A DNA stretch of 32,212 nt, taken from Candidatus Altimarinota bacterium. Its GTDB lineage: Bacteria > Patescibacteriota > Gracilibacteria > UBA1369 > LOWO2-01-FULL-3. The position numbers were made by a program, and so were the translations under genes. The stretch is from positions 1 through 32,212 of the forward strand of contig JAESSS010000091.1 of the NCBI GenBank assembly GCA_016763975.1, read 5' to 3'. Under the pieces are notes generated by a model. The model saw only the letters and a program-made list of their open reading frames with translations. It made no database searches and had not been told where the DNA came from. This document shows, piece by piece, positions 1 through 32,212 of the stretch (position 1 is its first letter; every line of letters starts with the position of its first letter).

Positions 1-79
1 TAAGCTTATAAACAAATCATTCTCTAGAACTGTGCCCGGCGCGCGTGACGCGCGCGCGGGCGAGTTCCCTGTCAGCTAC
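1..79. repeat. 79-bp direct repeat, copy 1 (3' element of membrane module A)
   Basis: Bases 1-79 match bases 1735-1813 with no mismatch. On the minus strand the identity begins exactly at the TAG stop codon of the upstream membrane-protein gene (76-78) and runs through a GC-rich hairpin to the window edge, so the true length may be greater. Just inside the coding region the two copies diverge at once. This makes it a conserved 3' untranslated element and not part of a duplicated coding block. It may work as a terminator or RNA-stability element, or be a mobile or recombining repeat. Confidence 0.9.
34..61 (-). terminator. GC-rich hairpin after membrane module A (terminator-like)
   Basis: A near-perfect inverted repeat of 28 bases: a 5-bp outer stem (GCCCG/CGGGC), a single bulged G, a 7-bp inner GC stem and a TGA loop. 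It lies 15 bases after the stop codon of the last module A gene. The bases after it on the minus strand are only weakly T-rich, so it is not a textbook intrinsic terminator. It may instead block exonucleases at the 3' end of the mRNA. An identical copy sits at 1768-1795. Confidence 0.55.
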
Positions 80-774
80 AGCAGGAGAGGAGTGAAGATG
101 TTGAAGAGGCCAGCGATGAGGAAGGTCCACGCAAGAGCAGCAGGGGAGGATGCCGCCTGCTGCCTGGTGGTGCCCCTCAAGAATATCACCCCTACCGCCA
201 TGCAAAAGGTCAAGAATCCCAGCACTTTTATACTTTCGATGCCTAGAAAGTATAGGGACGTAAGAGTTATAGCGCTGGCAAACACCAACGCTAGAGACAG
301 GATTCCGGCATTGAACTGATGGACTTTCGGGTGTGCCGAGAAAATGTTGTCCAGCACCCAAATACCAAAGGCCACGAAGCCCAGGCCGGCGGAGACGATG
401 ACTCCGGTGACAAAGACTTCCATGGACATGGTGCCCATGAAGAGGGGCACTGTGGTTATGGCCACGGTGATCACCCCTAGCACAAGGCCACAGTAGCCAA
501 AGTCCCGGAAGTAACGGCTATTAGGCATCAAGTTCCTTACGATGAAAAGAGGCACCACTAGAGCCACTAGGAAAAAAACCCCAGCAACTGGCCCCTCGCT
601 GCCTACCACCACCTTAATGATGAAGAATAAAGCGCCGGAAACAAATACGGCAAATGCTATATCCCTGATGGTGCTTGGCTCCTCCGCCTCCAAACGGTGG
701 TCGAGGAGGTAGCGCGCACTGAAACCGAAGAGAATTGCGGAGAGGGTTAATCCGGTGATACTCGTTATTAACAT
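76..774 (-). CDS. Polytopic membrane protein, module A large subunit (232 aa), family not recognised
   Basis: I do not recognise this family. The protein is almost entirely hydrophobic, with about seven or eight predicted membrane segments and no visible catalytic motif or signal peptide. It is a paralogue of the 229-residue protein at 1810-2499: both carry YLxDxRLE, EPSxIRDI and AVFVSGAL near the N terminus and end GLFxIFTPL. The start ATG overlaps the TAA of the preceding gene (TAATG), so translation is probably coupled. It is the last gene of a three-gene minus-strand operon and is followed by the 79-bp repeat with its hairpin. A transport, membrane-shaping or sensing role cannot be told apart from sequence. 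Confidence 0.75.
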   Translation of the reverse strand: MLITSITGLTLSAILFGFSARYLLDHRLEAEEPSTIRDIAFAVFVSGALFFIIKVVVGSEGPVAGVFFLVALVVPLFIVRNLMPNSRYFRDFGYCGLVLGVITVAITTVPLFMGTMSMEVFVTGVIVSAGLGFVAFGIWVLDNIFSAHPKVHQFNAGILSLALVFASAITLTSLYFLGIESIKVLGFLTFCMAVGVIFLRGTTRQQAASSPAALAWTFLIAGLFNIFTPLLL

Positions 775-1133
775 TATTTAACTCCCAAGGTAAGTCCGTA
801 AAGAATGATGGCGGCCAATGACAGGTAAACCAAGCCCTCGTAAAGGGCAAAGCGATCGCTCTGCTGGATCTTGTCCCAGATCCATTTGCTGAAGGCCAGC
901 ACAGACAAAGATAGCAATATTATTACGTCGTAGTGGCTGTCGTACCTCAACAATCCTTTGTATGCCCCGAAGAAAAATACCACACAGAGCAGGACCGGGA
1001 TCCCAAACGAAAAGCGAAGTTTTGCGATGGGGATCCTCTTTGCTGTACCAATCATGTCCTGGCGAAGACGGACTACTCCTCCCATGAGGAAGTAGATCAA
1101 AGAAGCAGCGCCAAAGGCGAAGAAAATAGACAT
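774..1133 (-). CDS. Small four-helix membrane protein, module A middle gene (119 aa), unknown
   Basis: An unrecognised protein with about four membrane segments. It is a tandem paralogue of the gene just upstream (1133-1501): both start MSIF, share GGV-RL, KLRFS, SKW-W-KI and FALYEGL, and end GVK. By eye roughly half the positions are identical. It overlaps both neighbours by one base in TAATG junctions, which points to coupled translation and fixed stoichiometry. The basic loop after the first helix and the conserved FALYEGL before the last helix are the best candidates for a functional site. The paralogous pair plus the large protein may form a membrane complex; this is inference. Confidence 0.72.
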   Translation of the reverse strand: MSIFFAFGAASLIYFLMGGVVRLRQDMIGTAKRIPIAKLRFSFGIPVLLCVVFFFGAYKGLLRYDSHYDVIILLSLSVLAFSKWIWDKIQQSDRFALYEGLVYLSLAAIILYGLTLGVK

Positions 1134-1501
1134 TATTTAACTCCCGTAAGTGTGTAGCAAATGACGGCGGCGGCCAAAAGGTAGGCCAGTCCCTCGTAAA
1201 GGGCAAAGCTATTGCTCTTCTGGATTTTGCCCCAGACCCATTTGCTGAGAGTAAGAGCAATTATTCCACCAAGCCCCAAGACGACAAGGTGGTGGAGAGG
1301 CCGGGGCATCAACCATAATTCTGGGGAGATCCCAAAGATAAAGATAAGGCTCAGCAGGGCTGGCACCCCCAACGAAAACCGAAGTTTTGAGGGAGTAAGC
1401 CTCTCTGCTGTCCCCTTCCTGTACTTGTGAAGACGGATTACTCCTCCCACGAGGAATAACAGGCAAGAAAGAAGGCCAAAGGCGACATAGAAAATAGACA
1501 T
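1133..1501 (-). CDS. Small four-helix membrane protein, module A first gene (122 aa), unknown
   Basis: First gene of the module A operon. The start is well fixed: on the minus strand an AAAGGAG Shine-Dalgarno lies seven bases before the ATG, inside the 64-base leader that is also conserved in front of module B. The protein has about four membrane segments and the same MSIF start, KLRFS, SKW and FALYEGL motifs as its 119-residue neighbour, so the two arose by local duplication. Its TAA stop overlaps the next ATG. I recognise no known family. The clear Shine-Dalgarno contrasts with most other genes in this window. Confidence 0.74.
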   Translation of the reverse strand: MSIFYVAFGLLSCLLFLVGGVIRLHKYRKGTAERLTPSKLRFSLGVPALLSLIFIFGISPELWLMPRPLHHLVVLGLGGIIALTLSKWVWGKIQKSNSFALYEGLAYLLAAAVICYTLTGVK

Positions 1502-1565
1502 GGCTCAGCTCCTTTGCTGAAAAGTTTCAAAAAGAATTCTCTACAAAAATTTCAAAGAACAAAAT
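1502..1565 (-). promoter_or_regulatory. Conserved 64-base leader of module A
   Basis: This stretch immediately upstream of the first module A ATG matches 2867-2930 in front of module B, with only two substitutions and two compensating one-base indels. It holds the Shine-Dalgarno and an AT-rich part containing AATTCTCTACAAAAATTTC. I see no convincing -35/-10 pair in it. The conservation is higher than that of the genes behind it, which suggests selection for a regulatory role or recent gene conversion. Confidence 0.6.
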
Positions 1566-1593
1566 TCTGGAGGAAGTGCAATATGTTATGACT

Positions 1594-1664
1594 TTAAGAG
1601 AGGGATGTCAATTTGCGGAGAGCCCCTTGTCAATTGAGGTGGAAACTCTTGTAGAGAACTCTTT
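1594..1664 (-). pseudogene. Fragments resembling the 3' end of dxr
   Basis: On the minus strand, bases 1622-1594 read LRKLTSLS-stop, against LRKLTSIE-stop at the end of the intact dxr. They share a 15-base exact match (CTCCGCAAATTGACA), and the stop lies 29 bases before the conserved leader, against 27 bases for real dxr. A second segment (1664-1626) reads KSSLQEFPPQLT, matching KITLQDFLRKLT of dxr codon for codon with about half the residues identical. The simplest reading is that the membrane module was duplicated together with the tail of dxr, which then decayed. The match is short, so chance is not fully excluded. Confidence 0.5.
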
Positions 1665-1734
1665 CCGGAAAGATAGGTGACAGAGAACAGATTTGCCGAC
1701 AAGTAAATTTTTGGTGCGCGGACGCCCATCAATT

Positions 1735-1813
1735 TAAGCTTATAAACAAATCATTCTCTAGAACTGTGCCCGGCGCGCGTGACGCGCGCGCGGGCGAGTT
1801 CCCTGTCAGCTAC
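1735..1813. repeat. 79-bp direct repeat, copy 2 (3' element of membrane module B)
   Basis: Identical to bases 1-79 over the whole visible length. On the minus strand it begins at the TAG stop (1810-1812) of the 229-residue membrane protein and includes the same GC-rich hairpin. To its left lie about 70 bases (1665-1734) in which I see no feature. Confidence 0.9.
1768..1795 (-). terminator. GC-rich hairpin after membrane module B (terminator-like)
   Basis: Second copy of the 28-base GC-rich hairpin (12 paired positions, one bulged G, TGA loop), 14 bases after the stop codon of module B. There is no strong T tract on the minus strand after it, so Rho-independent termination is uncertain. Confidence 0.55.
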
Positions 1814-2499
1814 CGCATGAGCGGAGTGAATATATCGAAGAGACCAACGATGAAGAAGGTCGCCGTAAAAGCGACGAAGGAAGAGGCCTCATGCCTCTTG
1901 AAACACAATAAGAGTCCCATCCACGTAACCAGGACGCCATTGCAAACGCCCCACGCAAGGCCTTCGAGGCCGATGCTCTTGAATACCCCCATGTTCCAAC
2001 CTACAGCGAATGACAACATCACAAAGATTATCTTGTTGTCCATAAGCACCAACGTTGCGTCCCCGAAGATTAATTTAAACAAACCCCAAAGGCCAGCGAA
2101 GAGGAACACCAGGCCGAAAGCGACCGTGATGACATTGATAACCAAGGTGCTGTCCATGACCATGAACAAAGCGCTCATGGACACAACGACTGCCCCCAAG
2201 ATAAGACTACCGTGGCCAAAAATACGGAAGTGACCGCCACTCTTTGGCACGCTTACGACAATGAAAAGGGGCATGATCAATGCCGTTATGGAAGAAACCC
2301 AGCCAATAGGTCCCTCCAACCAACCTCCCGCCAAGGTGACGACAAACAATAAAGCGCCGGAGACAAATACGGCGAATAATATGTCTCTGATGGCGCTCGG
2401 CTCCTTCACCTCCAAGCGATAGTCTCGGAGATATACTGCGCTGAAGGCGAAAAGTGATACGGCGAGGCCTAATCCGATGAGAACGATTGCTAGTGACAT
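1810..2499 (-). CDS. Polytopic membrane protein, module B large subunit (229 aa), family not recognised
   Basis: Paralogue of the 232-residue protein of module A with the same length, hydrophobic profile (about seven or eight helices) and conserved ends (YLRDYRLE, EPSAIRDI, AVFVSGAL, GLFDIFTP). The best DNA match between the paralogues is patchy, strongest around 2349-2414 against 625-690, while the middles have diverged. A Shine-Dalgarno (AAGGAGC) lies between the stop of the preceding gene and this ATG, unlike the one-base overlaps in module A. No known domain is recognised. It is probably co-translated with the 118-residue protein upstream. Confidence 0.74.
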   Translation of the reverse strand: MSLAIVLIGLGLAVSLFAFSAVYLRDYRLEVKEPSAIRDILFAVFVSGALLFVVTLAGGWLEGPIGWVSSITALIMPLFIVVSVPKSGGHFRIFGHGSLILGAVVVSMSALFMVMDSTLVINVITVAFGLVFLFAGLWGLFKLIFGDATLVLMDNKIIFVMLSFAVGWNMGVFKSIGLEGLAWGVCNGVLVTWMGLLLCFKRHEASSFVAFTATFFIVGLFDIFTPLMR

Positions 2500-2509
2500 T
2501 ATAGCTCCT

Positions 2510-2866
2510 TCATACTGGAAAATTTAGGAAAAAAGGACGGAGGAAGCCAAGGAGGCCCACACTCATGAACGTTGCCGCAATGATGGCAGAACATGACTTC
2601 GCATAACTCCTCGGAAACGAACTAAGCACGACTGCTAATATCATGCTGACACAGCTAGCCACAACTCCTACGTCCCCGACCTCGAATAGATCAAAACTCG
2701 TGAGGAAGAAGAGCACCACGAGCGGTAGAATGTGCCTATCCCACGAGGTCCTTGCCTCTCGACGAACATCTCTGGAGAATTTGAATAGATTCCAAAGGCC
2801 AAAGCCAAAGATTCCTACTCCCCAAAAAACTGGGAGGGAAAAAAGAATATCGATGAAAGTAAACAT
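2510..2866 (-). CDS. Small membrane protein, module B first gene (118 aa), unknown
   Basis: A hydrophobic protein with about four membrane segments, in the same position and of the same size as the small proteins of module A, and with the same kind of Shine-Dalgarno (AAGGAG) and leader. Its sequence has little direct identity to them: it lacks KLRFS and FALYEGL and has WDRHILPLVVLFFL and a SFPRSYAKS loop instead. It is either a very diverged paralogue or a replacement. Function unknown. The start is fixed by the Shine-Dalgarno seven bases upstream. Confidence 0.68.
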   Translation of the reverse strand: MFTFIDILFSLPVFWGVGIFGFGLWNLFKFSRDVRREARTSWDRHILPLVVLFFLTSFDLFEVGDVGVVASCVSMILAVVLSSFPRSYAKSCSAIIAATFMSVGLLGFLRPFFLNFPV

Positions 2867-2930
2867 GGTTCAGCTCCTTATGCTGAAAGTTTCGAAAAGA
2901 ATTCTCTACAAAAATTTCAAAGAACAAAAT
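2867..2930 (-). promoter_or_regulatory. Conserved 64-base leader of module B
   Basis: Second copy of the module leader (see 1502-1565), lying between the dxr stop codon, 27 bases away, and the first module B gene. Any promoter for the module would have to be here or inside dxr. Co-transcription with dxr is equally possible, because no hairpin terminator separates them. Confidence 0.6.
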
Positions 2931-2956
2931 GAAAAGAGGTGGGTTATGGTAGGACT

Positions 2957-3874
2957 TTATTCGATACTTGTCAATTTGCGGAGGAAGTCCTGGAGAGTAA
3001 TCTTCTCTTGGAGAAATTGTGGCATTAGGGATTCTTCGAGGGTGAGGAATTCGCGGATTTTGCCAGCGTGGAATGCGCTTAAAACTAGATCGATTCCCGG
3101 GAGGTGAGTGGGGAAATCGTGGGGGGCGAATTTTGCGGGAGCGATGTTGCGAGGGGGGAGTTCGCGATTGAGGGCGCGTAGGAGGGCGTTTTCGATGTGT
3201 TCACGCATGTCGGGTTCGGCGATGTAGGCGAGGTTGCTGCCGTCGGTGAATTCGATCATTCCGTGGATTTGGCATTCGGGGTGGATTCGCACTTCGATTT
3301 TGTCCAAAGGGAAGTCGAAGAGGTAGTGGGCTTCGAGGATTTCGAAACCTTTGTTGATGAGGAGGGCTGATTCGACGGTGACTTTGGGACCCATTTTCCA
3401 GCGGGGATGGGCGAGGATTTTTGCTAAAGTTGCGTCGGCGAGAGGAGTGTTGAGGAGAGGGCCGCCGGAGCAGGGGAGGATTAATTTTGAGGGGGTTTTG
3501 TCTGTGGATTGGAGGATTTCGTAAATTGCGTTGTGCTCGGAATCGATGGGGATGAGGTTGGTCAGGCCTTCGGCGATGATGGATTCTTTGTTGGCGGTGA
3601 GGAGGATTTTGTTTTGGCGCAGGGCTTCAAGGGAGGGTGCGATTCCGGCTAGTCCGGAGAGAAGATTTACGACGATGTCGGAGGAGGCGATGAGGGGAAG
3701 AATGTCTTCGCGAGAAGAGAGAACTGTTTTGCAGGAGAATTTTTCGCCCTGTTCAGCGAGAAGTTGCGCGTTTGTGTGACCGGTGATGGCGGAGAGCTGG
3801 AGATTGTGTTTTTCGACCAATTCTAGGCATTGTTTGCCGAGATTTCCGGTGGATCCGAGGATTAATATTTTCAT
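2957..3874 (-). CDS. dxr: 1-deoxy-D-xylulose 5-phosphate reductoisomerase, short form
   Basis: Second enzyme of the MEP isoprenoid pathway: NADPH-dependent conversion of 1-deoxyxylulose 5-phosphate to 2-C-methylerythritol 4-phosphate in the cytosol. Seen: the nucleotide-binding start LGSTGNLG (residues 7-14), TANKES (93-98), the metal site IDSEHNAI with Asp111 and Glu113, SGGP (136-139), HPRWKMG, NKGFE with Glu178, and the IHPE-QIHGM loop (198-206). At 305 residues it is far shorter than the usual 380-400. The loss is spread over several loops, and the C-terminal helical domain is cut down. All metal ligands remain, so activity is plausible. A TGT-TATTCT extended -10 lies just upstream; the Shine-Dalgarno is weak. 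The membrane module follows on the same strand. Confidence 0.93.
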   Translation of the reverse strand: MKILILGSTGNLGKQCLELVEKHNLQLSAITGHTNAQLLAEQGEKFSCKTVLSSREDILPLIASSDIVVNLLSGLAGIAPSLEALRQNKILLTANKESIIAEGLTNLIPIDSEHNAIYEILQSTDKTPSKLILPCSGGPLLNTPLADATLAKILAHPRWKMGPKVTVESALLINKGFEILEAHYLFDFPLDKIEVRIHPECQIHGMIEFTDGSNLAYIAEPDMREHIENALLRALNRELPPRNIAPAKFAPHDFPTHLPGIDLVLSAFHAGKIREFLTLEESLMPQFLQEKITLQDFLRKLTSIE

Positions 3875-3931
3875 TTCATATTTTTTAGAATAACAGTATG
3901 CCTTAATTTATGATTTTTGGAAGTCCGGCTA

Positions 3932-3960
3932 TTGACTTTAGCTAGGCTTTTCCCTGGAAT
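3932..3960 (+). promoter_or_regulatory. Candidate promoter of infC-rpmI-rplT
   Basis: TTGACT (3932-3937), a 17-base spacer and TGGAAT (3955-3960). The predicted transcription start near 3967 gives a leader of about 15 bases before the ATT start of infC. The -35 is good and the -10 mediocre. The rest of the dxr-infC gap shows nothing else. Confidence 0.45.
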
Positions 3961-3981
3961 CCTGAGGCTTTTTTAAGATTT

Positions 3982-4492
3982 ATTATCAGCAAGAGACTAC
4001 GTATAAATCAGGCTATCACCTCAGCAACCGTGCGATTAATTGGCGCGGAAAGTGAACAGTTCGGCATTATGGGCCGGGAAAAAGCTATGAAAATGGCGCA
4101 GGATTTGGAGCTGGATCTGGCTGAAGTAGCCCCAAAAGCAAATCCACCAGTGTGCAAAATCATGGATATGGTAAATACCAATATCATCAGAAAAAAGTAG
4201 AGACCAAACATCGCAAGATGCAGAAGAAAACTGAGGTAAAAGGTATTCGTATCGGATTTAAAACCGGTGCACACGACATGGAAGTTAAGGCAAAACGAGC
4301 AAGAAAATTCATGGAAGATGGCAATACTGTAAAGTTTCATTGATCTTCCGAGGAAGAGAAGCTATATATAAGAACCTTGCGTGAACAAAAATGCTTAAAT
4401 TTCAAGAGAGCCTAGCGGAAATCTGCAATATCGAGACCGCACCAAAATCTCAAGGAAATACCCTGATAATGATTCTAACCCCTAAAAAATGA
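3982..4492 (+). pseudogene. infC: Translation initiation factor IF-3, broken by several frameshifts
   Basis: IF-3 binds the 30S subunit and checks the initiator codon. The reading starts at ATT (3982), the rare start typical of infC, then RLRINQAIT, a full N-terminal domain and PPVCKIMD. One T is missing near 4167; the sequence resumes in another frame as YGKYQYHQKKVETKHRK to GNTVK. A second T is missing near 4335-4337; it resumes as SLIFRGREAIYKNL. Around 4379-4391 an in-frame TGA disappears if one base is added before CGT and one A removed, giving REQ-MLKFQ. The end IMILTPKK-stop is normal and its TGA overlaps the rpmI ATG. Protein-level conservation is high throughout, so this is either a very young pseudogene or clustered sequence errors. 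Confidence 0.85.
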
Positions 4493-4767
4493 AATCAAAA
4501 ACACATAGCGGAAAGCAAAAAACGCACAGTGGAATGAAAAAAAGAGTGAAAGTAAGGAAATCTGGAACTGTTATGGTCCAAAAATCTTGCAAACGTCACC
4601 TTTTGGTAAACAAATCTAAAGGACAAAAGAAAGCCTTTTCAAATGGTTACCCAGTACATCCTACAAAAATGAGAGTTTTGAGAAAGATGATGCCTGGCAA
4701 AGGCACTCGAAGAGTTGTTCGTATTATGAAAGACCAAGCAGCAGAGCCTGTAGAAAAGGCTGCATAA
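4489..4767 (+). CDS. rpmI: 50S ribosomal protein L35
   Basis: A small basic protein of the large ribosomal subunit. The hallmark KTHSGMKKRVKV is followed by KRHLLVNKS and a basic tail. Unusually, KTHSG occurs twice at the N terminus (residues 4-8 and 11-15), as if the first codons were duplicated, and the C terminus extends to 92 residues with an acidic QAAEPVEKAA tail; most L35 proteins have about 65. The ATG overlaps the infC stop in ATGA, the arrangement expected for translational coupling. An alternative start inside the duplication is not available as ATG before residue 16. Gene order infC-rpmI-rplT is the near-universal one. Confidence 0.95.
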   Translation: MKSKTHSGKQKTHSGMKKRVKVRKSGTVMVQKSCKRHLLVNKSKGQKKAFSNGYPVHPTKMRVLRKMMPGKGTRRVVRIMKDQAAEPVEKAA

Positions 4768-4797
4768 ATATATATATTAAGTAATTAATTTCCCACC

Positions 4798-5145
4798 ATG
4801 ACTAGAATAAAAAGAGGCGTAACCGCCCACCGTAGGCACCGCGACGTTGTAAAGGCAGCCAAAGGTTTCAGAAGACTTCGTGGAAGAACCTTTAAAGCGT
4901 CAAAAAATGCACTAATGAAAGCGGGTATGCGCGCTTATACAGATCGAAGAAACAGGAAACGAACTTTCCGTGCTCTATGGATCGCTCGTATCAATGCTGG
5001 TTGTCGTCCACTAGGCGTAAACTACAGTACTTTGATCAACGGAATGACTACTAGAAGCATCGAAGTTAATCGAAAAATGCTTTCAGAGTTAGCTGCAAAA
5101 GAACCAGATGCTTTCAAAGCTGTGGTTGAAGCGGCAACTGCCTAA
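4798..5145 (+). CDS. rplT: 50S ribosomal protein L20
   Basis: L20 binds 23S rRNA early in large-subunit assembly. The sequence is typical: MTRIKRG, HRRHRDVVKAAKGFRRLRGR, then RAYTDRRNRKRTFRALWIARINAG and LGVNYSTLINGM, at 115 residues. The N-terminal basic arm and globular C-terminal domain are complete. It lies 30 bases after rpmI, with no Shine-Dalgarno visible before the ATG (only TTTCCCACC). In many bacteria L20 represses this operon; I see no obvious leader structure for that here. A terminator follows. Confidence 0.97.
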   Translation: MTRIKRGVTAHRRHRDVVKAAKGFRRLRGRTFKASKNALMKAGMRAYTDRRNRKRTFRALWIARINAGCRPLGVNYSTLINGMTTRSIEVNRKMLSELAAKEPDAFKAVVEAATA

Positions 5146-5160
5146 ATAAAACCTTTTGGA

Positions 5161-5189
5161 AAGCGCTCTCAGTTATGGGGGCGTTTTTT
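5161..5189 (+). terminator. Intrinsic terminator after rplT
   Basis: The stem AAGCGCTCTC pairs with GGGGGCGTTT, including three G-T wobbles, across an AGTTAT loop and runs into six T residues. It lies between convergent rplT and the acylphosphatase gene, and the T tract suits the plus strand. Confidence 0.75.
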
Positions 5190-5457
5190 AGTATGTCTCA
5201 AAACCAACAATTGGCTTTTCCAATTCCTGGTAGTCGACTGCGAGGCCTGTTACTTCTGCGTCTGTTGATCCATTGCGGCACCAGAGGGTGAAGCCTTCGA
5301 TGTCGCCTTCTGTTCCCTGCACCAGACACTCTACGCTTCCGTCTGGGAGGTTTTTGGCGTAACCGGTGAGGCCGAGGAGGAGAGCTTGCTCCCGGGCGTT
5401 AGCCCGGAAGAAGACGCCTTGCACTCGGCCACTGATTTTTAGGGTGCATTGTTTCAC
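5188..5457 (-). CDS. acyP: Acylphosphatase
   Basis: A small cytosolic hydrolase of carboxyl-phosphate bonds such as acetyl phosphate. The fold signature is complete: GRVQGVFFR with the phosphate-binding Arg18, and GYAKNLPDGSVE with the catalytic Asn36. At 89 residues it has the normal size. The only in-frame start is GTG at 5457, placed directly after the TAA of the upstream cyclophilin gene, so reinitiation after that gene is likely. Its stop overlaps the T tract of the rplT terminator. Physiological substrate unknown, as for the family in general. Confidence 0.93.
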   Translation of the reverse strand: MKQCTLKISGRVQGVFFRANAREQALLLGLTGYAKNLPDGSVECLVQGTEGDIEGFTLWCRNGSTDAEVTGLAVDYQELEKPIVGFETY

Positions 5458-6069
5458 TTATTTGTACTCAGAGATTGTGATTGTTTTGATGAGAACTGGT
5501 TCTGATGGGCGGTCACCTCCATCTGTTTCTATGTCAGCGATTTTGTCGACATTGTCGAGGCCGTCGTAGATGTAACCGAATACTGCGTGGCGTCCGTCTA
5601 GGAATGCTGTGCCGTCTTCGTTTTGAACGATAAAGAATTGGCTTCCTCCTGTGTTTGGACCAGAGTTAGCCATTGAGAGAGCTCCTTTGATGTGGCTGAG
5701 GTCGTCGTGGAATTCGTCTGGGATGCTTGTACCTGGACCTTTGTAGCTGTATCCACCTGTGCCGTTTTGGTTTTCGAAGTCACCGCCTTGGATCATGAAA
5801 TCTTTGATAATGCGGTGGAATGGTGCGTCGTTGTAGCGACCTTCGTTGCTGTGTTCGATGAAGTTTTTGGTAGTTTCTGGAACATGTTCAGTATATAGAA
5901 GGATTTTCATCGTTCCGTGAGATGTATCCATGATAGCGATTGTATCGCCGGCTTTTGGAGTAGTTGCCATATTAACTTGGGTTATTGGTTGGGTCACCGG
6001 TTCTTCGACACGTGGAGTACAAGCGACGAGGACTAGTGCTGATATAATTAGAATAGCTAGTTTTCTCAT
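5458..6069 (-). CDS. Cyclophilin-type peptidyl-prolyl isomerase, lipoprotein
   Basis: Catalyses cis-trans isomerisation of X-Pro bonds and so helps proteins fold outside the membrane. The chosen start gives MRKLAILIISALVLVAC, a lipoprotein signal with Cys16 as the likely lipidated residue; an in-frame start further upstream (6159) would bury this signal. The cyclophilin domain follows with FHRIIKDFMIQGGD, the GTGGYSYKGPGTS loop, ANSGPNTGGSQFFI and LDGRHAVFG. It covers the whole domain at 203 residues. No Shine-Dalgarno is visible. It shares its upstream region with divergent murF and is followed by acyP without a gap. Confidence 0.93.
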   Translation of the reverse strand: MRKLAILIISALVLVACTPRVEEPVTQPITQVNMATTPKAGDTIAIMDTSHGTMKILLYTEHVPETTKNFIEHSNEGRYNDAPFHRIIKDFMIQGGDFENQNGTGGYSYKGPGTSIPDEFHDDLSHIKGALSMANSGPNTGGSQFFIVQNEDGTAFLDGRHAVFGYIYDGLDNVDKIADIETDGGDRPSEPVLIKTITISEYK

Positions 6070-6111
6070 AAGAAGGGGGTTATTGATCGACGGCGAGTTT
6101 AACATATGCAG

Positions 6112-6140
6112 GTGACGAAGTGCTGGTTTTAAGCTAAAAT
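6112..6140 (+). promoter_or_regulatory. Candidate promoter of murF, predicted leaderless
   Basis: GTGACG (6112-6117), a 17-base spacer and TAAAAT (6135-6140). Only seven bases separate the -10 from the GTG start at 6148, so the transcript would begin at or next to the start codon. There is no Shine-Dalgarno, consistent with a leaderless mRNA. Confidence 0.5.
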
Positions 6141-6147
6141 TCGCCTC

Positions 6148-7395
6148 GTGAAAGATCAATTGAAAAAATTTGTACTATATTCTTTGAAGCGAATGGCTCG
6201 GCGACGGCTGAAGAACTTTAAAGGTAAAATCATTGCTGTGACCGGTTCGGTGGGCAAGACCAGTACCAAAGAAGCGATTTCGGCGGTTTTGAATGCGAAG
6301 TTTCGGGTGAAGAAAAGTAAAGGCAATATGAATAGTGATTTTGGGCTGTTGTTGACGATTTTGAATATTGAAAGTGGTAACCGTTCAGCACTGAAATGGT
6401 CAGTGTTGATGATGAAGGCTTTTTGGCACATGACTCACGAGATTTCTGCTGATGTTTTGCTTTTGGAGTTGGGTGTGGACAAGCCGGGGGATATCGACTT
6501 TCTTACTTCTATTATCAAACCGGATATTGCTGTTTTGACCAATGTACAAGCGGTGCATATGGCGGAAGGGCAGTTTAAAAATGTGGATCAGATTTTTCAT
6601 GAAAAAGTGAAATTGTTGGAAGCGCTGCCGGATGGGGGAATTGCTTTGGTAAATTTTGATGATGATCGATGTAGGGCTTTGAAGGGCAAAGTGAATGGAG
6701 TGATGACTTTTGGCAAAAATAATGAGGCGGATTTTTGGACTTCTAGGGTCAAAATGGATGAAAATGGAATCGATTTTGTGGCGCATTTCAAAGAAGAAAA
6801 GTGGGGAGTGAGGGCGCCTGTTTTGGGCAAATATCAGCTTTATACTCTTTTGCCAGCTGTGGCTTGTGGACATTTGATGGGAATGTCTGCGGAGGAGATC
6901 GAGGCAGCGGTGGAACGATATGAATTGCCACCGGGAAGGATGTCTGTGATTGAGGCGATTAATGGAGCGGTGATTTTGGATAGTACTTACAATTCTTCGC
7001 CAAAAGCTGTGTGTGCAGCGCTTGAGGTTTTGAGTGATGTGGCTGGCAAACGTCGGCGTGTTGCGGTTTTGGGCAATATGAATGAATTGGGTGATCGATC
7101 AACAAGATTACACGAGAAAGTGGGTGAGGTTTTGCCGGAATATGTGGATTTGCTTTTGACTGTTGGCAAAGATGCGGAAAAATTTGGGGCGGGAATGAAA
7201 AAAGTTCATAATTTTAAAACTGCTAGTGAAGCAGCAGAGTTTTTTAAGAAAGAGATCAAAGAAAAGGACATTGTTTTAGTAAAAGGCTCTCAAAATAATG
7301 TTCGACTGGAACGTTTTGTAAAAGAATTGATGTTAGAACCTGAACGCGCAAAAGAGTTATTGGTGAGGCAAAGTAAACAGTGGACAAAGCTGTAG
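6148..7395 (+). CDS. murF: MurF-like UDP-MurNAc-tripeptide D-Ala-D-Ala ligase
   Basis: A Mur ligase. MurF adds D-Ala-D-Ala to the UDP-MurNAc tripeptide with ATP in the cytosol, completing the peptidoglycan pentapeptide. Seen: the P-loop TGSVGKTSTKE (residues 32-42), the LLELGVDKPGDI segment after it, LTNVQAVHM, and in the C-terminal domain DSTYNSSP and VLGNMNELG. At 415 residues it starts almost directly at the ATPase domain; the usual N-terminal uridine-binding domain of about 80 residues is replaced by a short basic stretch. Start GTG 6148. MurE or a related ligase cannot be fully excluded, but DSTYNSSP and GNMNELG favour MurF. Confidence 0.85.
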   Translation: MKDQLKKFVLYSLKRMARRRLKNFKGKIIAVTGSVGKTSTKEAISAVLNAKFRVKKSKGNMNSDFGLLLTILNIESGNRSALKWSVLMMKAFWHMTHEISADVLLLELGVDKPGDIDFLTSIIKPDIAVLTNVQAVHMAEGQFKNVDQIFHEKVKLLEALPDGGIALVNFDDDRCRALKGKVNGVMTFGKNNEADFWTSRVKMDENGIDFVAHFKEEKWGVRAPVLGKYQLYTLLPAVACGHLMGMSAEEIEAAVERYELPPGRMSVIEAINGAVILDSTYNSSPKAVCAALEVLSDVAGKRRRVAVLGNMNELGDRSTRLHEKVGEVLPEYVDLLLTVGKDAEKFGAGMKKVHNFKTASEAAEFFKKEIKEKDIVLVKGSQNNVRLERFVKELMLEPERAKELLVRQSKQWTKL

Positions 7396-7399
7396 GGGC

Positions 7400-7427
7400 T
7401 TGACGAATCGTCGTACTCCTCTATAGT
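7400..7427 (+). promoter_or_regulatory. Promoter of the 7450 orphan gene
   Basis: TTGACG (7400-7405), a 16-base spacer and TATAGT (7422-7427). It starts just after the murF stop, so the orphan has its own promoter. The predicted transcription start near 7434 lies downstream of a possible GTG start at 7426, which argues for the ATG at 7450. Confidence 0.6.
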
Positions 7428-7449
7428 GCTGTCTTTTAATTATAATGAT

Positions 7450-7944
7450 ATGGAATCACCAAGTGCTCCCGACCAATCTTATTCTTTTTTTAGAGGGCTT
7501 GAACTTGCTGGTTCTTCTGCTGTGGAGGATCGTCAATCCGCTGTTGAAGTTTTGCTAAATGCTAACGGGAGGCGCCTAGAACTATGGAAGGCGCTTGACG
7601 AAAGAGGGGTACTGATCAAAAAACACCAAATGTTGATATATAGGTTTTTCTTAAGTGCCTTGGCCTATATGATTCCTGTTGATAAAACTGTAGAGCTAGA
7701 CGAGGGACAGTTGTTCACGACCGCCATAACGAAAGTGAGAGATGCTGCGATGGCACGCGGAAGAGGGTTTACGGACATCGTCAAGATGGCGGAACATAAT
7801 GCCCTTATGCGCTTTATCTGCAACGAGATTTCGATATGCATGTCTTTGTTTAAAGTCGCTTTGCACGACGCCTTGATTGATAGGAGCCTGGAGCAGATTG
7901 TTGTTTTTGTAGAAGATTCTTTGGATGGGGCGATGAAATCTTGA
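7450..7944 (+). CDS. Hypothetical protein, helical, unknown (164 aa)
   Basis: I do not recognise this protein. It is predicted mostly alpha-helical and soluble, without signal peptide or clear membrane segment; LIYRFFLSALAYMI is moderately hydrophobic. The C-terminal half (EHNALMRFICNEISICMSLFKVAL) looks like packed amphipathic helices with two cysteines. The base composition looks more balanced than that of murF and holB on either side. It has its own promoter after murF, and its stop codon overlaps the -35 of the candidate holB promoter. Start ATG 7450 was chosen because the alternative GTG at 7426 lies inside the -10 element. Confidence 0.6.
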   Translation: MESPSAPDQSYSFFRGLELAGSSAVEDRQSAVEVLLNANGRRLELWKALDERGVLIKKHQMLIYRFFLSALAYMIPVDKTVELDEGQLFTTAITKVRDAAMARGRGFTDIVKMAEHNALMRFICNEISICMSLFKVALHDALIDRSLEQIVVFVEDSLDGAMKS

Positions 7945-7969
7945 CATAAAAAGGACTGGCTGGAATAAA
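7941..7969 (+). promoter_or_regulatory. Candidate promoter of holB-ricT
   Basis: TTGACA (7941-7946), 17 bases and AATAAA (7964-7969). The -35 overlaps the stop codon of the preceding gene. A strong AGGAGG Shine-Dalgarno follows at 7978-7983. Confidence 0.5.
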
Positions 7970-7988
7970 ACGAGGCTAGGAGGTATAG

Positions 7989-8894
7989 TTGCGATCTATG
8001 AAATACAATTGGTCGATAATTGGGCACGAAAAACAGCTAAAACAAATTGAGCAGGATTTTGCTTCAGGCAATGTGGCGCATGCTTATTTGTTGGCGGGGC
8101 CGAATAGTATTGGCAAATTTACTGTGGCTAAGAAGATGGCGGGGATTTTGCAGTGTGAAAAGGATTTTTGTCACGAATGCACAACTTGTACACAAGTTTT
8201 GAAGGGTAGTCATATTGATACCACTGAATTGAAAGGAAAAGATTCGATCAAGATTGCGGAGATGAGAAAAGTGGTGGAAAAATTTTCGCGTACAGGGCAA
8301 AGCAAATACAAAATTTTGTTGATGCAAAGTGTTGAAAGGATGACAATTCCGGCGGCGAACAGTTTTTTGAAAACTTTGGAAGAACCGTCGGGGAATACTG
8401 TTTTTATTATGACAACAAATAATATTGGTGATGTGTTGCCAACTATTTTGTCACGTGTACGCACAGTTAAGTTTGGCAATGTTTCACTGAAATATTTGCA
8501 GGGAAAAATGAAGGAGCTTTATCCTGATTCTACGGAGGACGTGCTGCGAAAAGTTGCTTTGTTTTCGATGGGCAAGACCGGTAAGGCGCTTAATTTAATG
8601 GAAAATCCTGATCACTTGGTGGAATGTGTGGAGGTTTATAATAAAGTGCAGAATTTCTTGGAATATAGAGATGTGGTTGAGAGGTTTTCTTATGTGTCTG
8701 AGCTTGTGGAGGAAGAACGCGTGGAGACTTTTTGCACAATGCTTACACATGTTTTGAGAGCAAAGATTTTGCAGGGGGATGGTGAGACAATGCGTTATAT
8801 AAAAACTCTTTCAAAAATCCATGACAGTGCTATGCTTTTGAAGAAAAATGTGAATAAGAAGCTGGTTCTAGAAAATTTAATGTTAGCATTATGA
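7989..8894 (+). CDS. holB: DNA polymerase III delta prime subunit
   Basis: Subunit of the clamp loader that places the sliding clamp (dnaN, also in this window) on DNA. Seen: a degenerate Walker A GPNSIGKF (residues 37-44, Phe where Thr/Ser is usual), a zinc-type cluster CEKDFCHECTTC (56-67), SFLKTLEEP and LSRVRTVKF in place of the SRC motif. Degenerate ATP sites are normal for delta prime. AGGAGG is five bases before TTG 7989, which favours that start; ATG 7998 is the alternative and would remove three residues. The TGA overlaps the next ATG. The pairing with ricT is as in Firmicutes. Confidence 0.9.
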   Translation: MRSMKYNWSIIGHEKQLKQIEQDFASGNVAHAYLLAGPNSIGKFTVAKKMAGILQCEKDFCHECTTCTQVLKGSHIDTTELKGKDSIKIAEMRKVVEKFSRTGQSKYKILLMQSVERMTIPAANSFLKTLEEPSGNTVFIMTTNNIGDVLPTILSRVRTVKFGNVSLKYLQGKMKELYPDSTEDVLRKVALFSMGKTGKALNLMENPDHLVECVEVYNKVQNFLEYRDVVERFSYVSELVEEERVETFCTMLTHVLRAKILQGDGETMRYIKTLSKIHDSAMLLKKNVNKKLVLENLMLAL

Positions 8895-9703
8895 AGGTTA
8901 TTGGACTCGATGTGCGGCACTCACCTAAGCCAGTTGAAATTTCGTATAATGAAAAAGTAGACGTTTCTGTGAAGGATGGCGTTATTTTTAAAGATGATGA
9001 CGGCAAAGAAGAATATGGAGTTATTGCTTATATAAACAAAGATCCGAGGGATGCTGATACCGTGATGGCGCGAGGGAAGATTTTGCGTATGTCGACAGAT
9101 AATGATTTGCAGAAATTAGAGAAATTTGGAGATGATGGACAAGAAGCTTCGTTGAAATGCAAAGCTTTGGTGGCGAAACATGCTTTGGAGATGCGGGTTT
9201 TTGCGGGAGTTTATTCTTTTGACGGCCTACGGCTTTATTTCTTGTTTACGGCAGAGGCGCGGGTGGATTTTAGGGATTTGGTGAAGGATTTGGCTTCGAC
9301 ATTTAGAAAACAGATTCATTTACGGCAAATTGGTCCTCGTGATAGGGCAAAGATGATTGGAGGTTATGGCAAATGTGGTAGGGAGCTGTGTTGTAGTAGT
9401 TTTTTGGGTAAATTAGAAAGTATTAATATGGAAATGGTGAGGGTTCAAGGACTGGAAAGTAAGGGCAGTTCCAAGTTGTCCGGTGCTTGTGGCAAACTAT
9501 TATGTTGTTTGAAATATGAAGTGGAGGCTTATAAATCTTTGCGCAAGGCGATGCCGAGAATGGGGGATATGGTCAAGGTTCCTGCTGAGGGAAAAGATGG
9601 CAAAGTGATTGCGTTGGATGTGTTGAATCAAAAAATGAAATTATATTTTCCTGAAAGCAAAGACACGATGATCGTCGGGGCTGCGGATATTAAAAAACTA
9701 TAA
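8891..9703 (+). CDS. ricT: PSP1-domain protein RicT (YaaT)
   Basis: PSP1-domain protein. In Bacillus subtilis RicT (YaaT) works with RicA and RicF as an iron-sulfur complex that acts on RNase Y for mRNA maturation. The PSP1 core shows GPRDRAKMIGGYGKCGRELCC and SGACGKLLCCLKYE, with Cys162, 167, 168, 200, 205 and 206 placed to bind a cluster. It is 270 residues, a normal size. It overlaps holB by four bases (ATGA), so it is co-translated. RNase Y is encoded 3 kb away on the other strand; no ricA or ricF is seen here. The link to RNase Y is known for B. subtilis and inferred here. Confidence 0.9.
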   Translation: MKVIGLDVRHSPKPVEISYNEKVDVSVKDGVIFKDDDGKEEYGVIAYINKDPRDADTVMARGKILRMSTDNDLQKLEKFGDDGQEASLKCKALVAKHALEMRVFAGVYSFDGLRLYFLFTAEARVDFRDLVKDLASTFRKQIHLRQIGPRDRAKMIGGYGKCGRELCCSSFLGKLESINMEMVRVQGLESKGSSKLSGACGKLLCCLKYEVEAYKSLRKAMPRMGDMVKVPAEGKDGKVIALDVLNQKMKLYFPESKDTMIVGAADIKKL

Positions 9704-9704
9704 A

Positions 9705-10430
9705 ATGCTTACTTATTTAGCGATATTATTTGCTACTCTACTTTTATTGTCCATTTTTGGAAGAAAGGCGTATTTATTGGGGAATATTAAAGCGGTTAAA
9801 AAGGTGGTGGATACAAAAGAGAAGATGGTCGAAAAGGAAGTTAGTAAAAGTGACAAAGTGCGCTCAAATTCACTTTGTGCCAGAGCTATAGAGTTGATGG
9901 GAAAAGGCAAAGAACAGGAGGCGATAAAAACATTTGTGCAGGCATTGGCCCTAAATGAAAACCACATGGAGACCAATCATAAATTGGCCATTCTTTATCT
10001 AAAAAAACAAATGTATGGTTCTGCTTCTGCTCTTTTTCAACGTCTATGTTTGTTGAATGAAGATGCGATGCATTATAGCCATTTAGGATTGGCGCTTTAT
10101 CATCAAAGTCTTTTGCAGGAAGCAAAAAAGGCCTATCAACGTTCTGTTGAGTTGGATCCCGAGAAGGCAAAGCGCTTTATCAGTTTGGCGCAGGTTTATC
10201 GAAGGTTGGGGGAGATACAAAATTCTATTATTACTGTAAATAAAGCCTTGGCTTTGGAGTGCAAAAACTTAGACTTCATGTATTTGTTGGCGGATTTGTA
10301 TTTAGAAGGGGAAAATGTTGAAGAAGGTCAGGCTATGATGGTGAAAATCGGTGAAATAGATCCTGATAGCAAGGTGGCCAAAAAGATGGTCAAAGCCTTT
10401 AAGGAGCTTGGACAGGTGAAGAAGGGGTAG
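9705..10430 (+). CDS. Membrane-anchored TPR-repeat protein (241 aa)
   Basis: One N-terminal membrane helix (residues 1-20, MLTYLAILFATLLLLSIFG) is followed by a charged linker and about four to five tetratricopeptide repeats (from about residue 55 to the end). Readable examples are AIELMGKGKEQEAIKTFVQALALNEN, YSHLGLALYHQSLLQEAKKAY-RSVELDP and LAQVYRRLGEIQNSI. TPRs scaffold protein contacts, so it is probably a cytoplasmic-facing assembly factor; the partner is unknown. It follows ricT after one base and likely belongs to the holB-ricT operon. Its last 32 bases overlap, tail to tail, the end of the VanW gene. Confidence 0.82.
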   Translation: MLTYLAILFATLLLLSIFGRKAYLLGNIKAVKKVVDTKEKMVEKEVSKSDKVRSNSLCARAIELMGKGKEQEAIKTFVQALALNENHMETNHKLAILYLKKQMYGSASALFQRLCLLNEDAMHYSHLGLALYHQSLLQEAKKAYQRSVELDPEKAKRFISLAQVYRRLGEIQNSIITVNKALALECKNLDFMYLLADLYLEGENVEEGQAMMVKIGEIDPDSKVAKKMVKAFKELGQVKKG

Positions 10431-12171
10431 TTCCAACTAGGATTTTGGCGGAAACTGCTTTGTAACGAGTGTTTATTTCTTCTGTGTCCACGTTTCCGTC
10501 CCTGTCAGTGATGTGACGGTACCAAGTGACGTCAAAGCCGGTGTGGTTCTTTTCGACCTGTTTAGTGGTGCCTGGGGCGATCTCGTTGCTGTCTTCGTAG
10601 ATGGTTTCACCAGGCTGTCGGTAGTTGGAGAGAAAGGGTCCTTCCAATTCTACTGTTTTGCCAGGGCTTGTTCCGTAAAAAATGACATATAATTCGCGGT
10701 CGTCTGCACGGGTGAAAGTTTGGATGAGGATGTGTGAGTCTGTGGTGTTTTCAAATTTAAGATCGGGACCACCAAGATAAATTGTTGCATCTAGGCCATG
10801 TCCTTGGATTTGAGCATAATAACTAACAGCGTAGGAGTGTTGGTTTCTTTCGCTTATTTTTAGACCGCTTTCCAGGATTGAACGGTAAAGCGTTGTGGAT
10901 ACTTGGCAAATACCTCCACCATATTCAGGGATTGTTCCCTCTGGTTTTATGACTAATTCTTTTCGATAACCGGTGTAAGCCTCTACCGGTCCAAGTGTTG
11001 TGTTAAAAGAAAAGGTTTCTCCAGGCGCAACCAAGTGGCCGTTGAATCTTTCTGCGCCAACTTTGATGTTGTGAATGCGATTTACTGGAGACCCGTAAAA
11101 GGAAGTGTGTCCAATAGAGATTCTTTCGACAATACCTAGTTTTTGTAACTCTGGGGCAATAAATAATTCAGGTTCTATTTCGGAAACCGGTATTTCTATA
11201 TCTTTTTCTAAAACGGAAATCGCCAACTCTATCTCTCCGCGAAGTTGTTCTCTTTCAATTTTGAGACCGTTGTTTCCGTGGCCTTCAATATCAACTTTTC
11301 CTTCTTGCCCAAGGGTCATTGTCACTTGTTCAACCTCAAGGTCTAACCATTTTGATATTTCGGTATCAAGGTATTCGTTTAATTTATTTTGTTTAATTTT
11401 GATGGCAACTATTCCGTCTGTTTGAATCTCAAATTCGACCCAATCAAGATGTTCTGCAAGGCTGGTGGTCCAATTATCGGAATATACAGGGTCGATTAAG
11501 GTGAATCTATGGCGAAGGCCTGTTTTGATTAATTCTCTTTGAGGTTCAAGATCTTCTTTTTTTGTTCTTGGTTCGGCGCCGGTCATAATTAGTGCCAACT
11601 CTTCTTTTTCTAAATTATTTATGGAGGCTTGAATTGCTTTTAGTAAAAGTTCTTTTTCCAAAAACTGTCCATTTCGGCTTTCGGTGATGATCAGTTTGTC
11701 GCGTTCAAAGGTTGCGGTGGACTCGATGGGTTCTTTTTCTGTTAGTGCAAATTGTTCGTCTAGGGCCTTCCATAGTTTTTCTTCGTCTATGTTGTGTTGG
11801 AGTTCTAGTTGCTTAGCTACTGGTATTACAATGTGAAATGCTGAAGCAAAAGGGTTTGTGTCTGTAAATTCGATATTGGCGATTGTTTGTTCTGGCAAAA
11901 GTTCTATTCCTAATTCTTCTAAAGATAAATATTTAGGTTCTTCGTTTAAGGTGAATTTTATTCTAGCTTTTGCGAAAGTATCTACTTTTTCCTTAAGTAG
12001 TTCTTCTGCTTGTTGAGAATCTAGGTATGAAAGGTCTATGCCGGCAACTTCGCTACCGGGTGTTATTTTGCCGTCTAGTTTTGTTTTGGCGAAGGCAAAA
12101 ATTGAGCCCAAAAGAAGCCCTATTGAAACCCCTATGATTATGGAAAAGATTTTCCTTTTATGAATCTTCAT
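10399..12171 (-). CDS. VanW-domain cell-wall protein (590 aa)
   Basis: A membrane-anchored extracellular protein: positive N terminus and one helix (residues 8-29), then two segments that look like putative peptidoglycan-binding domains (about 35-300, with the pattern GxxVAGIDLSYLD). The VanW domain follows, with GGGICQVSTTLYRSIL (418-433) and ERNQHSYAV. The C terminus resembles a G5-type domain ending KAVSAKILVGT. VanW proteins occur in some vancomycin-resistance clusters but are widespread in wall biology; their reaction is not settled, so resistance should not be assumed. It overlaps the YtxH-like gene by 14 bases and ends 32 bases inside the convergent TPR gene. Confidence 0.88.
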   Translation of the reverse strand: MKIHKRKIFSIIIGVSIGLLLGSIFAFAKTKLDGKITPGSEVAGIDLSYLDSQQAEELLKEKVDTFAKARIKFTLNEEPKYLSLEELGIELLPEQTIANIEFTDTNPFASAFHIVIPVAKQLELQHNIDEEKLWKALDEQFALTEKEPIESTATFERDKLIITESRNGQFLEKELLLKAIQASINNLEKEELALIMTGAEPRTKKEDLEPQRELIKTGLRHRFTLIDPVYSDNWTTSLAEHLDWVEFEIQTDGIVAIKIKQNKLNEYLDTEISKWLDLEVEQVTMTLGQEGKVDIEGHGNNGLKIEREQLRGEIELAISVLEKDIEIPVSEIEPELFIAPELQKLGIVERISIGHTSFYGSPVNRIHNIKVGAERFNGHLVAPGETFSFNTTLGPVEAYTGYRKELVIKPEGTIPEYGGGICQVSTTLYRSILESGLKISERNQHSYAVSYYAQIQGHGLDATIYLGGPDLKFENTTDSHILIQTFTRADDRELYVIFYGTSPGKTVELEGPFLSNYRQPGETIYEDSNEIAPGTTKQVEKNHTGFDVTWYRHITDRDGNVDTEEINTRYKAVSAKILVGTTPSSPVQAP

Positions 12172-12418
12172 GTGGAATCTTTTTGTAGTCTTCTTTATTA
12201 ACTTTCTTTTTTCTACGGAAGACTTCTATAATTTTTGCAAATGATTTTTTGGAACGCTTCTTACCAACCACAACCGCTTCTCTAATCTCTTCCCTAGTTT
12301 CTTTGCCTTTTTTTGGTGCGATAGAGGCACCTAAAACAGAACCTATGGCTCCGCCAATCACGGCTCCCATAATAACCTTATCTAAGGTGGTTTTCTTTTT
12401 TTTATCTGGCTTGCTCAA
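12158..12418 (-). CDS. YtxH-like small membrane protein (86 aa)
   Basis: A short basic N terminus, then a small-residue helix VIMGAVIGGAIGSVLGASIAPKKGKETREEI typical in layout of YtxH/GvpP-like proteins: Gly-rich helix followed by APKKGKETRE. The rest is lysine-rich and possibly coiled. The family has no established function and is often linked to general stress. It overlaps RNase Y by 17 bases and the VanW gene by 14, so the three are probably one operon with coupled translation. Confidence 0.75.
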   Translation of the reverse strand: MSKPDKKKKTTLDKVIMGAVIGGAIGSVLGASIAPKKGKETREEIREAVVVGKKRSKKSFAKIIEVFRRKKKVNKEDYKKIPHEDS

Positions 12419-13937
12419 TATGTGTTGTTCTACGAATTACGTTTACCTTTATTTTACCAGGATATGCGAGTTCTGTCTCTATCTTTTTGGCTACACTGCC
12501 TGCTAAAACACCCATTTTCTCATCTGTGATTATTTCAGGATCAACCATAAGTCTAACTTCTCGACCTGCTGAAATTGCATATGTTCGTTTTACCCCTTCA
12601 AAAGAAAGTGCGGTGTCTTCCAATGCGTGGATGCGATCTAAGTATCTTTGTAGTGATTCAGCACGAGCACCAGGACGGCCTGCGGACACTGCGTCGGCTG
12701 CTTTTATAATAAGGGCTTCCGGTGTTTCTTGTGGGGCCAGGTCGTGGTGTGTCCATGCGGCGTGAACCTCTTCCCAGTTAAAACCGAATTTTTCCATTAA
12801 CTGTTTGGACAGTACGTCGTGTGATTCTGTAATATTTGGATCTTGATCTATAGCCTTTCCAAGATCGTGTAAGAATCCGGCGATACGACAAGTACGAAGG
12901 TTTAGTCCGAGTTCGCCACCGATCATAATAGAAACCCATGCCACCTCCATAGAGTGCTTCATAATGTTTTGTCCGTATGATGTGCGATATTGTAGGCGAC
13001 CAACTATACGGATGAATTCTTTGTCCTCATGTTGTATTCCTATTTTCTTTAATGCTTTTTTACCTATTTCATAAAGTTCCTCGTCAGTTTCTTTACTGGC
13101 TTTTTTAATTGTGTCGCGAATTACTTTTTCATCAATGGTTCCTCGCACTCTTACTAATAAACGAAGTGCTTTTTGGGCAATACGGCGGTTTACTAGGTTA
13201 AATGCTGAGACGTGTATCCTTCCAGGAAGGTCGTTGAAAACCACATCTACAGTAAGGAGTTTTTCGAAAAGTTGGATGTTTTGTCCTCCTTTTCCAATGA
13301 TTTTTCCTTTTACCCTATCGTTGTGAACCTTAACTGTTACCGCTCTTGTTTCAACAGAAGTGGGAGAACAAAGGCGTTGGATGATGTTTACGATAATAGC
13401 TTTGGCTTTTTTGACAGCACCCTCTTTAACCTCTTCCTCCATTTTTGCTAATTTTTCAGCATGTTCTAGTTCAAGCTCACTACTATAACGATTTAGAAGC
13501 TTATCTTTTTCATCTTGCATGCTCAATCCCGTTTTAGAGGAAAGCTTTTCGACAACGTCGATATCTACTCTTTTACAGTATTCTTGTTTACTTTGGATGT
13601 CCTCCTTTATAGAGGCTGTGTTTAGTTTAAGCTGATTATTGCGGTTTGATTTACGATCAATGTTCTCTTCTCGGAGTTTTAAAGATTCTGTTTGTTTCTC
13701 TAAACGCTGTTTTCGGCGATTAAACTCTTGGTCTAGCGATTCTTTGCGGTTTTGAACAGTCCGTTGGGTATGCCCCTTGATTTGCACAGCCTCTTTCTGT
13801 GCTTCTTCGATTAAGTCAGAGGCCGTTTTTTTCTTTTTATCAAAGTCAAAAAGCTTTGTCCCGGACAAAAATTTTGCACTCAGGAGACCGCTTATCACCA
13901 ATGTGGAAATCCCAATGATTAGATATGTGTATATCAA
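12402..13937 (-). CDS. rny: Ribonuclease Y
   Basis: A membrane-bound endoribonuclease that starts mRNA decay. Domains in order: N-terminal membrane helix (about residues 2-22), long charged coiled coil (40-180), KH RNA-binding domain with GKIIGKGG (211-218), and HD domain with the His-Asp pair in FLHDLGKAID (357-358) and HSMEVAW before it. At 511 residues it is the family's usual size. No in-frame ATG exists upstream or within the helix; TTG at 13937 is the only sensible start. CATAAA lies six bases before it, so the mRNA may be leaderless. The YtxH and VanW genes overlap downstream. RicT, a possible partner, is encoded nearby. Confidence 0.96.
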   Translation of the reverse strand: MIYTYLIIGISTLVISGLLSAKFLSGTKLFDFDKKKKTASDLIEEAQKEAVQIKGHTQRTVQNRKESLDQEFNRRKQRLEKQTESLKLREENIDRKSNRNNQLKLNTASIKEDIQSKQEYCKRVDIDVVEKLSSKTGLSMQDEKDKLLNRYSSELELEHAEKLAKMEEEVKEGAVKKAKAIIVNIIQRLCSPTSVETRAVTVKVHNDRVKGKIIGKGGQNIQLFEKLLTVDVVFNDLPGRIHVSAFNLVNRRIAQKALRLLVRVRGTIDEKVIRDTIKKASKETDEELYEIGKKALKKIGIQHEDKEFIRIVGRLQYRTSYGQNIMKHSMEVAWVSIMIGGELGLNLRTCRIAGFLHDLGKAIDQDPNITESHDVLSKQLMEKFGFNWEEVHAAWTHHDLAPQETPEALIIKAADAVSAGRPGARAESLQRYLDRIHALEDTALSFEGVKRTYAISAGREVRLMVDPEIITDEKMGVLAGSVAKKIETELAYPGKIKVNVIRRTTHIEQAR

Positions 13938-14248
13938 GTGATTTTTATGTTTAAAAGTATTAAAACTTGTGGAGTGGATAGTACTTTATATAGAGCTGTT
14001 TAACAAGTTATGAACAGGTTTTACACATTTTATCCACATCAAAGTTTGGATAGTCATTTCTAATTCGATAGAAAGCTTTGTTTTTGTTTTAAGTAAGGGA
14101 AGTATATCAATGTGATAAGTCGGGTGTTTTGTAAACCCCCTTCTACTACTATCTTTTAATATATTAATAAATACTAAATACATGTTTGGTATTGAAATTT
14201 AAGTTTGAGTATTCAATAATGCCTTTGGTTTAAATAACGCTTATACAT
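13938..14248. other. AT-rich gap before dnaN with DnaA-box-like motifs (possible but doubtful oriC)
   Basis: A 311-base gene-free stretch between divergent rny and dnaN. It contains one perfect DnaA box TTATCCACA (14030-14038) and three copies with two mismatches: CTATCCACT (minus, 13973-13981), TTATGAACA (14008-14016) and CTATCCAAA (minus, 14045-14053). A very AT-rich tract lies near 14150-14185. Against an origin: no dnaA is present, and by eye the plus strand is G-rich on both sides (dxr to ricT, and dnaN onward), so there is no skew switch here. It may instead be a DnaA-regulated promoter region. Confidence 0.3.
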
Positions 14249-15355
14249 ATGAAAATTTTCTGTTCACAAAAAGATTTAGATTCAGCACTCAACATAATCA
14301 ACAAGGCTATTAGCCCAAATAATACTTTGCCTGTTTTGAATAATGTTTTGATTAAAGCTGAGGGTAAAAAATTATTATTTTCTTCTACAAATTTAGAAAT
14401 TGCGATTTCTTGTTGGATAGACGCCGATGTTAGAAGCGAGGGGGCGATAACTGTTCCAGCGAAATTATTGACTAGTTACGTGGCGCTTTTGACTGATGAA
14501 AAGGTTGAATTAAGCTTAGTCGAAGGTTTAAATTTGGCGGTAGAAAGTAGTAATTCTCATACGAAAATTAAGTGTATTAGCGCAGATGAATTTCCGTTAA
14601 TTCCGAAAATTGAGAAGGCCACAGAGCTTTCTGTAGACGTTTCTAAGTTTCACGAGGGGGTTACGGAAGTTGTTTTTGCAGCTTCGTTGAATACTTCTCG
14701 ACCAGTACTTTCCGGAGTTTTATTTGCTTCAGGAAGCGAAGGTTTAAAGCTAGTAGCAACGGATTCTTACAGGTTGGCGGAGAGTAAGATTGAGGTTATC
14801 AAAGGCACTGATGAAGAAATTTCTTGTATTGTTCCAGCTCGAACGATGATGGAATTAAGTAAAATTATGACTAAAGCTAACGACAAAGAAGTTAAAATTT
14901 CGATTTCAAATAACCAAATCTTGTTTAAAGCAGGGAATATAGAGTTAATTTCTCGCTTAATAGAGGGGAAATATCCTGATTATGAAAAAATTATTCCAAA
15001 AGAAGGTAAGACTTCGATAGAAGTTTCTGTAGAAGATTTATCTTTGGTTTTGAAGAGAGTTTCGCTTTTTGCTAGAGAGAATAATAATTCTGTGAAATTG
15101 ACTGCGACTAACGATGGTAAACTTTTGGTTGCCTCGGATGAGACAAAAGTTGGTGAGGAAAAAGCAGAAGTTTTGATTAAAATTAAAGGGGAAAACAACA
15201 AGATATCGATTAATTCACAATATTTACTTGATGTTTTGACTTATATCGGCGAAGATAGGGTTCGTATTTCGATGAATGACAAGGTTTCTCCAGCAGTTGT
15301 GAGACCCCTTAAATCAGAGGACTACGTGTATATTATAATGCCACTAAAGGTTTAA
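14249..15355 (+). CDS. dnaN: DNA polymerase III beta subunit (sliding clamp)
   Basis: The ring-shaped clamp that tethers polymerase III to DNA. It is 368 residues in three repeated clamp folds. Recognisable segments are LPVLNNVLIKAE, the TSRPVLSGVLF segment that opens the second domain, LVATDSYRLAES, IEGKYPDYEKIIP, and the C-terminal end VRPLKSEDYVYIIMPLKV, which normally forms the peptide-binding pocket; family members usually end MPMRL or a close variant, here MPLKV. Start ATG 14249 directly follows TTATACAT. It lies six bases before mfd and is probably co-transcribed with it. Confidence 0.97.
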   Translation: MKIFCSQKDLDSALNIINKAISPNNTLPVLNNVLIKAEGKKLLFSSTNLEIAISCWIDADVRSEGAITVPAKLLTSYVALLTDEKVELSLVEGLNLAVESSNSHTKIKCISADEFPLIPKIEKATELSVDVSKFHEGVTEVVFAASLNTSRPVLSGVLFASGSEGLKLVATDSYRLAESKIEVIKGTDEEISCIVPARTMMELSKIMTKANDKEVKISISNNQILFKAGNIELISRLIEGKYPDYEKIIPKEGKTSIEVSVEDLSLVLKRVSLFARENNNSVKLTATNDGKLLVASDETKVGEEKAEVLIKIKGENNKISINSQYLLDVLTYIGEDRVRISMNDKVSPAVVRPLKSEDYVYIIMPLKV

Positions 15356-15361
15356 ATCCTT

Positions 15362-18300
15362 ATGCGCAATGCAGTTTCCTTTTTTCCCAAAGATGAGCTT
15401 GAAAAAGCTACGGGAATTTTTAAGGACAATAAAAATGTGACTTTCTCAGGGGCTGGAAATTCTTCTTCCAAGGCTCTTTTGCTATCTGATATTTTAAGAA
15501 GAAAAGAATATAATGTTTCAAATGTTTTATGGGTAGTTGCGGATAAAAACGAAGTGAATATTGTGAAAAAAGCGTTGTTGACTTGGGGTGATAGTGAAGT
15601 TTTTTTATATAGAGGTATGAAGGATGAGGAGAGGATTAACTTTTCTACTGGAGGGGAGTTTGAGAGGGTTCAAAAGGTTGAAATGGTGGAATTTGTGTTA
15701 CGGCTCAATTTAGCGAAGAATGCGATTTTTGTGCTTAATTTTGAGACTTTATTGCAAGATTTTCCGGATATGGGGCAATTAGAGCGTCGTAAAATGGTCT
15801 TTAAGAAGGGAGATTCTTTTGATTCAGTTAAGTTTGTGGAGGACATTGTGAATTTGGGCTATGAAATGACAGATGATAGGGATGTGCTAAAGAGGGGAGA
15901 TTATTATCGAGTTGGGGACAGTATTGTGATATATCCGATTAATGGTGAGAACGTATTGAGGTTTGAGATAGGTTTTGATGAAATAGAGAAAATTTCCATT
16001 CATAATGGGAAGGAGATTAAAGGGGCTCAGTTGTATCCTATTGATTATGATGATAGTGGTGGCGACATTGTTTCTATAATTGGTGAGAGGGGCTTAATTG
16101 TCGACGACGAGGTTGATGTGGTGGATGAATACTATTCGATTTGGAATAACTTTATTAATTTGGCGAACAGGGGTTGTCGTACACTTTCGTTCACATCTTT
16201 TAATGACGATGTTCCGAATCATAAACATTTACACTTTTTGTCAGTGCTTCAGTATCGAAGTCCTTATGATTTATCGAACGACTTGAAGGACAAAATTAGT
16301 AATGGTTGGAAGACCTTGTTTTTTACGAAAAAAATTGATGAAATGAAGGGGCTTTTAAGGGATCAGGGTGTCGCTTTTTTGGAAGGTTTTGATGAGGAAA
16401 GTTATGGAAAGTCTTCAGTGTTTTTGATTAAAGTTGATAAAGAAGATGTTTTTCCGAAGTCCTTTCAAACCCCAGGACAACACGTTTTATTGCTTTCGGA
16501 TCAAGATATTGTTTTTGAAAAAGATGTTAAGGCGAGGGATAGAGATAAAAATGTTTTTAATGATTTTCTGACGAGCTTGAAGGTTTCTGATTACGTGGTG
16601 CATTCGGACCATGGTATTGCACAGTTTTTTGGTTTAGATAAGAAGACGGTTGATGGAATTACGAAGGAATATTTAAAATTAGGATACGCAGAAAACGATA
16701 AACTTTTTGTTCCAATCGATCAGGCAGATAAAGTGAATAAATATATTGGTTCCGATGAATTAAGGCCAAAATTAACTCGTCTTGGTTCTGCAGAATGGAA
16801 CACAATGACCTCTAGAGTGAAAAAGGAAACGCAAAAAATTGCGAAAGAGCTTTTGAAATTATATGCGGAAAGACAAATGGCAAAGGGGAATAGTTTTAAA
16901 AAGGACAATGATTTACAGGAAAAATTTGAAGCGACATTTCCTTACGACGAAACTCCGGGACAAATTAAAGCTATTGAAGATACCAAAAGGGATATGGAAA
17001 GTCCGCGTCCAATGGATCGTTTGATTTGTGGGGATGTAGGTTTTGGCAAAACCGAGGTGGCGATGAGAGCGGCTTTTAAATCGGTGCAGAGCGGTAAACA
17101 GGTTGCTATTATTTCACCGATTACAATTTTGGCGAGTCAGCATTACAAAGCTTTTAAAGATAGAATGGAGCCGTTTAATGTTCGGGTGGAGATGTTGAGT
17201 AGGTTTAGAACGACAAAGGAGCAGAAGGTGATTGTGGAGAAATTAAAGAAGGGTGAAATTGATGTAATTATTGGAACACATAGACTTTTGCAAAAGGATA
17301 TTGATTTTAAGGCACTTGGTTTGGTGGTGATTGATGAAGAACAGAGATTTGGGGTGAAACAAAAAGAAGCTTTGAAGGAGATGAGAAAAGAAGTGGATAT
17401 ATTAACTTTGACGGCGACACCAATTCCAAGAACTTTGAATATTTGTTTAAATAAATTAAGGGACATTACAACTATTACAACTCCACCTTTTGGCAGACTG
17501 CCGGTAATTACTGAGGTTCGTAAGTATTCTCCGACACTAGTAAGAGAGGCGATCCTGAAAGAGGTCGAGAGAAAGGGCCAAACGTACGTTTTGCACAATC
17601 GTGTGCAAACAATCGATAGTTCTGCAGATAAGCTTAGAGCGCTTATTCCAGAGGCTACCTTCTGTGTGGCCCATGGAAAGTTGGGAAGTGGGGATTTGGA
17701 AGAAAGGATTAGAGATTTTACCAATCATAAATATGACGTTTTGGTTTCATCTACAATTATTGAAAATGGAATTGATTTGGCAAATGCCAACACTTTGATT
17801 GTGAATAGCGCGGAACGTTTTGGTTTGTCACAGCTTTATCAGTTACGTGGTCGTGTGGGACGTGGCAAGAAACAGGCTTATGCTTACTTTTTGTATCACG
17901 GTCAGAGGTTGAAACTTGATGCTAAAAAGAGATTAAGGGCGATTGTTGAGGCTAGTGATTTAGGAAGTGGTTTTCAGATTGCGATGAAGGATTTGGAAAT
18001 TAGGGGTGCGGGAGATATTTTGGGCGCCAATCAACATGGTGTGATTAACGTGGTGGGAATGTCGCATTTTATGAGGATGTTGAATAGGGCGGTTGAAGAT
18101 TTGAAAGCGGGGCGAGTTTTTGAAGGGGATGAAGAAATTCAAAATGTAAGTGTAGAGTTGCCGATTCCTGCATATATTCCGGATACTTATATTGCGGATT
18201 CAAAAGGAAAAATTTCTGCATATCAAAAACTCTCTTCTGCTGATGATGTTGAGTATTTGAAAGAAATTAACAAGGAGATGATTGAGGATTATGGGAAAAT

Positions 18301-18604
18301 CCCTGAAGAGCTTGATAACTTGTTTAATATTATTGAATTAAAGATTTTTGCGAAGAAGGCCGGAATTATGGGCATCAAAGCGGAGACCGTTTCTATGAGT
18401 AAGGATAAAGAAATAGTTATGCATATGTCTAAATCAGTGAAGCCGGCAAATATTATTTCTCTTTTGGAGGAAAACTCTAAGTGGCAAATTTCTGGACAGA
18501 GGTTGAGAATAAATATTGAAGATTTAAAGAAACCATGGTTTGCAGGCTTGAAAAAATGTGTGAAAAAATTAGGTGACAAAGCTAAACACGGAGCGAAGGG
18601 CTAG
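15362..18604 (+). CDS. mfd: Transcription-repair coupling factor
   Basis: An ATP-driven DNA translocase that removes RNA polymerase stalled at lesions and recruits the UvrABC repair enzymes. It is 1,080 residues, against about 1,150 in E. coli. Order: UvrB-like N-terminal part (1-370), CarD-type RNA-polymerase interaction domain (about 412-462, VHSDHGIAQFFGL to FVPIDQADKVNKYIG), then the RecG-like translocase with GDVGFGKTE (about 556), VVIDEEQRFGVKQKEAL (about 658), LTATPIPRTLNI and YQLRGRVGRGKKQ (about 829), and the TRCF C-terminal domain. The frame is uninterrupted. Start ATG lies six bases after the dnaN stop. Confidence 0.97.
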   Translation: MRNAVSFFPKDELEKATGIFKDNKNVTFSGAGNSSSKALLLSDILRRKEYNVSNVLWVVADKNEVNIVKKALLTWGDSEVFLYRGMKDEERINFSTGGEFERVQKVEMVEFVLRLNLAKNAIFVLNFETLLQDFPDMGQLERRKMVFKKGDSFDSVKFVEDIVNLGYEMTDDRDVLKRGDYYRVGDSIVIYPINGENVLRFEIGFDEIEKISIHNGKEIKGAQLYPIDYDDSGGDIVSIIGERGLIVDDEVDVVDEYYSIWNNFINLANRGCRTLSFTSFNDDVPNHKHLHFLSVLQYRSPYDLSNDLKDKISNGWKTLFFTKKIDEMKGLLRDQGVAFLEGFDEESYGKSSVFLIKVDKEDVFPKSFQTPGQHVLLLSDQDIVFEKDVKARDRDKNVFNDFLTSLKVSDYVVHSDHGIAQFFGLDKKTVDGITKEYLKLGYAENDKLFVPIDQADKVNKYIGSDELRPKLTRLGSAEWNTMTSRVKKETQKIAKELLKLYAERQMAKGNSFKKDNDLQEKFEATFPYDETPGQIKAIEDTKRDMESPRPMDRLICGDVGFGKTEVAMRAAFKSVQSGKQVAIISPITILASQHYKAFKDRMEPFNVRVEMLSRFRTTKEQKVIVEKLKKGEIDVIIGTHRLLQKDIDFKALGLVVIDEEQRFGVKQKEALKEMRKEVDILTLTATPIPRTLNICLNKLRDITTITTPPFGRLPVITEVRKYSPTLVREAILKEVERKGQTYVLHNRVQTIDSSADKLRALIPEATFCVAHGKLGSGDLEERIRDFTNHKYDVLVSSTIIENGIDLANANTLIVNSAERFGLSQLYQLRGRVGRGKKQAYAYFLYHGQRLKLDAKKRLRAIVEASDLGSGFQIAMKDLEIRGAGDILGANQHGVINVVGMSHFMRMLNRAVEDLKAGRVFEGDEEIQNVSVELPIPAYIPDTYIADSKGKISAYQKLSSADDVEYLKEINKEMIEDYGKIPEELDNLFNIIELKIFAKKAGIMGIKAETVSMSKDKEIVMHMSKSVKPANIISLLEENSKWQISGQRLRINIEDLKKPWFAGLKKCVKKLGDKAKHGAKG

Positions 18605-18703
18605 ACCGATGTTAGAAAGTGGGTTATTATAGGTTTCCTTTCTATTGGACCTTTTACATTTAGCGAACACTATGAAGAAAGGGTTCTCGCTTCGCTCGAA
18701 CTA

Positions 18704-19105
18704 GGGGATGTATTGGCATTCGACAGGATGATTCAGGTTTGATCAATTGCATTTCGGGGGTTGCTTTGTCCCCCCGTATATCCGTCAAAGCAAAATAAGT
18801 GCTAAAAACACTATCAGTGAGGCTGACTATAGTTACGCTCGCGTACCTGTACCAGCTTTCGCTTAATTCCGTTTTTTAACGGGATTGGCTCACCTCCTGA
18901 CTTCTTACTAGGGGGAGTGGGTCTTATTAGTAAGATAAGGTCTCTCTGAATGCTTCGGCTTTGAGACTCGAAAACTTAGAAGATAAGCGCTAGCACTTTT
19001 GCTTTTCCTTTATTCTAGCGACGAAAATTAACAGGATAAGCTATGAATGTAGAAATTGACTGGCCTCATCTCTGGACCCGGGTTCGACTCCCGGCATCTC
19101 CACCA
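18704..19105 (+). ncRNA. ssrA: Transfer-messenger RNA (tmRNA), one-piece
   Basis: Rescues stalled ribosomes and tags the nascent peptide for degradation. The 5' end GGGGATG pairs with CATCTCC before the encoded ACCA 3' end (one G-U), and the T arm reads CCGGGTTCGACTCCCGG. The 5' body has TATTGGCATTCGACAGG, close to the standard tmRNA start. The likely resume codon is GCT at 18801, after AAAATAAGT. The tag of 21 residues starts AKNTISEADY and ends VPVPAFA before TAA at 18864. The tag is longer than the usual 8-15 residues and ends AFA, not ALAA. CCA is genome-encoded. I saw no clear promoter; the hairpin-like GTTC/GAAC just upstream may be a processing stem. Confidence 0.95.
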
Positions 19106-19140
19106 AAGTTTTTTTGATTTGTTCGGCTGTTTATAAACCT

Positions 19141-19158
19141 AGCCCTTCTAAGGGTTTT
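19141..19158 (+). terminator. Weak intrinsic terminator after tmRNA
   Basis: AGCCCT and AGGGTT form a six-pair stem around TCTA, followed by TTTTG. The stem is short, so confidence is modest. A run of seven T directly after the CCA end (19110-19116) may also mark the 3' end. Confidence 0.4.
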
Positions 19159-19177
19159 GTCGATTAGCCTTTTTGTC

Positions 19178-19206
19178 TTGTTTTGATAAATGATTGGCCA
19201 TAGTAT
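19178..19206 (+). promoter_or_regulatory. Candidate promoter of the large orphan membrane protein
   Basis: TTGTTT (19178-19183), 17 bases and TAGTAT (19201-19206). A second weaker -35 (TTGACT, 19217-19222) with TATGGG also exists. The leader of about 40 bases ends in a GGGGGTGA Shine-Dalgarno. Confidence 0.4.
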
Positions 19207-19251
19207 TGTTTCGGAGTTGACTATCAATGAAATTATTATATGGGGGTGAAA

Positions 19252-22200
19252 ATGGTGATTAAAAAAGGGTTTCAGCAGTGGGTTCCCTGGAAAAGGTGGA
19301 CCATTATATCTGTTTTGTCAGGAGTTTCAGTGTGTTGTTTTTATTGGATTGTTGGAGGAGGGGGGGTGCAGTCCTTTGAGTTTGTTTTTCGTGGTGAGGG
19401 TTTGAGTTTTAGTTTTGTTCAGACAGAGGAGGTAAAACTGAACATTAAGAGTGATTTTTTGATTGCCGTTCATGCCGGAATAGGGGCTTTGATAATTGCG
19501 CTATATGTTGCAGTTGTGCAGCTTTCTAGCAACGAGGGCTTTTTGGACCACAGGGCTGCGTTGTTTTTTAAAACAAAACTTCATTCCTTAACTATTGTTG
19601 AGGTTTTGTTTTTGCCCCTGTCTTTGTTTTTTATTAATACAGGAGGTGAGATTAAATGGCCCTTGGTTTTTTTACTTTTTTTTATTGCGTTTGATGTTGT
19701 TTCACAGGTTGTAATTATCGCAAATCAGTCTTCAAGCTCTGCCTACAAAGATAAGATTTACAGTGCGTTTCTTGAGTATAAGATGTCAGGCTCTTTCGCG
19801 AAGAGTCTTGGGAAAAGACGTCAATCAAACAAGTTTTATCGTGACGTTAGTGAGTTAGAATCGATTAAAGGGATTAAAGTTTTTCATACTCAACCTTTTA
19901 CTAGTGGGTATCTTCCGATAACAGTTGATGTGGAAGGGGTTGTTGTCGGAATTGATAAAGTTCTTTTTGGAGAGATGCTTGATTTAATTTTGAATCTGGC
20001 TACTGAAGATGATGTAACAGACGCTATCGGTATTGCGGCTGAGTCTGGACATGAAGAAGTAGAGATCTTTTTCCCAGTTTTTTATGAAATGGAACTGAAA
20101 GAGGGGCGGCCGGTTTTATTTCTTCCAGAGGAGTTGGGAGGTTTTGATAAGAAAGAGTTTGTTAATTTATTGAGGGGGTGTTTGGAGATTGAGAAGGGAG
20201 TGAAGGAGGGTGGGGAGGTGGAAGAGTATAATCGGGAGCTTGTAAACATTGAGGTGTTTATTCTGGAGGCGATAAAGAATAAACACCTTAAGCTGCTTCA
20301 ATCTGGAATTGATATATATTTTCAAACAGCTAAAAGAGAATTGGAATATTTTCAAAAAGAGGGAGCCTTGTTGGCGACTAAGGATCAAGCCGTGCAGGAA
20401 TATAATTCTTTTTTGCGGGACACTCTTTCAAGAGCGAGAAGTCGTATTAGTGATGAGGTTCGATCTATTTTTGATGTGGCAATGGAGACAGGGTGGATTC
20501 CTGCTGTTAAAGAGGTGGGATATTTACCTATTAGGCTACTTGGGTTAGGTTTGGATTTTAGAGATTTTTATACATTAAAGAGTTATTCCTATTTTCCTGC
20601 GTTTATGTATGCGGAGGCTGTGCGTGATGGCGTAGCTAAAGAACTTAAGGTTTTTTTGGTTGATAGGTCATGGCGTTACTTGAAGGAGTTGGTAGACTAC
20701 ACTTTGTTGCCGAAATTTAGATATGAGGGAGGTGGAGTTGAGGAAGAGGATATAGTTTTTTATAGAGATTTTTTTATAGAAGTTGTTAAGACATTTCAGT
20801 TTCTTATGAAGAGGTCTTTTAAAGAGTATGAGTTAGAGAGCTTTAGGGTTTTTCTTTCTAAGGTTTCGTCACTTTTGAGAGAGGAAGTTAGCGAATACAG
20901 CCTAAGCGTAGTGAAAGAAGAGTTAAGTAGTGAAGTTGGAGAGGATAAAAAGAGGCAACTTAAGAATCGGGTCGAAAAAATGGAAGCTTTGATAAGTATT
21001 AAAAAGGCTATTGAAGATATGCTTTTTGGTTTTACGGCCTGGGTTTTGCAAAAATCGAAAATCGACATAGAGGCTAGGCCATATTTACTGGAATTAGAAA
21101 AAAATCTGCCCACCAAGGTGGTCCGGCTGTCTGAGATTTTAACCGATCTGTTAGATGGGGGGGGAAAAGACTGGGGGTGGGACTCTTGGGATATAATTCC
21201 TGATACGGGTATGGGGCAGTTGATTCCAACTTTTGATAATCTGAGAGAGCTGTTCTGTTTCAAGCTTTTGAAGATTTTTCATAAAGATGTTGTTGAAGAA
21301 GGATATGTTGAAAAAATGGCACAATTAGGTGTTACTTGGCGTCATTTAGCAGCTAAGGAAGGTTTGATTAAGATTATTGAGAAAATGTCTATTGACGGAG
21401 ATCTTTGGGAGGAGCTAGGCGTGGAGGGGCTCGATGGTTCTAAGGTTGCGGTTGAGGAAGTGTTGGAACGGGTTTTGATCGAGAGAAAGCGTATTGATGT
21501 TGAGTATGTAAAAAGCGCGGCTATTTCAGATGATAAGATTGAGGAGTTTAAAAAAGATTTTTTGAAAACGATGGAGTCTGTTCTTTCTGTGAATGACGTG
21601 TTTGAAAATATTGGTATTTATAACGGTAAACTTGAAAAACCAAAAAGATTGCCAAGAAGGTTTGGTATTAACGAGGTTTTGAATAAAGACTCTTTTATTG
21701 AAGAGAATGTTGTCCATCGTGTAGGCCTTTCTTCTTATTATGCAAGAAGCGTGGTTGTTGGCAAAAACACACGTATTATTCAGAAGCTTATAGGTAACAG
21801 TGCTTGCATTAAGCCGGAAGAGCTTAATGAGAAGGTTAAGGGAATTAGTGGTGAGAAGGTTTTTATTACGGACCAGGCTGGTATATATAGGTTTTTCAGG
21901 AAGCAACCGTCTTTTGTTTTTTCTGGTAAAAATAAAGAGCATGTTTTTAGAGGGACCTTTAAACTAGGTCGTGAGAAAATCAAAGTTTTCGAGGTAGATT
22001 TTATTTCTGAACAAGGAGTAGTTTTGTTGCTTGATACTGCAAAAATTAATGAATTTTCGCAGTGCAATCCTGTTAAAACTGGTACGGAAGAACTTTTAGG
22101 GGATTCTAGTTTTAAGTTAGAGGCATTTAGCGATTCGAAACGGTTACGTAATAGTTTCTTGAACAAACCTCCTGAATGGTTGAGAGAGAAGGGGGATAGG

Positions 22201-22302
22201 CAAGTGCAGGAGGATTTTCTTTTAGGAAGCGTTACGTTAAGGATATTACAGTCTTATCGGTTTAAGTTGTCGAAAAAAGCTGGATACTATTTTTATTCTT
22301 AG
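19252..22302 (+). CDS. Very large orphan membrane protein (1,017 aa), unknown
   Basis: I do not recognise this protein. Four membrane helices lie in the first 160 residues (about 16-34, 69-91, 111-128, 134-156), followed by some 850 residues of charged, largely helical cytoplasmic or extracellular sequence without Walker, kinase, protease or transposase motifs. SGYLPITVDVEGVVVGIDK just after the helices is faintly like DUF2254-type membrane proteins; this is weak. Start: GGGGGTGA, an almost perfect Shine-Dalgarno, lies five bases (core to start) before ATG 19252, preferred over ATG 19240. It is the largest gene without a recognised function here and sits alone between tmRNA and a small basic gene, with a strong G/T bias on the coding strand. 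Confidence 0.8.
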   Translation: MVIKKGFQQWVPWKRWTIISVLSGVSVCCFYWIVGGGGVQSFEFVFRGEGLSFSFVQTEEVKLNIKSDFLIAVHAGIGALIIALYVAVVQLSSNEGFLDHRAALFFKTKLHSLTIVEVLFLPLSLFFINTGGEIKWPLVFLLFFIAFDVVSQVVIIANQSSSSAYKDKIYSAFLEYKMSGSFAKSLGKRRQSNKFYRDVSELESIKGIKVFHTQPFTSGYLPITVDVEGVVVGIDKVLFGEMLDLILNLATEDDVTDAIGIAAESGHEEVEIFFPVFYEMELKEGRPVLFLPEELGGFDKKEFVNLLRGCLEIEKGVKEGGEVEEYNRELVNIEVFILEAIKNKHLKLLQSGIDIYFQTAKRELEYFQKEGALLATKDQAVQEYNSFLRDTLSRARSRISDEVRSIFDVAMETGWIPAVKEVGYLPIRLLGLGLDFRDFYTLKSYSYFPAFMYAEAVRDGVAKELKVFLVDRSWRYLKELVDYTLLPKFRYEGGGVEEEDIVFYRDFFIEVVKTFQFLMKRSFKEYELESFRVFLSKVSSLLREEVSEYSLSVVKEELSSEVGEDKKRQLKNRVEKMEALISIKKAIEDMLFGFTAWVLQKSKIDIEARPYLLELEKNLPTKVVRLSEILTDLLDGGGKDWGWDSWDIIPDTGMGQLIPTFDNLRELFCFKLLKIFHKDVVEEGYVEKMAQLGVTWRHLAAKEGLIKIIEKMSIDGDLWEELGVEGLDGSKVAVEEVLERVLIERKRIDVEYVKSAAISDDKIEEFKKDFLKTMESVLSVNDVFENIGIYNGKLEKPKRLPRRFGINEVLNKDSFIEENVVHRVGLSSYYARSVVVGKNTRIIQKLIGNSACIKPEELNEKVKGISGEKVFITDQAGIYRFFRKQPSFVFSGKNKEHVFRGTFKLGREKIKVFEVDFISEQGVVLLLDTAKINEFSQCNPVKTGTEELLGDSSFKLEAFSDSKRLRNSFLNKPPEWLREKGDRQVQEDFLLGSVTLRILQSYRFKLSKKAGYYFYS

Positions 22303-22411
22303 TTTGTTTGGGCGGTTTTTCCCCGCGTATTTTGTTTTTCTACCTTGTTACTATGTCTAGAAAGTTGTTCAGTGTAGAATGCTTGTGGTTAACTAAAATT
22401 TAAAATTAATT

Positions 22412-22666
22412 ATGGCAAAAAAGAAAACAGTAGCGAAGAAAATTGGGACAGGACTAGCAAAGCTTCAGTCTCTTTTTGATGATCTTTTAGATTCAGGGTT
22501 TCGGAAATTAAAAAAAGAGGGTAAGAAAAAGGTTAAAAAAGATGATTCACCGAAAGGTAAGGTTAAAAAAGGTTTGCGCAAAACGGCAGGCTTTTTAGGA
22601 GAAATGGGAGAGTCTTTTTACGACGAATATGAAAAAATAAAGGCTAAGAAAGTGAATAAAAAGTAG
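22412..22666 (+). CDS. Small lysine-rich protein (84 aa), unknown
   Basis: About a third of residues are lysine. The N terminus has MAKKKTVAKKIGTGLAKL, the middle a KKEGKKKVKKDD stretch, and the C-terminal half KTAGFLGEMGESFYDEYEKIKAKK. No membrane helix is evident. It could bind nucleic acid, in the manner of histone-like tails, or a membrane surface, but no family is recognised. No Shine-Dalgarno is seen; TTAATT lies just upstream. It ends three bases before the convergent ugd stop. TAGAAT at about 22374 may be its -10. Confidence 0.6.
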   Translation: MAKKKTVAKKIGTGLAKLQSLFDDLLDSGFRKLKKEGKKKVKKDDSPKGKVKKGLRKTAGFLGEMGESFYDEYEKIKAKKVNKK

Positions 22667-22669
22667 TTT

Positions 22670-23911
22670 TTATTTACCGATAGATTCGTAAGTGAATTCT
22701 GGAGGAGGGTTTTTGAGGAAGTTTCGTCCGTCGAGGAGGAGGGGGGTGTTCATTGACGAGGCGATTTTTGACCAGTCGAGTTCTTGGAATTCTGGCCATT
22801 CGGTGATTAGGAGGAGGGCGTCGGCGTTTTGGGCGGCTTCTTCAGCGGATGCGCAGTTGTTGAGGGGGTGTTTTGAGGCGGGGTCGTAGGCTTGGATTTT
22901 GGCGCCTTCTTCAGCGAGGAGTTTGGCGATTGTGAGGGATGGAGCTTCGCGCATGTCGTCGGTGTGGGGTTTGAATGAGAGACCGAGGAGGGCGATTGTT
23001 TTGCCGTTTAGGTCGGAGATGTGTTTGCGCAGTTTGTGGAAAAGTAGGGATTTTTGTTTGCGGTTTACTTCTTCGGTGGCTTGAATTATTTCAAAATTGT
23101 GACCGTGTTCTTTTCCAGTTTCGATAAAAGCTTGGACGTCTTTGGGGAAACATGATCCGCCGTAGCCGATGCCGGCACGGAGAAATTTGCTGCCGATACG
23201 TGAGTCGAGGCCCATTCCTTTGGCGACGTCGTGGATGTTGCCGCCTGCTTTTTCGCAGAAGTTGGCCATTTCATTGATGTAGGAGATTTTGGTGGCGAGA
23301 AAGGCGTTGGAGGCGTATTTGATTATTTCGGCACTTTTTATATCGGTGAAAAGGATCTTATCTTTGTTTTTTTCGTATAATTCTATCAGTTTTTCTTTTG
23401 CTTTTTCGGAGTCAGTTCCCAGTACGATGCGGTCTGGGTGGAGGGTGTCGTCGACGGCAGTTCCTTCGCGGAGGAATTCCGGATTGGATACGATGTCGAA
23501 TTCTTGATCAGTTTGTTCTTGGATAATCGTTCTACACATTTCTGCTGTTCCGACGGGCACGGTGGATTTGTTTACAAAAACTTTGTATTCGTTGGCGTGT
23601 TCACAGAAACTTTTTGCTACGGCTTTAACGTATTTGAGATCGGCTTTGTGGTCTTGGCCCATTGGTGTGCCGACTGCGGAAAAAATCACTTCTCCAAATT
23701 CGATGGCTTCTTGGATATTTGTGCTGAAAGTGAGATTGTTGCTGGCGAGCAGTTCTTCGAGGCCGGGTTCGTAAATTGGAATTTTTCCTTGGCGTAGGTT
23801 TTCTATTTTCTTTTGATCAATGTCCATACATAAAACGTCGTGTCCCATTTCTGCGAGACAAATACCTGTAGTGAGGCCGACGTATCCTGTGCCAATGATT
23901 GCAATTTTCAT
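22670..23911 (-). CDS. ugd: UDP-glucose 6-dehydrogenase
   Basis: NAD-dependent oxidation of UDP-glucose to UDP-glucuronate in the cytosol, a precursor for surface polysaccharides. It is 413 residues and complete. Seen: the Rossmann motif GTGYVGLTTG (residues 7-16), GTPMGQDHKADL, NKSTVPVGTA, NPEFLREGTA, and the catalytic Cys254 in GYGGSCFPKD, then LGLSFKPHTDDMREAPS. No other sugar genes are adjacent, so it stands alone. Start ATG 23911 has a CATAAT -10 only eight bases upstream and no Shine-Dalgarno, suggesting a leaderless mRNA. It is divergent from the sigma-like gene. Confidence 0.96.
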   Translation of the reverse strand: MKIAIIGTGYVGLTTGICLAEMGHDVLCMDIDQKKIENLRQGKIPIYEPGLEELLASNNLTFSTNIQEAIEFGEVIFSAVGTPMGQDHKADLKYVKAVAKSFCEHANEYKVFVNKSTVPVGTAEMCRTIIQEQTDQEFDIVSNPEFLREGTAVDDTLHPDRIVLGTDSEKAKEKLIELYEKNKDKILFTDIKSAEIIKYASNAFLATKISYINEMANFCEKAGGNIHDVAKGMGLDSRIGSKFLRAGIGYGGSCFPKDVQAFIETGKEHGHNFEIIQATEEVNRKQKSLLFHKLRKHISDLNGKTIALLGLSFKPHTDDMREAPSLTIAKLLAEEGAKIQAYDPASKHPLNNCASAEEAAQNADALLLITEWPEFQELDWSKIASSMNTPLLLDGRNFLKNPPPEFTYESIGK

Positions 23912-23919
23912 GAGGCTAG

Positions 23920-23946
23920 ATTATGTGAAAAAGAGGGCATGGGCAA
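23920..23946 (-). promoter_or_regulatory. Candidate ugd promoter, predicted leaderless
   Basis: On the minus strand TTGCCC (23946-23941), a 15-base spacer and CATAAT (23925-23920). Eight bases separate the -10 from the ATG at 23911. Confidence 0.4.
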
Positions 23947-23962
23947 GGGCTTTAGTTTATGT

Positions 23963-23991
23963 TTGACATATGGCTAAGGGCTAGGCATAAT
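23963..23991 (+). promoter_or_regulatory. Strong promoter of the sigma-like gene and rdgB
   Basis: A consensus TTGACA (23963-23968), 17-base spacer and CATAAT (23986-23991): the best housekeeping-type promoter in the window. The predicted start near 23998 lies 16 bases before the TTG start. Confidence 0.7.
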
Positions 23992-24013
23992 TCAGGCTCT
24001 TTAAAGAAATATT

Positions 24014-25222
24014 TTGGATTTATATGTAGAAAAACAGTGTGTTGATCAGATGAAGGAGGGCGAACTCTCTAAGTTTATGATGCTTTTTGAGGCAAATTTT
24101 GCTGCGACATATCGTTATGTGTCTAGGCGTGTGGAAGATCGTTTTGATATCGAGCGGATTGTGAAATTGACTTTTTTGGATGGGCTTGGTCAAATTCAAA
24201 ACACTCCAACAGATACTTCTTATTTAACTTGGTTATATTCTTTGGCTAAACCGCGAGTTTGGGCTCATTTAAACAAATCGGGTTTCGGAAAAAATCAGTT
24301 TAGGGGAGAAGGGGAGTTGGCGGAAAAGATGGAAAAGGTTTTGGGCAAAATGTCCTTGGAAGAACGTGAAATTTTGAGATTAAAGTTTTTTGAGGAATTG
24401 GCGGATGGGGATGTGATGACGGTTTTGGGATTGGAGGAAGGTACTATCGGAGCAGAAATTTCTAGAGTTTTGAAACGGGCACACTTTTTGTTGTTTGGTG
24501 AAAGTAATAGTGCTCAAGGAGTTTATTTTGGTGAATTGAGTGGGTTTTTGGAGCGTGCACGTGATGCGGAATTGATAGAAGTGCCGGAGGCTTTTAAATT
24601 GAGTTTGAGAGCTGAAATTAGTTCAAAAATTGATCGTAGAGATTTTGCGGTGGAGGTGGAGGAGGTTGTGGAAGAGCGAATTGAAAAACCGCCAGTGGAA
24701 ATCAAGGATGGCAATATTGTTGGTTCTGATGATCCGGCAAAAGTTTTTGTAGAGGCGGCGCGCAAGATGAGAGAAGAGGAACAGGCTGAGGATTTGTCTG
24801 CGGAGAGAGAGTTTGAGCGGAAGGAAAAGATTTTGGATTTGTTTGATCGTTTCAAACATTTGATTGTGGCAGTGCCGTTGGTGCTTTTTGTGGTAGTGGT
24901 GGGAGTTGTTTATTGGAATCTTGTGGGATTTGATCGGGATCGTGGATTTGTGGCGGCTTGTGGTGAGGTGAAGGTGGATTATGATGGTGATTTTGCTGAT
25001 AATGAACGTCGTTCTGTGGATAGTGAGATTGTGAAGCGAGTTTGTGGAAAATTTGAAGTGAATGCTTTGCATGTGGAGATGAGAGAGGATGGTTTTGTGG
25101 AAGTAAAAGTTGACGTGCCGGGGCAATTTCTGGAATATGAATGGCGAGTCCGTGATGAGGACTGGAGAATCAAAAAATATGCAAGAAATATTGATCGCGA
25201 CGGGAAATCCGGGAAAGTATAA
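24014..25222 (+). CDS. Sigma-70-like (ECF-type) protein fused to a transmembrane helix and outer domain (402 aa)
   Basis: The N-terminal half resembles an ECF sigma factor. A region-2-like segment (about 25-62, LFEANFAATYRYVSRRVEDRFDIERIVKLTFLDGL) and a region-4-like helix-turn-helix (about 105-160, MEKVLGKMSLEEREILRLKFFEELADGDV, LGLEEGTIGAEISRVLKRA) are visible. An acidic, glutamate-rich linker follows (185-280), then one membrane helix (about 283-302, IVAVPLVLFVVVVGVVYWNLV) and a 100-residue C-terminal domain predicted outside the cell. The usual acidic residues of region 2.2 are only partly kept. It may be a membrane-held sigma factor or a degenerate regulator. The start is uncertain: TTG 24014, or ATG 24050 or 24080. 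It overlaps rdgB by 44 bases. Confidence 0.7.
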   Translation: MDLYVEKQCVDQMKEGELSKFMMLFEANFAATYRYVSRRVEDRFDIERIVKLTFLDGLGQIQNTPTDTSYLTWLYSLAKPRVWAHLNKSGFGKNQFRGEGELAEKMEKVLGKMSLEEREILRLKFFEELADGDVMTVLGLEEGTIGAEISRVLKRAHFLLFGESNSAQGVYFGELSGFLERARDAELIEVPEAFKLSLRAEISSKIDRRDFAVEVEEVVEERIEKPPVEIKDGNIVGSDDPAKVFVEAARKMREEEQAEDLSAEREFERKEKILDLFDRFKHLIVAVPLVLFVVVVGVVYWNLVGFDRDRGFVAACGEVKVDYDGDFADNERRSVDSEIVKRVCGKFEVNALHVEMREDGFVEVKVDVPGQFLEYEWRVRDEDWRIKKYARNIDRDGKSGKV

Positions 25223-25772
25223 AGAGATCATGGAGGTCTTGGGATCATTGGATTTCGACTTTGTTTTTTTGAAGGACCTGAATATTGATTCCAGTGATTT
25301 TGAGGAGGACGGAGTGGATTTTAAAGAAAATGCTTATAAGAAAGCTGCCTATTTTCGCGAGAAAACTGGCATGATTACTTTGGCTGAGGATACCGGTTTG
25401 TTGGTGGACGCGTTGCCAGGAGAGTTGGGAGTGAAGACTCGGCGTTGGGGTGCGGGGGAGCATGCGAGTGATGCGGAATGGATTGAATATTTTATGCAGC
25501 GTATGGATTCAGAAGCAAATCGTAAGGCGCGTTTTGTCTGTAATGCCTGTATTATTGGGGATGATTTTCATGAACATTTTGAGGGGGAAACTGAGGGCGT
25601 GATTACTGCGGAATTGATGTGTGAGATTGAAGAAGGTTTGCCATTGGGAGCTTGTTTTTTGGCGGAAGGTCGAGAAAAAGTTTATTTAGCAATGAGCAAA
25701 GAAGAGAAAAATGCAATTTCTCATAGGGGTGTGGCGATCAATGCTATGAAGAGCTTTTTGGAAGGGAGATGA
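25179..25772 (+). CDS. rdgB: Non-canonical purine NTP pyrophosphatase (RdgB/Ham1 family)
   Basis: Hydrolyses dITP, ITP and XTP to the monophosphates, keeping deaminated bases out of DNA and RNA. Seen: ILIATGNPGKYKEI at the N terminus, DFEEDGVDFKENAYKKA, LAEDTGLLVDALPGELGV, the ARF segment and the C-terminal EEKNAISHRG. At 197 residues it is the normal size. The start was chosen at ATG 25179 because the family begins right at ILIATGN; an upstream in-frame ATG (25110) would add 23 unrelated residues. The purine-specificity motif GGFGYDPIF is missing, replaced by EGLPLGACF, so substrate range may differ. The last 29 bases overlap the convergent methyltransferase gene. Confidence 0.88.
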   Translation: MQEILIATGNPGKYKEIMEVLGSLDFDFVFLKDLNIDSSDFEEDGVDFKENAYKKAAYFREKTGMITLAEDTGLLVDALPGELGVKTRRWGAGEHASDAEWIEYFMQRMDSEANRKARFVCNACIIGDDFHEHFEGETEGVITAELMCEIEEGLPLGACFLAEGREKVYLAMSKEEKNAISHRGVAINAMKSFLEGR

Positions 25773-26283
25773 GTAGGCCAGTTCCGATTGGTAGATGATA
25801 TGAGGTCCAGCCGGCTTTTTTGACCTTGTTTATGAAGGGTGTGAGGGCTTCTCGGTGGGAGTCGATGTTGTCAGTGATGATCATTTTGCAGTGGGGTGAG
25901 AGGGCGTCAAAATAGCTGCCGTGTTCTTCTTTGGTGGCGTCGAAGAAAGCGATGTCGAATTTGCCTTTGGGGATGTCTTCGGGGGCGTGGCCGAGAATTG
26001 CGTTGATGTTTGGGAGTTTGGATTTGGCGAAGTTGATCACGGCGAGGGGATAACGCTTTTTGGCGTTGGATTCCATGGTGTGAAGTTGGCCTTTGTTGTG
26101 AGTGAGGGCTTCGGCTAACCAGATTCCTGAGTAGCCGTTGGAGCTGCCAATTTCGAGTACTTTTTTGGCGCCGGTTTTTCGGATAAGTTGATTAAGAAAA
26201 AGACCTACTTCAGGAGTGATGTTCCAGTAGGTCTTTTGAGTTTTTTCTAGTTCGGTGAGGACTGCTTTAATTTGTGCTTTCAT
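25744..26283 (-). CDS. SAM-dependent O-methyltransferase (179 aa)
   Basis: A class I methyltransferase of the COMT-like O-methyltransferase family (CaiE/MdmC type). Seen: TPEVGLFLNQLI, the SAM-binding motif VLEIGSSNGYSGIWLAEAL, HTMES (acidic ribose ligand), APEDIPKGKFDIAFFDATKEEH with the metal-type aspartate, and ITDNIDSHR. The usual metal residues of the family correspond to FFDA and DN, which supports a divalent cation-dependent enzyme acting on catechol-like or other hydroxyl groups; the true substrate cannot be told. It is slightly shorter than the usual 210-220 residues at the N terminus. It is convergent with, and overlaps, rdgB. Confidence 0.88.
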   Translation of the reverse strand: MKAQIKAVLTELEKTQKTYWNITPEVGLFLNQLIRKTGAKKVLEIGSSNGYSGIWLAEALTHNKGQLHTMESNAKKRYPLAVINFAKSKLPNINAILGHAPEDIPKGKFDIAFFDATKEEHGSYFDALSPHCKMIITDNIDSHREALTPFINKVKKAGWTSYHLPIGTGLLISLPKSSS

Positions 26284-26298
26284 GCAGGGATTGTAGCA

Positions 26299-27564
26299 TT
26301 AAAAAGAGAGTTCAGGCTCAGGGATATTTCTTTGGTTTTCGATAGCGTTGATGCTAAAGGGGGTGTTAGGGTCGTTGAATGCTGCTAGTGCTGCTTCGAA
26401 TTCTGGGTCGTGTGTCATTGTTAACATGTCGAGTAATTCTTTTACTGGCCTGCAGCTTATCGCTTCTTTTGAGAGTTTAGGGAGGCGAGGATGCTCTGAA
26501 GTTAATAGGAAATTTAGTTTGTTTTGTTGCAATATGGCAAGATCCTTAGGAGTGAACCTTTCTATATTCGCAAGAATATATGCTGAGGGGCCGTTGAAAA
26601 GCCAACTTAGGAATGAGTGGTTTTCTTTTGTGAGAAGGTATTCAGTTCCAAGTTTTTTGATTAAGTCTGCCCAACCTTTTTTGTGTGAGTTTTCAATAAG
26701 TATTCGAAGAGAAGTTTCTTCGCAATGAAGGAGGTAGGGTAATCCGAGGGTTTTTATTTCAGCTGCTTTACTTTGATCAGCATCGCCGCTTCTAGGTTGT
26801 ATTGTTTGTGATAGTTTTGTACATAGGTCTCGTACCGTTTGTAAATCAGTTAACAATGCAAAGCCATCTTGTAGGAGGGCAACAGCAATTTCTGGAGATA
26901 GACTGACATAGAGTTCACCACTGACTTTAGGTTGTAAGGATAAGAAGTTTTCTATGGCACCTTTTTCTATAATTATGATTAGATAGTCGCGCCATTGTTC
27001 AAGATGACCTCCGGCGATCTGTAATCCGCATATCTGTTCTACTGAAAGTGTTTGGAGTTTTTCTTTTCCTAGTTTTATCAAAACTTCTGTAGGTATGCCA
27101 CTTTCGGCTAATTCGCAGATTTTGCCATGGCCTAATCCTGGTAATAGCTCTACTACCTTTTTGAGTCGCTCACCATCGTCGAAGGAAGTACCGATTGATT
27201 CCAATTCTCCAGGAGTAAGGGAGGTGATGTTCTCGTCGCTTAGAAAAGGGTATAGCCCTGGGTTGAGATCTTTTGCAGCAACGCGGGAAGCGACTTTTGA
27301 TCGTAGTGAGCTGATGGCTTCTTGCTCTTTCATTCCACATGGTCCTTCAAAATCTACTCCAGGAGATTTGATTTCCCCAGCTGCACGGAGTTCGTTATAT
27401 TTTGCGATATAGATTTCCAATAATTCTGGATTTGTTAAAACATCCTTAATCTCCTCGGAAGCACTACCTCCGGAAAGTTTAGATTTTATAAAGGCGAAGG
27501 TTGTTGTCATTAAATGAGCCTCGTCAGTGGAAAGGGCCTCAAGGTTTAGTGTTAGTGGTCTCAT
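26299..27564 (-). CDS. Hypothetical helical-repeat-like protein (421 aa), unknown
   Basis: An unrecognised soluble protein, rich in leucine and predicted helical, with repeated short units of the type LTPGELESIG, LSVEQICGL, LSPEIAVALLQDG, FTPKDLAIL and LSKEAI. Each has a Ser/Thr-Pro or Ser-x-Glu start followed by a helix, about 25-45 residues apart. The pattern suggests a solenoid of helical repeats, possibly of effector or adaptor type, but I cannot name the family. There is no signal peptide or membrane helix. It has its own strong promoter and a 5' leader of about 19 bases without a Shine-Dalgarno. The composition looks more balanced than in its neighbours. Confidence 0.65.
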   Translation of the reverse strand: MRPLTLNLEALSTDEAHLMTTTFAFIKSKLSGGSASEEIKDVLTNPELLEIYIAKYNELRAAGEIKSPGVDFEGPCGMKEQEAISSLRSKVASRVAAKDLNPGLYPFLSDENITSLTPGELESIGTSFDDGERLKKVVELLPGLGHGKICELAESGIPTEVLIKLGKEKLQTLSVEQICGLQIAGGHLEQWRDYLIIIIEKGAIENFLSLQPKVSGELYVSLSPEIAVALLQDGFALLTDLQTVRDLCTKLSQTIQPRSGDADQSKAAEIKTLGLPYLLHCEETSLRILIENSHKKGWADLIKKLGTEYLLTKENHSFLSWLFNGPSAYILANIERFTPKDLAILQQNKLNFLLTSEHPRLPKLSKEAISCRPVKELLDMLTMTHDPEFEAALAAFNDPNTPFSINAIENQRNIPEPELSF

Positions 27565-27589
27565 AATTTGTATGTTAAAAAAGGCGCTT

Positions 27590-27617
27590 ATACTAGCACT
27601 TCAGGAGTTTTTGTCAA
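27590..27617 (-). promoter_or_regulatory. Promoter of the 421-residue orphan
   Basis: On the minus strand TTGACA (27617-27612), a 16-base spacer ending in TGC and TAGTAT (27595-27590), an extended -10. It begins directly after the stop codon of the upstream channel gene. Confidence 0.65.
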
Positions 27618-27622
27618 AAAAT

Positions 27623-28636
27623 TTAGTCACGAATGATGCTGCGCGCAACTACTACGGTGAAGAGTGCCATCAAGGCAGCGCCGGTAAAGGCTTCTGCGGC
27701 TGCGAGGAAGCGAAGGCCGCCGACTACGTGATAATCTCCGTATCCAAGTGTAGTAAAGGTTACGATACTGAAATAGAGGGAGTCGATGAAGGATGGGCGG
27801 ATTGCGTGGCCATCGTAGAAGAGGCTGTTGCTTGAGGTATAAATTGTGGCACAGAGCAAGATCAGTCCGGTAGATACGCCAAGAACTCTGTTAAAGGAAG
27901 TTCCGTATTTGCAAAGCAAGTCTCCAAAAATCATGTTTAACCAACGGCTGGGACTTTTTTTGCTTTCTGAACGGCGTTTAGCGACCATTGCTTTGTAGTG
28001 ATATTCGTCAGATTTTTTGTGTAGAGAAGAGTTTTTGTACATCTCTTTGATCTGTTTGTATTCAATAGATGCGAAGTGGAAATTTTTCTCTTTTTCTGAT
28101 TTTAGTTCTGTTCCAAAATGAGTTTTTTCGTCTGTGATAGTACTGTCCAGTGCGACATCTTTGATTGTGGCATCGCTAAAATTACAGTTTATTAATTTTG
28201 CTGCGCGGAGGTTTATGCCGCTACAATCAGCGTTTTGGAAGTGACAACTATTGATTGTGGCGTTACGGAATTCTGCGTGAGAAAGATCGGCGTCTTCGAA
28301 ATGACAGTTGTGAATTCGTCCGGACTCAAAATTGCAGTGTTTTAATTCAGCTCCTTCGAAATGAATATTTGATAAAATAACAATATCTTCGCTGTATCCT
28401 TGGTCGCTACTTTGAACAGGTACGCGGAAATCAAAACCGGAAAGAATGGCTCCTCTTAGGTCGATGCCATCTTCCATTTCGGGATCGTTTAGGTACTTGA
28501 AGCGTTTTACTTTTTCGCGGAAAAGCACAGGGCTTAAGTAACATCGTGATTTTTGAATTTCCTTAAGGAGTTTTTTTCCTTCGGGAGTAATCCACCTTTC
28601 ACGTAATTCTTCTAATTTTTCGTTTGGGTAATCCAT
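27623..28636 (-). CDS. Pentapeptide-repeat protein fused to a potassium-channel-like pore (337 aa)
   Basis: A soluble N-terminal helical part (1-55) is followed by pentapeptide repeats (about 58-165, pattern A(D/N)LxxxxF, for example CHFEDADLSHAEF and CNFSDATI), which fold as a right-handed beta helix. A basic linker comes next, then a two-helix ion-channel domain: helix about 250-268, pore SLYFSIVTFTTLGYGDY with filter TLGYGD (296-301), helix about 305-330. This is the bacterial Ion_trans_2 (2TM) layout, a likely K+ channel gated or located by the repeat domain. The gene is complete. A consensus -10 lies six bases before the ATG, so the mRNA is probably leaderless. The combination occurs in other bacteria; the ligand is unknown. 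Confidence 0.88.
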   Translation of the reverse strand: MDYPNEKLEELRERWITPEGKKLLKEIQKSRCYLSPVLFREKVKRFKYLNDPEMEDGIDLRGAILSGFDFRVPVQSSDQGYSEDIVILSNIHFEGAELKHCNFESGRIHNCHFEDADLSHAEFRNATINSCHFQNADCSGINLRAAKLINCNFSDATIKDVALDSTITDEKTHFGTELKSEKEKNFHFASIEYKQIKEMYKNSSLHKKSDEYHYKAMVAKRRSESKKSPSRWLNMIFGDLLCKYGTSFNRVLGVSTGLILLCATIYTSSNSLFYDGHAIRPSFIDSLYFSIVTFTTLGYGDYHVVGGLRFLAAAEAFTGAALMALFTVVVARSIIRD

Positions 28637-28642
28637 CGAGGT

Positions 28643-28648
28643 ATTATA
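28643..28648 (-). promoter_or_regulatory. Consensus -10 of the pentapeptide/channel gene, predicted leaderless
   Basis: A perfect TATAAT on the minus strand, preceded by TGG (extended -10) and followed after six bases by the ATG. The -35 (TTCCCA at 17 bases) is poor. The predicted transcription start coincides with the start codon. Confidence 0.6.
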
Positions 28649-28684
28649 CCAGAATGAGGCTAGCTTGGGAAGAGCGGAGGCTGT

Positions 28685-31390
28685 TTATTCTGTAGGTGCT
28701 GCGACTTTTATTTCGATAGCAGATTGGGAACTGTATCCTAATTTGTCGATTATTTTGGCGATAATTAGTTGGCGTGAGCCTACAGGCATGAATTTGGAGA
28801 TGCGGAGGTGGCCAAAGAAAGGGGCTGTTGCGGTGAAGAATTCTTTTTGTTCATCGATGAAGTATTCTACTCTTTCAATGCCATTTTTGGCGTCTATTTC
28901 GATTTCTACAGTAAAAGGCCCAGGAGTGATCGAACTTTGTGATACAGGACTTGTAATGGTCACTGTAGGAGCGTTTGCTGCGGTTTGGGCATTATGTATC
29001 TCGTCGTAATCTGTTGGGGGGAGGCCTACTCTAATTTCAGCGCTGCTGCCTTCTTCAGGAGCGAGGTCTTTGTAATAATCTCTAATTTCATTGTTCCAGT
29101 TGAGCATGTCGGCTATGGCTTCGTAATTTTGGAAAGTTACTTCTTCGACAGCATCTTCTGGAGTGAATTCTGTGGCTAGTTTGCCGCTGACTTTGTCGAT
29201 TTTTACTTTAAAGAAAAGTCGTTCTGTTTCTGTGGGAATAGAAAAACTGGCAAATGGTTCGGTTCTAATTAGTGAGTCTGGAGTGTCAGCGCTTGGAAGT
29301 TTGCCGGAGGCTTTGGACACTGCGACTTCTGTGATTCCTTCCGGTACGGGAAAAGGTTCGGCAGGCATATCTCTTAATGCCAGTTTCATCACTGAATTGT
29401 AGGCTGCGGATGCGGTGTCATATCCATTTGCGCTAAAGCTCATACCACTACCATCGGTGTTTCCAGCCCAAACTCCAGTAACGATGCTTGGTGTGTATCC
29501 GATTGTCCAGGCGTCGGAAGGTCGCACTTCTTTGCCTCCTGATTCCTTTTTATTTTCTTTAGTAGAGGTTCCGGTTTTGGCAGCGTTTATTTTTCCTTCT
29601 ATAAAAAGTCTAGCGCCAACTGAATTTTCTCGATCTGAAAGGATGCTGTTGATAAGGTAGGCGACTTGGGGGTCGAGTACTTCATCGAATTCTTTGGCTT
29701 GCCATTCTTCCAGTACATCACCATTGGCGTTTTCTACTTTTAAGATTCCTGTGAGTTCCGGTTTTTTGCCTCCGTTTGCAAAAGTTGCATAGGCGGTAAC
29801 CATTTCGGATAGGGGAACTTCTCCAGATCCAAGTGCGAGTGGGTATCCATAACTGCGACTTTTGTCGAGAGTGGTAATGCCCATGGCGGTGGCCAAATCT
29901 ATAATGGGGTCTTGGCGACCGGCGAGGAAGTAGGCTTTGATTGCGGGAATATTTATGGATTGGGCGAGGGCACGGCGTATTGTTACTTGGCCTTGGAAGT
30001 TGCCTTTGTAGTTGGATGGTTCGTCGGAGCCGACTTTGGTTGGTACGTCATAAATTACTGATCCCGGTGCATAACCTTCGTAAAAACTTTGTGCATAAAC
30101 GAGAGGTTTAAATGAGGAGCCGGGTTGGCGTGGGCGAAAAACAACATTTACGTTGCCGTCGATTTCTTCGTTGAAGTAATCACGAGAGCCGACCATTGCC
30201 AGAATTTGGCCGGTGTTGGCGTTGATTGTGAGGATTGAGAGATTGTCTGCGTTAAAGTTTGTTTCGTTGGCTGTTCCTCGTTCGAAAGCCACTTCTTCAG
30301 CGTGGGCTTGTAGTTCTTCATTGATTGTAGTGGTGACTTTTAGGCCTCCTTGTTCTACAACTTCTTTGCCGTATCGTTCTTCCAGAATTCCTTTGATCCA
30401 GAGCACAAAATGGGGATGTTTGATGTTTTCGCGATAAGTGTTGAGTTCGAGATTTTGTAATTCTGTTACAGCATCTTGGCGTTCTGTAGTAGTGATCATT
30501 TCTAGGTTTTCCATTCTTTTTAGTACGAGATCTGCGCGTCCTGGGACATAAAAAGAGCTTCCGTTGGGAAGTTCGATGAATGCACCGAGAAGGCCGCGGG
30601 CATATTCATCGATATTGAGATCAAATTCACTGTTGATGTTTCGTTTATTAGCTTCTTCTTCAGTTATTTCCGTAATTAAATGAGATTCTCGATTTTGTCC
30701 GAAAGGGTTGTAGCGTGAAGGAGCTTGAGGGAGGCCTGCGAGGAATGCTGATTCGGCGATGGTTAATTCTATTGGTTCTTTGTCAAAATATATTTTGGAT
30801 GCCATGCCGATACCGTAGGCGTTGTTGCCGTAAGGGATGCGGTTGAGATAGAGTTCGATGATGTCATTTTTGTCGAAGGATCGTTCGAGGCGGATTGCGA
30901 GAACAAGTTCTTTGATTTTACGAGTGTAGCTGCGTTCTGCGGAGAGAAAGGTGTTTTTGACGTATTGTTGAGTGATTGTTGATCCTCCACGTGGTGCGCC
31001 AATGCCGAATACTTGTGAGGCAAATGCTTTTATAATTGCGGGAAGGTCAAATCCTCCGTGTTGGTAAAATTGATCGTCCTCGATGGCGATTGTGGCGTTG
31101 ACGAGGTCTTGGGAAATTTTATTTAGTTTTACTTCTTCACGATTTTCTTCTCCATGAATGCTATACAAAAGGTTTCCATCACGGTCGAGAATTTGAGTAG
31201 ATTGTGCTGCTGCTAGATTTTCTAAGTCTGTAACATCAGGTAATCCGATGGAGAGAATGCCTACAATTGAGGCTATTAAGAGTATTCCGAGCAGGGTTCC
31301 GCTGATAGCGAGAATTCCTGACCAGAAGCCAATTTTTTTAATTAGGCTTAAATCTTGTTTAGGTAGAAAACGCTTAAGCTTTTTAATCAT
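28685..31390 (-). CDS. Class A penicillin-binding protein (PBP1A family)
   Basis: A bifunctional peptidoglycan synthase: glycan polymerisation and peptide cross-linking outside the membrane. Order: cytoplasmic tail and membrane helix (about 23-50), glycosyltransferase 51 domain with catalytic Glu104 in AIEDDQFYQHGG and RGGSTITQQ (134-142), then the transpeptidase with SSFK (Ser425, Lys428), SIN (478-480) and KTGTS (605-609). The C-terminal 150 residues end in an Ig-like beta domain (TVTITSPVSQSSITPGPFTVEIEI and onward) probably for wall or protein contact. At 901 residues it is a normal size and intact. It has its own promoter overlapping the stop of the PAS-GAF gene. Confidence 0.96.
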   Translation of the reverse strand: MIKKLKRFLPKQDLSLIKKIGFWSGILAISGTLLGILLIASIVGILSIGLPDVTDLENLAAAQSTQILDRDGNLLYSIHGEENREEVKLNKISQDLVNATIAIEDDQFYQHGGFDLPAIIKAFASQVFGIGAPRGGSTITQQYVKNTFLSAERSYTRKIKELVLAIRLERSFDKNDIIELYLNRIPYGNNAYGIGMASKIYFDKEPIELTIAESAFLAGLPQAPSRYNPFGQNRESHLITEITEEEANKRNINSEFDLNIDEYARGLLGAFIELPNGSSFYVPGRADLVLKRMENLEMITTTERQDAVTELQNLELNTYRENIKHPHFVLWIKGILEERYGKEVVEQGGLKVTTTINEELQAHAEEVAFERGTANETNFNADNLSILTINANTGQILAMVGSRDYFNEEIDGNVNVVFRPRQPGSSFKPLVYAQSFYEGYAPGSVIYDVPTKVGSDEPSNYKGNFQGQVTIRRALAQSINIPAIKAYFLAGRQDPIIDLATAMGITTLDKSRSYGYPLALGSGEVPLSEMVTAYATFANGGKKPELTGILKVENANGDVLEEWQAKEFDEVLDPQVAYLINSILSDRENSVGARLFIEGKINAAKTGTSTKENKKESGGKEVRPSDAWTIGYTPSIVTGVWAGNTDGSGMSFSANGYDTASAAYNSVMKLALRDMPAEPFPVPEGITEVAVSKASGKLPSADTPDSLIRTEPFASFSIPTETERLFFKVKIDKVSGKLATEFTPEDAVEEVTFQNYEAIADMLNWNNEIRDYYKDLAPEEGSSAEIRVGLPPTDYDEIHNAQTAANAPTVTITSPVSQSSITPGPFTVEIEIDAKNGIERVEYFIDEQKEFFTATAPFFGHLRISKFMPVGSRQLIIAKIIDKLGYSSQSAIEIKVAAPTE

Positions 31391-31413
31391 GGGTGTTTTT
31401 AAATTCGAGGCTA

Positions 31414-31442
31414 ATACTAGCCGATTTTGGCTTTAATCGCAA
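31414..31442 (-). promoter_or_regulatory. Promoter of the PBP1A gene
   Basis: On the minus strand TTGCGA (31442-31437), a 17-base spacer and TAGTAT (31419-31414). The -10 sits inside a small inverted repeat GGCTA-GTAT-TAGCC and coincides with the TAG stop of the upstream sensor gene. The predicted leader is about 17 bases. Confidence 0.6.
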
Positions 31443-32212
31443 GAGAGCACTGTTTGCTGAACTTATCTAAAAAGTCAGTTTCGATAAATCTTAATTTTGC
31501 GGGATTTGTGACATAAAGACTGAGGGATCCGAGGAGTTTGTTTTGGATAAATAGGGGTAGCTGAATCATGGTTGTGAACTTGTGGGACTTAAGCAGTTTT
31601 TGTCCGCTGTGTTTGGGGTTTGAACTTATGTTATCAAGAATGATGGCTCTTTTTCGTTTCATTGCTTCTTCAGCGAGGGAGTTTTTGTATTTAATTTGAT
31701 TTTTGTCCCACCATTTTTGGCTTACTCCAAGACAAGACTTAAGTTTGAGTGTTTTTCGTTTGCCATCGTAACGGCGGAGTACGACACCATCGCATTTTGT
31801 GAGCATGCAGATAGCGGAAACAATTAGTTTCTCCAATGATTCAATGGGGTTTTGTGAGGTGGCCATTTCGGCGATTTCGAAAAGATAGTCGTTTTGGCGT
31901 TTTTGTAATCCCAGTTCTTTGTAAGCATCTTGAATTGCTTCGAAGCGTTTTTGCAGTTCGGTGTTGATGCGTTTTTGTTCACTAATATCTTGATAAATGA
32001 GGAGGAATCCGATGAAATCGTTGTTGCCGTCTATTACTTTTGTGATTGAGAGGTAGAGGTCGATGCGGTTGCCACTTCTGTCTAGACGTTGTGTTTCATA
32101 ATTTCTGATGTATTTTTTGTCTTCGAGTTCGTGGATGAGTATTTTATTACTTTCTCGGAGGTCATGGGGGATCAAAAAATTGATATTTTTGCCAAGTACA
32201 TCTTTTTCTTCA
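31417..32212 (-). CDS. PAS-GAF sensor protein, 5' end beyond the window
   Basis: Partial at its N terminus. The frame stays open to base 32212 and reads DVLGKNINFLIPHDLRE, a standard PAS beginning, so the TTG at 32175 is not the real start. A PAS domain with its C-terminal coil (RIDLYLSITKVIDGNNDFIGFLLIYQDISEQKR) is followed by a GAF domain (about the last 155 residues, ICMLTKCDGVVLRRYDG, LGVSQKWWDKN, QLPLFIQNKLLGSLSLYV). The protein ends after GAF with no kinase, GGDEF or other output domain in the visible part. An output could lie N-terminally outside the window. The ligand is not predictable. Confidence 0.82.
   Translation of the reverse strand, partial: EEKDVLGKNINFLIPHDLRESNKILIHELEDKKYIRNYETQRLDRSGNRIDLYLSITKVIDGNNDFIGFLLIYQDISEQKRINTELQKRFEAIQDAYKELGLQKRQNDYLFEIAEMATSQNPIESLEKLIVSAICMLTKCDGVVLRRYDGKRKTLKLKSCLGVSQKWWDKNQIKYKNSLAEEAMKRKRAIILDNISSNPKHSGQKLLKSHKFTTMIQLPLFIQNKLLGSLSLYVTNPAKLRFIETDFLDKFSKQCSLAIKAKIG

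Follow-up and report, generated by a model that had tools for sequence, protein, structure and literature searches.

Tandem duplication and single-crossover (Campbell-type) integration are processes that leave direct repeats on either side of the duplicated or integrated DNA. At the locus described here, a group of genes that we call cassette B likewise lies between two near-identical direct repeats with distinct outer flanks, although, unlike in a Campbell-type integration, neither an empty-site relative nor a circular donor was found. Each repeat carries a GC-rich stem-loop right after the last gene of a transcription unit, as an intrinsic (Rho-independent) terminator does, but the stem has no U tract behind it. 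Old duplicates within one genome can also be kept similar by recombination; rRNA operons, whose paralogous copies evolve in concert through gene conversion, are an example (PMC8022953, PMC6002687). There it is the genes themselves that are homogenised, whereas at our locus it would be a non-coding spacer that has been homogenised while the genes diverged. A further comparison is offered by integrons, whose gene cassettes carry attC sites (59-base elements; PMC1382264); here too, similar non-coding inverted repeats stand behind mutually diverged genes. We did not find a description of the present locus in the literature.

The host is an uncultured bacterium of the Peregrinibacteria/Peribacteria group, and, judged by dxr, several of its closest named relatives carry the label Candidatus Peregrinibacteria, Peribacteria or Gracilibacteria. 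The window, by which we mean the whole 32,212-nucleotide stretch of DNA analysed, is contig C76 (G000:C76) of a 1.45-Mb genome in 103 contigs. For comparison we use 98 relatives, 352 other genomes of the class, GTDB contigs, IMG/VR, phages and plasmids.

Results

A spacer shared by two diverged genes

Two minus-strand genes at the left end of the window, at 76-774 (232 aa) and 1810-2499 (229 aa), are each directly followed at their 3' side by the same non-coding sequence. A preliminary description of this DNA had claimed that window positions 1-79 and 1735-1813 are identical and that the genes in front of them encode diverged proteins, and both statements hold: 79/79 bases agree, and the proteins share 38-40% of their amino acids. 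It had also treated the element as 79 nt long, which is not so, since position 1 is simply the end of the contig and the repeat very probably measures about 180 nt. The sharp border that it placed at the stop codon is real on the gene side, where identity extends one base past the TAG into the last codon and then falls to 78% of nucleotides (last 20 codons) and to 37-55% deeper inside the genes; on the other side, similarity fades gradually across the spacer. The parts of the repeat are as follows.

1..79, minus strand: left spacer copy, visible part, with the TAG of B_large (76-78), GC hairpin and linker; cut by the contig end
C55:40321-40426: remainder of the left copy, lying where contig C55 ends
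1629..1813, minus strand: right spacer copy, full (about 185 nt), behind C_large; matches the left copy perfectly at 1722-1813 and to about 95% elsewhere
26..68, minus strand: GC-rich hairpin, left copy, without a U tract behind it
1760..1802, minus strand: the same hairpin, right copy, with coordinates set by identity to the left copy

The repeat probably continues on a neighbouring contig

Searching the genome reveals a third match: the last 29 bases of contig C55 equal window bases 1-29, and the roughly 106 nt before them match window 1629-1734 at about 95% identity; about five differences separate the C55 tail from its counterpart within 1629-1721. The end of C55 carries recR, ispE, ispDF and then a membrane-protein gene that we call A (226 aa) and count as a third cassette, while C76 starts with cassettes B and C, followed by dxr. 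In each of ten relatives from the same family ispDF lies next to dxr (gap 0.07-2.2 kb), and recR and ispE lie beyond ispDF in 9/10, the contig of the tenth ending in ispDF. Because ispDF and dxr adjoin in these ten genomes, C55 and C76 very probably join inside the repeat, which is the simplest reading of a 29-nt overlap combined with synteny. A further cassette could be hidden at the join. Among the ten relatives (L049-L058) the dxr-ispDF spacer varies in length and content, and no membrane-protein genes comparable to those of our locus were found in it; this gap may be an insertion-prone site.

With the two contigs joined, the repeat spans about 180 nt at 97% identity, including a perfect run of 92 nt. 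Comparing the left spacer (B to A) with the right one (C to B), the perfect run begins at the last base before the stop codon and is followed by about 84 matches with three to four mismatches and two gaps, after which the sequences diverge toward the leaders; the identity of the left copy at bases 30-79 is known from one contig end. Over 801 aligned sites of the large genes and spacer, the longest identical run in 10,000 permutations was 50, so that the observed 92 was reached in 0/10,000.

Cassettes of orphan membrane-protein genes

The genes between the spacers and the right border of the array are listed below.

76..774, minus strand: B_large, 232 aa, about eight predicted transmembrane (TM) helices, an orphan related to C_large
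774..1133, minus strand: B_s2, 119 aa, about four TM helices, 51% identical to B_s1
1133..1501, minus strand: B_s1, 122 aa, about four TM helices
1502..1625, minus strand: leader of cassette B with its promoter-like region (TTGACA-17-TAACAT, 1611-1583); 81% like the C leader
1626..1682, minus strand: spacer stretch resembling the last 60 or so nt of dxr, a possible duplication vestige with moderate support
1810..2499, minus strand: C_large, 229 aa, about eight TM helices, orphan paralogue of B_large
2510..2866, minus strand: C_small, 118 aa, about four TM helices, with weak similarity to a portion of gene A (C55)
2867..2990, minus strand: leader of cassette C with its promoter-like region (TTGACA-17-TACCAT, 2974-2946); overlaps the 3' end of dxr
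2957..3874, minus strand: dxr, DXP reductoisomerase, right border of the array; the left border is ispDF on C55

Cassettes B and C are adjacent paralogous units that have the leader (81%), the large gene and the spacer in common; similarity of C_small to B_s1 or B_s2 was not detected. Within cassette B, the two small genes (774-1501) are in turn paralogous and lie in tandem; at 51% aa identity and dS about 0.4-0.6, they represent a second and younger duplication in the array. No relatives of the large proteins were found in the 98 relatives, the 352 class genomes, GTDB contigs, IMG/VR, plasmids or phages, and no Pfam, NCBIfam or PHROGs family reached its cut-off. An AlphaFold2 model of C_large, built from two sequences, gives only the outline of eight helices (pLDDT 44.6, pTM 0.27). 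The cassette genes (window 76-2866) have a GC content of 0.47-0.53, compared with 0.41 for the window to the right of the array, a high GC3 (0.50-0.66), and a third-position GC skew of -0.12 to -0.20, compared with -0.54 to -0.80 for vanW, ppi, pbp, dxr and ugd; rny (-0.20) is the exception among the nearby minus-strand genes. Since their GC content is higher and their skew weak, base composition hints that the cassette genes were recently acquired.

Just beyond dxr, infC (translation factor IF3; 3990-4487, plus strand) is split over three reading frames with a TGA. Its pieces are the only IF3_C matches of the genome, and their state would reflect either indels introduced in assembly or genuine decay of a gene that is normally essential. 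The window also holds a tmRNA gene with an Rfam match (18704-19105, plus strand).

The leaders carry a trace of how the cassettes may have arisen. Up to the ATG the B and C leaders agree at 37/45 positions, compared with 20/60 over the first 60 bases from the ATG, a border at the 5' side that resembles the one at the stop codon. Their promoter-like sites occupy the same place, although the region has seven such sites and chance alone would give 4.5. The homology of the two leaders extends into the coding end of dxr, and the B leader begins with CTCCGCAAATTGACA (1620-1606), 15 nt identical to the dxr 3' end (2983-2969). Taken together, the homologous leaders and this 15-nt match point to a tandem duplication that would have begun in dxr. 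The resemblance of the spacer itself to dxr is less distinctive: its score was matched by 10/1000 dinucleotide shuffles for the right spacer, and the left spacer alone is not significant.

Hairpins, and what they probably do not account for

The question, then, is how two spacers can be nearly the same when the genes beside them are not. B_large and C_large share 58% of their nucleotides (37-80% in interior segments), with dS about 1.0 and dN about 0.52, whereas the spacers are 97% identical over about 180 nt. At this level of synonymous and non-synonymous divergence, the identity of the spacers must be far younger than the divergence of the genes, or must be held by something that synonymous sites lack.

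One such force would be purifying selection that preserves a functional element at the RNA or DNA level, be it a terminator, an RNA-stabilising 3' end or a protein-binding site kept in both operons. The very stable GC hairpin proposed at the outset is borne out in prediction (-33.9 kcal/mol, z -3.3 to -4.2) and stands right behind the stop codon; the 60 nt there fold at -31.2, compared with -1 to -19 at 25 other gene ends of the window. Gene A ends in a hairpin as well, located between A and ispDF (L004 3400-3475, minus strand) and predicted at -35.8 kcal/mol. Because the hairpins of this island are so much stronger than those at the 25 other gene ends, some selection on them is likely, and they may form transcript 3' ends that isolate each cassette from the promoter of the next. 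What this selection probably does not account for is the identity of the letters. The hairpin behind A is equally strong and of unrelated sequence, so the identity needs a cause other than the hairpin; cassettes probably benefit from ending in a hairpin, but need not share its letters. Moreover, the linker outside the hairpin is perfectly identical, and identity is still about 95% past the 3' element. No U tract follows the stem in the sequence and the terminator scan lists none there, the tmRNA is the only Rfam match in the window, with none at the element, and no copy exists outside the locus. These observations weaken the original proposal of selection on the 3' element while leaving room for selection on hairpins; as an explanation of the repeat we consider it improbable, and sequence-level selection on the 3' RNA as the sole cause is unlikely.

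The identity might instead be produced by assembly, if the real repeats differ at some bases and the variants were merged, with the break at base 1 marking a repeat that could not be resolved. Indeed, the window starts and C55 ends inside the repeat, with an overlap of 29 nt, and the contig may hold base-level errors, the only infC of the genome being frameshifted. Against this, the flanks are distinct on both sides (coding sequence of B_large versus C_large; C55 tail versus 1629-1721), and the assembler retained the differences in the C55 tail. As the flanks on both sides differ, two real copies exist, and an assembly effect would hide a few variants, in bases 30-79. We judge this account, taken as a whole, to have a low probability.

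The third reading offered by the preliminary description, a mobile repeat inserting at 3' ends, would here be a small REP/BIME- or MITE-like element placed behind stop codons, and it fits the hairpin, the 3'-end position and the sharp border on the gene side. A repeat of this kind would be expected elsewhere, but in the 1.45-Mb genome the spacer occurs only twice, within a single tandem array, and the rest of the genome yields none apart from a weak partial leader match on contig C56. It is absent at meaningful scores from the 98 relatives and the 352 other class genomes, and absent from viral contigs and from phage and plasmid records. We therefore reject this reading, which we hold to be very improbable. 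The AT-rich leader (about 1514-1576) gave weak matches of 19-39 nt each in 17 genomes, which, given its AT-richness, we take as chance.

Finally, the imperfect inverted repeats, near-identical to one another and placed behind orphan genes that have diverged, suggest an integron-like array in which the element is an attC-type recombination site behind each cassette. This reading is scarcely credible and was rejected: the RYYYAAC and GTTRRRY core sites are absent from both spacers on both strands, the tyrosine recombinases of the genome score below the TIGR02249 integron-integrase cut-off (as in all control genomes), and the cassettes, unlike those of integrons, are multi-gene units with promoter-like sites of their own.

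Probable recombination between spacers

Among the three readings originally put forward, the best fit is recent gene conversion or, in broader terms, a recent recombination involving the spacer. In our interpretation, lineage-specific cassettes of membrane-protein genes would have been inserted between dxr and ispDF, with a spacer of about 180 bp between successive cassettes, and the 79 bases would be the gene-side half of that spacer. In both B and C a promoter-like leader is followed by the small membrane-protein genes (one or two of them) and by a larger gene, and a GC hairpin comes directly behind the final stop codon. The cassettes themselves would be old relatives whose coding sequence has strongly diverged, while the C-B and B-A spacers would have been made alike recently through homologous recombination. 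Either of two routes could lead there: conversion between the two tandem spacers in place, or the gain of cassette B by a single crossover, which would leave a direct repeat of the spacer on each side of it. In line with this reading, the linker and the possible vestige of dxr come close to the hairpin in their degree of identity. We conclude that the locus probably consists of diverged tandem cassettes with a spacer recently duplicated or homogenised by homologous recombination, the route being what we infer from the arrangement of the repeats.

Discussion

We regard this locus as a tidy case of a known process and not as a new kind of element. It also carries a caution: where a non-coding element at the edge of a contig is perfectly conserved, this need not mean a functional RNA, and its limits should be drawn only once the neighbouring contig has been read.

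A more far-reaching possibility, which we put forward tentatively and think rather unlikely, is that the spacer serves as a homology platform with which this lineage swaps or collects fast-diverging orphan membrane-protein cassettes at dxr-ispDF. The leader and 3' spacer would then be conserved and the contents exchangeable, with recombination keeping the borders alike across the population. If recombination does keep the spacers alike, the locus would be a natural example, in a candidate-phyla bacterium, of a conserved regulatory shell around changing membrane-protein contents.
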